Source: Synechococcales cyanobacterium GL140_1_metabat_312
GTDB lineage: Bacteria > Cyanobacteriota > Cyanobacteriia > Leptolyngbyales > Leptolyngbyaceae
Length of the DNA stretch: 64,000 bases
Direction of reading: 5' to 3'
Assembly: GCA_025351345.1 (NCBI GenBank)
Contig: JANXWB010000008.1
Location: 1 to 64,000, forward strand
Shown here: one piece after another, positions 1 through 64,000 of the stretch
How positions within the stretch are numbered: the stretch's first letter is position 1
Layout of the letters: each line of letters begins with the position of its first letter
The notes under the pieces: generated by a model
What the model saw: the letters and a program-made list of their open reading frames with translations, nothing else
Databases searched by the model: none
Told to the model about the DNA's origin: nothing
Translations under genes and position numbers: made by a program

Positions 1-9
1 CTAGTGAGG

Positions 10-47
10 GCGATCGGTTGGGTAATTCCAATACGATCGCTTTTTTT
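10..47 (+). terminator. Rho-independent terminator of a gene left of the window
   Basis: The arms GCGATCG (10-16) and CGATCGC (34-40) pair perfectly. An inner TTGG/CCAA pair (18-21 with 28-31) extends the stem, and seven T residues follow at 41-47. The stem is built from the two halves of the HIP1 palindrome. It probably ends transcription of a plus-strand gene lying outside the window. Confidence 0.7.
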
Positions 48-145
48 GAATTTTTTTTGAACTATTTTTTGTGCACGATTTTGGTGAGAAGGGGAGATGA
101 TGAAAGGAAAGGTTTTTAGTTTTTTCCTGACTGCTGAGTAATGCA

Positions 146-3100
146 ATGATCAATGCCCTGACGACTGCGATGACGGATTTGGATATTGTGCGGGTTGAGA
201 CATTTGTGCTGCGGTGGGAGAAGGCGGGTGGGAAGGAACGGGCGAATTATCAGATGTTTTTTGCGGAGATGTGTGATGCGCTGGGGGTCGATCGTCCAAA
301 TCCTCAAGGCGGGCCGATCGCTTATGGGTTTGATTATTCGATGACGTTTTATACGCCTAGTGGGAAGAAGACACCGGGATATATCGATTTTTATAAGGAA
401 AACCATTTCGTGATTGAGGCGAAGCAGGGGAGCGAGAAGAGTGGGAGCGGGACGGCAAAACGAGGGACACAAGGGTATTTGAAGGCGATGGAGGGAGCTT
501 TTGTACAGGCGGTGAGCTATGCACGGAATGTGGGGGATAGGCCGCCGTTTGTTTTGACTTGTGATATTGGGAGTCATTTTGAGTTGTGGTTGGGGTTTGG
601 GGGAGATTATGGCGGGTATGGGGCGCGGCGGGATATTGGGCTGGGGGAGCTTGTAAAGCCTGAGATTTTTGGGTTGTTTGTGGATATTTTTACGAATCCT
701 CAGGCAAGGAATCCGGAGAAGATTGCAGCGATCGTGACTCGTGAGGTGGCGGCGGATTTGGCGGATTTGGCGAGGTCTTTAGAGAGGGGAGTGGGAAGTG
801 AGGGTAGAGATCCGCAGGAGGTGGCGCAATTTTTGATGCGGTGTATTTTTACGATGTTTGCGGAGGATGTGGGGCTGCTGAAGGAGCAGTTGTTTACGGA
901 GACGTTGAGCGCTCGGTGGTTGAAGAATCCGGCGGAGTTTCGATCGGGGGCGGAGGATTTGTGGGCGGCGATGAATGAGGGAAGTAAGTTTGGGTTTTAT
1001 GGGCGGTTGTTGCGGTTTAATGGCGGTTTGTTTGCGAGTCCACGGGCGTTTGATTTGACGCGGGAACAGTTGGAGGTGTTGCTACGGGCGGCGCGGAAGG
1101 ATTGGCGGAATGTGGAGCCTGCGATTTTTGGGACGTTGTTGGAGCGGGCGTTGGATAGTCGGGAGCGCAGTAAGTTGGGGGCACATTATACGCCGAGGTC
1201 GTATGTGGAGCGGTTGGTTCGGCCTGTGGTGATGGAGCCGTTGCGCGATCGGTGGGAGATTGTGCAGGCGGAGGTGGTTCAGATTTTGGGGGATGCGCCG
1301 ACGAAGATGCAGGTGACGAAGGCGATCGCGTTATTGGAAGGTTTTTTGAGTGAGTTGCGCGGCGTGAGGGTGCTTGATCCGGCTTGTGGGAGTGGGAATT
1401 TTTTGTATGTGACGTTGGATTTGATTAAGCAGTTGGAGACGGAGGTGTTTCGGCGGTTGGCGGATGTGACGGGTTCGGATCAGTTACGGTTGGATATTGA
1501 GCAGGTGGGTCCAGCGCAGTTTTTGGGGATTGAGTTGAATCCTCGGGCGGCGGCGATCGCGGATCTGGTGATTTGGATTGGCTATTTGCAATGGCATTTC
1601 AAACAGTTTGGAGATGTGCCACCGATCGAGCCTGTGTTGCGGGAATATAAAAATATTGAATGTCGGGATGCGGTGTTAGCGTTCGATCGGACTGAGCCAG
1701 ATATTGATAAAGATGGAAAGGCTCGGACTCGCTGGGGTGGACGCCTGATGAAAAGTCTGGTGACGGGTGAGGACATACCAGACCCAACGGATCAAGTGAC
1801 GATTCTGAAATATATTAATCCACGACAAGCGGAATGGCAGGAAGCGGATTATATTGTGTCAAATCCGCCGTTTATTGGGAATAAACCCATGCGTGAACGG
1901 CTTGGCGATGGCTATACTGAAGTGCTACGACAATCTTATCGAGATGTTCCAGACACCGTAGATTTCGTGATGTATTGGTGGCACAAAGCTGCCCAATTAG
2001 TTAGAAATAATAATGTGAAGAGATTTGGGTTTATAACAACTAATACAATTACTCAGATTCGACAAAGAAAAGTAATCGAATTCCATGAATCTCAGAAACA
2101 ATCTCTACGTTTATTTTTCGCGGTTCCAGACCATCCATGGACTGATGGAGGTGCCGCCGTCCGCATTGCCATGACAAGTGCCGAGAATAGCTCCGAGAGT
2201 TCAGGTTCGTTTAGATTGGTGACGGTTATTGATGAGTCCGAGAATCTAATTCCGGAAGATGCAGCCGAAAACATTCTTGTCGCCGTGACCTCTGTGGGGC
2301 GTATTTTCAGTGATTTGCGGGCAGGAACTAACTTAGTGACGACTAAACCTCTCCAAGCCTCAAAAAATCTTAGTTCTGACGGTGTTAAACCTTATGCTTC
2401 AGGATTTAGTGTACCTATTGACCAACTGTCAAATTTCCCGCATTTCGAGCGTAAAATTATACGCCCTTACATGAATGGAAGAGATTTAACGCAAAAAAGT
2501 AGGAAGATTAATATAATTGATTGCTTCAATCTTTTAGAATCAGATCTTCAATTGAATTTTCCTACAGTATATCAATGGATTTTAGAGCGCGTTTACCCAG
2601 ATCGTGCTGTAGAAAGAGATGGAAAAATTAAGGGAAATTGGTGGCTTTTTGAGAGAAATCGACCAGATTTGCGGAGAGCGATTGAAAAGCTGACGAGATA
2701 CATTGTCACCGTCAAAACTTCAAAACACCGGGTGTTCAGCTTTCTGGATTCTTCTGTTTTGCCAGATCAACAGTTAGTTGCAATTGCATCCAATAATGGA
2801 TCTCACTTAGCAGTCCTTTCCAGCAAAATTCACGTCACTTGGGCACTAGCAGCAGGTGGAACATTAGAAGATCGACCACGCTACAACAATTCTGTCTGCT
2901 TCGATCCCTTCCCCTTCCCCGATCCCACCGAATCCCAAAAACAAACAATCCGTGAACTGGGCGATCGTCTCGACTCCCACCGCAAGCGCGTCCAAGCGGC
3001 AAATCCCGAAATCACAATTACCGCAATGTACAACCTGCTCGAAAAACTTCGCAAAGCCGAACTCCTGGACGACAAAGACAAAGCCTTCAATCAAAAAGCA

Positions 3101-3628
3101 TTAGTCTCCACCTTGAAACAGATTCATGACGAATTGGATATTGCGGTATTTGAAGCATACGGCTGGAATGATTTGTTAAACATAGAAAATATAGACGAAA
3201 TGATTTTAGAACGATTGGTTAAATTGAATGCGGAACGGGCACAAGAAGAAGCAAATGGCCTCATTCGTTGGCTCCGACCCGACTACCAAGCCCCCCACGA
3301 AACCCAAACGCAACAAACTCTCCCCGGCATAGAACCCCCGATCGAAACCATTCCCATCCCCACCGAACAACAAAAATTCCCAAAAGCCTTCAAAGACCAA
3401 CTCGCCGCCGTCCGGGATCTCCTACGAACCCAAGGCAACGAATGGACCGTGGCCGCGATCGCCGCCCAATTCAAAGGCACCACCAAACAAAAAGCCACCA
3501 TTCCCGACTGTCTTGAAAGCCTAGAAACCCTCGGCATCATTGCCCGACATACAGAAGAAGGCACCGATCGTTACTACCTAGCCGAACTCCAAAAAGCATC
3601 CCTCTCAAAACAACCTATCAGCGGGTGA
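146..3628 (+). CDS. MmeI-like type IIL restriction-modification enzyme (fused nuclease and adenine methyltransferase)
   Basis: A single-chain restriction-modification protein of 1160 residues. An N-terminal PD-(D/E)XK-like nuclease is suggested by D81 and E91-A-K93. A helical linker leads to a gamma-class N6-adenine methyltransferase with SAM motif I LDPACGSG at 410-417 and catalytic motif IV NPPF at 573-576. The region from about 640 to 900 should be the target-recognition domain, followed by a helical C-terminus. Enzymes of this family cut and methylate with one polypeptide and protect only one strand of the site. No separate methyltransferase or specificity gene is adjacent, consistent with a stand-alone system. 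Base composition changes sharply inside the gene: the first 1.4 kb is G/T-rich on the coding strand, the recognition region AT-rich, and the last 0.7 kb C-rich. ATG 146 is used; ATG 170 is an alternative. The family is clear; the recognition sequence cannot be predicted. Confidence 0.88.
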   Translation: MINALTTAMTDLDIVRVETFVLRWEKAGGKERANYQMFFAEMCDALGVDRPNPQGGPIAYGFDYSMTFYTPSGKKTPGYIDFYKENHFVIEAKQGSEKSGSGTAKRGTQGYLKAMEGAFVQAVSYARNVGDRPPFVLTCDIGSHFELWLGFGGDYGGYGARRDIGLGELVKPEIFGLFVDIFTNPQARNPEKIAAIVTREVAADLADLARSLERGVGSEGRDPQEVAQFLMRCIFTMFAEDVGLLKEQLFTETLSARWLKNPAEFRSGAEDLWAAMNEGSKFGFYGRLLRFNGGLFASPRAFDLTREQLEVLLRAARKDWRNVEPAIFGTLLERALDSRERSKLGAHYTPRSYVERLVRPVVMEPLRDRWEIVQAEVVQILGDAPTKMQVTKAIALLEGFLSELRGVRVLDPACGSGNFLYVTLDLIKQLETEVFRRLADVTGSDQLRLDIEQVGPAQFLGIELNPRAAAIADLVIWIGYLQWHFKQFGDVPPIEPVLREYKNIECRDAVLAFDRTEPDIDKDGKARTRWGGRLMKSLVTGEDIPDPTDQVTILKYINPRQAEWQEADYIVSNPPFIGNKPMRERLGDGYTEVLRQSYRDVPDTVDFVMYWWHKAAQLVRNNNVKRFGFITTNTITQIRQRKVIEFHESQKQSLRLFFAVPDHPWTDGGAAVRIAMTSAENSSESSGSFRLVTVIDESENLIPEDAAENILVAVTSVGRIFSDLRAGTNLVTTKPLQASKNLSSDGVKPYASGFSVPIDQLSNFPHFERKIIRPYMNGRDLTQKSRKINIIDCFNLLESDLQLNFPTVYQWILERVYPDRAVERDGKIKGNWWLFERNRPDLRRAIEKLTRYIVTVKTSKHRVFSFLDSSVLPDQQLVAIASNNGSHLAVLSSKIHVTWALAAGGTLEDRPRYNNSVCFDPFPFPDPTESQKQTIRELGDRLDSHRKRVQAANPEITITAMYNLLEKLRKAELLDDKDKAFNQKALVSTLKQIHDELDIAVFEAYGWNDLLNIENIDEMILERLVKLNAERAQEEANGLIRWLRPDYQAPHETQTQQTLPGIEPPIETIPIPTEQQKFPKAFKDQLAAVRDLLRTQGNEWTVAAIAAQFKGTTKQKATIPDCLESLETLGIIARHTEEGTDRYYLAELQKASLSKQPISG

Positions 3629-3696
3629 TTACAGCAGAACAGGACAGGGAGACTAAGGCCGATCGAATATTTGGAAACTAAAAAAACATAGAGACA

Positions 3697-3730
3697 ATAA
3701 AAAAGAGGGAAACACTTTTAAGTCCCCTCT
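3697..3730 (-). terminator. Rho-independent terminator of the fasciclin gene
   Basis: AGAGGG (3704-3709) pairs with CCCTCT (3725-3730). Read on the minus strand, the stem is followed directly by a run of six T residues (3699-3704 on the plus strand). It lies about 130 bases past the stop of the minus-strand fasciclin gene. Confidence 0.65.
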
Positions 3731-3858
3731 CGTAATTTAGGCATCGATTAATTGATGGCGTTAAAACCAATCACTTTGTTCTAGCGGATTATTGAATAAC
3801 CCTTGTAGGCTGGACTACGGGATCCATCATTTTCTGATTAGAGAATGAGTCTCAATTA

Positions 3859-4500
3859 TTAATTAGAAGGAGGCATCAACACGGTGTCAATGACGTGAAT
3901 TACACCATTACTTGTTCTCACATCTGCTGCTTGCACGGTTGAGTTATTAACCATGACTCCGCCACTACCGACCATGACTTTGACCGGACTTCCTTGAAGA
4001 GTATTGACTTCACCGGATTTGAGATCAGTCGAAAGGACATTACCGGAGACAACGTGATAGGTCAGGATTCGGACAAGTGTTGCTTTGTTCTCAGGCTTGA
4101 GAAGCATTTCAACGGTTCCCGCTGGCAGTTTTGCAAATGCAGCATCCGTGGGCGCAAATACAGTGAACGGTCCCTTACCTCGTAATGTTTCGACTAGACC
4201 TGCCGCTTGCAGAGCTGCGGTAAGCGTTTTGAACGATCCATTAGCAACGGCGACATCTACAATAGTGTTCTTGGCCATGTTCGTCATAGGCTCTGAAGTG
4301 GATGTCGTAGAGGTAGGCTGTGGAGTGGAGGTCGTATAGGTCGGCATCATACCCGCTTCATCTTTCGGCGTGATGTATGGAAACTGATCTGGAGTAGGTA
4401 CCGGAGCCGATAGAACCACAGCAGGAGCTGTTGCTAGTGCGCCGAGAGTCAATAGACCTACAAGGCTGAGCTTTTGAAATACATTAGTTGTTAATTGCAT
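3859..4500 (-). CDS. Exported fasciclin (FAS1) domain protein
   Basis: A secreted protein of about 213 residues with one FAS1 domain. FAS1 domains mediate adhesion or carbohydrate/matrix contacts, and single-domain secreted forms are common in cyanobacteria. The chosen start gives an N-terminal signal peptide ([20 protein letters not shown]), then a Ser/Thr/Pro-rich linker, then a FAS1 fold. The H1-type segment reads [20 protein letters not shown], followed by [13 protein letters not shown] and the H2-type region near [13 protein letters not shown] at the C-terminus. The frame stays open 25 codons further upstream, but that extension would bury the signal peptide, so ATG at 4500 is preferred. 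It is monocistronic, with its own terminator. Ligand unknown. Confidence 0.85.
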
Positions 4501-4924
4501 GGGGTTCCAATATGTATAGTGCAAGATGGACTTCGCGTAGAGTCCCAAGTGAAAATCACCAGGCACCAAGTCCACATAGACGATCGTCTTTTCTTCTGTT
4601 CCCAGTTATACAATTAATTTTTTAAATTAATATCTATCTAAAGTCTCTAATTGATGAGGTTATTGAGTACATTGCCCATAACTTCATGGGGCAAAAGTAT
4701 ATTTTTTAGAGCGTGTACTTAGATTTTTGCCTGCACCAAAACCGATCGCGAATCTTCTCGACACCTTCCGCGAAAGCTGATGTAACCCGACAAAACCCCA
4801 CGCAGCAAACTCTTTACTGCTGTTCGCAACTATGTGCCTGATCGCGACATGGAGGTCAGCCAGACGATCGGTTCCAACCTCAGTTTTTTGGCAAGTTCAG
4901 CGATCGTCATTCCCTAACCGAACT
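4501..4924. other. Intergenic region, no gene recognised
   Basis: The half next to the fasciclin gene (to about 4720) is AT-rich and probably holds its promoter. The half from 4730 to 4915 is GC-richer and stays open over short stretches in more than one frame. One minus-strand reading begins with a helix-turn-helix-like phrase (MTIAELAKKLRL) and stops after about 27 codons. It may be a gene remnant, but I could not identify a parent family. Confidence 0.3.
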
Positions 4925-5479
4925 TTAAGAAGCATCCCTCTGAAAGAAGGTCACCCCAGTTTTGCCATACTTTTTCTCACGGCAAATCACTAACCCCGGA
5001 ACAACGATCGACCGCCCCATTGCATGTTCTGCCGCCACTTCGCCATACTCCGAAAGTAACCCATATTCTACGATCGCCGCCAAAGTCGGTTCATATAATT
5101 CACTGTTGTAGGGCGGATCAAAGTAAATACGATCGAAGGGCAAGCCACCACATTGGGACAATAGCGTCGGCATTTTTTTCAGCACATGTCCACGAATCAT
5201 CAATGCCTTATGTTCAGGTTTAGCGAGGCGTTTCCAGTTGGCTGCGGCCAAAGCACAAGCGTCCGGCTCCCGTTCAATGCCCACGATCGTAGTCGCCCCA
5301 CGACATAACGCTTCAGCCCCCATTGAGCCACTGCCTGCACAAAGATCTAACCACCGACACCCGTCAATAGAACCCTGCCAAATATTAAAAATAGCCATCC
5401 GAACTTTCGAGCTAGTGGGACGTAATTCGTCGCCTGGTAGGGTTTCAATTAAACGATTGCCGTAGATTCTCAGGCTCAT
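4925..5479 (-). CDS. rsmD: 16S rRNA (guanine(966)-N(2))-methyltransferase RsmD
   Basis: A class I SAM-dependent methyltransferase of 184 residues that methylates the N2 of G966 in 16S rRNA during small-subunit assembly. The sequence shows the typical start MSLRIYGNRL, the family phrase LRPTSSKVRMAIFN, SAM motif I DLCAGSGSMGAEAL, and the catalytic/target-base motif FDPPY. Length fits the family (about 180-200). The frame extends eight codons upstream, but MSLRIYGN at 5479 matches the family start. It is followed by no close same-strand partner; the broken ribokinase gene lies just upstream on the same strand. Confidence 0.93.
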   Translation of the reverse strand: MSLRIYGNRLIETLPGDELRPTSSKVRMAIFNIWQGSIDGCRWLDLCAGSGSMGAEALCRGATTIVGIEREPDACALAAANWKRLAKPEHKALMIRGHVLKKMPTLLSQCGGLPFDRIYFDPPYNSELYEPTLAAIVEYGLLSEYGEVAAEHAMGRSIVVPGLVICREKKYGKTGVTFFQRDAS

Positions 5480-5528
5480 GGGACTTGTTGCAGATAAACA
5501 CAAGCTTACAGACTACCGCAAAGCCTGT

Positions 5529-6495
5529 TCAAATCACGGACCGATCGCGCAAAAACTGATCAAATTGGCTCCGATCGGCCATCGCCACCTGTGCCCCGAT
5601 CGTCAACGTCGCCAACGCCCCCGCCGCACACCCTCAATGATTGGAAATCCCTCAACGATGGCAACCGCCAAACCACCCGCAAAGGCATCTCCCGCCGCCA
5701 CCGTATCGATCGCATCCACTGCAAATGCCGGAACAAAAGAAGTCATAATTTCTGAACCATTCTCTTCTGAACACAATTCTGAATACACTTCTGAATACAA
5801 CGCGCCTTGGGCACCGAGTTTGATAATAACGGCTTTAGCGCCCTGACCGTGAAGAACAAAGGCGGCTTTGGTGGCGGTTTCCACTGAATTCACTTCAAAT
5901 CCTACCAATTGTGAGGCTTCGGTTTCATTAGGAATCAGCAAATCAATATAGGGATATAAATGAATAATAGAACATTTCGGCACAGGAGCCGGATCTAAAA
6001 TTACAATTACGTCCGCTTCCTGGGCAGCTTGGGCAGCGAGTTTAACGGCATCGATCGCTACTTCAAGTTGTAATAAAAGCACCTTTGAATCATTTAAAAT
6101 AGGAATCAACCGATCGACATCAGTTTGATCTAAACATTCATTTGCACCATAGACCCCAATAATTTGATTTTCGCCCGTTTCTGCCACGGTAATGATCGCA
6201 ACTCCAGAATGAATTGTCGAATCTATTTGGATGCCTGATGTTTTAACCCCATGGGTTTGTAATTCCGATAGCAACGATCGGCCCCAATCATCATTTCCAA
6301 CGCGGCCAATTAGTGTAGTTGAAGTTAGTGTAGTTGAATCGCTAAGTTTTGCCCCGCTGCGACAGCTTGATTAGCCCCTTTGCCGCCGGGAGTTGTAAAG
6401 AATTCATTCCCCATCAATGTCTCACCCGGTAAGGGCAACCGAGACACCCGCGTGACCAGATCCATATTCAAACTGCCAAATACTGCGATCGTCAT
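5529..6495 (-). pseudogene. rbsK: Ribokinase (PfkB family), disrupted by two frameshifts
   Basis: Three frames together read as a ribokinase. The N-terminus (ATG at 6495) reads [17 protein letters not shown] and contains the sugar-site phrase [13 protein letters not shown] -1 frame change at the C4 run 6352-6355 (plus strand) is then needed to continue into IGRVGNDDWGRSLLSEL. The middle frame runs to 5603 and carries the catalytic motif AAGDAFAGG. A second frame change near 5631 is needed for the family C-terminus CAAGALATLTIGAQ, which ends at 5529. A 15-nt direct duplication (6310-6338) adds five residues just after the first break. One extra G in the first run would restore the frame perfectly. 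Either this is a decaying gene or the assembly has two indels. As written, no active ATP:ribose phosphotransferase can be made. Confidence 0.85.
6310..6338. repeat. 15-nt tandem duplication inside the ribokinase pseudogene
   Basis: The unit TTAGTGTAGTTGAAG (6310-6324) is repeated at 6325-6338 (14 of 15 bases). In the reconstructed frame it duplicates a five-residue stretch (STTLT) in the loop before IGRVGNDD, where ribokinases normally have no insertion. Confidence 0.85.
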
Positions 6496-6584
6496 AGGGT
6501 TTGGCCTGCGGTGAATTCTCTAAATCTTAGGCATTTTTAGTTTATCCTGTGGATTGTATCGTTCTAAAAAACCACGTAATTTTT

Positions 6585-6812
6585 ATGCTGCCTTCTACGA
6601 TCGCGATCGGGTCTATCGTCAAGCTCAACAAAGTTCTGCCCTATGTAAAAACGGCTGAATCCAAACCTATGCTCCGTCCGGGTACCGTGATTTCGATCGA
6701 TGAAGCAGGGACAGTAATTTCTCGGCATCCGGCGGATACTTGGGGCGTGCAGTTTATTCACGGATCATTTTTGATTAACAATGATGACTTGGAAGCGATC
6801 GATCGGGACTAG
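6585..6812 (+). CDS. sipA: SipA-like regulatory protein (DUF3148)
   Basis: A small protein of 75 residues matching the SipA/DUF3148 family of cyanobacteria. Visible family features are a start VGD-like turn (IAIGSIVKLNKVLPYVKTAE), the phrase PMLRPGTVISIDEAGTV, and WGVQFIHGSFLINNDDLE, an SH3-like small beta barrel. In Synechococcus, SipA binds the sensor kinase NblS and affects its output. Role here is by family only. A GTG at 6549 would add 12 residues (MDCIVLKNHVIF) that do not look like family sequence, so ATG 6585 is preferred. It sits 63 bases upstream of an ABC exporter on the same strand, but a functional link is not evident. Confidence 0.75.
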   Translation: MLPSTIAIGSIVKLNKVLPYVKTAESKPMLRPGTVISIDEAGTVISRHPADTWGVQFIHGSFLINNDDLEAIDRD

Positions 6813-6875
6813 AACTCAATTCTCCTCAAAATCAAAACGTCCCAACTTAAGATTGAATTTGTTACTATCCCATTT

Positions 6876-8735
6876 ATGAAGTCAAAATCATCTAGTCAGC
6901 CGATCGAAACCGCAACCAAAGCGGATATTCGTCAAGCCCTCTGGCGATCGATTCAGTTGGTCATGGAATCTGCTCCGAAAGAACTCTGGCAAATTGCGAT
7001 TTTCAACTTAATTCGTGGAGTCGGTCCCTCAGCAGCCCTCTATTTCAGCAAAGTCGTCATTGACCAAACCGCATCTCTGGCAGGCACGGCAGCGAACAAA
7101 CCCCTAGACTGGACGATCGTTGGCCAATATCCGCAATTACTCACGGCGATCGGGGCTTTAATTGGTACTAATTTATTTATTGAGTCTGTATCGTCCATTG
7201 ATACGCAAATGTTTGCAGCATTGCGCGATCGGGTTCAAGGCACCATTGAAGGCAAAGTGATTTCTAAGATTGCTAATTTCAATGATATTGCATTATTTGA
7301 ACAGCCTGAATTACTGAATATTGTGCAATTGACAACCAAAGGCATTCAGCGAATGCAACGTCTCGCCTTCATTTTCGCTGGATCATTTATGGGGATTTTC
7401 ACCCTAATTCCTGCCGTAATCCTAGCCGCTGGTATTGCCCTATGGGTTCCTCTAATGCTGTTAGGATTTGCGATTCCCAGCGTAGTGATTGACTTGCGCT
7501 ATTGGCGAAAAAGTTGGCGGGTTGAGGAGTCGCAAGCGGCACTATCACGGGAAAAGGAAATTTATGCCAAATTGCTAAAGGAAGAAAACTACGCCAAAGA
7601 AATGCGATTGTTCTCATTACAACATGTGATACTCGATCGCTGGAACGAGATTTTCGATCGCTTATTTAAACAAATGCAAGACATTCGTCAAGAAGGGGCG
7701 ATCGCATTGATCTGCCTGTCTTTTTTAGGTGGGATTGGTTCCAGTATTCCCTATTTATATGTCATTTTTGGAGTCGTTACGGGACGGTTTACATTGGGTG
7801 ATATTGCACTTTATACAGGCGTGATTATTCAACTTAAACGCAGTGTTTATATGTTGGTTAGCAATTTGGGTGATATTTATGATGTCGCACTGGCAACTCG
7901 TCCAGTATTCCAATTATTAGACTTAGAACCTACTTTGATCGATCGGCCTGATGCATTACCACTACCCGATCGGGGCAACGGATTAACAATTAAAGACCTC
8001 AACTTCAGCTATCCCGGTAGCGAGAAGAGTATTCTAAATAATATTAATTTCAATGTAAAACCGGGAGAAATGGTTGTTCTTGTGGGTGAAAATGGAGCTG
8101 GAAAAACAACGCTTGGTAAATTACTAGCCAGACTTTACGATCCATCGTCTGGGAACATTGAGTGGAATAGTGTGGACTACAAAGATATATCACTAGATGA
8201 ACTCCGATCGCGGATTGCAGTCGTTATGCAAGATTATGCTCGATTTCCTGCAACCGTCCGCGAGAATGTCGGCTGGGGCTATCTTCCAAAACTTAAAGAA
8301 GATAACGCATTAGAGCAAGTATTAAAAGAATCGGGAATCAATCATATCATCATGGAACTCGAACAAGGACTCGAAACTCCATTGGGTAAACAACTTGAAA
8401 AAGGTATTGATCTATCCGGTGGACAATGGCAGCGTATTGCGATCGCGCGTGCGCTTCTCCGTCTCGGAACATCAGAACTTGTGATATTTGATGAACCTAC
8501 GGCAGCGCTTGATCCTAAAAATGAACATGAGATTTATGAAATTTTCCGCACGATCGCCCGTGGCCGTATGACAATTGTAATCAGTCACCGTTTGTCCCTA
8601 GCCAAGATTGCCGATCGGATTATTGTTCTTGAACATGGCACAATTTTAGAAGAAGGGAATCACGCTGAGCTTATCAAACACAATGGACGTTATGCCGAAA
8701 TGTTTATGCGTCAGGCTAATAGTTATATTAACTAG
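6876..8735 (+). CDS. ABC exporter half-transporter (fused permease and ATPase)
   Basis: A 619-residue ABC protein with an N-terminal six-helix membrane domain (about residues 25-330) and a C-terminal nucleotide-binding domain. The latter has Walker A GENGAGKTT (404-412), Q-loop VMQDYARFP, signature LSGGQ (513-517), Walker B LVIFDEP and H-loop SHR. The architecture is that of MsbA/lipid- or peptide-exporting homodimers. Subfamily and substrate cannot be read from sequence; no peptidase domain is present. A SnoaL-like gene follows after 149 bases on the same strand. Neither a biosynthetic gene cluster nor a membrane-fusion partner is nearby. Confidence 0.85.
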   Translation: MKSKSSSQPIETATKADIRQALWRSIQLVMESAPKELWQIAIFNLIRGVGPSAALYFSKVVIDQTASLAGTAANKPLDWTIVGQYPQLLTAIGALIGTNLFIESVSSIDTQMFAALRDRVQGTIEGKVISKIANFNDIALFEQPELLNIVQLTTKGIQRMQRLAFIFAGSFMGIFTLIPAVILAAGIALWVPLMLLGFAIPSVVIDLRYWRKSWRVEESQAALSREKEIYAKLLKEENYAKEMRLFSLQHVILDRWNEIFDRLFKQMQDIRQEGAIALICLSFLGGIGSSIPYLYVIFGVVTGRFTLGDIALYTGVIIQLKRSVYMLVSNLGDIYDVALATRPVFQLLDLEPTLIDRPDALPLPDRGNGLTIKDLNFSYPGSEKSILNNINFNVKPGEMVVLVGENGAGKTTLGKLLARLYDPSSGNIEWNSVDYKDISLDELRSRIAVVMQDYARFPATVRENVGWGYLPKLKEDNALEQVLKESGINHIIMELEQGLETPLGKQLEKGIDLSGGQWQRIAIARALLRLGTSELVIFDEPTAALDPKNEHEIYEIFRTIARGRMTIVISHRLSLAKIADRIIVLEHGTILEEGNHAELIKHNGRYAEMFMRQANSYIN

Positions 8736-8884
8736 ATAAGGGGAGCTAAATGAATGGAGCTAAATTAAAGCATGTAATAGTTTAGATAAAAATACTTAGA
8801 TAAAATACGATCGCACATCATGTTAAATCTTGGCAACAATGACGACGTTTAAACCATTATCATAAGATATAGTAGAGACTCATC

Positions 8885-9298
8885 ATGATTAATACCCCAA
8901 GCAAACAAATTATTCAGAACTTTATTCAAGTCGTCTGGAGCTATGGTGATATTGATGCACTAAAAGATTTTTGGACCGAAGATTGTATTAATCATGCGAT
9001 GCTAAGTGACAACAACAAAGGACTTGAGGCACTGCGGCTATATCATGCATCATTTTTAGATAGCTTTTCTGCCTTCTCAGATCTTCAAATTGAACTAATT
9101 CAACAAATTGAAGAATCCGATCGGGTCGTGACTCATATGAATTCAACCGTATTGCACAGCGGGACATTTATGGGAATTCCAGCTACCGGACGATATGTGT
9201 CCCTCGCCTCAATTCGTATCGATCGTATTCAAAATGGAAAAATTGCTGAACATTGGTCGATTGCCGATGTACCGGGTCTGATGCAGCAGCTTCAATAG
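8885..9298 (+). CDS. SnoaL-like polyketide cyclase / NTF2-fold protein
   Basis: A protein of 137 residues with the SnoaL-like (ester cyclase) form of the NTF2 cone fold. Recognisable are the N-terminal helix INTPSKQIIQNFIQVVWSYGD, the phrase FWTEDCINHAM, and the C-terminal block TGRYVSLASIRIDRIQNGKIAEHW, which is very typical of this family. Members are small-molecule enzymes or carriers of diverse or unknown function. No polyketide genes are present, so a true cyclase role is not supported. It may be co-transcribed with the ABC exporter upstream, but the 149-base gap leaves this open. Confidence 0.75.
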   Translation: MINTPSKQIIQNFIQVVWSYGDIDALKDFWTEDCINHAMLSDNNKGLEALRLYHASFLDSFSAFSDLQIELIQQIEESDRVVTHMNSTVLHSGTFMGIPATGRYVSLASIRIDRIQNGKIAEHWSIADVPGLMQQLQ

Positions 9299-9429
9299 TA
9301 TTCAATAGCCTTCTATCGTGCTTGCTTTAAACAAAAATAAGCTAAATGAAAAATCTGTCCGATGAAATAGTTTTACTCATCAAACAGTTTTTCTACTAAT
9401 TTCACGAATCTGTAGGGAATTGAATCTAA

Positions 9430-9681
9430 CTACTCGATCGCCGCCATTTCTTGTTCAGTGAGATGGACTTTTAGCTTTGGTGTAAACTTCACAACGAATG
9501 GAAAATTTGCACTCACGGGCCGACCTTTCCAAGAAGTCGCGATCGCAACTACTTCTCCCTCATGGCCATTTAGATCAAAAGCAATATTTCGATGTTCAGG
9601 GTGGTGATAAATCAAGACCGATGTATTCACCCGAATGCGTGTTCCAACTTCCATAACGGTTCCGTCTGTGTCTATCAGCAT
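9430..9681 (-). CDS. ftrV: Ferredoxin-thioredoxin reductase variable chain
   Basis: The 83-residue variable (alpha) subunit of ferredoxin:thioredoxin reductase. This enzyme passes electrons from photoreduced ferredoxin to thioredoxin. FtrV packs against the 4Fe-4S catalytic subunit and protects its cluster. Family hallmarks are VGTRIRVNTSVLIYHHPEHRN, FDLNGHEGEVV and the WKGRPVSANFPFVVKF stretch, forming an SH3-like barrel. The catalytic subunit gene is not in the window. The start at 9681 is supported by a strong Shine-Dalgarno (GGGAGGA seven bases upstream); ATG 9654 would give the shorter N-terminus seen in some relatives. It lies 73 bases downstream of the PP2C gene on the same strand. Confidence 0.9.
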   Translation of the reverse strand: MLIDTDGTVMEVGTRIRVNTSVLIYHHPEHRNIAFDLNGHEGEVVAIATSWKGRPVSANFPFVVKFTPKLKVHLTEQEMAAIE

Positions 9682-9754
9682 TTATAGTCCTCCCATTTTT
9701 GCATAAGGCGGTACGTTGGTCTCGAATTTCACGGGTGTAACTCTGAGACTTGAG

Positions 9755-11596
9755 CTAAGACTTCGGTAACCATTGCTGGAGATGGGGCTGGACGTCCTGT
9801 TGAATTCGATCGCGCACGCCATTAAATCTAACTGGATCCGCAATGGACCAAGCCGCAATACCACCGCCTCCGAGTAAAATTGCCAGTAATAAAGCTAAAC
9901 ATCCCTTCCGTTGTTTTTTAGGACCCATCACTGACATTGTTTCTGGGACAACTTCAGCTGTACTGCTTTCCGGTTCTGCCCTCGTGGAAAAGGCGACTTT
10001 TCGGGTTAGGTCCGTGATTTGGCATTGAGTTAACACCAGAGAAATATTATCGCTGCCATTTTCTCTATTGGCCAAATCCACCCACTGTTGGGCTGAGTCT
10101 TCCAGAGATAGACCCGATCGCAACAATCCTTCCGCCAACTGTTGCCAATGTTGTTCGACTAAATCCCTATCGCTAAGTCCATCAGAACAGAGCAGCAAAA
10201 CCCCGTCCTCTTCCAAGATGAATCGTTGGACTCTAGGCCGCATTGACTCACTATCACGGGTTCCCAGCGCCTGAGTCAATGCCCCCGCATCAGGCCGCAT
10301 CAGAGCCTCACGGTAGGTACTGCGCCCTAGCCGAACTTCCCGCGTACTCACATCATCATCCACACTGAGTTGATGTAAACTTCGGGCCGTCATCCAATAG
10401 GCTCGACTATCGCCAACGCTGACCAAATAAAGCTCATGGCCGTTGCTCAGAACTGTTCCTGCGGCTGTGCGAACCCGTTGAGGCACTTGCAATGCCAGCA
10501 TCAACGTTGTGCCCATACGACGCCGATCGCTGCGGTCTTGTTCATCATTTTGATTGGAAATCAGATTGTTAACCACGCGAGTAATGGCCGCAAGCTGTTC
10601 ACAAATCACCTCTGGCGCCATCAGCTCCGATTGCTCGGCCACTTCAGCCAAAAAGGCACGGATTTGGGGTTTAAACGACTGCACCGCCATATGACTCGCC
10701 ACTTCGCCGCCTTCATGGCCCCCAATGCCATCGCAGACAATGGAAAGCCGAGGAAACAAATCGTCCTGAATGGTGGCGTTGCCCAGCGGATAGCAGGTGT
10801 CTTCATTATGCTCGCGGGACTGACCAACGTCCGTAATGCCAAAGGTTTGTAGCCCTAGGGATAGTTGTCCGGCTTGCTCTAGTAAAAGCTGATTGAGGGC
10901 CGTGCGCAGGGTGGCTATTGTGGTTTTCGGATCGTGCATTTGGACGCAAATTTCTTGCAAAGGCTGGGCAATGCTCGATCGGGCTTCCGGCAACAATCCT
11001 GACCATAAACTAGACAAATCGCTCAAGGTCGGTTCCGTGACGTCTAGCGTCAACTCGCGCAACCGCAGCCGCCAATCATGAACCCGTAGATTTGCCTCAA
11101 CCAATAAGCTACTCGCCACCTGCCAATCCAACATCGGCGACCACAATTCCAGCATCTGCCATAGCCAATACACCTGCCGCACTGCGCTGCTCTGGCCAAA
11201 GCTTTCCATGAATCCTGGATAGGGTGTGCCTTCAGAGTTGAACGGGATGTTGTCTAGCAGCAACGTACTTTGGTCACCGTCTTGAGCCATGCCGTAGATT
11301 TCAGGGAGGTGCAAACGATGATCATAGAGATGCAGATAGGACAAATAGGCATCCGGAATTTCGGCTGTGGCGGGAACTAGCCCCGGTTGCAAATCCAGCC
11401 AAAGCTGAGGTGACACGACCTTGTAGCGACCATTGCCGACGATCGAGCCAATAGGACGTTCAGTTGATTCTATTGCCCAGAGGTAGCGATAGGTAATAGG
11501 CGTACCGCAATTTGCGCAAACCTTGGCCCCAGAGGAGTTTTCAGGCCGATCGCAGCGGGGATTTGTGCAGTAAATTTTTAATTCAAATCGGCTCAT
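9755..11596 (-). CDS. Zinc-ribbon PP2C-type Ser/Thr phosphatase with C-terminal membrane anchor
   Basis: A 613-residue modular protein. Residues 8-35 form a four-cysteine zinc ribbon (CTNPRC...CANCG). A kinase-accessory-like region of about 200 residues follows. The PP2C domain (about 250-510) has the metal-site motifs QSREHNED, CDGIGGHEGGEVAS, VGDSRAY, LCSDGLSD and GSDNISLVL, so all metal-binding Asp residues appear intact. A glycine-rich transmembrane helix (LALLLAILLGGGGIAAW) near the C-terminus tethers it to a membrane with a short tail. PP2C enzymes remove phosphate from Ser/Thr, opposing Hanks-type kinases. The zinc ribbon at the front is typical of the cyanobacterial version. Substrate unknown. 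Confidence 0.88.
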   Translation of the reverse strand: MSRFELKIYCTNPRCDRPENSSGAKVCANCGTPITYRYLWAIESTERPIGSIVGNGRYKVVSPQLWLDLQPGLVPATAEIPDAYLSYLHLYDHRLHLPEIYGMAQDGDQSTLLLDNIPFNSEGTPYPGFMESFGQSSAVRQVYWLWQMLELWSPMLDWQVASSLLVEANLRVHDWRLRLRELTLDVTEPTLSDLSSLWSGLLPEARSSIAQPLQEICVQMHDPKTTIATLRTALNQLLLEQAGQLSLGLQTFGITDVGQSREHNEDTCYPLGNATIQDDLFPRLSIVCDGIGGHEGGEVASHMAVQSFKPQIRAFLAEVAEQSELMAPEVICEQLAAITRVVNNLISNQNDEQDRSDRRRMGTTLMLALQVPQRVRTAAGTVLSNGHELYLVSVGDSRAYWMTARSLHQLSVDDDVSTREVRLGRSTYREALMRPDAGALTQALGTRDSESMRPRVQRFILEEDGVLLLCSDGLSDRDLVEQHWQQLAEGLLRSGLSLEDSAQQWVDLANRENGSDNISLVLTQCQITDLTRKVAFSTRAEPESSTAEVVPETMSVMGPKKQRKGCLALLLAILLGGGGIAAWSIADPVRFNGVRDRIQQDVQPHLQQWLPKS

Positions 11597-11840
11597 GATG
11601 TAGACAAAGTTGTTAGAAAGAAGAAGTTGTTTGAAAATGGAAATTAGACCTGTACCGATCGGAATCTCATATTTTTTAACAATTCCGGAATGATTACCCT
11701 GAGACTTGAAGCGAACTGTAAGCCCCCCAAACTATACAGAATGATTTCCGACCTTGCAAAATTTTATAGACAAAATCTTATAGACAAAGTGCATCTCAAA
11801 CCATTTCAATCTGAAGAATGTCACTTCATAGGGCTAAATC

Positions 11841-12263
11841 ATGTCTGATGTATCACTAATGTGGCTTTTGGTCGGCAGCGGGTTTTGCGCGCTGGAGCTG
11901 GCTACCCCGATCGCTTTTGTGTCATTGGTTATGGGTCTGAGTGCCTTTCTGGTGGCCCCAACCTCCTCATGGTTGCCGTTTAATTGGCAGGTGATGGTGT
12001 GGATGATTCTATCGTTGGGGTTAGTTCGGGTGTCGCAGAGTTTTATTCGGCCCCGATCGCAAGCCCGTAAGCTAGATGCCGATTATGCCTACACGCTGAC
12101 GGAAATCCTGCCCGGTGAAATGGGACGGGTAAATTACGAGGGTCAGTCGTGGTCAGCCCAACTTGATGATCCGACGGCTCACCTTGCAGCAAAACAAAAA
12201 GTTCGGGTGATCGATCGTCAAGGCACACTGCTAATTATTTCTCAAGACAGCGCGCTCCTCTAG
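11841..12263 (+). CDS. NfeD-family membrane protein
   Basis: A 140-residue short NfeD protein without the serine-protease domain of long forms. Two to three transmembrane helices lie within residues 5-70, then an OB-fold C-terminal domain of the NfeD type: LPGEMGRVNYEGQSWSAQ and a final VRVIDRQGTLLIIS, which is diagnostic. It lies 82 bases upstream of a slipin/SPFH gene on the same strand. NfeD and slipin pairs are a classic conserved partnership, with NfeD thought to organise or stabilise SPFH oligomers in membranes. The physiological role in cyanobacteria is not settled. Confidence 0.85.
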   Translation: MSDVSLMWLLVGSGFCALELATPIAFVSLVMGLSAFLVAPTSSWLPFNWQVMVWMILSLGLVRVSQSFIRPRSQARKLDADYAYTLTEILPGEMGRVNYEGQSWSAQLDDPTAHLAAKQKVRVIDRQGTLLIISQDSALL

Positions 12264-12345
12264 CGAATCGGTATTAAATCCTGATTCCAAGCCTGTCTTT
12301 AATTTACTAATAGAATTGACTAAATTTATCAACGGAGCCTAAATC

Positions 12346-13293
12346 ATGTTTGCCTATCTTATTGCTGCTACTTTGGCCGCTGCCGCTGCATTAGCAACCG
12401 TCAAAATCATTCCTCAAGGGGACGAAGCCTTGGTTGAACGTTTGGGGCAGTTCGATCGGAAACTTCCGGCGGGGCTGAATATTTTGGTACCGGGAGTAGA
12501 AATTATTGCCTACCGAGACACAACCCGTGAAAAAGTATTTGATATTCCACCCCAAACCTGCATCACCCGCGACAACGTGGCCATTAGTGCAGATGCGGTG
12601 ATCTACTGGAAAATTGTGGACATGGAAAAAACGTACTACAAAGTGCAGAATCTTCAAATGGCCATGGTTAATCTGGCGCTCTCACAGCTTAGGGCTGAAA
12701 TGGGTAAGCTTGACCTCGACGAAACCTTCACCGCCCGCGAAAAAGTTAACGAAGCTCTGATGCGGGAACTCGACCATGCCACCGTACCTTGGGGTATCAA
12801 AGTGACCCGTGTCGAACTTAAAGAAATTATCCCGGCCAAGGCCGTTATGGAGTCGATGGAACTTCAGATGGCGGCAGAACGGAAAAAACGGGCGGCGGTT
12901 CTGACCTCGGAAGGGGAACGAGAATCTGCGATTAATTCGGCACAAGGTCGGGCAGAGGCGCAAGTTTTGGATGCGGAATCACGGAAACGATCGACCATCT
13001 TAAGCGCAGAAGCAGAACAGCAACGAATTGTCCTCGAAGCCCAAGCCAACCGTCAACAACAGGTTCTGAAGGCGCAAGCTACGGCGGAATCAGTGGCGAT
13101 CGTGACCCAAGCGCTCAAGGCAGATCCAACGGCTCCCGATGCGGCCAAGTTGCTGATGGCGCTGGGATATTTGACCATGGGTGAGACGATCGGCAAAAGT
13201 GACAGCAGCAAAGTGTTGTTCATGGATCCGGCGAGTATTCCAGCTTCTATTGCTAGCATGATGGCGATCGCGGATCAGCCTCGTCAGTCATAA
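12346..13293 (+). CDS. Slipin / SPFH (band 7) membrane protein
   Basis: A 315-residue stomatin-family protein. An N-terminal membrane helix ([17 protein letters not shown]) precedes an SPFH domain ([46 protein letters not shown]) and a long Ala/Glu/Arg-rich coiled coil (about 170-250), then a paraslipin-like tail ending in ADP-type sequence. This matches the QmcA/paraslipin branch. SPFH proteins form large ring- or cage-like assemblies that scaffold membrane microdomains and proteases. GGAG six bases ahead of ATG 12346 supports the start. Its partner nfeD is immediately upstream. Confidence 0.9.
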
Positions 13294-13309
13294 GGGGTAA
13301 ATGTGAGGT

Positions 13310-13696
13310 TCAAACGCCCATACAGCCTTGACACACGCCAAAAAACTCCAAGACGTGATAGTTCATTTTGAACCCGTACTGTTCACTGAACTTCTCCTCC
13401 AATGCGTGAACGGGGCATGAATCCAGCTCAATCGTTTCACCGCATTGCAAACAAGTGAGATGGTGACGGTCTTCTTGGATCAATGAATACAACGATTCCC
13501 CTGTCGTGAGGGTGCGGACTTGGACTGCACCTTCTTTTTTTAAGGCATCCAGCGCCCGATACACTGTCGCAAGTCCCATGCTTTTTTCATGTTGTCGCAA
13601 CTCAGAGTAGAGATCTTGGGCCGAAATCGATCGGTCCATCTGCTTCAGAGATTCAAGAATTCTAGTTTGGCTACGAGTGCGACGAAGGGAGGTCAT
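13310..13696 (-). CDS. zur: Fur-family zinc-type regulator (Zur/FurB)
   Basis: A Fur-family repressor of about 128 residues. The winged helix reads RTRSQTRILESLKQ...SMGLATVYRALDALKKEG with recognition helix LATVYRALDAL. The dimerisation domain contains HHLTCLQC and FFGVCQGC, giving the two structural CXXC pairs. The pattern RTRSQ...LKQ...ISAQDLY and LEFFGVC is close to cyanobacterial FurB/Zur as I remember it rather than to Fur or PerR. Zur represses zinc uptake genes when zinc is replete. The frame extends 18 codons upstream of ATG 13696; MTSLRRTRSQ matches the family start better. It is divergent from purS with about 100 bases between, but no clear Zur box is visible there. Confidence 0.75.
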   Translation of the reverse strand: MTSLRRTRSQTRILESLKQMDRSISAQDLYSELRQHEKSMGLATVYRALDALKKEGAVQVRTLTTGESLYSLIQEDRHHLTCLQCGETIELDSCPVHALEEKFSEQYGFKMNYHVLEFFGVCQGCMGV

Positions 13697-13799
13697 GACG
13701 ATCGGGACGCAAGATACAGAACGCATTTTATAGATTTGAGTGTACCGCATCCCTTAGAATGATCATCGATTGTCGCATCATGTGTTTCTCTGAGGATCG

Positions 13800-14075
13800 A
13801 TGGCCCATATGACTCAAACGTACCAAGCTCAAATTTATGTCACGCTTCGGCCTTCTGTGTTGGATCCGGCGGGCGTTGCTGTTCAGTCTGGCCTCAAGCA
13901 TATGGGCTACGAAAATGTAGACAGTATTCGCATTGGTAAATACATAGAACTGACGGTCTCGGCTGAGACTGAAGCGGCGGCAACAGAGCAACTGAACGTG
14001 ATCTGCGATCGGCTCCTAGCGAATCCCATTATCGAAAACTATCGCTTTGATCTTAAAGTACTGTCTGCTGCCTAG
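13800..14075 (+). CDS. purS: Phosphoribosylformylglycinamidine synthase subunit PurS
   Basis: The 91-residue small subunit of the PurS-PurQ-PurL form of FGAM synthase, step four of purine synthesis. Family marks are YVTLRPSVLDPAGVAVQSGLKHMGY, IRIGKYIELTV and LANPIIENYRFDL. PurS dimers hold the amidotransferase PurQ on PurL for ammonia channelling. purQ follows after 91 bases, filled with a small tandem repeat; purL is not in the window. ATG 13809 is a possible alternative start. Confidence 0.93.
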   Translation: MAHMTQTYQAQIYVTLRPSVLDPAGVAVQSGLKHMGYENVDSIRIGKYIELTVSAETEAAATEQLNVICDRLLANPIIENYRFDLKVLSAA

Positions 14076-14087
14076 CCCTAAAAACCT

Positions 14088-14126
14088 CAGTCCTAGCGCT
14101 CAGTCCTAGCGCTCAGTCCTAGCGTC
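14088..14126. repeat. 13-nt tandem repeat, three copies
   Basis: CAGTCCTAGCGCT is repeated at 14088-14100, 14101-14113 and 14114-14126, the last copy ending in TC instead of CT. It occupies nearly half of the purS-purQ spacer. Too short and too few for a CRISPR; most likely replication slippage. Confidence 0.9.
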
Positions 14127-14166
14127 TGATTCTAATGCCCAGCCCCTCAAGCCCAACCTGAAAACT

Positions 14167-14862
14167 ATGAAATTTGGCGTAATTGTATTCCCTGGTTCTA
14201 ACTGCGATCGTGATATGGCTTGGGTGACTCAAGGCTTATTGGGGCAACCGACTCGAATGGTTTGGCATGAGGATTCGGATATTGATGACATTGATGTGAT
14301 GATTGTGCCCGGTGGTTTCAGTTATGGCGATTATTTGCGCTGTGGGGCGATCGCTCGTTTTTCCCCTGCGATGCAAGCGACGGTGAAACATGCATCTCAA
14401 GGTAAGTATGTTTTAGGGGTTTGTAATGGGTTCCAAATTTTGACGGAAATTGGATTATTGCCGGGTGCGTTGACTCGGAATCGGGGGTTACATTTCATTT
14501 GCGATCGGACTCCTTTGCGTGTTGAACGAAATGATTTGCCCTGGACTCGAAACTATGAAACGAATCAAGTGATCACGATTCCGATCGCCCATGGTGAAGG
14601 CTGTTATTTTGCCGACGACGACACGCTAAAGTCGCTTGAAGATAACAATCAAGTGATTTTTAGATATAGCGATGTCAATGGTGAGATTAACGATCGGGTT
14701 AACCCCAATGGTTCACGAAATAATATTGCAGGGATTTGTAATCGTGAGGGCAATGTTTTGGGCATGATGCCACACCCAGAACGATCGGCTGATATTGCGA
14801 TCGGTGGAATTGATGGGATGGGATTGTTTACTGGATTGCTAGAAATGGCAATGATTGATTAA
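14167..14862 (+). CDS. purQ: Phosphoribosylformylglycinamidine synthase subunit PurQ
   Basis: A 231-residue class I glutamine amidotransferase that supplies ammonia to PurL. The N-terminal GVIVFPGSNCDRD, the oxyanion region PGGFSYGDYLR, the nucleophile elbow GVCNGFQIL (C86) and the C-terminal MMPHPERS with catalytic His and Glu are all present. Length matches small PurQ proteins. It forms an operon with purS upstream. Confidence 0.95.
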   Translation: MKFGVIVFPGSNCDRDMAWVTQGLLGQPTRMVWHEDSDIDDIDVMIVPGGFSYGDYLRCGAIARFSPAMQATVKHASQGKYVLGVCNGFQILTEIGLLPGALTRNRGLHFICDRTPLRVERNDLPWTRNYETNQVITIPIAHGEGCYFADDDTLKSLEDNNQVIFRYSDVNGEINDRVNPNGSRNNIAGICNREGNVLGMMPHPERSADIAIGGIDGMGLFTGLLEMAMID

Positions 14863-14865
14863 GTA

Positions 14866-14897
14866 ATTTATCAACTTATTGATTTATCAACTTATTG
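14866..14897. repeat. 16-nt perfect tandem duplication after purQ
   Basis: ATTTATCAACTTATTG occurs at 14866-14881 and again at 14882-14897 with no gap, between the purQ stop and the end of the convergent PKHD hydroxylase gene. It has no stem or T-run of its own. Confidence 0.9.
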
Positions 14898-14905
14898 ATT
14901 TAGCC

Positions 14906-15574
14906 TCATGGCTCACCCCAACAACGTAGTAAATTTGCATAGCTTTTAGAAATCAGATCAAATTCTGACGTTTTACCATGCTGTGCAAAGATTGATTGTC
15001 GAGCCGTATCTAAATCAAATAAAATTTCCCGCGATCCCGCATCACGAATTAGACTCTGTATCCATCCCACAATTGCAACTCGTACTCCATTCGTCACCGG
15101 AGTCACCCGATGTAAGGTTGTAGATGGATAAAGAATCATTGAACCCATCTCTAATTTAAATGCTTGTTCACCTTGCATTGTTTCTATGACCAATTCGCCC
15201 CCTTCATAGGTTTTAGGATCACAAAGAAACAGGGTAAATGATAGGTCCGATCGCATCACCGGATTCCCCATAAAAGCATTGTCTACATGACTACCATATT
15301 CCATACCCACTTCGTATCGGCTAAGGATCAATGGACTCAGAGTTTTGGGCAGTGCTGCAATTTGGAATAGGGTATTGCGATCGAGGGCTTGAGATACGAT
15401 GCCTCGAACCATAGTGCTTTTGGGTGAATCCCCTTTGAGTTGCGTATTTTTCTTGACTTGACGGGCGTGCCAACCTGCGGTGATCTGACCATCTACAAAA
15501 TCTGCTGTAGAAATTTTGCTTACAATCTCGTCAACCTCCATTCCTGTCAACACGTCCGCAATACACATGACCAT
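14906..15574 (-). CDS. PKHD-type Fe(II)/2-oxoglutarate hydroxylase (PiuC/YbiX-like)
   Basis: A 222-residue 2-oxoglutarate/Fe(II)-dependent dioxygenase of the PKHD group. Iron ligands are visible as HVDNAF (HxD) and LHRVTPV (distal His), and the 2-oxoglutarate-binding Arg lies in GVRVAIVGW. The conserved MRSDLSFTLFLCDPKTYEGGEL block is characteristic. Its N-terminus (IADVLTGMEVDEIVSKIS, FVDGQITAGWHARQVKKN) also matches the family. In proteobacteria these genes neighbour iron-siderophore receptors and are iron-regulated; here the fut iron locus starts about 1.2 kb away, which fits but does not prove an iron link. Substrate unknown. Confidence 0.9.
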   Translation of the reverse strand: MVMCIADVLTGMEVDEIVSKISTADFVDGQITAGWHARQVKKNTQLKGDSPKSTMVRGIVSQALDRNTLFQIAALPKTLSPLILSRYEVGMEYGSHVDNAFMGNPVMRSDLSFTLFLCDPKTYEGGELVIETMQGEQAFKLEMGSMILYPSTTLHRVTPVTNGVRVAIVGWIQSLIRDAGSREILFDLDTARQSIFAQHGKTSEFDLISKSYANLLRCWGEP

Positions 15575-15830
15575 GAAGCTTATAAAATCCTGAATCTTTT
15601 AAGTTGACAACTAAGACTATCCTATATAGTATCTTATTGAAATCAGATAGCAATAAAGACCTTTCTTTGCTTGATTAGTTTGATATCTTACCGCAATCTG
15701 GTGTGGCAAATCTCCTAATCTGAGGTTTTTTGCGGGTTATTTTCAATAAGTATCATCTCAAGTACAACCTGCTTTTCACCTTATTATTCTGTTCTCACAC
15801 CCATTATCGATCCCTATTTGGAGTTATGTT

Positions 15831-16637
15831 ATGAGTTCTAGTGTCATTAAAATTTGGACAGGCGTTGGCGCATTTATCCTAGCAGGTGCCGCTAGTATCA
15901 CTCTGGGGTCTCCGGCGGTTGCAATGCCTACTGGAAACTTCGTAATTGCGGCTGAGGCTGGTGGTGAAGGGGGCGAGACTGCTGAGGGCGCGGCCAAAGC
16001 TCCTGTCCCGGCTAAAGCTCCGGCCTATCCGGTTCAGGGCGGAGAAGGGGGTGAAGCTGCGAAGCCCAAGTTTGTTAATAAACTAACAAATGCTCAGCTT
16101 AAGACGGCTCTTCGGAAAGGTGGACATGTAATTTATTTTCGCCATGCTCAAACTGAAAAGGATTATGTTGACCAGACTACGGCAGTCATGGGGAAATGTG
16201 ACACCCAAAGAATGTTAAGTGTAATGGGCTGGAATCAAGCCAAGAGCATTGGCAACGGCTTTAAAGCTTTGAAGATTCCCGTGGGCAAGGTTTATTCTAG
16301 TGAATACTGTCGGGCATGGCAGACCGCTGATCTCGCATTTGGGCAATACAAAATGATGGCTGCCCTCAATTTTCCCAAAGCGGGCGAGTATACTGACGCG
16401 CAGAAAGCTCAAATGAGAGCCAATCTCACCCCACTATTGCTAGAAGCTCCAACTCCTGGAACGAATACGGTGATTGTGGGACATGATGATGTGTTTGATG
16501 CCGTAACTGGAATTTATCCTGAACCGCAAGGAATAGCTTACATCGTTAAGGCTTTACCTGGTGGCAAACTTGAGGTTATTGCAGGTATAAAAGCTGAAGA
16601 ATGGCTGGAGATGTCGAAAATATCGGTGTCGAGATAG
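15831..16637 (+). CDS. Exported histidine phosphatase superfamily protein
   Basis: A 268-residue protein with a signal peptide (residues about 10-32, ending near SPAVAMP), a glycine/alanine/proline-rich low-complexity linker (about 40-75), and a histidine-phosphatase domain. The phosphate-pocket motif reads FRHAQTEKD rather than the classical RHG. YSSEYCRAWQTADLAFG and VGHDDVFDAVTG (second His) complete the active site. Ligand cannot be inferred; periplasmic members can act on phosphate esters. Shine-Dalgarno GGAG stands nine bases before the ATG. Confidence 0.85.
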   Translation: MSSSVIKIWTGVGAFILAGAASITLGSPAVAMPTGNFVIAAEAGGEGGETAEGAAKAPVPAKAPAYPVQGGEGGEAAKPKFVNKLTNAQLKTALRKGGHVIYFRHAQTEKDYVDQTTAVMGKCDTQRMLSVMGWNQAKSIGNGFKALKIPVGKVYSSEYCRAWQTADLAFGQYKMMAALNFPKAGEYTDAQKAQMRANLTPLLLEAPTPGTNTVIVGHDDVFDAVTGIYPEPQGIAYIVKALPGGKLEVIAGIKAEEWLEMSKISVSR

Positions 16638-16785
16638 AGTATCAGTAACGATCGATGGTCTCGATACTAGGATTATGCTCTAGTTAATGATGACGATGGG
16701 CATAATCTAGTTGCAATTGAGAAGTACTTGCGATAAAATTTATTGATATTGCAGTAACTAATTCTTAATCCTCTCCACATTAGAC

Positions 16786-17859
16786 ATGAATATTACAAGA
16801 CGAGCTTTCATAGCGGCGGGTGCAGCAACGGCAGCGATCGCGTCTGAACAATTATTCAGAGGCCGATCGGCACAAGCTCAAAACAAAGTCCTGAATCTCT
16901 ACACCGCTCGTCACTATGGGTCTGATACTCAGATTTATGAGGGATTTTTCAATAAGACTGGCATCAAGGTGAATCTTGTTGAAGCCACAGCAGATAAGCT
17001 GGTTGAGCGGGTCAAGAGCGAAGGACGTAATAGTCCGGCTGACGTGATTATGACGGTGGATGCAGGCAACCTGTATCGTGCCCAGCAGGCAGATGTGTTT
17101 CAGGCTATTGATTCTCGTATTCTAAAAGATTCTATTCCTGAGAACTTGAGAGATAGCAATGGAACTTGGTATGGATTTACCAAACGCACTCGCGTCATTA
17201 TGTATAACAAGGAAAGAGGAATTGATTTATCTAAAGTCAAAACTTATGAAGATCTAGGCCGTGAAGATTTGGGATATAAGATTTTAGTGCGATCGTCTAG
17301 TAATATTTACAATCAGTCTTTAATGGGTTCGATTGTTGAACTGTATGGTGATGAGGGTGCTGAAAAATGGGCTAAGGGAGTTGTGAAGAATATGGCTCGT
17401 AAGCCTGAAGGCGGAGATACTCCACAGATTCAAGCCTTGGCAGCGGGAATGGCAGATTTAGCAATTTCTAATACCTATTATCTCGCTCGGTTAGCGAAAT
17501 CCTCTAAGCCTGAAGATCGTGAAGTTGCCAGTAAGGTAGGGATTATTTTTCCGAATCAGTTGGGAGATGGAAAGTTAAATCGTGGTGCCCATACTAATAT
17601 TAGTGGTGGGGGTGTTGCCAAATATTCGCCGAATAAGGATGCCGCTATTCAATATCTAGAATACTTAGCAACGCCTGAAGTCCAGAAGATGTTTGCGGCA
17701 AACAACAATGAGTATCCAGTTCTTCCGAGAGGTCAAGTTGACCTTGATCCGGTCATACTTGGCTATGGATCTTTTAAGGAAGATCTGATGTCCTCTGAGA
17801 TTTTGGGTAAGAACAATCAACGATCTATTCAAGCGATGGACCGGGCGGGTTGGAAGTAA
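16786..17859 (+). CDS. futA: Iron(III) ABC transporter substrate-binding protein FutA
   Basis: A 357-residue ferric-binding protein with a twin-arginine signal (MNITRRAFIAAGAATAAIA). The mature part starts LNLYTARHYGSDTQIYEGF and includes the iron-site tyrosines typical of FutA (TARHYGSD, NTYYLARL), and the hinge phrases ADVIMTVDAGNLYRAQQADVFQ and RGAHTNISGGGVAKYSPN. It should bind Fe(III) in the periplasm and hand it to FutB/FutC. The Tat signal suggests folding in the cytoplasm before export, as known for FutA2. It ends in a strong terminator; futB and futC are separated from it by an ExbB-like gene. Confidence 0.93.
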   Translation: MNITRRAFIAAGAATAAIASEQLFRGRSAQAQNKVLNLYTARHYGSDTQIYEGFFNKTGIKVNLVEATADKLVERVKSEGRNSPADVIMTVDAGNLYRAQQADVFQAIDSRILKDSIPENLRDSNGTWYGFTKRTRVIMYNKERGIDLSKVKTYEDLGREDLGYKILVRSSSNIYNQSLMGSIVELYGDEGAEKWAKGVVKNMARKPEGGDTPQIQALAAGMADLAISNTYYLARLAKSSKPEDREVASKVGIIFPNQLGDGKLNRGAHTNISGGGVAKYSPNKDAAIQYLEYLATPEVQKMFAANNNEYPVLPRGQVDLDPVILGYGSFKEDLMSSEILGKNNQRSIQAMDRAGWK

Positions 17860-17903
17860 TAGGCAACCGTCTGTGTTTTTAAGTTTAATCCTCATGTAGT
17901 CAG

Positions 17904-17935
17904 TAGGATGCTCATATGGAGTATCCTATTTTTTT
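17904..17935 (+). terminator. Strong Rho-independent terminator after futA
   Basis: TAGGATGCTC (17904-17913) pairs with GAGTATCCTA (17919-17928) through ten positions including one G-T, with a five-base loop, followed by seven T residues (17929-17935). It separates futA transcription from the ExbB-like gene starting at 17962. Confidence 0.85.
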
Positions 17936-17961
17936 AAGGTTCTATTCATCTCAATTGGATT

Positions 17962-18744
17962 ATGTCGAGCGCCATCGAATTTCTCAGCAAAGGCGGACCG
18001 ATTATGGTGCCGATCGGAGCCTTATCAGTTCTGACGATTACTTGTGCCTTGGAGCGGACTTGGTTTTGGTGGCATACCATACAGGGCGAGAAGCAGCTTG
18101 TCTCTAAGATTTTGCAAGTGTCACAAGATGATTTAGGGAAAGCAAAGACCATTGCAGAACAAGCGCAAAGATTACCTATTGGTCGATTTATCTTAGCAGC
18201 ATTGCGTTTGAATCAACCCACTCCAGAAACATTTCAATTGGCGATGGTGGCGGCGGGCGATCGAGAATTTATTGAAATGCGAAAGTGTGACAAGTTGCTG
18301 GAAACTATTGTTGCGATCGCGCCGTTGCTGGGACTATTGGGAACCGTAACGGGTTTGATTGCGACATTTTTTAATTTGAATATTGGTGGCGGGGGCGGTG
18401 GAAATGTTGACTTATCAAAAGCTTCTCAAGGAATTGCAGAGGCTTTGATTACTACAGCGGGCGGAATGATTGTTGCGATTATGGCATTGATTATTTATCG
18501 GGCCTGCGTTGGATTGCAAGCCGCACAAATGGATTACTTTTCAGAAGTGGGGAGTGAGTTGGAGTTGATCTATCGGCAACGTTGGTATGAACCGCGTATG
18601 AATCAAGAGCAACAGAAAAACCTAAGCCAAGATCTATTACAGCAAATGGTGACCTTGTTGAACGATCGGCTTCCTGCTCTTAATTCAACGCTGACGTTTG
18701 ATGATGGTGTTGCCCATTTGCCAACTGAGAACCAGGACGGGTAA
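17962..18744 (+). CDS. exbB: MotA/TolQ/ExbB-family proton channel protein
   Basis: A 260-residue inner-membrane protein with three transmembrane helices: about residues 12-30, 110-135 and 155-180. The family core is evident in ETIVAIAPLLGLLGTVTGLIATF and GIAEALITTAGGMIVAIMALIIY, with the conserved Thr-rich gating helices. ExbB-type pentamers use proton motive force to energise TonB. No ExbD gene follows; instead the last 60 bases overlap the 3' end of the convergent futB gene. Its location inside the iron locus suggests siderophore or ferric uptake, but MotA/TolQ-like roles cannot be excluded. Confidence 0.85.
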   Translation: MSSAIEFLSKGGPIMVPIGALSVLTITCALERTWFWWHTIQGEKQLVSKILQVSQDDLGKAKTIAEQAQRLPIGRFILAALRLNQPTPETFQLAMVAAGDREFIEMRKCDKLLETIVAIAPLLGLLGTVTGLIATFFNLNIGGGGGGNVDLSKASQGIAEALITTAGGMIVAIMALIIYRACVGLQAAQMDYFSEVGSELELIYRQRWYEPRMNQEQQKNLSQDLLQQMVTLLNDRLPALNSTLTFDDGVAHLPTENQDG

Positions 18745-20427
18745 TAGACCGACTAATACAATGGTTAAAGCTGGGAGTGCAGCTTCGGAGAGCCGTTCAT
18801 CCGATGCGAGATTGAAAACGCGAACAGCAAGTGTGTCGTAGTTAAGCGGTCGCATGATCAACGTGACGGGCAACTCCTTCATCACGTCAACGAATACTAA
18901 AATTGCAGCACTAATTAATCCGCTGCGCATTAGGGGTAAATGAATTTGGAATAGAGTTTGCAACGTGTTTAACCCTAGACTTCGAGCCGCATTGTCGAGA
19001 TTGGGCTTGATGCTGTTAAGGCTAGATTCAACCGCACCATAACCCACCGCTAGAAATCGTACTAAATAGGCAAATACTAATGCAAAAATAGTTCCGCTAA
19101 GCAGCAATCCCGTTGAAATATTGAATTGCGATCGCATCCAACTATCTAATGCATTATCAAAGTTACCCAGTGGGACCATCGCCCCGATCGCAATCACTGC
19201 ACCAGGGATCGCATAGCTAAGAGTGGCCCCTTGAATAGCCCAGCCCTTGAGTTTCGAGGGTTGTAGCCGTTGACCATAGGCAAGAATAATGGCAATGATG
19301 ACCGCGATCGTGGCGGCAGTGGTCGCCAAGGTGAAACTATGAATTGCATAGCCCCAAAATGGGTCTGGGGCATTTGCTAGAAACTCACCTGAAGTTGCGG
19401 TGCCATAGTCTCCATCACCACTTACATCACTTGTATTACTGCTCAATCGATCGCCTTTAATCAGAAACACCAAAACACTTACCGGAATACCAAAACCTAG
19501 AAGAATTGGAACAGTACAAATTCCGATCGCAGCCCATTGATGCCAATTACGCAGCACATATCGTTTGATTTCAGTCATTTGGCTAGTTTGGTAAAAACGC
19601 TGGCGATTACGTGATTGACGCTCAAGGATCACTAGTACCGCGATGAAACTCAATAGCAGTAGGGCAAGTTGTAGGGCCGCAGCGCGTTCACCCTGACCGA
19701 GCCAAGTGCGAAAAATTCCAATAGTAAACGTTGGCACCGCAAAGAATTCAACGGTTCCATAGTCATTCAATGTTTCCATTAATGCCAGTGACAATCCGGC
19801 GACAATAGCAGGTCTCGCCATAGGTAAGGCGACTTTTAAAAATCCCTGCCATGGGGTACAGCCTAGACTGCGACTGGCTTCTAATGTAATTGATGATTGA
19901 TTTGAAAAAGCCGATCGGGCGAGTAAATAAACATAGGGATAGAGCACCAAAACAAACATGCCGATCGCCCCTGGCATCGATCGAACATTGGGAAACCAAT
20001 AATCTTGAGCATTTTTCCAGCCAAACCATTGCCGCAATATAGATTGTACTGGACCGTAATATTCTAATAAATCCGTATAGGTGTAGGCCAAAATATAGGC
20101 TGGAGCCGCCAACGGGAGCAACAACGCCCACTGAAATAGCGATCGGCCCCGAAATTGACACATCGTCACCAGCCAAGCGCAAGTGGTTCCCACGATCGCC
20201 ACGCCTGCACCCACGCCCACCATCAAAATCAGAGAATTAAGAATATATTCCCCTAATACTGTTGTAATCAAATGTTGCCAAACCGATCGCGTGTCTGAAA
20301 AAACGCTAGTTAAGACTGAAACTAGCGGCAACATCATCGATAGGGCTAATGAAACAGTGGCGACCGTCCAAATCGAGAATGATTGAGATGAGGCTTGTGG
20401 GGCGGAGATTGTTAGTTTGCGGACCAT
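18685..20427 (-). CDS. futB: Iron(III) ABC transporter permease FutB
   Basis: A 580-residue double-domain permease with about twelve transmembrane helices, the fused form typical of ferric and thiamine importers. Two EAA-type coupling loops are visible: LEASRSLGCTPWQGFLKVALPMARPA in the first half and LDNAARSLGLNTLQTLFQIHLPLMR in the second. These dock on the ATPase FutC. The upstream ATG at 20457 would add ten residues (MNLYVIIINP) and reach into the divergent futC promoter; MVRKLTISAPQ at 20427 is preferred. Its 3' end overlaps that of the exbB-like gene by 60 bases tail to tail. Confidence 0.9.
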   Translation of the reverse strand: MVRKLTISAPQASSQSFSIWTVATVSLALSMMLPLVSVLTSVFSDTRSVWQHLITTVLGEYILNSLILMVGVGAGVAIVGTTCAWLVTMCQFRGRSLFQWALLLPLAAPAYILAYTYTDLLEYYGPVQSILRQWFGWKNAQDYWFPNVRSMPGAIGMFVLVLYPYVYLLARSAFSNQSSITLEASRSLGCTPWQGFLKVALPMARPAIVAGLSLALMETLNDYGTVEFFAVPTFTIGIFRTWLGQGERAAALQLALLLLSFIAVLVILERQSRNRQRFYQTSQMTEIKRYVLRNWHQWAAIGICTVPILLGFGIPVSVLVFLIKGDRLSSNTSDVSGDGDYGTATSGEFLANAPDPFWGYAIHSFTLATTAATIAVIIAIILAYGQRLQPSKLKGWAIQGATLSYAIPGAVIAIGAMVPLGNFDNALDSWMRSQFNISTGLLLSGTIFALVFAYLVRFLAVGYGAVESSLNSIKPNLDNAARSLGLNTLQTLFQIHLPLMRSGLISAAILVFVDVMKELPVTLIMRPLNYDTLAVRVFNLASDERLSEAALPALTIVLVGLLPVLVLSWQMGNTIIKRQR

Positions 20428-20473
20428 AGGATTTATAATAATGACATACAGATTCAACTAGTATTATCTTCTC

Positions 20474-21541
20474 ATGTCTGACCCAACGATTGTTCTTAAA
20501 ATCAATCAAATTTCTAAACAGTTCGATCGTAATTCACCACCCGTTTTGAATCAAGTTTCTTTGGAGTTGCAAGAAGGGGAAATTCTAGGGCTTTTGGGTC
20601 CGTCTGGATGTGGGAAAACCACATTATTACGACTGATTGCTGGATTTGAAACCTTGAATTCAGGTTCTATTGAGTTATCGGGTGAATCTATTGCAACATC
20701 TAATAAATCCGTCGCGCCGGAACATCGAAATATTGGCATGGTGTTTCAAGATTATGCGCTATTTCCCCATTTGACGATCGCTCAAAATGTCGCCTTTGGC
20801 CTTCAGAAAACTAGCCGAAAACGATTTGCAGCCGCACAAATTCAAGCCTTGACCCAAGAGTCGATCGATCGCGTAGGACTATCTGGTTTGGAATTACGGT
20901 ATCCCCACGAATTGTCGGGAGGACAGCAACAGCGAGTTGCATTAGCACGGGCATTAGCGCCGCAACCTGCGATGATTTTGTTGGATGAACCGTTGAGTAA
21001 TTTAGATATTCAAGTGCGGTTACGATTACGACAGGAGATTCGATCGATTCTGAAAAATGCGAGAACGTCTGCAATTTTTGTGACACATGATCAAGAAGAA
21101 GCTTTATCGATGTGCGATCGGATTGCCGTCATGAACAAAGGGAATCTAGAACAAATTGGCACCCCAGAATCAATTTATCAAATGCCCACGTCTCGCTTTG
21201 TGGCTGATTTTGTAACGCAAGCTAATTTTATCGAAGCAACGTTTCGATCGGGATTTTGGCACACAGAAATTGGTGAGTTTGAGGCGATCGGAGCCGTTGC
21301 TAATCCTGATAAAAAATCTCAAGCGACCTTAATGATTCGTCAGGAAGATGTGAAGATTAAAACGGACGATCGCAGTAACATTATCATTCGCGATCGTCAA
21401 TTTTTAGGCCGTGAATATTGTTATGAATTGGTTCTACCTTCTGGTCAGATACTATTAGCGACTTGTCCGATCGGGGAGAAATATGAAGTAGGAATCAGGG
21501 TTACGATCGAGATTGAGACTACTAAGGTTAGCGCTATTTAA
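20474..21541 (+). CDS. futC: Iron(III) ABC transporter ATP-binding protein FutC
   Basis: A 355-residue importer ATPase of the FbpC/PotA type. Walker A GPSGCGKTT, Q-loop VFQDYALFPHLT, signature LSGGQQQRVALARAL, Walker B MILLDEPLSNLD and H-loop THDQEEAL are intact. A C-terminal TOBE-like regulatory region (about 235-350) follows. It is divergent from futB with only about 46 bases between start codons, so both promoters must overlap there and could share a regulator such as Fur. I do not see a convincing Fur box. Confidence 0.93.
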   Translation: MSDPTIVLKINQISKQFDRNSPPVLNQVSLELQEGEILGLLGPSGCGKTTLLRLIAGFETLNSGSIELSGESIATSNKSVAPEHRNIGMVFQDYALFPHLTIAQNVAFGLQKTSRKRFAAAQIQALTQESIDRVGLSGLELRYPHELSGGQQQRVALARALAPQPAMILLDEPLSNLDIQVRLRLRQEIRSILKNARTSAIFVTHDQEEALSMCDRIAVMNKGNLEQIGTPESIYQMPTSRFVADFVTQANFIEATFRSGFWHTEIGEFEAIGAVANPDKKSQATLMIRQEDVKIKTDDRSNIIIRDRQFLGREYCYELVLPSGQILLATCPIGEKYEVGIRVTIEIETTKVSAI

Positions 21542-21546
21542 TGTTT

Positions 21547-22278
21547 CTAAAGAACACCGCCCAAAGCAATAATTTGGTTCTCATCTTTGAATATTACATT
21601 AACCTTATTACCCGCTACAGGAGGAAGTATGAAATAAAGAAATTTGTTTGTTTTATTGTCTTTAATTCGATAGCCTACAACCTGACTTTCCGTAGGTCGA
21701 TCGCCAGCATCTTCCGGTGAAGCGGTATCATTTATTTCTTGATGTTGGTTTCCAAACTGCTTCGCTAAAGTAGCAAGTATTTTGTCCTGTGGTGCAGAAA
21801 CTTGACTACATCTTGATTCACCTGGACAAGGAATTCCAGTCAGCAATTTATTAACGGTTCCTTCTGGCGTAAGGGCTTCGGTGGGTAGTGGAGTGGGTGA
21901 AACGATCGGGGTGGGAACGGGGGTTGCTGGGGGTTTAACGGGAGATTCTGAGGGCTTAGGTTGCGATTGAGTTTGAATCACTTTCTCAACAATTCTTTCA
22001 ACAATAACTGGACTCGTTGAAGATTTTGAAGCAGTTGTGGTGGGAGATGAGGCAGGAGTCGAAGCTGTTAACGGAATGGCTGTTGGAGACGCAATAGGCA
22101 GGGGCATATTTCCGATCGCCTGAAGTTGTGCTTCTTTTTCAGGGACGTTCTCTTTTTTTATCTCAGTATTCACTGGAATCCATAGCACCAATCCATGCAT
22201 CATGAGGGCGATCGGAGTCATGGCGAGAAGGCCGAGCTTTTTGAAATTTAGCTCTGAAATCTGATGAGGAGAATTCAT
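21547..22278 (-). CDS. Membrane-anchored proline-rich protein, TonB-like in layout
   Basis: A protein of about 243 residues that I cannot assign to a characterised family. One N-terminal transmembrane helix (LGLLAMTPIALMMHGLVLWIPV, about 15-36) is followed by a Pro/Ser/Thr/Ala-rich stretch (about 60-150) with PTP and SPT repeats, and a compact C-terminal domain of about 100 residues with one CPGESRC cysteine pair. This layout (anchor, proline-rich spacer, small periplasmic domain) resembles TonB, and it lies beside futC and near an ExbB-like gene. No TonB signature is visible, so the similarity is architectural only. It converges on futC with five bases between stops. ATG 22278 is chosen because the upstream extension precedes the membrane anchor without family character. 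Confidence 0.5.
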   Translation of the reverse strand: MNSPHQISELNFKKLGLLAMTPIALMMHGLVLWIPVNTEIKKENVPEKEAQLQAIGNMPLPIASPTAIPLTASTPASSPTTTASKSSTSPVIVERIVEKVIQTQSQPKPSESPVKPPATPVPTPIVSPTPLPTEALTPEGTVNKLLTGIPCPGESRCSQVSAPQDKILATLAKQFGNQHQEINDTASPEDAGDRPTESQVVGYRIKDNKTNKFLYFILPPVAGNKVNVIFKDENQIIALGGVL

Positions 22279-22413
22279 AACGTATTGAGAATCTAAAGCA
22301 ATTGTTTTAGATTTTAGCACCTTATTGAAAGCTGGCATCAATTAGATTGCACATTTATTCATGATATTTCGAGATCACTAAAGAACGATCGTCTATGAAT
22401 ATTCTATACTAGT

Positions 22414-22653
22414 TCAAATAAACCGACGTTGGAATCGATCGTCTATCCGATCGCGTTTGCTGGAGTTGCAGCTTTGGCAGAGGGTTTGGAGATTACTGAT
22501 GTCGTTGCTGCCACCTTGGTTAAGGGAAACAATGTGGTCTATGGTGAGATTTTTGTGGGTGCCGCAGCTTTGGCAGGTGTGGTTATCGCGATCGAGAACG
22601 TATTGACGGACTACGATCGGGATTTTGCCCCGTAGAGTTTTATCGGGTTTCAT
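22414..22653 (-). CDS. Small HNH endonuclease
   Basis: A 79-residue HNH nuclease. The signature reads CQSCGTHKNLTIDHIVSLNQGG...NLQTLCQSCNSSK, with two CXXC zinc pairs, the DH of the beta-beta-alpha metal site, and the Asn and final Lys-rich helix. The frame extends 41 codons upstream, but that part is rich in Pro/Ser and overlaps the start of the divergent Uma2 gene, so ATG at 22653 is taken. Such single-domain HNH proteins are frequent and scattered in cyanobacterial genomes; function is usually unknown. Confidence 0.85.
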   Translation of the reverse strand: MKPDKTLRGKIPIVVRQYVLDRDNHTCQSCGTHKNLTIDHIVSLNQGGSNDISNLQTLCQSCNSSKRDRIDDRFQRRFI

Positions 22654-22718
22654 GGGAAGTCGAAATTGATGTGTGTGTATAATTGGAGTTGAAGCAATAG
22701 TCGGGAGGGCGATGGGCG

Positions 22719-23309
22719 ATGGCATTGACCAAGGCGAGATTTGAAAGCTTTGAAACGTATCTAGCGGCTGAGCCATCAGATTTGCCGGAAGCTCGTTGTG
22801 AATATTGGAATGAAGAATTGATTCCGGTTATGTCTGAGTCTATTGGTAATGATACGATCGCAAATTTTATTTTTTTGGCATTACTTGCGATCGGTTTACC
22901 GTTTAAACTCATCCGACCTGGCAGCATAGAAATTGTCGTTAATGGAAAACCTCGGACTCGATTCCCCGATTTAACAGTGTTGGAGGAGATTCATTTAACT
23001 CTTCTCAAACGCCGTGCGACGATTAGTCAAGATATGCCTGCGCCTAGGATGGTTTTAGAAGTTGTTTCTCCTGGTGATGAGAAATCTGATAATTACAGAC
23101 GAGATTATCAAGAGAAATTATATCAGTATGCCGACCGGGGAATTCCTGAGTATTGGATTATTGATCCCGGTCGGGAATGGATAATGGTTGGATGTTTGAT
23201 TCAAGGAGAATATCAATTTAATACTTTTCGGGGTAACGATACTATTGTTTCTCCGACATTTCCTGAATTCATATTGACGACCGCAGAAGTCTTGGAAGCT
23301 GGACGGTAA
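22719..23309 (+). CDS. Uma2 family (DUF820) putative endonuclease
   Basis: A 196-residue protein of the Uma2 family, hugely expanded in cyanobacteria, with a PD-(D/E)XK-like fold. The putative catalytic core is FPDLTVLEE (Asp) followed by MVLEVVSPGDEKSDNYRRDYQEKLYQYADRGIPEYWIIDP, where E of LEVVS and the Lys of EK are the usual acidic/basic pair. A nuclease role has been proposed for the family but the physiological task is not known. Monocistronic. Confidence 0.88.
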   Translation: MALTKARFESFETYLAAEPSDLPEARCEYWNEELIPVMSESIGNDTIANFIFLALLAIGLPFKLIRPGSIEIVVNGKPRTRFPDLTVLEEIHLTLLKRRATISQDMPAPRMVLEVVSPGDEKSDNYRRDYQEKLYQYADRGIPEYWIIDPGREWIMVGCLIQGEYQFNTFRGNDTIVSPTFPEFILTTAEVLEAGR

Positions 23310-23314
23310 GCTTT

Positions 23315-23662
23315 TCATGAGTTTTCACGAAAGGTGTCGAGGGAAGGTTCGATCGGCTGATTTGAAGGATTCTCGCCTTCTCCCTCTAGAATGAATTCGG
23401 CAACTACTCTAAGTCTTAAACGACCCTTTTTCCAAACTGATCCAGGCTCTAGTATCTGACTAGGAAATCCTTCATCAAGCCATTGCTCATGATCGTTTTC
23501 ATCAGACAATACCATACGTTTTACTAAACCTCTATGAAAGTCATATGAAAAACTAGTTGCGTATGTTCTGACTATTTCATCCACCGTATCATTTGTTATT
23601 CCCACTTTACCTAGTAGAACTATGGCATCGTTTGGTATTTCTGAGAAGTTATCTTCATTCAT
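23315..23662 (-). CDS. KGK-domain protein, single domain
   Basis: A 115-residue protein resembling the KGK family, a cyanobacterial family of unknown function named after a Lys-Gly-Lys motif. Seen here: a helical N-terminal part (VDEIVRTYA), WLDEGFPSQILEPGSVWKKGRLRLRVVAEFILE, which is the family core (acidic/Gly turn, Cys or Gln position, then W-x-K-G-x). The third Lys is replaced by Arg (KKGR). It is the last gene in a same-strand run behind a second KGK protein (29-base gap) and a dynamin-like GTPase. No membrane segment or signal peptide. Confidence 0.6.
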   Translation of the reverse strand: MNEDNFSEIPNDAIVLLGKVGITNDTVDEIVRTYATSFSYDFHRGLVKRMVLSDENDHEQWLDEGFPSQILEPGSVWKKGRLRLRVVAEFILEGEGENPSNQPIEPSLDTFRENS

Positions 23663-23691
23663 ATTCTTAGTCCAAGCTTTTGTATATTGAA

Positions 23692-24360
23692 TTAATGGGC
23701 TTCGATCGCATTTCTAATATCGTCTAAGGATGATTCCGATAGAGGCTCAGAATCTTGGATGTCATCAGGTTGATATCCAACTTCTAGATAAACTGTTCCT
23801 TTACTCCAACCCTTTGATAAGCCAGGAAAGGAAACTCTACAAGGGATACCGTAATCTAACCAGGCATACCTATACGAATTCATGTCTGTCAACGATAAAC
23901 GTTGCCTTAGATGTGTCACTAATTCTTTTTGGGTAAACATAGTTCTACCCATACCCAAAAGTGTGGTTGCTGCTGCTAGTTGATGTTGTTCCTCCATAGC
24001 TTCTAAAGGAATACGTATTACACATTCTTCATCAATACTGATCCGACCACTATCTGAAGAACCAATCAGTTGTTCCTGAGAATCAGATTGATGGCATGAA
24101 AAGATAAATTTTATTGAAATGTCACCTCTCACCCAATTTGTAGAGTTTTTTACCGAGTCTAAAATCATACAATCTACGCCTTCTCCAAACCAGTCAACTT
24201 CTGGCGATTCGGGATGAGTAAACTTTTCCCGTAGCCAATTGTAGAGATTGGCAACTGTAACTACTTTATACCGACTACTTATCTCATGCTGTTGAGTAAG
24301 AAATTCTACGACTGCACTATTGGGCAAGATAATGTCTTGGCCTTCCATGATTGACTCCAT
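23692..24360 (-). CDS. KGK-domain protein, two tandem domains
   Basis: A 222-residue protein that I read as two KGK-type units. The first has YNWLREKFTHP...WFGEGVDCMILDSVKNSTNWVRGDISIKFIFS (about 40-90). The second has LRQRLSLTDMNSYRYAWLDYGIPCRVSFPGLSKGWSKGTVYLEVGYQPDD (about 150-205). Both contain G(V/I)(D/P)C followed by a W-x-(R/K)-G core; the spacing is equal, so it looks like an internal duplication. The Lys of the motif is degenerate in the first unit. Function unknown. It lies 63 bases downstream of the dynamin-like gene and 29 bases upstream of the single-domain KGK gene, all on the minus strand. A second in-frame ATG lies four codons in. Confidence 0.6.
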   Translation of the reverse strand: MESIMEGQDIILPNSAVVEFLTQQHEISSRYKVVTVANLYNWLREKFTHPESPEVDWFGEGVDCMILDSVKNSTNWVRGDISIKFIFSCHQSDSQEQLIGSSDSGRISIDEECVIRIPLEAMEEQHQLAAATTLLGMGRTMFTQKELVTHLRQRLSLTDMNSYRYAWLDYGIPCRVSFPGLSKGWSKGTVYLEVGYQPDDIQDSEPLSESSLDDIRNAIEAH

Positions 24361-24423
24361 ATTGATGTATTTACAATTTCTGGTCTTCTAGTTATCTGAT
24401 CTGATGAATTTTTCACATCTTTT

Positions 24424-26757
24424 TTATTGCCCTATTTTCATAAAATCCTCCCCACCGATCGCCCCAATCCGATCGATCGCCCCCTCAAAAACTACAATCT
24501 TCTCTTCAATTTCTGCCAATAACTGATCTCGTTGTAACACCTGTTCTTCAGCCTCCCGCCGCAAAACATCACCCAAAAACGATCGCGCCTCATCATATCG
24601 ATCGGGAATTGAAATCACCAACAATTTCGATCGTTCCAACAAGATTGAATTCAATGTTTGATTAATCGTTTGTCTAAACGTTCGTAATACCGTTATTTTT
24701 ACCTTTTGTTCAAAATCCAACTTCAACAACTGACGAATCGCAGGTTCCGCCGCCACCATATTGGAATAATCATATCCACGACAAGCCTGCGCCATCGTTT
24801 CACGCAATTGAAAAATCGAAGTTGTCCCCTCCGCAAAAAAGCTTTCACATTCCCGCACATACCGATCGCACTCCACCCGCGCCGCATTCACCAACGCCAA
24901 AGTCGCCAACTCCTTACCCTGCAACAACAAAGCCGCAATCCCACCATCATGACCCAAAAGTCGATTCATCTCTTGATAATAACTTTGTTGCGAAATCCGA
25001 TCGTTCAACTGTTCAAAAAATCCATTCACCAATTCCCGCGAAGCCTCAACTAAGGTATCTTCCAGCCCATTGGCCAAATAGTAAAATGCCTCCGCCAAAA
25101 TCCCCAACAACGGCACCACAGAATTTCGTGAATGACTTCCCTGCGCCCGTTCATGCACCATCCCCACCGAAAACTCCGCCACCAGCTCATCTAAGCGTAT
25201 GACCAATTGTCCTTGAAGCCGTCGAAACTGAGATTCAAACGCCTCATTTCTTCCACTCGCCACCACCTGATTCAGTTCATCCTCAATATGCAATTGCAAT
25301 TCCTGAGCCACCTTCTGCAACATCACCCCTAATTTCTGCAATCCCTGTTCCCGCAAAAGTTCCACATCCGTCGGCTGCGATCGTAATTCTGATGCCCGCT
25401 CCAAATAAACCCGTCGCAATGCCAACGCGATCGGACGCAAATCCGACATAACATTGGACAATAATAACGGACGCTTTTCCTCAGTTAAATAGCGCGTGAT
25501 TCCCGATCGAAATGCCTCAATCCCACTATCAGCAATCAATTGATCAATCAGCGGCCTACCTTCAGAACCCAAAATTCGAGTATAGTTCTCCGACGCACTT
25601 TCATAACTTCGCACATCAATCCGAAAGCGATCGATCGGCAACCGTCCCGAACTTGCACAATACCGATTGAACTCATTCACAAATTGCGGTATTGCCTCCC
25701 CCGCAAAAATCGAATCTAAACCAAAGCGATCGTTCAATCCCGTCGTCCGAACTTGCCCACCATAAAAACCCAGCAAACCACTCGTCTTATAAACCCGCGC
25801 CGTATCTCGAAACTGACTCGCAATCAATCGCGTCAATCGATCGGCCAATTGTCCGTTATACCAACTCTCATCCACCCGATTAAATACATAAAAAACCCGA
25901 TCGCGAATTCCAGGATTATGCTTTGTCTTCTCCAACAACTCCGTCTCTTCCGTCGTCAAATCCCCCGCCGAAGCCGTTTTTAATACACAAACTACCGCCG
26001 CAGTATCCGGGTCCGTAATCTTCGCATAGGTCAACGCCGCATCTCGCTTTACTGGCGCATCAATTCCCGGCGTATCCACCAACACATTTCCATCTTGCAA
26101 TAAAGGATGATGACAATAATATTCCACCCGCTTCAGCACCGCACTGTTCGTCCCTCTTCGTGCATAGTTCGCCGCCTCCTGCAAATTGGCAAAATTAAAC
26201 TCCTCCATTGCCATCGTCCGATTCTCTTTCGGATCAATATGCACTTGATTATCCATCCAGCCTTGCAATAGATATTTCAGCGCTGTCGCCTGTTTTGCCC
26301 GATCGGACTTACTCTCCCCGCCCTCTTCCGCAATCACCCGATCGCACGCCGTTTGAGTTTTTGGAATAGCCGACAAATCAATGTGCTGATTCTCTCCAAA
26401 CAACCGATCCGACAAAACGCCCATCTGTTCCTGAATCTCCACCCCCGACAAAAACGTCAGCACCACGCGCTCTTGTCCTACCGCTGCATAGGCAACCCGA
26501 CATTCCGTCCCCGTCGCATGACCTTCCGCACTGTAAAGCAATTCCCGCTCCAGCAATGCATTAATCAACATCGACTTCCCAGCACTAAACGCCCCGGCAA
26601 ACACAATTTCAAAGGTCGGAGCCGTCGCCTTCTTCAACGAATCTCGAATCGCCCCTAGTTCGATCGCCCCCAAACTCGGCTCTTCATTCAACAACTGCAA
26701 AACCTGCTCTACAGATTGCTGCAAACCCGTCCAAGCCGATACAGAAGAAATCGCCAT
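24424..26757 (-). CDS. Bacterial dynamin-like GTPase
   Basis: A 777-residue dynamin-superfamily protein. The GTPase domain shows G1 GAFSAGKS (55-62), G2 Thr in GTECRVAY, G3 DTPGIDAP and G4 NRVD. A long helical stalk (about 400-750) follows with a hydrophobic/alanine-rich stretch (VVPLLGILAEAFYYLANGLEDTLVEA) that could act as a paddle for membrane contact. Bacterial dynamin-like proteins remodel or protect membranes, and some act in phage defence. Its coding strand is strongly G-rich, unlike the two KGK genes behind it. It may head an operon with them; no terminator lies in the 63-base gap. Specific role unknown. Confidence 0.85.
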   Translation of the reverse strand: MAISSVSAWTGLQQSVEQVLQLLNEEPSLGAIELGAIRDSLKKATAPTFEIVFAGAFSAGKSMLINALLERELLYSAEGHATGTECRVAYAAVGQERVVLTFLSGVEIQEQMGVLSDRLFGENQHIDLSAIPKTQTACDRVIAEEGGESKSDRAKQATALKYLLQGWMDNQVHIDPKENRTMAMEEFNFANLQEAANYARRGTNSAVLKRVEYYCHHPLLQDGNVLVDTPGIDAPVKRDAALTYAKITDPDTAAVVCVLKTASAGDLTTEETELLEKTKHNPGIRDRVFYVFNRVDESWYNGQLADRLTRLIASQFRDTARVYKTSGLLGFYGGQVRTTGLNDRFGLDSIFAGEAIPQFVNEFNRYCASSGRLPIDRFRIDVRSYESASENYTRILGSEGRPLIDQLIADSGIEAFRSGITRYLTEEKRPLLLSNVMSDLRPIALALRRVYLERASELRSQPTDVELLREQGLQKLGVMLQKVAQELQLHIEDELNQVVASGRNEAFESQFRRLQGQLVIRLDELVAEFSVGMVHERAQGSHSRNSVVPLLGILAEAFYYLANGLEDTLVEASRELVNGFFEQLNDRISQQSYYQEMNRLLGHDGGIAALLLQGKELATLALVNAARVECDRYVRECESFFAEGTTSIFQLRETMAQACRGYDYSNMVAAEPAIRQLLKLDFEQKVKITVLRTFRQTINQTLNSILLERSKLLVISIPDRYDEARSFLGDVLRREAEEQVLQRDQLLAEIEEKIVVFEGAIDRIGAIGGEDFMKIGQ

Positions 26758-26855
26758 AATTTGAGAAGTCTATAAATTAATTTCTCTACTATACTGCCCA
26801 AAAATAATCGATCGAAACAGATCTACCTTCGATCGTGACATTAAAAAGATGGCGA

Positions 26856-28496
26856 TCACAATCCGATCGGTAATTTCAATACACCACCCTGTAAAAACAA
26901 CGTCATAACCTGAGCATCCATCAACTTCGCGTCAGCCGCCAAAATACCTGTTCCTGAATTCACGGGAAAAGCTGGAAAACAAGAAAGACTAATACTTAAT
27001 CGCAATGCAGAATCGATCGGAATAACAGTACTAGTAGTCTGCATCGAAATCGTTGCTGTCGTCTCATTCTGTGGACAAACCGAACATACACCTTGTGAAA
27101 CCGTTAATACTCGTCCTATAGCGTTGACCTGGGATAACACAACATGAAAATCAATAGATTTAGCATCACTAAAAAAATCTACTTCGATCGTAGGAGTTCC
27201 TTGAATTAGCAATGGGTCCGTTAACACTGAAGAGGTATAGCAGAGAACATCAGTACGATCGTCAATTGCTCGCCTGTCCATTGGTCCCGCAGGGGATCCC
27301 GCATGACCTCCAAAAGATGGTACAGGTCGCCACGGATCATGAACGATCGTATCTGCAATTGAATTAGAAATTAAATTAGAACTTCGATCGAAATTTTTCC
27401 CATTCACAAATACTAAATCACCACCGCGCATTGATGTGAGTCCCGTTGTCTTCAATTGCAACATTTGATGATCTAGACCTTCGTTCCATTGGTCAGCCTT
27501 CACCCAACGATTTGTTCCCATTTCAAACCAAACCGCCCCCTTCTCAAGCACCCCTTCACCTTTTAACCAATAATCAAACCACCGCACCTGGGCACGATCG
27601 CAATCACTCACCGCCGCCGCTCCAAAGTCCACAATTCCCGATCGTCGTCCCCAAGGTAAATGCGCCCAAGGACCAATAATTAAATGCTGTGGAGCTGTTT
27701 TACCCATTGCATCGTAGAGCCGCAGAGTTCCTCTTAAATAGGGATCAAACCAACCGCCAATATGTAACATTGGCAAGTCTAAAATTGTATCTATAAAGTA
27801 ACGCGGTGATAGTTTTTTCCAATAGGGATCATTCTCCGATCGGGAAATCCAATCATGATAAAACGAGTCTGGGGCAAGGGATTTCAGGATTTCAGGATAA
27901 GCCGGAATTACACCATTTAAGGGCAGATTATTTGCCCCTGCTTTGAGTAATTGAAAATGTTGATTATTGCCCACTCGTCTCGCGGTTTCTGCCGCTAATT
28001 GTATCGCCCAGCCTAAATTTGATTGCAAACAAAACACATCATGTTCATAGGCCCAATCTTCACGCAAATCATAAGCCAACATTGCAGGGCAAATTGTTTT
28101 CAAGGGTTCAGGTCGATGGGCTGCGGCATACAGTTGGGTCATCCCTTGATATGAAAAACCATACATTCCCACCAACCCATTACTATGCGGTAAATTCGCC
28201 GCCCACATCACCGCATCATAACCATCTTCAATCTCAGATTCAAATAGGGAAAAGACTCCTTCAGACGTGCCTCGTCCCCGCACATCTTGAATCACTACAA
28301 TATAGCCCTGCGCCGCATACCAACTGGGATGGGCATAGACCACTGTAGAGGCGATCGATCGTCCATACGGTTGACGCATCAATAACATCGGAAATGTTTG
28401 GCCTGGTGCAATTAGCGTCGGAAAATATACATCCGCATCTAGACGGATTCCATCTCGCGTTTGCATCGAAACAGAATTCATTGAATAAGTTTTCAT
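26856..28496 (-). CDS. CocE/NonD-family alpha/beta hydrolase
   Basis: A 546-residue hydrolase of the X-Pro dipeptidyl-peptidase (S15)/CocE class. The N-terminal strand pattern is MQTRDGIRLDADVYFP, followed by PMLLMRQPYGRS and VIQDVRGRGTSEG. The nucleophile elbow is GFSYQG with Ser115; LHIGGWFDPY carries the likely catalytic Asp; HLIIGPWAHLPWG carries the His. The C-terminal jelly-roll domain (about 360-540) has LTDPLLIQGTPTIEVDFFSDAKSIDFHVVL. Members hydrolyse acyl or peptide esters. No signal peptide, so probably cytosolic. It is divergent from sbpA across a 315-base spacer. Confidence 0.9.
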   Translation of the reverse strand: MKTYSMNSVSMQTRDGIRLDADVYFPTLIAPGQTFPMLLMRQPYGRSIASTVVYAHPSWYAAQGYIVVIQDVRGRGTSEGVFSLFESEIEDGYDAVMWAANLPHSNGLVGMYGFSYQGMTQLYAAAHRPEPLKTICPAMLAYDLREDWAYEHDVFCLQSNLGWAIQLAAETARRVGNNQHFQLLKAGANNLPLNGVIPAYPEILKSLAPDSFYHDWISRSENDPYWKKLSPRYFIDTILDLPMLHIGGWFDPYLRGTLRLYDAMGKTAPQHLIIGPWAHLPWGRRSGIVDFGAAAVSDCDRAQVRWFDYWLKGEGVLEKGAVWFEMGTNRWVKADQWNEGLDHQMLQLKTTGLTSMRGGDLVFVNGKNFDRSSNLISNSIADTIVHDPWRPVPSFGGHAGSPAGPMDRRAIDDRTDVLCYTSSVLTDPLLIQGTPTIEVDFFSDAKSIDFHVVLSQVNAIGRVLTVSQGVCSVCPQNETTATISMQTTSTVIPIDSALRLSISLSCFPAFPVNSGTGILAADAKLMDAQVMTLFLQGGVLKLPIGL

Positions 28497-28811
28497 TTAT
28501 TAGTCACGAGATTAGCGACGTTTTTCACAGGTATTCAATCATTCAGTAAATCTGAGGCAAGTTAAAGCATAAACGATTGCCAATCTTTTTATTCTGTCGA
28601 TACTCTAGCTGAGAATCGATCGGCGGTCATGGACAAAATTTTGCAAGCCGTGGAGCAAGCAGCTCGTTAATCCACGGTAATTCGATCGGGATTAAGATGA
28701 TTTTGTAGACAAATTCTAAAAAGGTCTGCTAGTATAGCCATCAACACCAAACTACGGTATCCCGATAAAGTTATCGTAGATTAATTGCCGTAGATTAATG
28801 AGAGGAAAGCA
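28497..28811. other. Divergent promoter region between cocE-like gene and sbpA
   Basis: The spacer holds promoters for both neighbours. It contains a hairpin with 7-bp arms CCGTGGA/TCCACGG (28648-28654 and 28671-28677), a 14-bp palindrome and a pair of 11-bp direct repeats close to sbpA (listed separately). A 13-codon ATG reading frame (28629-28670) covers the hairpin, but I have no support for its expression. Confidence 0.4.
28763..28799 (+). promoter_or_regulatory. Palindrome and direct repeats upstream of sbpA (candidate CysR operator)
   Basis: CGATAAAGTTATCG (28763-28776) is a perfect inverted repeat with a 2-base centre. It overlaps CGTAGATTAAT (28775-28785), which recurs exactly at 28789-28799. 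The cluster ends 12 bases before the sbpA ATG. A Crp-family regulator gene (cysR) is in the same operon, so autogenous control through this element is plausible. The binding site itself is inferred. Confidence 0.4.
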
Positions 28812-29909
28812 ATGTATTTTATCCGTCAACTCAAGGCAAACCCTGTGAAATCTGTACTCTCCCGTCGTCAATTTGCCATGGTTCTACTGGGATTGGCCGT
28901 AAGTAGCGGAGTGGTCGCCTGCGGTGGGGGAAATACGGGTAATTTAGCGACTCAATCGGGCAGTGGGAATCCGTCAGAAGTTTCTTTAACCTTGGTGTCC
29001 TTTGCTGTCACTAAGGCGGCCTACGATGGAATCCTGCCAAAATTTGCGGCAAAGTGGGAAAAAGAGACAGGCCAAAAGGTCAAATTCAATCAAAGTTATG
29101 GCGGATCCGGTTCTCAGACAAGGGCGGTTATTGATGGATTAGAGGCGGATGTGGTTCATCTATCCTTGGGTTCAGATGTTACTAAAATTGAGAAGGAAGG
29201 TTTGATTGATGCAGGTTGGGAGAAGAAATTTCCGAACGATAGTGTAGTATCCAAATCTGTGGCAGCGATCGTGACCCGCGAAGGCAATCCTAAGGGTATC
29301 AAAGATTTCTCGGATTTTAGTAGGGATGGAGTGTCTTGGGTCACAGCAGATCCCAAAACGTCTGGAGTTGCAAAATGGAATTATTTAGCCCTTTGGAATG
29401 CGGCAGTTAAGTCGGGTGCTGACGATAAAAAAGCCCAAGAACTAATTACAAAAGCCTATAAAAATGTCCCGGTTTTAACGAAAGATGCACGGGAAGCCAC
29501 CGATGCTTTTTTTAAACAAGGCCAAGGAGATGCGCTGATTAACTATGAAAATGAGGTGCTGTTGGCGCAACAAAAAGGTGCAAAGGGAGTAGTAATTATT
29601 CCTGGGGTGAATATCTCGATCGATAATCCCGTAGCCATTGTCGATAAGGTCGTAAATAAAAAGGGAACTCGAAAAGTAGCAGAAGCATTTGTCCAATATC
29701 TATTTTCACCAGAAGCCCAAGCTGAATTCGCTAAAGAAGGATTCCGCTCTGTAGATCCCACGATCGCAAAAGCTCCTGAAAACACTGCAAAATTCCCTAC
29801 AATTCAAACTCTAGCAACAGTGAAGGATTTCCAGGGTTGGGGTGCAATCCAAAGCAAATTTTTTGCAGAAGGGGCGATCTTTGATCAAATTCAAGCTCAG
29901 AAAAAGTAA
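28812..29909 (+). CDS. sbpA: Sulfate ABC transporter substrate-binding protein SbpA
   Basis: A 365-residue sulfate-binding lipoprotein. The signal ends in a lipobox with Cys37 (SSGVVAC), preceded by SRRQ. The mature protein shows the sulfate-binding family phrases SVTLVSFAVTKAAYDGI, KFNQSYGGSGSQTRAVIDGLEADVVHLSLGSD, NPKGIKDFSDF, WVTADPKTSGVAKWNYLALW and DAFFKQGQGDALINYENEVLLA. It captures sulfate in the periplasm. The permease and ATPase genes (cysT, cysW, cysA) are not in the window; a NIL-domain gene and cysR follow directly. Confidence 0.95.
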   Translation: MYFIRQLKANPVKSVLSRRQFAMVLLGLAVSSGVVACGGGNTGNLATQSGSGNPSEVSLTLVSFAVTKAAYDGILPKFAAKWEKETGQKVKFNQSYGGSGSQTRAVIDGLEADVVHLSLGSDVTKIEKEGLIDAGWEKKFPNDSVVSKSVAAIVTREGNPKGIKDFSDFSRDGVSWVTADPKTSGVAKWNYLALWNAAVKSGADDKKAQELITKAYKNVPVLTKDAREATDAFFKQGQGDALINYENEVLLAQQKGAKGVVIIPGVNISIDNPVAIVDKVVNKKGTRKVAEAFVQYLFSPEAQAEFAKEGFRSVDPTIAKAPENTAKFPTIQTLATVKDFQGWGAIQSKFFAEGAIFDQIQAQKK

Positions 29910-29914
29910 GGATC

Positions 29915-30145
29915 ATGCAAAAAACAATTCGTATTCAAGTTCCGCAATCTCTGCATCAAGTTCCCGTTATTTCAACGCTGATTTCCGAATACAAACTTAT
30001 TGTTAATATCCGAGGTGCAATCTTAGACCAGAAGGCGATCGGAGGAGGATGGTTTGATTTGCTTTTGGATGGAGAAGACGTAGATATTGAACAGTCCATA
30101 CTATATCTCAAAGATAAAGGAGTGGAAATCTGGAATGAGCATTAG
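29915..30145 (+). CDS. NIL-domain protein
   Basis: A 76-residue single NIL domain (an ACT-like fold found at the end of methionine ABC transporters and with some ferredoxins). It starts RIQVPQSLHQVPVISTLISEYKLIVNIRGAILDQKAIGGGWFDLLLDGE and ends with a helix-strand LYLKDKGVEIW. It lies between sbpA (5-base gap) and cysR (11-base overlap), an arrangement known from other cyanobacterial sulfate loci. A role in sulfur-ligand sensing is inferred. Confidence 0.85.
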   Translation: MQKTIRIQVPQSLHQVPVISTLISEYKLIVNIRGAILDQKAIGGGWFDLLLDGEDVDIEQSILYLKDKGVEIWNEH

Positions 30146-30791
30146 TTCAACAATCGAAAATTTTTCACCCTTGAGTTATGGGCGGTTAAAGCTAGTGAGT
30201 TCAGACACCTTAGCCAGTCCGATCGTAGATTCCTTTTTGCCAGAAAAAACTATTTTTCGAGACTTTGGCCGACGTTCTTGCTTACCTGCCGATAGTCTAT
30301 GGCAAATCAAACAAGGCGTTGTCCGAACTCTCTCTTGGCACGAAGATGGAACAGCTATCACCTTGGGCTTATGGGGCGCTGGATCTATCATTGGGGGTAT
30401 CTTATCCCAAACCAGTCCCTACACCATAGAATGCCTAACACCTGTAACAGCCATACATTGCTTAGGAAAAGATATAAAAGATTTTCCAGATAGTATTCTG
30501 GATCATGTATATCAGTTGGAAGCATTTCTTTGCATTCGCAGCTTTAAAAGAGTAGAAGAAATGACCATAAGACTCTTAAAATATATTGCCGATCGGTTTG
30601 GGCATACTTCAGGTGAAGGACAGGTAATTGATCTTCGTATTACCCATCAGGATATTGCGGATTTACTAGGAACAACTCGTGTCACAGTAACTCGTATTCT
30701 TGGAGATTTGGAAGAGAGAGGGCTGATTCATCGGACTTCAATTCGTAAAATCGTGCTTAAGAAAGCAGAATATTGGCATTATCAGATTTGA
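30135..30791 (+). CDS. cysR: Crp/Fnr-family transcription factor, CysR-like
   Basis: A 218-residue regulator with an N-terminal cyclic-nucleotide-type effector domain (about 20-130) and a C-terminal winged helix (about 150-215). The helix-turn-helix ITHQDIADLLGTTRVTVTRILGDLEERGLI is very like NtcA in its recognition helix (TRVTVTR). Linkage to sbpA and the NIL gene argues for CysR, which controls sulfur-starvation genes. The frame is open 16 codons further upstream into the NIL gene, but ATG 30135 overlaps the NIL stop (30143-30145) in a way typical of translational coupling. Confidence 0.85.
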   Translation: MSISSTIENFSPLSYGRLKLVSSDTLASPIVDSFLPEKTIFRDFGRRSCLPADSLWQIKQGVVRTLSWHEDGTAITLGLWGAGSIIGGILSQTSPYTIECLTPVTAIHCLGKDIKDFPDSILDHVYQLEAFLCIRSFKRVEEMTIRLLKYIADRFGHTSGEGQVIDLRITHQDIADLLGTTRVTVTRILGDLEERGLIHRTSIRKIVLKKAEYWHYQI

Positions 30792-30831
30792 GTATAATTT
30801 GATAATATCCTGTTCAGATCTATAGATTATG

Positions 30832-30892
30832 GATCAATAAAGAGGCTTTGTGTTCTCATATATTCTCAGAGGATGTAGTCTCCTTATTGATC
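30832..30892. other. Long imperfect hairpin after cysR
   Basis: Arms 30832-30847 and 30877-30892 pair at 14 of 16 positions (GATCAATAA with TTATTGATC is perfect), with a 29-base loop. There is no T-run after it, so it is not a typical intrinsic terminator. It could be a processing signal, an attenuator or the edge of the duplicated segment that follows. Confidence 0.55.
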
Positions 30893-30907
30893 TTTATCCG
30901 TGGATTT

Positions 30908-31002
30908 TAGACGGTTATATCCATTTAATTCAGATCCTTTAGACAGTCCGATCGTAGAATTTATTGCTATAAAAAGCTGATTTCGAGACTTTGAAACAAA
31001 CT
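30908..31002 (+). pseudogene. Decayed fragment of a cysR-like gene
   Basis: Translating one plus frame gives RRLYPFNSDPLDSPIVEF, then a stop, then FRDFE. This aligns with the start of cysR (GRLKLVSSDTLASPIVDSF ... IFRDFG). At DNA level 30911-30993 matches 30182-30267, including the shared stretch CAGTCCGATCGTAGA and TTTCGAGACTTTG. It carries an internal stop and is cut off at urtE. It is a remnant of either a tandem duplicate of cysR or a lost paralogue. Confidence 0.75.
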
Positions 31003-31767
31003 TTAAACCGCTAGGAATCGCTGGACGACATCTTGGCTCAGTTCACTCGTAGGTCCAGCAGCGACAATACCCCCTTTTTGCATGGCGTAATACCAATCGG
31101 CTTTACGAACAAAATGCAAGTGCTGCTCTACCAAAAGAACCGAAATCCCCATCGTTTCAACAACGCGGCGGACTGCATTTTCAATGTCTAAAATGATGGA
31201 GGGTTGAATGCCTTCGGTCGGTTCATCTAAGACCAATAGTTTTGGTTGACCCATAAGGGCGCGGGCGATCGCGAGTTGTTGTTGTTGTCCGCCGCTCAAA
31301 TCTCCACCCATGCGAGTCAGCATTTTTTTCAAAACGGGGAACAAATCGTAAATTTCATCAGGTACTTTCTGATTTTTGGGTGCGCGATCTCCCAATGCTT
31401 CTAATCCTAATAATAAATTATCTTGAACTGTTAGTTTTGGAATGATTTCACGACCTTGAGGAACATAGCCAATCCCAAGACGGGCGCGTTTATCGGGAGT
31501 GAGTTTACCAATGGCTCGTCCTTCAAATTCAATGATCCCCGTGCGGGCAGGCAAAAGACCCATCACGGTTTTGAGCAAGGTTGTTTTACCCACGCCGTTA
31601 CGGCCAATGAGGCAGACCATTTGACCGGGATGAATGGTTAAATCAACACTACGAAGAATGTGACTTTCACCATAGTAGACATTGAGATTGGATAGATTGA
31701 GAGTTGCCGGACGATCGCCGTTGGCCATTGAGTTAGAAGTAGGATTTGAAAACGTTTGGGATTGCAT
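31003..31767 (-). CDS. urtE: Urea ABC transporter ATP-binding subunit UrtE
   Basis: A 254-residue ATPase of the branched-chain/urea class (LivF-like). It has Walker A GRNGVGKTT, signature LSGGQQQQLAIARAL, Walker B LLVLDEPTEGIQPSI and the VEQHLHFVRKADWYY H-loop. The DEPTEGIQPSII phrase is the usual UrtE signature. It pairs with UrtD on the permease UrtB/UrtC. It is the last gene of the urt operon, ending where the cysR remnant begins. Confidence 0.95.
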   Translation of the reverse strand: MQSQTFSNPTSNSMANGDRPATLNLSNLNVYYGESHILRSVDLTIHPGQMVCLIGRNGVGKTTLLKTVMGLLPARTGIIEFEGRAIGKLTPDKRARLGIGYVPQGREIIPKLTVQDNLLLGLEALGDRAPKNQKVPDEIYDLFPVLKKMLTRMGGDLSGGQQQQLAIARALMGQPKLLVLDEPTEGIQPSIILDIENAVRRVVETMGISVLLVEQHLHFVRKADWYYAMQKGGIVAAGPTSELSQDVVQRFLAV

Positions 31768-31784
31768 AGGATTCGTTTGGGTAG

Positions 31785-32531
31785 CTAATCTTCTTGGTTG
31801 CCGAGATAAACGTCAATGACGCGACGATCGGATTGAACTTCATCCATGGTGCCTTCGCAGAGGACCGAGCCTTCGTGGAGAACAGTAACTTTCTGGGCGA
31901 TTTGTCGCACAAATTCCATATCGTGTTCAATGACGAGAATGGAATGTTTTTTGGCCAGTTGAATCAGCAGATTCCCAACTTTTTCAGTTTCTTCATCCGT
32001 CAATCCAGCAACGGGTTCATCCACTAAAAGCAAATCTGGGGACTGGGCCACGAGCATTCCGATTTCCAGCCGTTGCTTTTCACCATGGGCCAACAATGAC
32101 GCCGGACTATTGGCTTTGCCCAGGAGACCCACGATTTCTAGCAATTGAGCAATGTCATCTTTTTCACCTCCATTTGATTTTGGAAATAAGGTTTTAAGTA
32201 ATGACTTTTGTTGATTGTAGGCGAGTCCCATGTTTTCGCGGACGGAAAGGTTGAGATAGACTCGGGGCGTTTGGAATTTGCGTCCGATGCCCATTTTCGC
32301 GATCGTATGTTCTTTGAATTTAGCGAGATTTTGGCCTTTGAAATGAACCGTGCCTTGGGTGGGTTTGGTTTTACCTGTGATGGTGTCAAGGAATGTCGTT
32401 TTGCCTGCACCATTGGGTCCGATAATGACACGCAGTTCACCGGGATCCATACTGAATGTGAGATTATTCAGGGCTTTAAATCCATCAAAACTAACGGTCA
32501 GATTTTCGATCGCTAACAACTTGCCGCTCAT
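31785..32531 (-). CDS. urtD: Urea ABC transporter ATP-binding subunit UrtD
   Basis: A 248-residue LivG-like ATPase. Walker A GPNGAGKTT, the FQTPRVYLNLSVRENM Q-loop region, LAHGEKQRLEIGMLVAQ (a divergent signature with HGEKQ, normal for this class), LLVDEPVAGLT and IEHDMEFVRQIA are visible. Its start overlaps the end of urtC by 41 bases, suggesting coupled translation; urtE follows after 17 bases. Confidence 0.95.
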   Translation of the reverse strand: MSGKLLAIENLTVSFDGFKALNNLTFSMDPGELRVIIGPNGAGKTTFLDTITGKTKPTQGTVHFKGQNLAKFKEHTIAKMGIGRKFQTPRVYLNLSVRENMGLAYNQQKSLLKTLFPKSNGGEKDDIAQLLEIVGLLGKANSPASLLAHGEKQRLEIGMLVAQSPDLLLVDEPVAGLTDEETEKVGNLLIQLAKKHSILVIEHDMEFVRQIAQKVTVLHEGSVLCEGTMDEVQSDRRVIDVYLGNQED

Positions 32532-33672
32532 AATCTAAGTCCGGGTTATTTTCTAAGCTTGGATAGGTGGAAATTTTGGTTTTGCTGGTGAGTTGGCGCA
32601 CAAGTTCAGGAATATTAGTCTTGAACCAACCGACAAATCCATCAGGTAAAACGGTGACAACGGCGAGAAACAAGGCACCCTGGAAGAAAAGCCAAAAGGC
32701 TGGATATTGCTCAGATAGCAAACTACGGGCGAAGTTAACGATTAATGTTCCAAGAACTGCACCGACTAATGTGCCTCTTCCACCAACTGCCACCCAAATG
32801 ACCATTTCAATAGAAAATGCAATGTCCATGGCTTTGGGCGTGATGATGCCAGATTGCACGGTGTACAAGGCTCCAGCAATTCCAGCAAGGCCCGCTGAGA
32901 CAGCAAAAACCAGGACTTTGAATACAGTCGGGTCGTAGCCTGTAAACCTGACGCGGGGTTCATCATCGCGAATTGCAATTAACAATTGACCAAATCGGCC
33001 ACTCGTCAACCAACGACAAAACCCGTAAGCCAACGCAAGCAGGACAATAGTAAGGTAGTAAAAATTCGCTTGCATTGTCGGCGAACTCATGACCTGACCA
33101 AACAAATAAGTGGTGTCGGTTTTCAGGCCATTGGTTCCATTAATCAGCTTTTGTTGACCATTAAAGAAGTTGAAAAACACAATCAGCGCCGCCTGGGTCA
33201 AGATTGAAAAATAAACCCCTCGAATCCGATTACGAAATACGAGATACCCCAGTATTGCAGCCACGATCGTCGGCAATAATACAATGGCGATCGTGGTAAA
33301 AGGCAGAGATTCAAAAGGTTTCCAGAGCCAAGGCAAATCGGTTACACCATACAACACCAAAAAATCCGGCAATTGTAATCCAGTGGCACCGGGAGGCGGT
33401 TGCAATTGTAAAAACATACTAAATGCATAACCGCCCAAGGCAAAAAACAATCCATGCCCCAAACTCAAAATCCCCGTATATCCCCAAATCAAATCAATTC
33501 CCAACGCCGCGATCGCCAAGGCCATAAACCGCCCCAACAATCCCACCCGAAAGCTTTGTCCCACTGCATTCAACAAACCGGGAACAACAGTCATCATCGC
33601 AATGGCGATCGCAACCACTATCAATGTTTCTATTAACAGTCGCGATCGGTTCCGTCTAGGTGTCGTATTCAC
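32491..33672 (-). CDS. urtC: Urea ABC transporter permease UrtC
   Basis: A 393-residue LivM-like permease with about nine membrane helices. Family phrases include LGIDLIWGYTGILSLGHGLFFALGGYA, VYFSILTQAALIVFFNFFNGQQKLINGTNGL and VWVAVGGRGTLVGAVLGTLIVN. UrtC variants carry the FNGQQKLINGTNG segment, helping to separate them from branched-chain amino-acid permeases. The C-terminal tail (about 30 polar residues) overlaps the UrtD start. It follows urtB after 60 bases. Confidence 0.95.
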   Translation of the reverse strand: MNTTPRRNRSRLLIETLIVVAIAIAMMTVVPGLLNAVGQSFRVGLLGRFMALAIAALGIDLIWGYTGILSLGHGLFFALGGYAFSMFLQLQPPPGATGLQLPDFLVLYGVTDLPWLWKPFESLPFTTIAIVLLPTIVAAILGYLVFRNRIRGVYFSILTQAALIVFFNFFNGQQKLINGTNGLKTDTTYLFGQVMSSPTMQANFYYLTIVLLALAYGFCRWLTSGRFGQLLIAIRDDEPRVRFTGYDPTVFKVLVFAVSAGLAGIAGALYTVQSGIITPKAMDIAFSIEMVIWVAVGGRGTLVGAVLGTLIVNFARSLLSEQYPAFWLFFQGALFLAVVTVLPDGFVGWFKTNIPELVRQLTSKTKISTYPSLENNPDLDYERQVVSDRKSDR

Positions 33673-33732
33673 AAGTAGTTTCTACTCCAAAATTCTCAAT
33701 TCATTATTTTTTAATTGATCATTCCCAATTCC

Positions 33733-34884
33733 CTAAGCATCTACAGTCCGACCTTTCTGCGGAAATAGCCCACCCGGTTTGAACTGAAGGAACACGACAA
33801 TCAATGCAAAGACCACAACTTTTGCCATGGTTTGGGCACCGAGATCAATGCCGATCGCCTTTGATAAATCCTGAATAACTGGAATTTGCCCTGCAAATGT
33901 GCCATACAAATAGCTCGACATGCCAATCACCAGCGCCGCGACAATGCTTCCAACAAGATTGCCAACCCCGCCTACAACGACGACCATAAAGGTGTCAATG
34001 ATGTAGTTCTGTCCCGTATTTGGCCCCACTGATCCCAGCAAACTCACCGCACAACCCGCAATGCCTGCTAAGCCAGAACCTACAGCAAAGGTCAACGCAT
34101 CCACCCGATCGGTGGGAATTCCCAAACAAGAACTCATACTTCGATTCTGCGTCACGGCCCGAATTCGTAAGCCCCACTGAGTACGATTGAGAAAGAAGTA
34201 AACCGCTGCAAGACAAATCACGGTCAGCACAATAATAAAAATTCGCACATATGAGAATTGCACATCCACAAACCCAAGTTTCAATCCCCCTCGTAACCAT
34301 TGAGGAGCCGTGACATCTTGATTTTGCGCGCCGAACCAGGGTTTAGTCATGAACAAGCCATACATATTCCCCAGTGCATTGCTAATTTGAAGGGCGATCG
34401 TCCCTGCAACCAAACCAATACCCGCCGTACTTACATCACGAAATTTGGCAGGAATACGTTTGATTCCGATCGTGCCACCCATAAAAAGAGCAATGGCGAT
34501 CGTGGTACCAATGATGAACTCCCAACTCACACTACGAACAAATTGTTGCAACATCAAACTCACACCCCAAGTCGCTAGAAGAGTCTCTAGGGGCCGACCA
34601 TACAAATATCGGATAACAGTTCGTTCTAGGAGTAGACCAAATAATGCCGTGACAATGAAAGAGGCAATCAGTGCAAATAAAATATAACTATCAAATAAGG
34701 GCGTGCCTTTAAGTGTGCCTTGCACCAAAACGGTCGTATAGGCTCCCAACATCATGAGTTCGCCATGGGCCATATTGATCACACCCATGAGTCCAAACAC
34801 GATCGCCAATCCCAATGCGGACAGCAAAAGCACAGACCCAATACTGACACCACTAAACAAACCATCAACTAATGCAGACCACAT
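33733..34884 (-). CDS. urtB: Urea ABC transporter permease UrtB
   Basis: A 383-residue LivH-like permease with eight or nine helices. Diagnostic are GLAIVFGLMGVINMAHGELMMLGAYTT, LETLLATWGVSLMLQQFVRSVSWE, WGLRIRAVTQNRSMSSCLGIPTDRVDALTFAVGSGLAGIAG and IDTFMVVVVGGVGNLVGS. It forms the heterodimeric channel with UrtC. A 217-base spacer with an inverted repeat pair separates it from urtA, whereas later genes in the operon are tightly packed. Confidence 0.95.
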   Translation of the reverse strand: MWSALVDGLFSGVSIGSVLLLSALGLAIVFGLMGVINMAHGELMMLGAYTTVLVQGTLKGTPLFDSYILFALIASFIVTALFGLLLERTVIRYLYGRPLETLLATWGVSLMLQQFVRSVSWEFIIGTTIAIALFMGGTIGIKRIPAKFRDVSTAGIGLVAGTIALQISNALGNMYGLFMTKPWFGAQNQDVTAPQWLRGGLKLGFVDVQFSYVRIFIIVLTVICLAAVYFFLNRTQWGLRIRAVTQNRSMSSCLGIPTDRVDALTFAVGSGLAGIAGCAVSLLGSVGPNTGQNYIIDTFMVVVVGGVGNLVGSIVAALVIGMSSYLYGTFAGQIPVIQDLSKAIGIDLGAQTMAKVVVFALIVVFLQFKPGGLFPQKGRTVDA

Positions 34885-34942
34885 AGCAGGGTTCTCCAGG
34901 AATGATTGAAATACAGAATCAAGTCGTTATTACTATAGATTC

Positions 34943-35086
34943 GATCCCCCTAAATCCCCCTTATCAAGGGGGACTATGAGAATAATGGAGACTTTAAGGA
35001 TCAGAGGCTTTTGCAAGTCTTACGTGAGTCAGGTTCCCATAATTCTCCAAATCATGTCCCCCCTTACTAAGGGGGCTAGGGGGATC
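34943..35086. repeat. Inverted pair of hairpin repeats in the urtA-urtB spacer
   Basis: Two copies of a repeat lie in opposite orientation: 34943-34974 (begins GATCCCCCTAAATCCCCCTT) and 35056-35086, whose reverse complement starts GATCCCCCTAGCCCCCTT. Each copy is itself a hairpin (CCCCCTT...AAGGGGG with a 3-base loop), and the pair can fold into a 140-base cruciform. This motif type is dispersed in many filamentous cyanobacteria and behaves like a MITE/REP. It could stabilise the urtA message or lower transcription of urtBCDE relative to urtA. Confidence 0.8.
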
Positions 35087-35101
35087 GGGACTTCATTCAA
35101 A

Positions 35102-36418
35102 CTAAGTCGCTTTGAACTTACCACCCTTCGCAGGATCGGAGTAGTCGCAAGAGAACCCCTTAGTTTCAGCCACGAACTGGTTCCAAGGCAATGGTTTGAC
35201 CGCTTCTTTGGTTTCCTCAACGATCTTGAAAAGACCCGTATCAACGACTTCCCCAATTCGCACAAACTTGGAGAGATGATGATTTGAATTCATGGTGACG
35301 AGACCTTCAGGGGCATCGAAAGTTGAGCCGTAAGCTGCTTTTTTCACGGCATCAAGATCGTCGTATTTACCCGCTTTTTTGACCGCTGCGGCCCATAGGT
35401 AAACCATTATGTAAGCGGCTTCCATGGGATCATTAACTACCCGTTTTTCACCAAATTTCGCTTTGAAGGCTGCAACGAATTTCTTGCTGGCAGGAGTATC
35501 GACGGTTTGGAAGTAGTTCCAAGCGGCATAGTGACCTTTCAGATATTCCACACCGATCGCTTGCACTTCTTCTTCAGCAATACTAACGGACATGACAGGG
35601 TATTTATCTGGACCCATACCGGATGCCTGCATTTCCTTAAAGAACGCTACATTGGTATCGCCGTTCAGGGTGTTGTAAATCACACCGCCATTAGGAAGGG
35701 CTGCCTTGATTTTGGCAATAACAGGTTTGACTTCGTTAACGCCAAGGGGAATATAGTCTTCTCCAAGCGTTTTGCCACCTTTTGCAGCAAGCTGAGCTTT
35801 GATAATGGTGTTAGCCGTGCGAGGGAAAACATAGTCTGAACCCACCAAGAAGAATTCTTTGCCTTTCTTTTCTAACAACCAATCTACAGATGGCTCGATT
35901 TGTTGGTTAGGAGCTGCTCCGGTGTAGAACACATTGTTAGAGCATTCTTGGCCTTCGTACTGGACGGGATACCAAAGCAGGTGCTTCTTCGCTTCAAATA
36001 CAGGCAAAACCGCTTTACGGCTAGCAGAGGTCCAGCAGCCAAATACGGTAGCAACTTTATCTTGATCGATCAATTTTTTGGCTTTCTCAGCAAACGTCGG
36101 CCAATCGGACTGACCATCTTCGGTGATGGCGACAATCTGTTTACCTAGGACTCCACCCGCTTTATTAATCTCTTCGATCGCGAGGTTTTCTGCATCGACC
36201 ACACTCTTTTCAGAGATTGCCATGGTGCCCGTTAAGGAATGCAAAATTCCAACTTTAATAACATCACCGCCCGCAGGTGCTGAAGTGGAGGATGCACCCG
36301 GTGCTGTAGAGGCGCCAGTAGTGGGGGTTGGAGCCGTTGCACAGGACTTGAGCAGCAAGCTCCCCGCGATCGTGGACCCAAAAAACAGAAACTCACGTCG
36401 CCCAAACTTGTTATTCAT
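35102..36418 (-). CDS. urtA: Urea ABC transporter substrate-binding protein UrtA
   Basis: A 438-residue periplasmic urea-binding protein. The N-terminus [30 protein letters not shown] combines a Tat-like RRE motif with a lipobox (LLKSC, Cys26). The family body reads [82 protein letters not shown] and [10 protein letters not shown], all typical of UrtA rather than LivJ. Start at 36418 is the only sensible ATG. Transcribed from an NtcA-type promoter about 100 bases upstream; first gene of urtABCDE. Confidence 0.96.
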
Positions 36419-36510
36419 CTGATGAAATCCTCACAAAGAACCAAATTGTCAAATATCAGCTTAAATTTAAGCAACACACTGGTGTTACATGTTTAAGTTA
36501 CCTCTCACGA

Positions 36511-36552
36511 ATGCTAGAAGTGGATGCAAAAACCGAGTGTATCCTAATATAC
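36511..36552 (-). promoter_or_regulatory. NtcA-activated (class II) promoter of urtA
   Basis: An exact NtcA box GTA-N8-TAC lies at 36539-36552 (GTATCCTAATATAC on the plus strand). On the minus strand a -10 element TAGCAT (36511-36516, fits TAN3T) starts exactly 22 bases after it. This is the canonical spacing for NtcA-activated genes, in which the box replaces the -35. It predicts induction of urea uptake under nitrogen limitation. The leader to the urtA ATG is then about 85-90 bases. Confidence 0.8.
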
Positions 36553-36606
36553 AAAATAAAAAACTTCTTAGATACGAATTAAGACAGAATTAAGGATTAA
36601 AACAAA

Positions 36607-36634
36607 TAAAAACGGCCTGAACTTCAGAACAGGC
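36607..36634 (-). terminator. Probable terminator after ureA
   Basis: GCCTG (36615-36619) pairs with CAGGC (36630-36634), and on the minus strand the stem is followed by CG and five T residues (36608-36612). It lies about 175 bases beyond the ureA stop and just upstream of the urtA promoter, insulating the two minus-strand units. The spacer between it and ureA (36635-36807) shows nothing else I recognise. Confidence 0.5.
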
Positions 36635-36807
36635 GAGGTTTGTACTGGATTGCAGTAAGAAATATAAATATTAAAAAAACTTGTGTCGAGCTATTGACAT
36701 TATTTTCAGAGGTTCCTAGCAAAGAAGAGAATTTTTCATATAAGTACAATACAAAGAGAATACAAGTTGAAATAAGATTGAAACTATCGTCAGTCCAAAT
36801 CAGATCA

Positions 36808-37110
36808 TCACCCGATCGGAGAATGCACCGTTACTAGTTTTGTTCCATCCGGAAAAGTCGCTTCCACCTGAACATCATCAATCATTTCCGCAATGCCATC
36901 CATGACATCATCCCGAGTCAGCAAAGTCGTCCCATAGGTCATCAATTCGGACACAGTTCGTCCTTCCCGCGCTCCTTCCAAAATAGCAGCCGAAATATAT
37001 GCGATCGCCTCTGGGTAATTTAGTTTTAATCCCTTTGCTTTCCGCCGTTCAGCCACTATTCCAGCCGTAAAAATCAACAATTTATCTTTTTCTTGGGGAG
37101 TCAATTGCAT
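36808..37110 (-). CDS. ureA: Urease subunit gamma
   Basis: The 100-residue gamma subunit of urease, starting [40 protein letters not shown], with the conserved [16 protein letters not shown] and [20 protein letters not shown]. Structural rather than catalytic, it packs with beta (UreB) and alpha (UreC) in a trimer of trimers. It is encoded apart from ureB and ureC, 67 bases downstream of ureD on the minus strand. Confidence 0.97.
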
Positions 37111-37177
37111 AGGTTCTTCGATCGTAAGTTTGCAAATTTTTATAGACAGGTCGTCAATATGAAATACCTACTTACTT

Positions 37178-38059
37178 CTAATACCATAGCCGAGGCAAGG
37201 GTGGCACCTTTCCCCCTCGGAATTGACGAATTACCCGCCACAACGCCACAAAACCCTGCCGAGCCTCTTGACTAGAGCGCCCTCGATAGCGACAAATTAC
37301 GCCCTTCAGTCCCCGAGTCAATCCCACATGAGTCATTGGGATATCAGATTGTTGTAAGGTATTCTGCATTTTTAAAAACAATTCTTCACTCATATCACAA
37401 CCCACTAAGGCAAATGTTCCTACCACAGGCATTCCATTCAATCCATGGGAACTTTGTAGGATTTGAGAATTACCTGGGAGCCATTGTCGATCGATCAGCA
37501 ACGGTCTACGTCCTTGCCACACCTCCACATCCGATCGCCAATTCCCCACATCAAAACATTCTCCCCTTGCCGTCCGCCCAAATCGCGTAATATCCCACAA
37601 CAACGCCACCGCCCCCGGCTCAAGATTAATCCGAAGTTGCTGATAGTATTTTGCAGCATTAAACACAATTGTCTCCTGCGGAAACCACTCCAAATAACTC
37701 TCTAAATCTAATTGAATGGTCGTAGATTGATGACAGATTGGGCCGATCGATCGGTATACCTTAGTGGCCGCAGGCGTTGTGATTAGAGCTTGGCTTTGGG
37801 GTTGAAGGTGAATATTTTGGACCAATTCGTCGCCGCCTACCATCCCTCCTGCGGTATGAACCACTGTGGAATAGCAGATCAAACGTCCTTCAGGGTAATG
37901 AGGTCGTTGCACGCGCAAGGGGGCTTGAGTTTTTACATGAATCGGTCGAGTTTCGCCATTTTGATGGGCATAGGTGAGATCTAATTGACCCCGCCAAGGC
38001 GATCGGAGCGGATTAGGGGCAAAATTATCAGGTAAAAGTAACTCGGCAGCGTGAACCAT
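37178..38059 (-). CDS. ureD: Urease accessory protein UreD
   Basis: A 293-residue urease maturation factor, the scaffold that receives UreF and UreG on the apo-urease and forms part of the nickel tunnel. Family marks: RGQLDLTYAHQNGETRPIHVKTQAPLRVQRPHYPEG, HTAGGMVGGDELVQNI, ITTPAATKVYRS and GRTARGECFDVGNWRSDVEVW. First gene of the minus-strand arm; ureA follows. It is divergent from ureE with about 110 bases between starts. Confidence 0.95.
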   Translation of the reverse strand: MVHAAELLLPDNFAPNPLRSPWRGQLDLTYAHQNGETRPIHVKTQAPLRVQRPHYPEGRLICYSTVVHTAGGMVGGDELVQNIHLQPQSQALITTPAATKVYRSIGPICHQSTTIQLDLESYLEWFPQETIVFNAAKYYQQLRINLEPGAVALLWDITRFGRTARGECFDVGNWRSDVEVWQGRRPLLIDRQWLPGNSQILQSSHGLNGMPVVGTFALVGCDMSEELFLKMQNTLQQSDIPMTHVGLTRGLKGVICRYRGRSSQEARQGFVALWRVIRQFRGGKVPPLPRLWY

Positions 38060-38169
38060 ACAAAAGTATTTCAGAAATTCTGAGTAGATTATAGAATAAT
38101 CTTAGATTCAAAGGGCTAGAAATCATGGCTTAATAAGAAACTGAAAAGAGTCAAAATATTGTGATAACA

Positions 38170-38664
38170 ATGACTGTATTAACCGAATGTCTGGCTCCTG
38201 ATCCCCAAGCTTCAGTTATTGCGACACTTTTACTGACTGCTGATGAACGCACCCGATCGCGCTATCGTCATGACCTTCCTAATGATTTCACCATCTATTT
38301 ACAATTGCCCCGTGGCACGGTATTGAAAGAAGGTGATTTATTACGATCGGATGATGGCAACGATCTTTTTCGCATCAAAGCCAAACCGGAACCTGTCCTG
38401 ACTGTTACGGCTTCCACACCCTTGAATCTAATGCTCGCGGTTTACCATTTAGCGAATCGTCACGTCCCACTCGAAGTAACCGCAACCTATCTGCGCCTCG
38501 CCCCCGATCCCGTTTTAAAATCACTTCTGATTGAGCAACTCCAAACCCAAGTCACTGAAGAAGTCGCCCCCTTTTGTCCCCAAGCCGGAGCCTACCAAGC
38601 CCATGGACATAAACATGAGCATAGCCATTCTCATGATTCACACCACCACGATCATTCCCACTAA
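38170..38664 (+). CDS. ureE: Urease accessory protein UreE (nickel chaperone)
   Basis: A 164-residue nickel metallochaperone. Residues 1-75 form the peptide-binding domain (TVLTECLAPDPQ, DLPNDFTIYLQLPRGTVLKEGDLL); the metal-binding domain contains LAVYHLANRHVPLEVT with the conserved nickel His. The tail is a histidine-rich nickel store (HGHKHEHSHSHDSHHHDHSH). A GTG at 38161 precedes ATG 38170; the ATG gives the family start MTVLTE. Followed by ureF after five bases. Confidence 0.95.
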   Translation: MTVLTECLAPDPQASVIATLLLTADERTRSRYRHDLPNDFTIYLQLPRGTVLKEGDLLRSDDGNDLFRIKAKPEPVLTVTASTPLNLMLAVYHLANRHVPLEVTATYLRLAPDPVLKSLLIEQLQTQVTEEVAPFCPQAGAYQAHGHKHEHSHSHDSHHHDHSH

Positions 38665-38669
38665 ATCCT

Positions 38670-39362
38670 GTGCAAAATTCACTTTATCTAACTCCAGAGT
38701 CATTATTAAGACTTCAACAATTAGCAAGTCCTATTTTGCCCGTCGGGAGTTATAGCTATTCCGAAGGACTCGAATTACTAGTTGAGACGGGTGCTATTTC
38801 AAATGCAGATACATTAAAAGATTGGTTGATACAAGAATTGAAATTCGGGAGTTTTCCGATCGATGGCGCAATTCTTTGCAGGGCTTATGGTGCACTGGGA
38901 TCAAATAATTGGGAGCAGCTTACCTATTGGAACCATTGGTGGTCTGCGGCACGCGAAACTCATGAATTACGACAACAAAGTTGGAAAATGGGGCAATCAT
39001 TAATTCGATTACTCCGATCGTTAGAACCCACCATGAAACCCTGGCTTGATCATTTAGACCAACCTGCGAATTGGACTATTGTATTTGGTGCAGCGGCGGC
39101 CCATTGGACTATTGATTTACAAGCGACTTTGTTGGCTTATGGGCAAAGTTGGGCAAGCAATTTGATTGGGGCGGGAGTGAAACTAGTTCCTTTGGGTCAG
39201 ACGGCAGGACAACAGATTTTGTTAGAACTTTTGCCTACGATCGTTACCCTGAGCGATCGGGCAATGGTTATGCAAGATACAGAACTTTGTAGTTGTAGTT
39301 GGGGTTTAGCCTTAGCCAGCAGCCAACACGAGGAACAAACCGTTCGTCTATTTCAAAGTTAA
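38670..39362 (+). CDS. ureF: Urease accessory protein UreF
   Basis: A 230-residue all-helical urease maturation protein. It shows LLRLQQLASPILPVGSYSYSEGLELLVETGAISNADTLKDWL, the family N-terminus, and AAHWTIDLQATLLAYGQSWASNLIGAGVKLVPLGQTAGQQIL. UreF acts as a checkpoint in the UreD-UreF-UreG complex that couples GTP hydrolysis to nickel delivery. The start is GTG at 38670, five bases after ureE. Confidence 0.95.
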   Translation: MQNSLYLTPESLLRLQQLASPILPVGSYSYSEGLELLVETGAISNADTLKDWLIQELKFGSFPIDGAILCRAYGALGSNNWEQLTYWNHWWSAARETHELRQQSWKMGQSLIRLLRSLEPTMKPWLDHLDQPANWTIVFGAAAAHWTIDLQATLLAYGQSWASNLIGAGVKLVPLGQTAGQQILLELLPTIVTLSDRAMVMQDTELCSCSWGLALASSQHEEQTVRLFQS

Positions 39363-39404
39363 ATCGAATCATGGTAATTTGAACAAACTGCTTTGGTAAA
39401 CATC

Positions 39405-40043
39405 ATGGCTACAAGTCCCTTACGCGTTGGAGTGGCTGGTCCAGTGGGATCCGGCAAAACAGCGCTCTTAGATGCACTCTGTAAAGCATTGCGAGATCAC
39501 TATGAAATTGCGGTCGTGACTAATGACATCTACACCTATGAAGATGCTCAGTTTCTGGTTAATTCTAAAGCGTTGTCCGCCGATCGGATTGTCGGTGTGG
39601 AAACGGGAGGCTGTCCTCATACCGCCATTCGAGAAGATGCATCAATTAACTTAGTGGCAATCGACGATCTAGAACAAAAACATCCTAATTTAGACTTGCT
39701 ATTTGTCGAGAGTGGCGGTGATAATTTAGCCGCTACCTTTAGCCCTGAATTAGTAGATTTAACGCTTTATGTCATTGATGTGGCTGCTGGGGATAAAATT
39801 CCTCGTAAAGGCGGACCGGGGATTACAAAATCTGATTTACTCGTGATTAATAAAATTGATCTTGCGCCCATGGTAGGAGCCAGTCTTGAAGTGATGGACC
39901 GAGATGCTAAAAAGATGCGGGGTGAAAAGCCGTTTATCTTTACCAATCTCAAAACTCAAATTGGTTTAGAAGATGTCGTTGCATTCATTCAACATCATCT
40001 TTTGCCCCGTAATGAAAATTTGCCCACCACTGTTATTCTTTAA
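39405..40043 (+). CDS. ureG: Urease accessory GTPase UreG
   Basis: A 212-residue SIMIBI-class GTPase that carries nickel to urease. P-loop GPVGSGKT at 12-19, the nickel-binding CPH motif in [14 protein letters not shown], switch region [19 protein letters not shown] and the guanine motif NKIDL are all present. A TTG four codons earlier (39393) is in frame, but ATG 39405 gives the standard N-terminus. Confidence 0.97.
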
Positions 40044-40052
40044 ATTAAACTT

Positions 40053-40361
40053 ATGATACCCGGCGAACTCATTCCCAAAGAAGGCACGATCGAACTTAAT
40101 GCGGGTCGTCCCGTCACTGAATTAAATGTCGCAAACACAGGCGATCGGCCCATTCAAATTGGATCACATTTTCATTTTTTTGAGGTGAACGAAGCATTGC
40201 ACTTCGATCGAGCCGCCTCGCGAGGTCAACGATTGGATATTCCAGCGGGGACGGCAGTTCGCTTTGAACCTGGAGATGAGAAGGTAATTAAGCTCGTTCC
40301 GTTAGTTGGAGAACGTCGAGTTTACGGGTTTAATGCAAAAGTTGAAGGCGCATTAGATTAA
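40053..40361 (+). CDS. ureB: Urease subunit beta
   Basis: The 102-residue beta subunit, starting [53 protein letters not shown], which is near-invariant, and ending [15 protein letters not shown]. Lies nine bases after ureG and 49 bases before ureC in the plus-strand arm. Confidence 0.97.
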
Positions 40362-40410
40362 TGGTTCAACAACGTCGGTTTATCACATCACATCGCTGGA
40401 GTCATCGGTT

Positions 40411-42120
40411 ATGAGTTTCCCAATGGATCGCCGCGCTTATGCTGAAACCTATGGTCCGACTGTGGGCGATCGGGTCCGTCTTGCTGACACTGAACTCATC
40501 ATTGAGGTTGAACGAGACTTGACGACCTACGGCGATGAAGTGAAGTTTGGCGGCGGCAAAGTGATTCGTGATGGTATGGGACAATCACCCATTTCAAACG
40601 CAGATGGGTCCGTAGATTTAGTTATTACGAATGCATTGATTTTGGATTGGTGGGGCATTGTCAAAGCAGATATTGGTATTAGAGACGGACACATTTACAA
40701 AATTGGTAAAGCTGGTAATCCCTACATTCAAGATAACGTTAACATCATCATTGGTCCCGGCACCGAAGTATTAGCCGGAGAAGGCATGATCGTCACGGCA
40801 GGCGGCATCGACACCCACATTCATTTCATTTGTCCCCAACAAATCGAAACTGCTATTGCCTCTGGCATTACCACGATGATCGGTGGCGGTACCGGACCTG
40901 CTACGGGAACCAATGCTACGACTTGTACGCCTGGACCCTGGAATATGTACCGAATGCTGCAATCCGCCGACGCATTCCCCATAAATCTCGGCTTTCTCGG
41001 CAAAGGCAACAGCAGCCAACCCCAAGCCCTCGAAGAACAAATTCAGGCTGGGGCGATCGGTCTTAAACTCCATGAAGATTGGGGCACCACGCCTGCAACG
41101 ATCGATATGGCCTTAACCGTTGCTGACCAATTTGATGTACAGGTTGCAATTCATAGCGACACTTTGAATGAATCGGGATTTGTCGAGGATACTATTTCTG
41201 CATTCAAAGATCGCGTTATTCATACGTATCATACCGAAGGTGCAGGCGGTGGACATGCGCCAGACATTATTAAAGTGTGTGGTCTCGCGAATGTTTTACC
41301 ATCCTCGACCAATCCCACCCGACCCTATACGGTGAATACATTAGATGAACATTTAGATATGCTTATGGTTTGTCATCATTTGGATCCCAGCATTCCAGAA
41401 GATGTGGCATTTGCAGAATCAAGAATCAGACGGGAAACGATCGCCGCTGAAGACATTCTCCACGATCTCGGCGCATTCAGTATGATTTCGTCGGATTCTC
41501 AAGCCATGGGCCGCGTCGGTGAAGTGATTATTCGCACTTGGCAAACCGCGCACAAAATGAAAGTTCAACGCGGACCGCTCTCTCCCGATAGTTCTCAAAA
41601 TGACAACTTCCGGGCCAAACGCTACATTGCAAAGTACACAATCAATCCCGCTATCACCCATGGAATTGCTAATCATGTTGGGTCGATCGAAGAAGGGAAG
41701 ATTGCTGATATTTGTCTATGGAAACCTGCATTTTTTGGAGTGAAACCTCAGATCGTAGTCAAAGGCGGAATGATTGCCTATGCACAAATGGGCGATCCCA
41801 ATGCCAGCATTCCTACGCCTCAGCCTGTCCATATGCGTCCCATGTTTGGAGCTTTTGGTGGAGCCATTAGCAAAACATCATTCACCTTTATCTCCCAAGC
41901 GGCTCAAGAATCAGGACTAGCGTCACAATTAGGATTGCTCAAACCCACGATCGCAGTCGGTGGCATTCGTCAATTGCGTAAACAAGATCTCAAACTCAAT
42001 GATGCCTTACCCCATATTGAAGTGGATCCTGAAACCTACGAAGTCCGGGCCGATGGAGAACTGTTAACCTGCGAACCTGCAACCGAATTACCCATGGCAC
42101 AACGATATTTTCTGTTTTAA
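40411..42120 (+). CDS. ureC: Urease subunit alpha (catalytic)
   Basis: The 569-residue catalytic subunit. The Ni-bridging carbamylated lysine is K219 ([14 protein letters not shown]). Nickel His residues lie in DTHIHFI, and in [10 protein letters not shown] and [13 protein letters not shown]. The mobile flap has C321 and H322 (MVCHHLDP). The [12 protein letters not shown] block supplies the second nickel Asp. It hydrolyses urea to ammonia and carbamate. All subunits and assembly factors (D, E, F, G) are in the window, so the system looks complete. Confidence 0.98.
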
Positions 42121-42237
42121 ATTATATCTAGAGATCGATCGCCCGTTTTCTAATTCAGCGATCGCTCGGTTCAATCTCTCGAAACTCTTGAACTTTACTA
42201 TAGTATTATAGCGAATGGCCTAATTTAAGGAATCATT

Positions 42238-43350
42238 ATGGATGTTAAAGCCGCAGTAGCCTTTGAAGCAGGTAAACCGCTATCAATTGAAACGGTTCAA
42301 CTCGACGGACCACGATCGGGAGAAGTATTAGTTGAAATAAAGGCCACGGGAGTTTGTCATACAGATGCGTTCACAATGTCTGGAAACGACCCAGAAGGTT
42401 TATTTCCCGCAATATTGGGGCATGAGGGTGCGGGCATTGTTGTGGACGTTGGGCCAGATGTTAAATCATTGAAAGCGGGCGATCATGTGATTCCGCTCTA
42501 TATTCCTGAATGTCGTGAATGCGAATATTGTCTTAATCCTAAAACCAATCTCTGTCAGTCCATTCGTATCACCCAAGGCCAAGGACTCATGCCCGACGGG
42601 AGCAGCCGTTTTTCCTTCAATGGTCAGAAGCTCCATCACTACATGGGCACCTCAACATTTGCAAATTATACCGTTATCCCTGAAATTGCATTAGCGAAAA
42701 TTCGATCGGATGCCCCGTTTGATAAGGTCTGTTACATTGGCTGCGGCGTGACGACGGGCATTGGGGCTGTTATTAATACGGCTAAAGTTGAACCCGGTTC
42801 TAACGTAATTGTTTTTGGGTTGGGCGGCATTGGTTTAAATGTCATTCAAGGTGCAAAACTTGTCGGCGCAAATCAAATTATTGGGGTTGATACTAATCCT
42901 AGTAAACGATCGATCGCGGAAAAATTTGGCATGACGCACTATGTTAATCCTCGTGAAATTGACGGCGACTTGGTTGCTTATTTAGTTGATTTAACCAAAG
43001 GTGGAGCTGACTATACCTTTGAATGTATTGGTAATATCAATGTAATGCGGCAAGCGTTGGAATGCTGCCATAAGGGTTGGGGAATGAGTGTGATTGTCGG
43101 AGTTGCTGCTGCCGGAAAGGAAATCAGCACTCGTCCATTTCAACTTGTGACGGGGCGAACTTGGAAGGGGACTGCGTTTGGCGGGGCAAAGGGACGGCGA
43201 GATGTGCCAAAAATTGTAGATTGGTACATGGACGGCAAAATTAATATTGATGATTTAATTACTAATGTCATGCCGATCGATCGAATTAATGAAGCCTTTG
43301 ATTTGATGCATAAAGGCGAAGGAATTCGTACGGTCATGACATTCCCATAA
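42238..43350 (+). CDS. frmA: S-(hydroxymethyl)glutathione dehydrogenase (class III alcohol dehydrogenase)
   Basis: A 370-residue zinc alcohol dehydrogenase that oxidises S-hydroxymethylglutathione (formed from formaldehyde and glutathione) with NAD+. Catalytic zinc ligands C40 and H62-E63, structural zinc cysteines C92, C95, C98 and C106, and the Rossmann motif [11 protein letters not shown] are visible. The class III phrases [18 protein letters not shown] and [29 protein letters not shown] are specific. It also commonly works as S-nitrosoglutathione reductase. S-formylglutathione hydrolase follows after 60 bases. Confidence 0.95.
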
Positions 43351-43410
43351 ATTAGAATTCTTAAATTAAACACCACTTAAATTACACTTCTTAAATTACA
43401 AATCTAAATC

Positions 43411-44262
43411 ATGCTAAATCTACGATCGTCGTCAGCTTCTTTTGGTGGAACTACAGAGTTTTACAGTCATAACTCGAAGCACTGTAATAGTGAAATGAAG
43501 TTCTCTGTTTATATCCCACCTCAAGCTAAAACTCGGCCCGTCCCTATTCTCTATTTCCTCTCCGGACTCACCTGCACCGACGAAAATTTCATGGCCAAAG
43601 CAGGCGCACAACGGATTGCCGCAGACCTTGGAATCATGCTAGTCGCACCGGATACGAGTCCTCGCGGAACTGGGATTCCTGATGAACCCGATCAATGGGA
43701 TTTCGGCATTGGCGCGAGTTTTTATGTCGATGCCTTGCTCGATCCATGGCGATCGTATTATCAAATGTATTCCTATATCACCCATGAACTCCCTAAACTC
43801 ATTGCAGATTCATTCCCAGTCTTAAAATCTGACAATGGTAAACCCATTCAAAGTATTTGCGGGCATTCCATGGGGGGGCATGGGGCATTAGTTTGTGCCT
43901 TACGATCGCCAAATCAATATCGTAGTGTCTCCGCCTTTGCGCCCATTGGTTCACCTAGTCAATGTGCTTGGGGTGAAAAAGCCTTTAGTAGATATTTGGG
44001 AGACGATCGTAATCTTTGGTCAAACTATGACGCAACTGAACTGGTCCGCCATACCACCCATCCGAATCCAATTCTGATTGATCAAGGTATGGAAGATGGG
44101 TTTCTAGAGAGCCAATTGAAACCTGAACTCTTTGAAGCAGCCTGCCAAACATCAGGCCAACAACTCGTTCTTCGTCGCCAACCCAAATACGATCATAGCT
44201 ACTACTTTATCGCCAGCTTTATTGAAGATCATTTAAACCATCATCATCGCTTTTTGATGTAA
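43411..44262 (+). CDS. fghA: S-formylglutathione hydrolase
   Basis: A 283-residue serine esterase completing formaldehyde detoxification to formate. The nucleophile is S153 in GHSMGGHGAL; the oxyanion region FLSGLTCTDENFMAKAG and the block LGIMLVAPDTSPRG are signature sequences of the esterase D/FGH family. The catalytic Asp and His lie in LIDQGMEDGFL and YDHSYYFI. Probably one operon with frmA. Confidence 0.95.
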   Translation: MLNLRSSSASFGGTTEFYSHNSKHCNSEMKFSVYIPPQAKTRPVPILYFLSGLTCTDENFMAKAGAQRIAADLGIMLVAPDTSPRGTGIPDEPDQWDFGIGASFYVDALLDPWRSYYQMYSYITHELPKLIADSFPVLKSDNGKPIQSICGHSMGGHGALVCALRSPNQYRSVSAFAPIGSPSQCAWGEKAFSRYLGDDRNLWSNYDATELVRHTTHPNPILIDQGMEDGFLESQLKPELFEAACQTSGQQLVLRRQPKYDHSYYFIASFIEDHLNHHHRFLM

Positions 44263-44314
44263 TGCCATTTTAGAGGTTACTTTTTAGAGGTTATTTAAGT
44301 CTACAATTCTAAAC

Positions 44315-45022
44315 TCACCTCACCGGACCCAAAAATTCTCCTTCTTTCCATTGGCCTTCCAACCTTCTCCCATCGCCATAGATATAGGTTCCCAAACCAT
44401 CAAACTGTCCATTATTTAAATTGCCCTCATACCGATCGCCCATCCCCAGCAAACATTGACCCAGCCCCACCAATCGCCCAAGCTGAAAACTTCCCGTACA
44501 TTTCACACCATTGGCATAACTCAGCGTCCCCAATCCCGTCGGTTCATTTTGCCAAAAATTGCCCTCATATCGATTTCCACTAGGAAATAAACAAATCCCA
44601 ATTCCCACGATCGCATCATTCCTAAACGTCCCTTCACAGCGCGTCCCATTCCCATAGGAAAACACCCCACGCCCTTGACGGACATCATTCTCGAACCCGC
44701 CCTCATAACGATTACCGCTGCTGTACCTACAGACTCCATTCCCGGTCAAGGCATTATTGTTAAATAGCCCTTCACAGCGCGTTCCATCCCTGTAAGTCAC
44801 TATCCCCCGCCCTTGTCGGCTCCCATTCATCAGCTCACCTTCATAGCGCAATCCACTGGGAAATTTACAGATTTGTTTGCCTTGCAGCGTCCCATTTTTA
44901 ACAACGCCATCGCAATATCCTGCCGCTAATGCCGGGTCCGAATAAAATCCCATTAAGGCAAATCCTAACCCTCCTATCGGGACAGCGATCGTGGCTAAAA
45001 GATTGAATTTGTAGTGATGCAT
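44315..45022 (-). CDS. Exported MORN-repeat protein
   Basis: A 235-residue protein with a signal peptide (about 8-34, ending DPALAAG) and eight MORN repeats (about 45-230). Units alternate in two types: one with a Cys three residues before the repeat Tyr/Phe core and RYEG (ICKFPSGLRYEG, VCRYSSGNRYEG, ICLFPSGNRYEG, QCLLGMGDRYEG), the other with TRCEG or KCTG (YRDGTRCEG, YGNGTRCEG, YANGVKCTG). The last unit lacks Cys. The result is a row of evenly spaced cysteines on one face, likely disulfide-linked in the periplasm. MORN units form a beta-hairpin solenoid used for membrane or protein binding. Function unknown. Confidence 0.85.
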   Translation of the reverse strand: MHHYKFNLLATIAVPIGGLGFALMGFYSDPALAAGYCDGVVKNGTLQGKQICKFPSGLRYEGELMNGSRQGRGIVTYRDGTRCEGLFNNNALTGNGVCRYSSGNRYEGGFENDVRQGRGVFSYGNGTRCEGTFRNDAIVGIGICLFPSGNRYEGNFWQNEPTGLGTLSYANGVKCTGSFQLGRLVGLGQCLLGMGDRYEGNLNNGQFDGLGTYIYGDGRRLEGQWKEGEFLGPVR

Positions 45023-45328
45023 AAACCTTGAGACGTACTATTGACATTCGTATACGGCACCCATAAGCTACCTCAAATTTAGTCAACGTAACAACGAAAA
45101 AACCAAAGCTGTGAACTGACGGACAAGGCTTTTTCAGAATAAATAAATTTCTTGGGAATATTGAGCACTAAATGCATAAAACCGAACGTACAGAGGCTAG
45201 AGTTTCATAGGGCAACCCATGGAAAACTACGTTACCTATGATTTTTGGGAATGTAGCTTTTTAGTCATGTAGCTTTTTCATAGCTCAACGCCTTGGGCGA
45301 TCGTTCACACCTGCTATTTTTGTGATTT
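45023..45328. other. Spacer between MORN and DUF3370 genes
   Basis: Probably holds promoters for both diverging genes. A 12-nt direct repeat ATGTAGCTTTTT occurs at 45251-45262 and 45267-45278. I recognise no RNA gene, NtcA box or operator in it. Confidence 0.4.
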
Positions 45329-46804
45329 ATGTTTCCGTTCTTGCCTGCTCTTGCCCAAACTCCAATACCGTCGTTCTCGCCCAGTGTTGTACCCAGTGTT
45401 GCGCCGAGGCTATTGCCCAGTAGCGCACCAACGCCAGCAAGACCATCTGTGCTGTATCGTCTGCCGCCGCAGGAAACTTTGCCGCCGCAGGAAAGCCTCC
45501 CACGACAATCGGAAGTGCTGAGTATCCAAGACGTACGATCGCTGTCTGGGCAACTGGACGAAATCCCAGTTTTTAACAGCAACAGTCCTGAAATGGTCAT
45601 CAATGAAGGCATTCTGCTTTCCACCTTTCCTAATATCGGATCGGCTTTTCCCGCAGCCCATCTAAACTACGGCTTCAAGGGACGCTTCGATATATTTTCC
45701 CATCACATCAGTAAAGCCTCCACTACCGAACAACTCAAATCGCTCTTCCAAGGCATTCTCATCCAAAATCCAGGAAGGGAGAGCGTTACCGTCGCTGTGC
45801 TCCAAGGTGCCAGCTACCTAACTCGGCCCGATGCGTTGTTTGTCGATCTCAACGACTCCATTGAAGATCCCATAGGTACGGTTTACTCCGGTCCCGGTAG
45901 CCGAGTCGCCAATGACGTATTACGCGGTCGTCGCCAAGGCTGGCTTCCCGTCATTATGACCTTGGCTCCCGGTGAAAGCCGAATGCTGCTCAATCTTCCT
46001 ATTCCTGCTGGACTCGTCATTCCCACTAGCAATGGCCGATCGACTCTCATTCGGTTGACGAGCAGCGGTACGGTTTATCTGGCCTCCATGGCAATGTATG
46101 CACCACGGGATGCCGGAGGAAACGAGCGGATTCCACTTCTAGAAGATTGGCAACGATTTTTGCTGACCTCTAACCTGGCTGGCCCTCGCGATCTAGCCCC
46201 CACGCCATTGAAGGATAAGCAACGGGACGATCGGCTAATTTATGGGCGCGTCGCGGGAGTCGCCAGAGGATCGCAATGGAATACGATTCTGACTGACCAA
46301 GGCGATCGGTTGAGAATTCCGCAGCGAGGACGAGCCTTTTCCTATGCCCTCAGCACCTTACCGCGAGGCACCTTCGCGACGGGTCAAGTGCAGAGTGCGC
46401 CCATGATTGTCAGATACCCAGACACGGCTTATCTAGCCAACGGGAACTATGGCATTCAGTACAACCTCACTCTTCCTCTCCAGAACCTAACCAATCAATC
46501 TCAACGCATCGCCATCAGTCTTCAAACGCCCCTTAAACAGGATATTAGCCAAAATCAATTGCTGTTCATGAATCCACCCGATCCGAAGATATTTTTCCGA
46601 GGGACCCTGCGATTACGCTACACCGATGACAGCAATGCGCCTCAAAATAAATTTTTTCATATTATTCAACGACGCGGCCAAAAAGGAGATGCCTTAGCAA
46701 CCTTGACCCTAAAACCCGGTGAACTCCGATCGGTGGAGGTGAATCTGCTTTACCCACCCGACGCAACTCCGCCCCAGTTGCTTACGGTTAAAACCCTAGA
46801 GTAA
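45329..46804 (+). CDS. DUF3370 family protein
   Basis: A 491-residue protein of a cyanobacterial family of unknown function. Family sequence begins after a Pro-rich head: GSAFPAAHLNYGFKGRFDIFSHHIS, then LFQGILIQNPGRESVTVAVLQGASYLTRPDALF, and ending with beta-rich repeats (LRLRYTD...QNKFFHIIQRRGQ). The start at 45329 gives only PFLPALAQ in front of the head, which looks like the end of a signal peptide whose hydrophobic core is missing. A stop codon directly precedes the ATG. Either the annotated start is right and export differs, or the true N-terminus is lost to a frameshift. Confidence 0.8.
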   Translation: MFPFLPALAQTPIPSFSPSVVPSVAPRLLPSSAPTPARPSVLYRLPPQETLPPQESLPRQSEVLSIQDVRSLSGQLDEIPVFNSNSPEMVINEGILLSTFPNIGSAFPAAHLNYGFKGRFDIFSHHISKASTTEQLKSLFQGILIQNPGRESVTVAVLQGASYLTRPDALFVDLNDSIEDPIGTVYSGPGSRVANDVLRGRRQGWLPVIMTLAPGESRMLLNLPIPAGLVIPTSNGRSTLIRLTSSGTVYLASMAMYAPRDAGGNERIPLLEDWQRFLLTSNLAGPRDLAPTPLKDKQRDDRLIYGRVAGVARGSQWNTILTDQGDRLRIPQRGRAFSYALSTLPRGTFATGQVQSAPMIVRYPDTAYLANGNYGIQYNLTLPLQNLTNQSQRIAISLQTPLKQDISQNQLLFMNPPDPKIFFRGTLRLRYTDDSNAPQNKFFHIIQRRGQKGDALATLTLKPGELRSVEVNLLYPPDATPPQLLTVKTLE

Positions 46805-46871
46805 GTAATGATCTGGGGAAAGCCCGGTAAACTTGTACATTAGTTTATTAGTTTATTAATTTGCCGATCCT

Positions 46872-47627
46872 ATGACAGACTCGAACGCTCCTTCAACGTC
46901 AATACAAGAACTTCCCTCGTCCTTAGAGGAGGCGATCGTTCAAGCACAAGCTGCAACGAAATCTGCGTTGGGAGCGGGTTATAACAGATTATCAGTAGAG
47001 ATATTTTTCCCTGAACTTAAAATTATGCCGATCGCCCAACAGTTTTGTGAGGCATTCACGGAATGGGGCGATGGGGTGAAGCTATTTTTTACTGATGCAG
47101 GAACGGCAGCTTGGGCGAAAAAAAATTGGCCAGATTCACTGTTTCAGTTTCGTAGCATTGATGTGGCTGGGTCTCGGCAAACTACAGAAGCAATTGAACA
47201 TGTTGCAACAGACGATAAACTCTATATTGTTGTGTCCCCAACAGCGGTTGAAGTGGGAGCCGTTGAGCAACTCTGCAAGCAGGCGGGCGATGTTCCGGTA
47301 ATTTTGCTGGTGCCTCGTTTGGAAGATGTAAGCATTGTGGGCATTGGTTATGCGGGACGAGCATTACGCGAACGCTTCCTCAGTACGATTGAACCTTGTT
47401 ATTTCCTACGTCCGATCGAAGACCAAACCGCACTCACCCGCTTTTATCCAACGCCTTGGCAGATATGGCTTGAAAAAGATGGAACCTGGGAAGTGATTGC
47501 CGAAGAATTACTGAAACCTGATGCAGAGAAAATCGATAATCTTGTAGCAGCGTCTTTAGGTACGGGTCAGAAGAAACGATCGATTTTTGCAGAATTGCAG
47601 TCTTTTTTAAGCGCATTAGGCCGATAA
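46872..47627 (+). CDS. DUF1995 family protein
   Basis: A 251-residue protein of the DUF1995 family shared by cyanobacteria and chloroplasts, often annotated as a low PSII accumulation-type or adenylate-kinase-associated domain. It shows LPSSLEEAIVQAQAATKSALGAGYNRLSVEIFFPELKIMPIAQQF, and VLLVPRLEDVSIVGIGYAGRALRERFLSTIEPCYFLRPI, then WQIWLEKDGTWEVI. No signal peptide. Biochemical function unknown. Confidence 0.85.
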   Translation: MTDSNAPSTSIQELPSSLEEAIVQAQAATKSALGAGYNRLSVEIFFPELKIMPIAQQFCEAFTEWGDGVKLFFTDAGTAAWAKKNWPDSLFQFRSIDVAGSRQTTEAIEHVATDDKLYIVVSPTAVEVGAVEQLCKQAGDVPVILLVPRLEDVSIVGIGYAGRALRERFLSTIEPCYFLRPIEDQTALTRFYPTPWQIWLEKDGTWEVIAEELLKPDAEKIDNLVAASLGTGQKKRSIFAELQSFLSALGR

Positions 47628-47859
47628 GATGCAAAAGGCTATTTTTCTATGAAGTTATTGTAGGGGGACTTACGATCGTTCATCTTACCTACGGGATTTC
47701 ACTACTGTGTTATGGACATCCTTGATTCATCATGGAAAGTATCAAGGTCTAAACTCGGTGTAGCAATCGATGGTGATGTCTATCTTCTAGGTTTTTAGGG
47801 ATGGATAAGAGAACCTTCAGATGTTCCGAGTCGATTAGTGTGTATAAAGAGCGATCGCA

Positions 47860-48615
47860 ATGAGTCAACGTGCAAATCGGCGAATTGTTATTGGAGATGT
47901 CCATGGTCATTACGATGGCCTGATGCTTCTCATGAAAACCCTTGCGCCATCCCAAGGAGATGAAGTTTACTTTTTGGGCGATCTGATCGATCGGGGTCCC
48001 AAAAGTGCTCAGGTGGTGGAATTTGTCCGATCGCACCCGTATCCCTGCGTCTTGGGCAATCACGAACAAATGCTGCTCGAATCCTTCCCAGACGGCCAAG
48101 TCTTTGAACCCGCTCTTCAGGCATGGCTCCACAGCGGCGGACGCGCCACAATGGCTAGTTACGAGACGGTTGAGCTGTTGCTTGAACATCTAGACTGGAT
48201 TCGCACATTACCCACCTATTTAGATCTAGGCGATTTGTGGTTGGTTCATGCGGGTGTTAATCCCAACTTACGCATTGATCAGCAGACCTCACAGCAATTT
48301 TGTTGGATTCGGGATGAATTCCACAGTAGTCCTAAGCCCTTTTTTCCCGATAAGCTAATTATCACCGGGCATACCATTACGTTTACATTCTCTGGGGTCA
48401 CGCCGGGAGAGGTTGTGGGCGGCAGCGGCTGGCTAGATATTGATACGGGAGCGTACCATCCTCGTAGCGGTTGGCTGACGGCGCTCGATACGACCAATCA
48501 GCAGCTCTATCAGGTTAATGTTCAGCAACAGCAGGTTCGGGTTGTTCCGTTGATGGAGATGTTGGTGAAAATTCAGCCCGATCGAGGAATGCGTAAGCCT
48601 GCTGTGTTGCTTTAG
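47860..48615 (+). CDS. PP1/ApaH-type metallophosphoesterase
   Basis: A 251-residue calcineurin-like phosphoesterase. Di-metal motifs in order: GDVHGH (12-17), GDLIDRG, GNHEQM, then distal His in LWLVHAGVN and ITGHTI. This pattern fits bacterial PPP-family Ser/Thr phosphatases or ApaH-like enzymes that split dinucleoside polyphosphates; the sequence does not decide between them. Monocistronic. Followed by a large inverted repeat. Confidence 0.88.
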   Translation: MSQRANRRIVIGDVHGHYDGLMLLMKTLAPSQGDEVYFLGDLIDRGPKSAQVVEFVRSHPYPCVLGNHEQMLLESFPDGQVFEPALQAWLHSGGRATMASYETVELLLEHLDWIRTLPTYLDLGDLWLVHAGVNPNLRIDQQTSQQFCWIRDEFHSSPKPFFPDKLIITGHTITFTFSGVTPGEVVGGSGWLDIDTGAYHPRSGWLTALDTTNQQLYQVNVQQQQVRVVPLMEMLVKIQPDRGMRKPAVLL

Positions 48616-48625
48616 AAATTTTATA

Positions 48626-48742
48626 AGGTGTCCTCTAAATAACCAGTTTAGACAACAGCCGATCGGGAAGCTGACCGTACCATTTAGATTTGCTAGGTAC
48701 GAGCAACTATTGGCTTTCCGATCGGTACAACTGGTAACACCT
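48626..48742. repeat. 117-nt imperfect inverted repeat
   Basis: The ends AGGTGT (48626-48631) and ACACCT (48737-48742) are complementary. Further in, AACCAGTTT pairs with AACTGGTA in part, and GCCGATCGGGAAGC (48658-48671) pairs with GCTTTCCGATCGGT (48713-48726) at 12 of 14 positions, with small loops between. It lies 10 bases after the metallophosphoesterase stop. Could be a miniature element, a folded 3' region or an expressed RNA; no T-run. Confidence 0.5.
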
Positions 48743-48887
48743 GGCAATTTGGAACGCTCGATCGTTCTATTAAAATATTTGAACAAGGCATCATCTGGTT
48801 ATCGTATTCGCAAACATTATTGATGCCATTATGCGAATCTTAGTTACAGCCCTCAAGCCTTGAGAACAATTTCACTCTTGATGCTCA

Positions 48888-49421
48888 CTAGTCATGACTG
48901 TCTCGTCTCCTAGCGGACACCTGCCCTTCTGGGTCCACTCCCTCAAAAGTCGGTGGCAACCATACCCGTACTACCATCAGCCCCGCCATCGAAACCAAAA
49001 AGGCACAGGCTGCTAACATCTGATGCCATTCCACTTCCAATACACCTTGAACAATGACTTCTCTTAAGACTGAAACAATTGCAACCTCAACCGAAACTCC
49101 GATCGAAACGCGCTGCTCCTGAAGATAGATAATCAACAGTCGAAACAACTCCATCAAAATCAGAATAAATAGAATGTCCGCCGTAATCTCATGGAACTGT
49201 AAGGTCGAAAGCAACGAGGTAAAAATCTCCCGCAGCTGCAACACCATTACTGCAAACAATCCCACACACAACGATATTGCAATTAAATCCTGAATGGTCT
49301 CCAGCGCTTTAACAATAAGGGAGTGGCGACCTTTTTGATCTAAGGATATTAGGGATGTAGAATCGATCGGAACCTCAGATTCAATCGATACGATCGGCTT
49401 AATATTCATCAAATTCTGCAT
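48888..49421 (-). CDS. psiE: PsiE family membrane protein
   Basis: A 177-residue phosphate-starvation-inducible E-type protein with four membrane helices (about 40-160). The conserved block is VKALETIQDLIAISLCVGLFAVMVLQLREIF, ILMELFRLLIIYLQEQRVSIGVSVEVAIVSVLREVI, followed by WHQMLAACAFLVSMAGLMVVRVW. The family was named for phosphate starvation in E. coli; function is unknown. A good Shine-Dalgarno (AGGAG) precedes ATG 49421; the frame opens nine codons earlier without such support. Confidence 0.85.
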   Translation of the reverse strand: MQNLMNIKPIVSIESEVPIDSTSLISLDQKGRHSLIVKALETIQDLIAISLCVGLFAVMVLQLREIFTSLLSTLQFHEITADILFILILMELFRLLIIYLQEQRVSIGVSVEVAIVSVLREVIVQGVLEVEWHQMLAACAFLVSMAGLMVVRVWLPPTFEGVDPEGQVSARRRDSHD

Positions 49422-49450
49422 AACAGTTGCGCTCCTGAGTGATAACACAA

Positions 49451-49470
49451 TTCATTCAAAGTTCATTCAA
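49451..49470 (-). promoter_or_regulatory. 11-nt-spaced direct repeats upstream of psiE
   Basis: TTCATTCAA occurs at 49451-49459 and 49462-49470 (plus strand), a period of 11 bases. Direct repeats at one helical turn are typical of sites for PhoB/OmpR-class response regulators. An SphR-type regulator is encoded at 61.3-62.1 kb. The sequence does not match the classical cyanobacterial Pho box, so this is only a candidate. Confidence 0.3.
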
Positions 49471-49673
49471 GATAAGCTCTGAATCAAAACTTGGTTGTAC
49501 TCACTATAGTCAGTTTTTTCTTATTAGCCAACAGCCTAACTATAGGATTAGCTAATGATTATTATCACTATTGGAACAGCATCAAGATTTCTATATAGTA
49601 CGTTATGGTATATTTTTTCACTTAGTCGGATTAACACCGGATTACCTTAGTTTAAACAAGCAATAGTTTAAAC

Positions 49674-50561
49674 TTAATAGTTTACTTCAATATCTTTTGA
49701 CTGGGCAATAATACCGTGCTTAGGTGCAAAAATCATGGCAACGACAAACAAGATAGTCTGTAATACAACAATGCAGCCGCCTGTCGAACCATCAATGTGA
49801 TAGCTAATGTAGGTGCCCATCACACTTGAAAAAACACCCAAAGCCATGGCAATTAGTGTCATATGGTCAAAGCGATCGCTCAGCAGATAAGCCGTTGCAC
49901 CTGGAGTGACTAGCATCGCAACTACTAAAATAATCCCGACTGTCTGAAGCCCTGCAACAGCAGTTAATGATAGTAATGATAATAGGGTGTAGTAGAGAAA
50001 AGTGGTATTGAGACCGATCGATCGGGCATGGGTCGAATCAAAACAAAACAGAATCAAATCTTTTCGTAGAATTGCCAACGTGACTAGTGTAATCACACTG
50101 ATAATCACAGTCTGTATAATATCAGAATCAGAAATACCTAAAACATTACCAAATAAAATATGTGTTAAATCAATAGTGCTTCTGATTTTAGAAACTAGAA
50201 CTAACCCCAACGCAAAAAAACCTGTGAAGACTAAACCAATTACGGTATCTTCTTTAATTCGAGTTTTAGCTTTAATAAATCCGATCGCAATCACTGAACC
50301 CACACCAAATACAAAAGCTCCGATCGCCAACGGGATATTCATCACATAAGCAATCACAACCCCCGGCAACACAGCATGGGAAACGGCATCACCCATTAAA
50401 GCCCATCCTTTCAGCGTCATATAACAGGACAGCGCCGAGCAAACTAAACCCACCAAGGCACTAACCAAAACGGCTTTCACCATAAATTCATGCTGCATCG
50501 GCGTAACAAATAAATAAATAAAGCCCTGAACAAACCACTGAATGAAATCCATAATAGACAT
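49674..50561 (-). CDS. mntB: Manganese ABC transporter permease MntB
   Basis: A 295-residue permease of the ABC-3 metal family with eight membrane helices. It has KAVLVSALVGLVCSALSCYMTLKGWALMGDAVSHAVLPGVVIAYVM, VIGLVFTGFFALGLVLVSKI, LTAVAGLQTVGIILVVAMLVTPGATAYLLSDRF and a late membrane tail. Last gene of the mntC-mntA-mntB operon, two bases after mntA. Assigned to manganese rather than zinc by the whole operon, not by this protein alone. Confidence 0.9.
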   Translation of the reverse strand: MSIMDFIQWFVQGFIYLFVTPMQHEFMVKAVLVSALVGLVCSALSCYMTLKGWALMGDAVSHAVLPGVVIAYVMNIPLAIGAFVFGVGSVIAIGFIKAKTRIKEDTVIGLVFTGFFALGLVLVSKIRSTIDLTHILFGNVLGISDSDIIQTVIISVITLVTLAILRKDLILFCFDSTHARSIGLNTTFLYYTLLSLLSLTAVAGLQTVGIILVVAMLVTPGATAYLLSDRFDHMTLIAMALGVFSSVMGTYISYHIDGSTGGCIVVLQTILFVVAMIFAPKHGIIAQSKDIEVNY

Positions 50562-50563
50562 TC

Positions 50564-51328
50564 CTAATATTGATCACGAGAGTTAGCTTTTGCTCCAGAA
50601 AAATCGCCTACTGAACCCCCAAAGGTTCGAGAAAGATTTTCTTCAGTAAAGACCTCAGACGTATTGCCATAGGCCAGAATTGTGCGATTAATTAAGATGA
50701 CTTGATCGCAAAATGTTGTGATAGAGGAGAGATCATGGGTCGAGATTAGAATGGTATATCCCGCTTGACGCAGTTCCATCAGCATATCAATCATTAGTTT
50801 CTCAGTCTTAATGTCAACGCCCGCAAAGGGTTCATCTAATAATAAAACCGTCGCTTGTTGGGCTAATGCTCGTGCAAAAAATGCTCGCTTCTTTTGACCT
50901 CCAGACAGTTCCCCGATTTGCTTAAATCGCATATCCCAAAGTCCCACCCGTTCCAGGCTTTCTTTCACAACCTGCTTATCGATCGATCGGGGAATTCGCA
51001 ACAAATTCATATAACCATAGCGACCCATCATCACCACATCATAGACATCCACCGGAAATTTCCAATCTACTTCTTCGGATTGTGGAACATAGGCGACAAG
51101 ATTACGTTTTTGAACTTGACGAATGGGTAAACCGTGAATTGAAACATTTCCTCGCACAGGGGTGACAAATCCCATAATTGCTTTAAATAGCGTCGATTTT
51201 CCCGCGCCATTCATTCCCACTAGTCCGCATATAACGCCTTCTTCAAGCTTAATAGAGGCACTATGCAAAGCAACTTTACCGTGATAGGCAACAGTTACAT
51301 TTTCAATGTCGATACTGATATTTCCCAT
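50564..51328 (-). CDS. mntA: Manganese ABC transporter ATP-binding protein MntA
   Basis: A 254-residue metal ABC ATPase. Walker [10 protein letters not shown], signature [15 protein letters not shown], Walker [13 protein letters not shown] and H-loop STHDL are intact. The stretch [34 protein letters not shown] is typical of manganese/zinc/iron ABC ATPases. It lies between mntC (16-base gap) and mntB (2-base gap). Confidence 0.92.
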
Positions 51329-51344
51329 AGTCCTAGACTCTCCT

Positions 51345-52337
51345 TTAGTTACTTTTTAAACCATTAGTTAGGGTATTTATATTGTATTCCAACAGTTTTA
51401 GGTAAGTGGAAGCAGGACCATTGGCAGGGGATAAGGAATCTACATAGAATACCCCCGCAAATTTTGCACCCGTCTCTTTTGCAACTTGTCGCTGAGCTTT
51501 ATCGCTCACAGTACTTTCACAGAACACTGCTAGAATTTTGTTCTCTTTTACTGTATTAATTACCTTTTCCACTTGCTTTGGAGTGGCGAGTTGTTCAGCA
51601 TTGACGGGCCAAATGTAGACTTCTTTGAGTCCGTAGTCACGGGTGATATAAGAGAATGCGCCTTCACAGCTCACCATATAGCGCCTTTCTGGGGGGATGG
51701 TGCCGATCGCAGTTTTGAGTTTCAGGTCTATTTCTTTGATTTGCTCACTATAGGTTGCTGCATTTTTGTTATAAGTTTTTGAGTTGGCCGGGTCAAGATT
51801 AACGAGTGCTTTACGGATATTTTCAACATAAATAATGGCATTCTGAGGCGACATCCACGCGTGGGGATTGGGCTTGCCTCTATATGAATCTTCTGCAATA
51901 TCAACGGGCTTAATGCCGTCACTCAACGTTGAGTGTTGGACTTTTGGAAAACTATTGTAAAACCGATCGGCCCAGCGTTCTAAATTTAAGCCATTATCCA
52001 AAATCAGATCAGCTTCTTGGCCCCGCGCTAAATCACTTGGGGTAGGTTCATAACCATGAATTTCAGACCCTGGTTTAGTAATGGATTCGACGATCGCTTT
52101 ATCTCCCGCTACATTTTGCGCCATGTCGGCTAACACGGTAAATGTAGTGAGAATAACTTTTTTACCCGATCGCGGAGACCTGGAACCCGTAGGATTTTTC
52201 GCCCGATCGATCTCAGGCTGGGTTGAAATTGAATGAGAAGTACAACCGTTGAGCCAAATTCCAGCTAAAAGACCTAAAATGCAGGTCTGAATCCGTTTTA
52301 AGTTATTTGTTTGGCCAAGATAAATAGAATTATTCAT
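51345..52337 (-). CDS. mntC: Manganese ABC transporter substrate-binding lipoprotein MntC
   Basis: A 330-residue cluster A-I metal-binding lipoprotein; lipobox Cys32 (IWLNGC). Metal ligands expected: H94 ([12 protein letters not shown]), H159 (NPHAWMSP), a Glu in [11 protein letters not shown] and the Asp of FYVDSLSP. The [15 protein letters not shown] and [19 protein letters not shown] segments agree with MntC of Synechocystis as I recall it. It feeds Mn(II) to the photosynthetic apparatus through MntA/MntB. First gene of its operon. Confidence 0.92.
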
Positions 52338-52346
52338 CTCAAAATT

Positions 52347-52365
52347 TTCTCATTATCGTTTCATA
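52347..52365 (-). promoter_or_regulatory. Candidate ManR-type site ahead of mntC
   Basis: Minus strand reads TATGAAACGATAATGAGAA, two ATGA(A/G)A half-sites in direct repeat, ending 9 bases before the mntC ATG. From memory this resembles the ManR recognition sequence of Synechocystis (TATGAAA, spacer, ATGAGAA), which silences mntCAB when manganese is ample. The position over the leader suits a repressor. Confidence 0.4.
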
Positions 52366-52541
52366 TTTCAAATAATTTATCATGAATTCATAAGAAATGA
52401 AAGGATTATGAAAACGATCGTCGTCGGATGGATTGATTTTTCTTCTTCGAGGATTAAGCTTGGTTGTAGGATAGAACAGTTAGGGTTTGGTGCCTTGAGT
52501 GCGGGCCTTAATAATGTGGTTTGTAATGTAGACAAATAATT

Positions 52542-53192
52542 ATGAAGCTTCAGAATGTTTGGGCGAGACTGGGAAAGGCATTGGCCGGAACCTTATTATT
52601 GTTTTGTTGCATCATGCTGACGGGATGTGTGGACTATCAGCTTGGCGTAAATCTCGATAGCCCGCACCAAGGGAGTATTACTCAAACCATTCATATTGCA
52701 AATGAAGCTAACCCCACTGCTCGCACATTGCTTAAACAAATTCAGCAGCAGACCCGATCGGTTCAAGGACGCTATGAAGTGATATCAAAACAAGATGTCT
52801 CCGTCACTATTCCGTTCCATACGGTGAAGGAATTAGAAAGAAAATTCAATCAATTTTTTGCCCTTGAAAATTTGGATACGACGTTACCAACTATTGTTTC
52901 AAATCTTAATGTAACCCAAGGCAATGCATTATTGTTTGAACGCGATCGTCTTGCGTTTGATATTGATCTGACTGCACTGGCGATAAATGGAACTGAAGGC
53001 TTTGTGGATCCGAGCCAACTTTTTAATTTAGGATTGACCGTAAATGGGGCAGCATGGGAATTGAAGGCGGGACAGAAGAATCACATTGAAACAGCGCTTT
53101 GGATGCCAATGCCGTTGGGGTTTGGGGTCTTGGCTATTGTGGCTATTGTAGCGGCTGGAATAGTGGTTCGGAATCGATCGGCAATGAATTAG
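52542..53192 (+). CDS. DUF3153 lipoprotein
   Basis: A 216-residue cyanobacterial DUF3153 protein. Signal helix GTLLLFCCIMLTGC with lipobox Cys, then VDYQLGVNLDSPHQGSITQTIHIANEA, the family core, and DLTALAINGTEGFVDPSQLFNLGLTVNG. A C-terminal membrane helix (FGVLAIVAIVAAGIVV) ends the protein. Anchored in a membrane at both ends with the domain outside the cytoplasm. Function unknown. An AI-2E permease gene follows after 12 bases. Confidence 0.85.
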   Translation: MKLQNVWARLGKALAGTLLLFCCIMLTGCVDYQLGVNLDSPHQGSITQTIHIANEANPTARTLLKQIQQQTRSVQGRYEVISKQDVSVTIPFHTVKELERKFNQFFALENLDTTLPTIVSNLNVTQGNALLFERDRLAFDIDLTALAINGTEGFVDPSQLFNLGLTVNGAAWELKAGQKNHIETALWMPMPLGFGVLAIVAIVAAGIVVRNRSAMN

Positions 53193-53204
53193 GAGGGATG
53201 TGTA

Positions 53205-54287
53205 ATGAGTCGATCGACCCGCGATTTAAAGCGATTACTTTATTTTGGATTATTGTTTCCGCTGATTGCGCTGAATGTTTGGATGTTTGGAGTAGTACTG
53301 ACCTATTTCCAACAATTAGTAACATTGTTGATTGTATCGGCAATTTTAGCATTTCTACTAGATTATCTGGTGCGTGCATTTGAGCGAATGCAGATTCCTC
53401 GGGCGATTGGTATCATTATTGTATTGCTAGCCACAGTGACCTGTTTGGGAGTAGTTGGCGTTACAGTGATTCCAATTTTGATTGAGCAGAGTGTGCAACT
53501 TTTTAAGAATCTTCCCAATTGGTTAGAAGCCGGGAAATCCCATGGAATGGCGCTGGAAACCTGGGCCAAGGGTCGCAATTTACCCATTGATTTGCAGGGA
53601 TTTACTGGGCGGTTAAGTGGACAAATTGAAAGCCAGACTCAGGAGTTAGCAAAGCAGGCGTTGGGGTTTGCGATCGGTACATTGTCTAGCTTTATGGATG
53701 CTCTGTTAGTGATTGTGATGGCATTTTATATGCTTTTGTATGGTGGTCAACTTTGGGATGGTTTAATTGGAGTGTTGCCCCATCCGTTTGGTAGAGCATT
53801 TAGTGTCGCATTACGGCTCAATTTTCACAATTTTTTCTTGAGTCAGTTTGTATTGGCGTCGTTTATGACGGTGACATTGATTCCTGTATTTTTAATTTTG
53901 AAGGTTCCCTATGCCTTGTTGTTTGCATTATTAATTGGTATTGCAGAATTAATTCCATTTATTGGAGCAGCGTTGGGAATTGGATCGGTGACGGGGTTGG
54001 TATTATTACAAGATTTTTGGTTGTCGGTGTGGGTTGGGGTAGCGGCGACTATACTCCAGCAAGTTCGAGATAATTTGATTGCGCCAAAACTTATGGGTGA
54101 CTTTACGGGATTGAATCCTATCTGGATTTTTGTCTCCTTACTGTTTGGATTAAAGATTGCAGGATTGTTGGGTGTGTTCATTGCAGTACCGATCGCGGGG
54201 ACAATTAAAGCAACGATCGATGCCTTAACTCAGCAACCCGCCATGGCACAGCAGGAAGAAGCGATGGGAGTTCTGGACGACGAATAA
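53205..54287 (+). CDS. AI-2E family (PerM-like) permease
   Basis: A 360-residue inner-membrane protein with about seven or eight helices. Recognisable: LLIVSAILAFLLDYLVRAFERMQIPRAIGIIIVLL, the helical soluble insert of about 100 residues, LVIVMAFYMLLYGGQLWDGL, IAELIPFIGAALGI and LKIAGLLGVFIAVPIAGTIKATI. The family includes an autoinducer-2 exporter and PerM/Na+ antiporters; substrate not predictable. Translationally close to the DUF3153 lipoprotein gene, a likely operon. Confidence 0.88.
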   Translation: MSRSTRDLKRLLYFGLLFPLIALNVWMFGVVLTYFQQLVTLLIVSAILAFLLDYLVRAFERMQIPRAIGIIIVLLATVTCLGVVGVTVIPILIEQSVQLFKNLPNWLEAGKSHGMALETWAKGRNLPIDLQGFTGRLSGQIESQTQELAKQALGFAIGTLSSFMDALLVIVMAFYMLLYGGQLWDGLIGVLPHPFGRAFSVALRLNFHNFFLSQFVLASFMTVTLIPVFLILKVPYALLFALLIGIAELIPFIGAALGIGSVTGLVLLQDFWLSVWVGVAATILQQVRDNLIAPKLMGDFTGLNPIWIFVSLLFGLKIAGLLGVFIAVPIAGTIKATIDALTQQPAMAQQEEAMGVLDDE

Positions 54288-54598
54288 GTTGGGTTTAGGA
54301 CACCGTAGGCCATTTCTCTACAGATTTCTCTACAGATTTCTCTACAGATCCGAGTTTGAGATACCGTAGGGAAACAACTTGCTGTGCCCCAAACGCCATA
54401 GAATAATTGAATATGTTTCCCTAGATTACTAGGTTATTAAATCCCCATTCTCAATTATGTTTATGGAATGGTTTAAATCGTTTCACATTCATAGTCACCG
54501 GAAATAATTAGTCTTTTTTCATGGTGCCGTTTAAGGTCACTGAGTTGGTGAAATATTGCCACCGCATTACTTTCCATAGGGGAAGTTTTGGGAAGTAT
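54288..54598. other. Spacer between convergent genes, with a tandem repeat
   Basis: Between the AI-2E permease and a peptidoglycan-binding protein gene. The unit ATTTCTCTACAG is present three times without gap (54312-54347), flanked on both sides by ACCGTAGG (54303-54309 region and 54363-54370 region). No gene or clear intrinsic terminator seen in the rest. Confidence 0.6.
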
Positions 54599-55141
54599 TT
54601 AAGCGCCTGCGCCTGTTAGCTTACGGGCTTCGCTACTAAGTTGACGGGCAACAGCGCTAGTGACAATTCCAGTAATTGGTAGGCTGCGGATACGTTGATA
54701 TTCTTTGACGAGACGGAAGGTTTGGTTACCGTAGTAGCCACTAATGCGAAACTTTTTGGCGGCGGGAACAGAGCTAGAGCTGTCTATTTCACCTAAAATA
54801 CTTGTGTTGGTCTTAGGATCGGCAAGTAATACAATTGTGAGGTTGTTCTGGACATCTCGCACTTGGGCATCGACATTATCATAGAGGTTCTGACCAATTT
54901 CGCCCGTCGCTGGAAGTAGTCGATCGCATTGAAACTGAAACACAGCGGCTCGCGTATAAGCGTCTAGGGTTGTCGAATTTCGGACGGTTGTCGCACTTGT
55001 CGTACTGCCGACAGCTGCCGCATCAAAGGCTCCATTTTCATTGCCAATGCCAAACAGTCCCCGTGGACCCATGGCGTAGCCTAACCCATCGAGATTATCC
55101 CGAAGATGCATCAAGATATCTTGTGTCAATGTGAATGCCAT
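54599..55141 (-). CDS. Peptidoglycan-binding (PG_binding_1) domain protein
   Basis: A 180-residue protein made essentially of two peptidoglycan-binding-like three-helix motifs: YTRAAVFQFQCDRLLPATGEIGQNLYDNV (about 59-90) and GYYGNQTFRLVKEYQRIRSLPITGIVTSAVARQL (about 135-170). No signal peptide is visible at MAFTLTQDILMHLRDNLDGLGYAMG. It may be cytoplasmic, exported by another route or part of a phage-tail-like context, none of which is seen nearby. Function unknown. Confidence 0.7.
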   Translation of the reverse strand: MAFTLTQDILMHLRDNLDGLGYAMGPRGLFGIGNENGAFDAAAVGSTTSATTVRNSTTLDAYTRAAVFQFQCDRLLPATGEIGQNLYDNVDAQVRDVQNNLTIVLLADPKTNTSILGEIDSSSSVPAAKKFRISGYYGNQTFRLVKEYQRIRSLPITGIVTSAVARQLSSEARKLTGAGA

Positions 55142-55260
55142 AACGAAAACCTAAAATAAAGTTGGGCAAGATAAATCTTTCTAATATTGTGCATGGAATT
55201 AGGCAAAGCGTCAGCTTATACTCAACGGGTTGTAACGTATTGTATTTTGTACCTGCCGTC

Positions 55261-55902
55261 ATGCTTGAACCGTCTCCCCCATCAGTACCTGAATCTCCAT
55301 CTCTCAAAGAGTCTAAGAAGTCGTCCCTTGTTGAAAATATTAAGGTTTTAGCGATCGCTTTAGTGATTGCCTTATTAGTGCGGACGTTTGTTGCGGAACC
55401 TCGATTTATTCCATCTGGATCCATGGAGCCGACCATGTTGATTAACGATCGGTTTATTGCAGAGAAGGTTTCCTATGAGTTTCGTAATCCGATGGCCGGG
55501 GAAATCGTGATTTTTAGTGCACCGGAGATGTTGCAAAAGATGGCGGGCTATAGCAGCGATCAAGTTTTGATTAAACGCCTCATTGGGATACCGGGCGATC
55601 GGATTGCAATTCATAAAGGCGTAGTCTCGGTGAATGGTGTGATGCTGACGGAGCCTTATATCAAGGAAGCTCCAAACTATGATTGTCCCGGCCTATCATC
55701 AAAGGATTCGTTTTTTTGTCAGGGTCTTGCAGCGAATAATCTAGACAGCTTTGAAGTGCCGCCGGAGATGTATTTTGCGATGGGAGACAATCGAAATAAT
55801 AGTTCCGATTCTCATGTGTGGGGATTCTTGCCCAAAAGCAACATTATTGGCCGTGCGGTTCTCAGGTTTTTCCCGATCGATCGAATGGGTGGTCTGTCAT
55901 GA
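55261..55902 (+). CDS. lepB: Signal peptidase I
   Basis: A 213-residue type I signal peptidase that removes signal peptides from exported proteins. One N-terminal membrane helix (LAIALVIALLVRTFV), the nucleophile S54 in PSGSMEPTM, and the general base K105 in VLIKRLIGIPGDRIAI. The conserved final box reads YFAMGDNRNNSSDSHVWGFLP. The frame runs 33 codons further upstream, but ATG 55261 opens a normal N-terminus (acidic/Pro-rich tail then helix). Divergent from the peptidoglycan-binding gene. Confidence 0.95.
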   Translation: MLEPSPPSVPESPSLKESKKSSLVENIKVLAIALVIALLVRTFVAEPRFIPSGSMEPTMLINDRFIAEKVSYEFRNPMAGEIVIFSAPEMLQKMAGYSSDQVLIKRLIGIPGDRIAIHKGVVSVNGVMLTEPYIKEAPNYDCPGLSSKDSFFCQGLAANNLDSFEVPPEMYFAMGDNRNNSSDSHVWGFLPKSNIIGRAVLRFFPIDRMGGLS

Positions 55903-55985
55903 AGTATGAATTAGAAAGGTTGAATTGTGAATGCGATCGGGGATGCGATCGATTAGTAGAGTTCCCATTTTAGGAATGTTTTACA

Positions 55986-58202
55986 ATGGATTTATTTGAT
56001 CATCAGCGTCAACTATTAATTGATGCAGAAGCTCCTTTAGCCGCTCGGATGAGACCTCGAACGTTGGATGAGTTTGTTGGACAGGGCGCTATTGTAGGTG
56101 AAGGGCGATTATTGCGGCGTGCGATTCAAGCGGATCAATTGTCATCATTATTGTTTTATGGGCCACCCGGAACAGGAAAGACCACACTGGCGCGAATTAT
56201 TGCGAATACTACGGAAGCTCACTTTATTGCCATTAATGCGGTGCTGTCTGGGGTACAGGCGATTAGAGATGCAACTTCGGTGGCACAAGAAAAGCGTGGC
56301 CTCTATCAACAAAAAACAATTCTATTTATCGATGAAGTTCATCGGTTTAATAAATCCCAACAGGATGCACTACTGCCTTGGGTCGAAAATGGCACGGTGG
56401 TTTTGATTGGGGCAACGACAGAGAATCCTTATTTTGAAGTGAATAAGGCATTAGTCAGCCGATCGCGTTTGTTTCAACTTAAACCCTTACAATCCGAGGA
56501 TTTAAAACAAATTGCTCATCAGGCATTGAACGATTCTAGTCGAGGATACGGCGATCGTCGAGTGGTAATCGATGAGGATGCACTTGATCATTTGGTCAAT
56601 ATTGCTAATGGTGATGCAAGAACATTGTTGAATGCTTTGGAATTATCAGTTTCGACGACTATTCGCAATGATGCGGGAATGATTTGTATTACTTTGGCGA
56701 TCGCAGAGGAATCTATTCAACAACGGGCAGTACTTTACGATAAAGAAGGCGATGCCCATTTCGATATTATTAGTGCATTTATTAAAAGTTTGCGTGGGAG
56801 CGATCCGGATGCAGCGATGTATTGGCTTGCTCGAATGGTGTATGCCGGGGAAGACCCAAGATTTATATTTCGCAGAATGGTGATCTTTGCGGGGGAAGAT
56901 GTGGGAATGGCTGAACCACAGGCGATCGTTGTGGTCAATAGTTGTGCAATGGCATTCGATCGGGTGGGAATGCCGGAAGGTCGCTATCCCTTGGCACAGG
57001 CAGCTTTGTATCTAGCGACTTGTGCAAAATCAAATAGTGTGATGGGCTTTTTTGATGCATTGGCGGTGGTTGAAAAAGAACGAGAAGCCGAAGTTCCTAA
57101 TCCATTGCGAGACAATAGCCGAGATCAGGAGGGCTTTGGTCATGGCAAGGGGTATTTGTATCCTCATTCATACCGCGATCATTGGGTGGTGCAGCAGTAT
57201 TTACCCACAGCGCTTCAGGGGCAGGTATTTTATCAACCTTCAAATCAAGGGTATGAACTTAAAATTGCGAATACGGTAGCGAGACACCGTGAAGCTCAAT
57301 GTGAGGCTCAATTGGCTTCGATCGTAGAAGTTAACCCGGAACAGCTTTCCACAGGGCCGATCGATCGTCAAACCGACCAATGGCTTCAAAGAACGCTTAG
57401 TCAGACAGGGGCAAATTTAGGAGCAGTACGCGATCGGATCTTTGATAACGCTAAATTGCAGCGACATCATGTGGTGTTGGATTTGAATGCAGGGAGTGGA
57501 CTCTTAACCTGGGAAGCAGTGCGGCGAGTTCCAGAAGGGGGCGTTTATGCCTGTGGGGATAATGTTCAAACTGTTGCAGCGCTTCAGGAACAAGCTTCAG
57601 CATTACCTCAATTGATACAACCGATCGTGCTGAATATGTTGAATAAAATAGATGATTTGATTGTACAACTATCTCCAGAATTGCAATTCAATTGTATTCT
57701 AGGTCGTAATATTTACCGTAGTTTTTCAGAGAATACTATTGAATCACTCAGCCAATTTCTAGACTCTTCCGGGCGCTGGATCTTAGCAGAAACTATTCCC
57801 CAAGCGGCCCAACGATTGTATTCATTTCTCGATCGGAATTTGATTGACGTTGATTTGTACGATCGGATCTCCACTGCTGAAGAGTCGCATTACCAGCCGA
57901 ATGGAGCGCAATATTTAAATCTAGATAAATTGAGTCAAACTTTTGTACAAGCCGGATTCACGATCACGATCGAACAGGTGACATCTAAGACTGAACTCTA
58001 TGTTTCGGAAGCTTTATGCGATCGGTGGTTTGGACGAAACTCAACCTACATCCAACAACTGCGCGAGTATCTAGATCAAACTCAAGTTGAGACTATTCGA
58101 CAATTATTTTTGACTCGTCTATTGAAACAAACCGTAACGTTTGAAGGAACGATCGCCTACATTACAGCAATTCGTTCCTATGACCAGTTAGGAAATGGCT
58201 GA
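55986..58202 (+). CDS. rarA: RarA/MgsA AAA+ ATPase fused to a SAM-methyltransferase-like domain
   Basis: A 738-residue fusion. Residues 1-430 are a replication-associated recombination ATPase: RMRPRTLDEFVGQ, Walker A GPPGTGKTT (59-67), Walker B LFIDEVHRFNKSQQDALLPWVE, sensor 1 GATTENPYFEVN, and the C-terminal MgsA tetramerisation region with ALYLATCAKSNSV and HSYRDHWVVQQYLP. Residues about 480-700 read as a class I methyltransferase fold (VVLDLNAGSGLLTWEAVRR, then VYACGDNVQTVAAL). RarA acts at stalled forks. This fusion is a known cyanobacterial arrangement; the added domain has no described substrate. Confidence 0.88.
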   Translation: MDLFDHQRQLLIDAEAPLAARMRPRTLDEFVGQGAIVGEGRLLRRAIQADQLSSLLFYGPPGTGKTTLARIIANTTEAHFIAINAVLSGVQAIRDATSVAQEKRGLYQQKTILFIDEVHRFNKSQQDALLPWVENGTVVLIGATTENPYFEVNKALVSRSRLFQLKPLQSEDLKQIAHQALNDSSRGYGDRRVVIDEDALDHLVNIANGDARTLLNALELSVSTTIRNDAGMICITLAIAEESIQQRAVLYDKEGDAHFDIISAFIKSLRGSDPDAAMYWLARMVYAGEDPRFIFRRMVIFAGEDVGMAEPQAIVVVNSCAMAFDRVGMPEGRYPLAQAALYLATCAKSNSVMGFFDALAVVEKEREAEVPNPLRDNSRDQEGFGHGKGYLYPHSYRDHWVVQQYLPTALQGQVFYQPSNQGYELKIANTVARHREAQCEAQLASIVEVNPEQLSTGPIDRQTDQWLQRTLSQTGANLGAVRDRIFDNAKLQRHHVVLDLNAGSGLLTWEAVRRVPEGGVYACGDNVQTVAALQEQASALPQLIQPIVLNMLNKIDDLIVQLSPELQFNCILGRNIYRSFSENTIESLSQFLDSSGRWILAETIPQAAQRLYSFLDRNLIDVDLYDRISTAEESHYQPNGAQYLNLDKLSQTFVQAGFTITIEQVTSKTELYVSEALCDRWFGRNSTYIQQLREYLDQTQVETIRQLFLTRLLKQTVTFEGTIAYITAIRSYDQLGNG

Positions 58203-58286
58203 TTAATGTCTAATTAATGATTGACTATAAAAGATTTTTCTTTATTTTATTGACTATTAGTCTGAGCGCCTTTTTAAAAATTGCCT

Positions 58287-58790
58287 CTAAGATCGTGAAT
58301 GCGCAGCGGTAAGTTTTTCTCTTGGAACAATTTCCAACTGCCAATTTTTGGGTTGATTCAATGCATTTAATTGACCTTGAGCAATTAGCCAAAGTGTCGT
58401 GCGAGTCCGAAGACGGGCGATCGCAACAGGCTGCGAATTAGGATTATCTGACGAGCTGACCCCTCCACAAAAATCGCCTAAGTTCCCGAGATTGAGGCGA
58501 AACCGATCGTTGGCGAAATAATGCTGACTAGGAAGGAGAAATTCGGCATAGACATGATGACGGCCTTTCCAAGGTTGGATGACGATTTTGCTAGGTTGCA
58601 CGACGGTTGGAACGATGTCATTAGGGACAGCAGTTGATCGGATTGGGGGGCAGGCTGATGCGGCGTGGGGACCAGCAGGCAGCTCGATGTCATCAGCTAA
58701 GACAGCCATCAATAGACCGCTACTTATCACGGCGATCGTCAGGATTATGGCAGTGCTAGCAGTGGCAAGGGAGAATTTAAATTTTGGCAC
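58287..58790 (-). CDS. Hypothetical exported protein
   Basis: A 167-residue protein without a family I recognise. An N-terminal signal/anchor helix (ATASTAIILTIAVISSGLLMAVLA) precedes a short beta-rich domain with HHVYAEFLLPSQHYFANDRFRLNLGNLGDFCG and TTLWLIAQGQLNALNQPKNWQLEIVP. It has two cysteines that could form a disulfide. Convergent with rarA (84 bases between stops). It is probably periplasmic. Confidence 0.55.
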   Translation of the reverse strand: MPKFKFSLATASTAIILTIAVISSGLLMAVLADDIELPAGPHAASACPPIRSTAVPNDIVPTVVQPSKIVIQPWKGRHHVYAEFLLPSQHYFANDRFRLNLGNLGDFCGGVSSSDNPNSQPVAIARLRTRTTLWLIAQGQLNALNQPKNWQLEIVPREKLTAAHSRS

Positions 58791-59008
58791 GGGGTGTCAG
58801 AGAATAAGGATATTGATAGTAAAAAAGTGTGGTGAATTTAGAATGGCTGCTTCATGTGGTTGGAGTGTGACGGCGACATATCAGAGGGATGTCGAGCCGA
58901 AGGAATATCGAAGCAACGGGATGTCGAAGTCCTTTGCAAAGTGTCTTATGCTACTTTAAGTCTCTAAATGTTGCAGATCTCGCAAATGCGATCGGAGTCG
59001 AGAACGGT

Positions 59009-59656
59009 ATGGCTGATGTACAGAAAAATTTTATAGGCTCAGTTCCGGTCGATCGGATTCAATACAATGATCAGGGGTTAGTGCCTGCGATCGTTCAAGA
59101 TCACCTAGATGGCACGGTGCTGATGATGGCTTGGATGAATGCTGAGTCATTAAACAAGACCTTAGAAAGCGGCGAAACCTGGTTTTGGAGTCGATCTCGT
59201 CAGGAATTTTGGCATAAAGGCGCAACGTCTGGCCATCCACAAAAGGTCCAAACAATTCGCTATGACTGCGACAGTGATGCCCTATTGGTGACCGTGGAGC
59301 AAGTGGGCGATATTGCTTGTCATACGGGTGCCCGAAGCTGTTTCCATCAAATCGATGGCACGGTTGTTACACCTCCAGCGGATACCTTATCGCAAGTGTT
59401 TGAGGTGATTTGCAATAGACGCGATCGTCCCGATCCAAAGTCTTATACGTGCAAACTTTTGGCAGGCGGAGACAATAGTATTTTGAAAAAAGTCGGTGAA
59501 GAATGTGCAGAAGTAATCATGGCATTCAAAGATAACGATAAGGATGATATTGCTGGGGAAGTGGCCGATTTGTTTTATCACACCATGGTCGGACTAGCGG
59601 CACACCAGGTCGATATTAAAGATGTCTATCGAAAATTGCAGGCGCGGCGCGGGTAG
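59009..59656 (+). CDS. hisIE: Bifunctional phosphoribosyl-AMP cyclohydrolase / phosphoribosyl-ATP pyrophosphatase
   Basis: A 215-residue HisI-HisE fusion for steps two and three of histidine synthesis. The HisI half has [53 protein letters not shown] and [10 protein letters not shown] (zinc cysteines and metal Asp). The HisE half has [18 protein letters not shown] and [14 protein letters not shown]. The reading frame is open 40 codons upstream, but that part has no family character; ATG 59009 is the likely start. Confidence 0.93.
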
Positions 59657-59726
59657 GGGATCTGTCGCAGGTAGAGGATCTCTCTTTTTCTCGGCAATAT
59701 ATGGAGAAAAAGAGAATCTAGATTGT

Positions 59727-61214
59727 TTATTGTTTCTGCGGCAACCGAATCTGTATCCAAGCTCCACCTTCCGGATGATTGCGGGCCGTGATTGTTCCCT
59801 TGTGTAATTCTACAATTTGACGAACGATCGCTAGCCCGAGTCCACTGCCGCTGCTGGGTTGAAACGGTTGAATCGGGATTTTGGTTAAGGCTTGAGGACC
59901 AGACGAAAGAGATGTGCTTCCGATCGGTCTCTCGTCTTGACTATAGGCATAGCTTTCAGTGGTTCTAGAACGCGATGGATCAGCTCGATAAAATCGTTCA
60001 AAGATAAAGGGCAAATCTTCTTCTGGAAACCCAACGCCACCGTCAATTAAATCGATTTGAATTAATGTAGCGGTAGTATGAAGTTTTGGGTTGGACTCGG
60101 CGCTTCTGTTTCCAGTGATCATACTGGGATCTTGGATCAAACTAAGCTGAAGTAAAATAGGGCGCTCGGGCAAGGTGTATTTAATACTATTGTCCAGTAA
60201 ATTAACTAATACTCGGTGTAATCGAGCATCTTCACCTTGAAGTCGGAGCGTGTCTGGCCCTTCATAGGTGAGAGTGACTAGCTTGACACTGGCGATCGGT
60301 TCTAGGGTCAGCCATGCCGATCGAATTAATTCAGGCAAATCAATCAACGTAGCTTTTAAAGGCCGGGTGCCAGCCGTTTCTAAATGGCTTAGGTCAAGAA
60401 TTTCCTGAACTAAAGTACTTAATCGAATACTTTCCACTAACAATCGATCGACCCAAGTTCGTAGCGGTGGCTCTAGACGAGATTGAAGGGTTTCAGCGAC
60501 GAGACGGATGGAGGTGAGCGGGGTTTTTAATTCGTGGGCTACATCCGATGTCCATCGATCGCGCTGCTGAGATAGAGCTTGGACCTCTGCACGACTTTCT
60601 AAAATTACGCCGACCTGATTGCCTCCTTGAAGCGGCAACGCATAGGCTCTTAACGGATGAGCCATCGGGCAGGTGACGTAAGTGACATCTACAGACGTTG
60701 CATAGTGGTTCCATTCCCGCTGACACACTTTATTACTCGATCGGGCTTGGTCTATTAAGGAATCTAAATCATAGGATCGCACCACTTCCATGAGCAACCG
60801 AGGCTCATCCATGTCGTAGTCCTGAATGTCGAGCAATTCAAGGGCGGGGGAATTGCCCCAGATCAATTGATTATCTTCATCCACTTGTAAATAGCCAACG
60901 GGCAAGATCGAGACGATCGCCTTCCAGTTCGAGAGTTGTTCTTCTAAAAAAAGATTGCGTTGTCGTAATAGGTCTAGAGAGCGGAGAAGCTGAGACGTGA
61001 CGGACAAGGATCTAGTCGGGTTGTCAAACGATCGGCGGCATTTTAACTTTTCATGAGAATCGTCATCGCCATCAATTGTACTATTGGGAAATTGAGATCC
61101 CAGATAGTCACGACTAGCACTGTTGGTGGCTCGTTGCAAGGTCTTCAATAACCGCATCCGATAAATCAGCAGCCCTAAGCCCCCGATCCCCAACCCTAAT
61201 AAGAATTCGGCCAA
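59727..61214 (-). CDS. sphS: Sensor histidine kinase, phosphate-type (SphS)
   Basis: A 495-residue sensor kinase. An N-terminal hydrophobic segment (AEFLLGLGIGGLGLLIY) anchors it, a PAS domain spans about 90-205, and the H-box is DVAHELKTPLTS with phospho-accepting H227. The ATPase domain has N-box LLDNSIKYT, G1 DGGVGFPEED, F-box FERFYRAD and G2 GSGLGLAI. A low-complexity insert of about 35 residues (rich in S, T, P, Q) splits the ATP-lid between F and G2 boxes. The N-terminal hydrophobic region plus PAS fits SphS, the phosphate-starvation sensor. Response-regulator partner sphR lies directly upstream (123-base gap). Confidence 0.78.
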   Translation of the reverse strand: MAEFLLGLGIGGLGLLIYRMRLLKTLQRATNSASRDYLGSQFPNSTIDGDDDSHEKLKCRRSFDNPTRSLSVTSQLLRSLDLLRQRNLFLEEQLSNWKAIVSILPVGYLQVDEDNQLIWGNSPALELLDIQDYDMDEPRLLMEVVRSYDLDSLIDQARSSNKVCQREWNHYATSVDVTYVTCPMAHPLRAYALPLQGGNQVGVILESRAEVQALSQQRDRWTSDVAHELKTPLTSIRLVAETLQSRLEPPLRTWVDRLLVESIRLSTLVQEILDLSHLETAGTRPLKATLIDLPELIRSAWLTLEPIASVKLVTLTYEGPDTLRLQGEDARLHRVLVNLLDNSIKYTLPERPILLQLSLIQDPSMITGNRSAESNPKLHTTATLIQIDLIDGGVGFPEEDLPFIFERFYRADPSRSRTTESYAYSQDERPIGSTSLSSGPQALTKIPIQPFQPSSGSGLGLAIVRQIVELHKGTITARNHPEGGAWIQIRLPQKQ

Positions 61215-61337
61215 AACGTTTACCTAGACTCCACTCAAATTTCTGGTCAACTAAATTATCACAAAGGAACTATAAATTAGCGTACTCCAGCAATACGGTA
61301 GATTAGGGCAAACTGCACTACATGTCTAGGTAAATGT

Positions 61338-62117
61338 TTAACCGAGTCGATAGCCGAAGCCTCGCACCGTGACTAAGTGAATGGGACGACTGGGATCGAG
61401 TTCGATTTTTTCACGTAACCAACGAATATGAACATCGACGGTCTTGCTATCCCCAATGAAGTCATGGCCCCACACCCTCTCTAGAAGCTGATCTCGGGAC
61501 CATACCCGTTTAGGATGGCGTAAAAATAGTTCTAAAATCTTAAATTCTTTAGGGGACAAATTAATTTCGACATTGCGGACAATCACCCGGCACTCTTCGG
61601 GATACATGCCAATGTCTTGGTAGGAAAGACTAGGTGGGGCTTTGAGGGTATTTTCAGAGGCAACGATCGCTTCGGATCCACTGTTATTATTAGCCGAAGA
61701 CGGCGGCTGAAATTGGTGCTGGCGACGCAATAATGCACGGCATCGGGCCACCAATTCTCGCATCCCAAAGGGCTTGGTTAGATAGTCATCCGCGCCCACT
61801 TCCAATCCCACCACCCGATCGGTTTCCGTTCCTTTAGCGCTCAACATCAAAATCGGGACGGTGCTACCCTGTCGCCGCAAGAGCCGACACAAATCGAGTC
61901 CATTTATATTGGGCAACATTAAATCTAAAATCACCAAATCCGGTTGTAATCCCGGCGTACTATCAGATGGGTTCTGGAGATTAAGGCGAAGAATTTCCAA
62001 AGCAATTTTTCCATCTGCCACGGTGGTGACCTCATAGCCTTCTTCCGTGAGTGCAAGGGCAACGGTTTCCCGGATTAGTTCTTCATCTTCGATTAACAGG
62101 ATTTGGCCTAAAGTCAT
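61338..62117 (-). CDS. sphR: OmpR-family response regulator (SphR)
   Basis: A 259-residue response regulator. Receiver domain with acidic pair ED(E) at 10-12, phospho-acceptor D65 (LVILDLMLPN), Thr/Ser in MLSAKG and Lys in TKPFG. A linker of about 40 residues leads to a winged helix (VEINLSPKEFKILELFLRHPKRVWSRDQLLERVWGHDFIGDSKTVDVHIRWLREKI). Paired with the downstream kinase, it most likely is SphR, which binds Pho boxes. A short insertion (NLQNPSDSTPGLQ) lengthens the receiver before the phospho-Asp strand. Confidence 0.78.
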   Translation of the reverse strand: MTLGQILLIEDEELIRETVALALTEEGYEVTTVADGKIALEILRLNLQNPSDSTPGLQPDLVILDLMLPNINGLDLCRLLRRQGSTVPILMLSAKGTETDRVVGLEVGADDYLTKPFGMRELVARCRALLRRQHQFQPPSSANNNSGSEAIVASENTLKAPPSLSYQDIGMYPEECRVIVRNVEINLSPKEFKILELFLRHPKRVWSRDQLLERVWGHDFIGDSKTVDVHIRWLREKIELDPSRPIHLVTVRGFGYRLG

Positions 62118-62177
62118 GAATCACTCCGTACGTTAACGCGCCTCAAAAATATGGCTGACCTAAAAATCTGCCTTAAA

Positions 62178-62203
62178 ATTCACTTTAAAAATTCACTTTA
62201 AAA
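62178..62203. repeat. 13-nt tandem duplication at the end of the AEC gene
   Basis: ATTCACTTTAAAA at 62178-62190 is repeated at 62191-62203, reaching into the last codons of the AEC permease gene. The duplication overlaps its stop codon. Confidence 0.8.
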
Positions 62204-63178
62204 AATCCATAACCACACTGGAATCATAAAGAGCAAAACAATGGTGCTAAGGGCAATACTACTCGCGGGTAAGTCCCGATTCATATCGTACTCTTCTGCC
62301 AGAATTAAACTCGCAAATGCACTAGGCATTCCCGCCATTAACACCAAGCCCAACCTTACATCGCCTGTCAATCCCAAAAGTGATGTTCCAACGCCCACGA
62401 TCGCAGGCAACACAAGCATTTTCAGCCCCACAGGCAACACAGCATTCCGTAAACTTTTCCAACCATTAATCTGGGCCAACCGCAGCCCCATCAATAAAAA
62501 TGATGTGGGTACAACAAACATTAGGGATGAGCTGGCACAAATTTCAATATTCACAGGAAAAACAGTTCCCCGACTCAGATAGCCAAATCCACAGGCCCAA
62601 AGTGATGGCACGGTCAAAATATCGCGGGCCAGAATCCACCCTGAGGCGCGGCTTTCTCGTTCACCAAAATGGCTGGCAATCAATACGCCAATGAAATAGG
62701 TGCCAATAATGTTTTGCGTCAAACTAAAGAATACAGCCCAGCTAAAGGCGGATGGCTCTAAAATCGTCGGCAGAATCCCTAAGCCAACAAATCCCGTATT
62801 GCCTAACATTGCCGCAATAATGAACGGCCCATATTGGCTATGATCGTAGTTTGGCAACAGCAAAGGTAACGTCGCCTTTTTAGCCTCGTATTGATGTTTT
62901 ACAAATTCAACGGACTGCAACGCAATCCACGCCATCAGTAATCCCACCCCCAAGGTGCCGACGGTAATGGCGGGAGCAAGGCCAATTTCTCCAGAGATTT
63001 TACAGTGGCGTGACAAGTCAAAGATCTGCCACGGTACCCCAAACCAATACAAAGCGCGTCCGAGCCAATAGGGCGTTTTCTCAGGCAACACCCTCAGCAA
63101 AAAAATTCCAAGGGTAACCCAGAGAATCAGGGGCGTGTAAGCATGTATCAACGTATCAACCATGATTCTCCGCAACAA
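62198..63178 (-). CDS. AEC family (auxin efflux carrier-like) permease
   Basis: A 326-residue membrane protein with ten predicted helices in two inverted sets of five. Family features: YGPFIIAAMLGNTGFVGLGILPTIL (the crossover GN motif), SLMFVVPTSFLLMGLRLAQI and VLMAGMPSAFASLILAEEYDMNRDLPASSIALSTIVLLFMIPVWLWIF. AEC transporters move organic or amino acids; substrate not evident. The GNTG and AGMPSA discontinuous helices are intact. Confidence 0.85.
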   Translation of the reverse strand: MLRRIMVDTLIHAYTPLILWVTLGIFLLRVLPEKTPYWLGRALYWFGVPWQIFDLSRHCKISGEIGLAPAITVGTLGVGLLMAWIALQSVEFVKHQYEAKKATLPLLLPNYDHSQYGPFIIAAMLGNTGFVGLGILPTILEPSAFSWAVFFSLTQNIIGTYFIGVLIASHFGERESRASGWILARDILTVPSLWACGFGYLSRGTVFPVNIEICASSSLMFVVPTSFLLMGLRLAQINGWKSLRNAVLPVGLKMLVLPAIVGVGTSLLGLTGDVRLGLVLMAGMPSAFASLILAEEYDMNRDLPASSIALSTIVLLFMIPVWLWIF

Positions 63179-63246
63179 CGATCGTCATTTTCAAAGCCTA
63201 ATGTGGTAATTGGGGAAGATCATCTAGTCGGATAAGGACATTAATA

Positions 63247-64000
63247 TTAGGATTGAGCGGATTGCCAGGTCGAAATTTTCCACTGGTTGTTCTGACGCAA
63301 CAGGGTATATTGCAACGTCAGGTCATCTGTTTGCTGGTCTTTCATAGTATTGCCTTGATAATATTTGCGCAGTTCACGAATATTCGCTGTCACTAAGGCT
63401 TCGTTGGGATTCGTGGCACTCACCGCAACTTTTTTAATGTCAACTGCATGTTCATATTCCACATGTTCACCCTCGCGCTGGGCTTGGGATGATATGCGTT
63501 GCCACTCGGCAAGTTTCGGCTCCATCAGGGCTATTTCAAGCTGATTGCTCGCGTAGCCCGATCCCATAGCCGCTTTTTTTACGGTAAACCATAGCTCAAG
63601 GACTTGTTTTGCGGTTGCATTGGTTAAGTCACCTTGAATTGCTGTGGGTTGGCTGGAGATAGCCGTTGACAGGGGGCTAACGATCGGGGCGGGGATAGGT
63701 TGATTACGGTTAGCATATTCTTTGCTGAGTCGTCCGAGACCCAATCCGATCGCCATCACACCTAAGCAGCCCAGTGCCCAAGGGAACCAAAGTGGATACC
63801 TCCATCTTGTGGTGCGACGCGGCGAGACCCCTTTGATTCGGCGAGGGCGATCGTTCAATTGGGAAGAGCGAGGAGCTTTTACGTTTGGATCGCTGGCAGC
63901 AGGCGCAGCATTGTAAATAGCTCCAGCCCCACTAGCAACGATCGTCCCAGCTTCAATAGCACGAACCACAGGAGTAGTCTCCAGCTTTGATAATCCACTT
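63247..64000 (-). CDS. ARC6/Ftn2-like IMS-domain protein (5' part outside the window)
   Basis: The C-terminal 251 residues of a larger protein: no stop precedes 64000 on the minus strand, so the start lies outside. Visible parts are a basic Ser/Pro-rich linker, one transmembrane helix (LWFPWALGCLGVMAIGLGLGRL), a proline-rich spacer and an IMS domain of about 115 residues (ATAKQVLELWFTVKKAAMGSGYASNQLEIALMEPKLAEWQRIS, then DDLTLQYTLLRQNNQWKI). This order matches Ftn2/ZipN, the cyanobacterial ARC6 homologue that anchors FtsZ to the membrane. Other IMS-domain proteins exist, so the missing N-terminus would be needed to settle it. Confidence 0.7.
   Translation of the reverse strand, partial: SGLSKLETTPVVRAIEAGTIVASGAGAIYNAAPAASDPNVKAPRSSQLNDRPRRIKGVSPRRTTRWRYPLWFPWALGCLGVMAIGLGLGRLSKEYANRNQPIPAPIVSPLSTAISSQPTAIQGDLTNATAKQVLELWFTVKKAAMGSGYASNQLEIALMEPKLAEWQRISSQAQREGEHVEYEHAVDIKKVAVSATNPNEALVTANIRELRKYYQGNTMKDQQTDDLTLQYTLLRQNNQWKISTWQSAQS

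Follow-up and report, generated by a model that had tools for sequence, protein, structure and literature searches.

Recurrent association of a cyanobacterial dynamin-like protein with KGK-domain proteins and a small HNH nuclease

Genes of the locus

The window, a stretch of 64,000 nucleotides of a contig from Synechococcales cyanobacterium GL140_1_metabat_312, possesses three minus-strand genes placed in line. A dynamin-like GTPase of 777 aa (DLP, 24424..26757) is followed by a two-domain KGK protein of 222 aa (23692..24360) and a single-domain KGK protein of 115 aa (23315..23662). The arrangement given in the original prediction, with the ORFs separated by 63 and 29 bases, was confirmed along with its family assignments; the GTPase matched the dynamin family (Dynamin_N, E 4e-16) and both small proteins matched KGK (E 1e-11), the 222-aa protein with two PF08872 stretches. 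The PF08872 scores of the two proteins were 45.6 and 45.5 bits against a Pfam gathering score of 25.6 bits, and the N-terminal KGK copy of the 222-aa protein is weak (19 bits). ORFs with two KGK domains were also found in the Pseudanabaena loci L085 and L129. No terminator-like site was found between the DLP gene and the two KGK genes; such a site is situated where the upstream peptidase gene ends.

Residues 11-763 of the window DLP matched PDB 7zw6 (SynDLP/Slr0869 of Synechocystis) with E 1.7e-246 in phmmer, and on sequence grounds the GTPase is an ortholog of this structurally solved cyanobacterial dynamin. Its GTPase motifs are intact (P-loop 55-GAFSAGKS-62, DTPG 228-231 and NRVD 293-296) and its stalk loop reads HSRN (542-545). 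Both cysteines of the BSE disulfide (C8 and C777 in SynDLP) are missing. This pair is reported as conserved in the KGK clade of dynamins and forms no part of the clade definition. A first set of relatives, in which 29 of 29 had the cysteines, made the loss look unique to the window; this idea was dropped after a wider count, where both residues were present in 70 of 82 named DLP relatives. The loss is thus minor and recurrent, and the published clade-wide conservation is true of most members, not all.

On the far side of the KGK genes lie an HNH gene (22414-22776, minus strand) and a Uma2-family gene (22719-23309, plus strand), which had been described as a restriction-like neighbourhood. Both are real genes, and no methyltransferase was found among the flanking proteins scanned, so membership in a restriction-modification system is not indicated there. 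The likely start of the HNH frame is not 22776 but the ATG at 22653, which opens the sequence MKPDKT, and the corresponding ORF of congener G297 begins at MKPDKT. With this start, the small HNH nuclease gene, the third member of the cassette, spans 22414..22653 on the minus strand (HNH_5, E 9e-16). The Uma2 gene (22719..23309, assigned by Pfam domain match) lies on the opposite strand between the KGK and HNH genes. As a module member it was rejected, being shared at the same place only with congeners G297 and G298 and showing no recurrence in neighbour clustering; it is an intervening gene outside the conserved module. The HNH gene of this neighbourhood is a conserved module member. The PADLOC candidate model PDC-S03 matches the Uma2 gene (E 5e-50). 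The nearest neighbours of the nuclease are an unannotated protein and ABC transporter genes.

The window DLP is a diverged copy, positioned on a long branch of the DLP tree (0.58). In the other three genomes of the genus, DLP is absent or present as a fragment only, and two of the three, G297 and G298, retain the HNH gene, the Uma2 gene and the end of a KGK gene with the DLP body missing. Because these remnants are spread over separate draft contigs, a clean empty site is not demonstrable. Beside the leftover KGK end and HNH of G297, a D12-class-like DNA methyltransferase (G297:C230:5878-6753; L297 / L182) and further likely restriction genes were read from the ORFs. Split, stopped or fragmentary DLP copies were seen in genomes G005, G103, G245, G237 and G070, a hint that the module has been lost repeatedly, with assembly breaks possible for some. 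No open frame long enough for a DLP-KGK fusion was found, the longest being 868 aa.

Recurrence, composition and inheritance of the arrangement

Recurrence was analyzed in 80 named DLP loci from genome contigs. A KGK profile was rebuilt from the loci and KGK was counted in the 68 loci whose downstream sequence extends 1.5 kb or more; 43 of them have a same-strand KGK gene within 1.7 kb downstream of DLP. Of all KGK matches, 97 lie on the DLP strand and 0 on the opposite strand, with one upstream. This one belongs to L099 (Chroococcidiopsidaceae), the only locus with such a placement, which shows the order KGK-DLP-KGK-HNH-KGK. Loci without KGK revealed a recurrent, distinct HNH subfamily of about 80 aa, to which the window HNH belongs. 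It was counted within 3.5 kb in the 64 loci that have 2.5 kb or more of downstream sequence, and a same-strand downstream HNH was present in 49 of the 64, with none on the opposite strand. Among these 64 loci, 38 have KGK and HNH, 11 HNH only, 3 KGK only and 12 neither.

When 924 neighbour ORFs of the 80 loci were clustered all against all without supervision, the same partners emerged. Besides DLP itself (80 loci), the HNH cluster covers 50 loci (50/50 same strand and downstream) and the KGK cluster 46 loci (80/80 same strand, 79/80 downstream), and the next-largest neighbour cluster reaches 10 loci only. Both partners were found at one DLP locus in 21 of the 23 listed families, counting the unassigned group ('?') as one. 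The module has its genes on one strand in the order of a SynDLP-type dynamin, one to five KGK copies and then a small HNH nuclease. The predicted pairing of KGK with dynamin in unrelated cyanobacteria (43/68 loci, 21 families) extends well beyond close relatives. Two different DLP-KGK-HNH cassettes on two contigs were seen in one genome record, that of Phormidium tenue FACHB-886 (L077, L081), and DnaK/DnaJ type genes are present upstream of DLP in 9 named loci, which recalls the published chaperone clade.

It had also been proposed from base composition that the GTPase and KGK genes joined recently. The difference itself is real, with 48% GC in DLP and 39% in KGK. However, DLP also exceeds KGK in GC content in all of the other loci compared (43/43), by 6.9 points on average, and such a systematic offset gives no sign of recent joining. 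A chance or recent assembly of unrelated genes, for which the composition of the window is the argument, is refuted by an arrangement recurring in 21 cyanobacterial families and is considered extremely improbable.

The DLP tree largely follows taxonomy, with Nostocales as one clade, and DLP inheritance is largely vertical. Phages, plasmids and viral contigs yielded no relative of DLP, and a mobile or phage origin was rejected on this basis. The HNH matches from viral contigs are of a generic kind, with an identity of at most 65% across short stretches and of about 50% across longer ones. These results bear on an anti-phage role, in which DLP would sense or seal a phage-damaged membrane, the KGK proteins would be variable sensors and the HNH nuclease would cut phage or host DNA. 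Such a role is consistent with the known action of bacterial dynamins in defence, the weak matches of Eleos/Leo models to the G domain, the match of HNH cores to defence nucleases in PADLOC, the fast evolution and variable copy number of KGK, and the patchy presence of DLP within families (4/42 genomes in the window's own) with broken copies elsewhere. Against it, the module in the window has ABC transporters and further housekeeping genes on its flanks, the neighbour clustering of the 80 loci shows no recurrent defence gene, and neither the mostly taxonomic DLP tree nor the absence of DLP relatives from phages, plasmids and viral contigs favours it. A defence island was rejected for the window from its transporter flanks, and anti-phage defence is regarded as unlikely. 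The first idea of a membrane-remodelling or defence unit is therefore retained in its recurrent dynamin-KGK unit, while its defence part finds no support in the genomic context.

The HNH nuclease and the KGK proteins

To follow the HNH subfamily beyond the DLP loci, a model (A2) was built from 12 HNH proteins and searched in 292 genomes of the phylum. A sharp score gap separated 63 genomes with one HNH match of at least 117 bits from the remainder at 100 bits or less, and the subfamily is usually single-copy per genome. The window HNH lies above the gap (G000:C10:22417-22644, minus strand, 129 bits, E 2.6e-37). The catalytic and zinc residues are kept in 54-56 of 56 copies. For DLP, fragments and broken copies were counted and weak matches below 80 bits were left out. 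With set membership typed from tables, both genes were present in 61 genomes, DLP only in 12, HNH only in 2 and neither in 217 (Fisher p 6e-48), which places the subfamily in 61 of 73 DLP genomes and in 2 of 219 others. Stratification by family, a coarse correction for descent, gave a CMH p of 8e-11. Within the window's family (42 genomes), HNH was found in 4 of 4 DLP genomes, one of them with a DLP fragment only, and in 1 of 38 others.

Inspection of coordinates showed DLP and HNH within 5 kb on one strand in 44 of the 61 co-occurring genomes. In the other 17 the HNH gene is away from DLP, and in G078, G131, G097, G253 and G237 the distant gene is still situated behind a KGK. Co-occurrence even when unlinked points to a functional tie and argues against simple hitch-hiking. 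Alternatively, only DLP and KGK might make up the membrane module, and the HNH, a small nuclease of the stand-alone or homing type, might have become fixed alongside as a passenger. In favour of this, HNH genes are common in cyanobacteria and the published account names KGK only (PMC5827413). Against it, this subfamily is mostly single-copy and set apart by a sharp score gap (at least 117 versus at most 100 bits), lies on the same strand and downstream in 50/50 clustered loci and is nearly confined to DLP genomes, unlinked cases included. A passenger HNH is accordingly judged quite unlikely. Neither partner is strictly required, since both are missing in 12 of 64 loci and HNH is missing in 12 of 73 DLP genomes.

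KGK proteins of the cassettes carry a conserved C-terminal (S)PLD[DE][LI]R tail which unlinked KGK proteins lack. LDx[LI]R is present within the last 35 residues in 69 of 92 cassette KGK ORFs and in none of the about 17 unlinked KGKs examined. In a 78-row KGK alignment R112 is invariant and L108 and D109 are conserved in at least 90%. In the window, the 222-aa protein shows the motif as LDDIR (23713..23727, minus strand) and the 115-aa protein as the form LDTFR (23327..23341, minus strand), the ending PSLDTFRENS being common to the latter and congener G298 (L154). The cassette KGKs diverge quickly. Their median best-pair identity is 42%, compared with 65% for DLP and 67% for HNH, and KGK identity is below DLP identity in 200 of 200 pairs.

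The tail forms a helix (residues 130-140) in the AF2 model of the KGK protein of L103 (pLDDT 79.6); the model of the 115-aa window protein is poor (pLDDT 70). A PDB search gave no sequence relative of KGK, and Foldseek gave no PDB fold with E below 0.001 (best 1.9), so the function of KGK is unreadable from structure. Within the window's family, KGK matches were obtained in 41 of 42 genomes, and most of these have no DLP; KGK therefore also exists outside the module. Unlinked KGK proteins of about 120-157 aa without the LDxIR tail (L003 at G000:C44:17649+, and L155-L168) look like a separate, near-universal KGK gene.

Possible function and relation to known systems

Cyanobacterial dynamins were earlier sorted by sequence and context, and a KGK clade was named in which a KGK gene typically lies downstream (Jilly et al. 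2018, PMC5827413). SynDLP was placed in this clade and its structure solved (Gewehr et al. 2023, PMC10104851). The DLP-KGK combination, taken as undescribed in the original prediction, is thus already published (PMC5827413, PMC10104851). The HNH partner is unmentioned in the main texts of both papers, and as far as the main texts of these open-access papers go, the HNH as third module member is new.

SynDLP binds and remodels membranes, forms oligomers unprompted and has high basal GTPase activity, and its authors consider accessory proteins a likely in-vivo brake on oligomerisation and futile GTP hydrolysis (PMC10104851). The KGK proteins may be the accessory proteins which restrain this self-assembling, constitutively GTP-hydrolysing DLP; alternatively they may direct it to a membrane site. 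The variable KGK domain would make contact with a target that changes, and the PLD[DE][LI]R helix, which is constant, would dock on a constant partner, DLP or HNH. Our best guess is that the KGK proteins link DLP to the HNH nuclease, which may act on DNA within this shared process, being turned on by membrane or salt stress. In a Synechocystis lexA mutant, slr0868-slr0871 rise together 6 to 16 fold (PMC4759255), which would fit a common module if slr0870 and slr0871 are KGK or HNH genes. The expression profile of this mutant was likened to salt stress by its authors (PMC4759255), and expression of slr0869 is lowered in two triple sigma-factor mutants (PMC8875361). In vitro, SynDLP assembles into oligomers and remodels membranes with no KGK present (PMC10104851), which counts against this explanation, as do the divergence of the window copy (branch 0.58) and its missing BSE disulfide.

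Taken with these points, we favor with middling confidence the explanation that the window holds one copy of an ancient, chromosomal, cyanobacteria-specific DLP-KGK-HNH module in which KGK regulates DLP and HNH is a DNA-acting partner. More tentatively, dynamin, KGK and HNH could be one undescribed system, a GTPase coupled to a DNA nuclease by fast-evolving adaptors with a docking helix. The conserved nuclease partner would imply a DNA- or stress-related role, unforeseen from thylakoid remodelling alone, and the missing DLP regulators now have named, testable candidates in the KGK proteins and their constant tail.

Among known systems, the BDLP of Nostoc punctiforme is likewise a cyanobacterial dynamin. 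It belongs to the Tandem A/B clade, with a dynamin neighbour instead of KGK (PMC5827413), and was not retrieved by the window DLP in the PDB search. The Eleos (LeoA/LeoBC) anti-phage dynamins share the dynamin-type G domain, and the PADLOC Leo models match weakly and in the G-domain region of the window DLP only (17-71 and 37-234). The window DLP has no full-length Leo match and no second dynamin adjoining it, which separates it from Eleos, and KGK and HNH stand in place of the Leo pair. Stand-alone HNH endonucleases (PDB 5h0m, HNH of IscB/McrA) have the same zinc-bound DHI...N...CxxC core; unlike them, the cassette HNH is a separate cyanobacterial subfamily of about 80 aa tied to the DLP module. 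Closest is the KGK clade with SynDLP, in which the window locus belongs by its relationship to SynDLP over the full-length sequence, its GTPase motifs and its same-strand downstream KGK genes. The window DLP differs from SynDLP in having no C8-C777 type disulfide and in HSRN for HPRN in the stalk loop, and the locus differs from the clade as published in its two KGK genes, one of them double, and in the added HNH partner.
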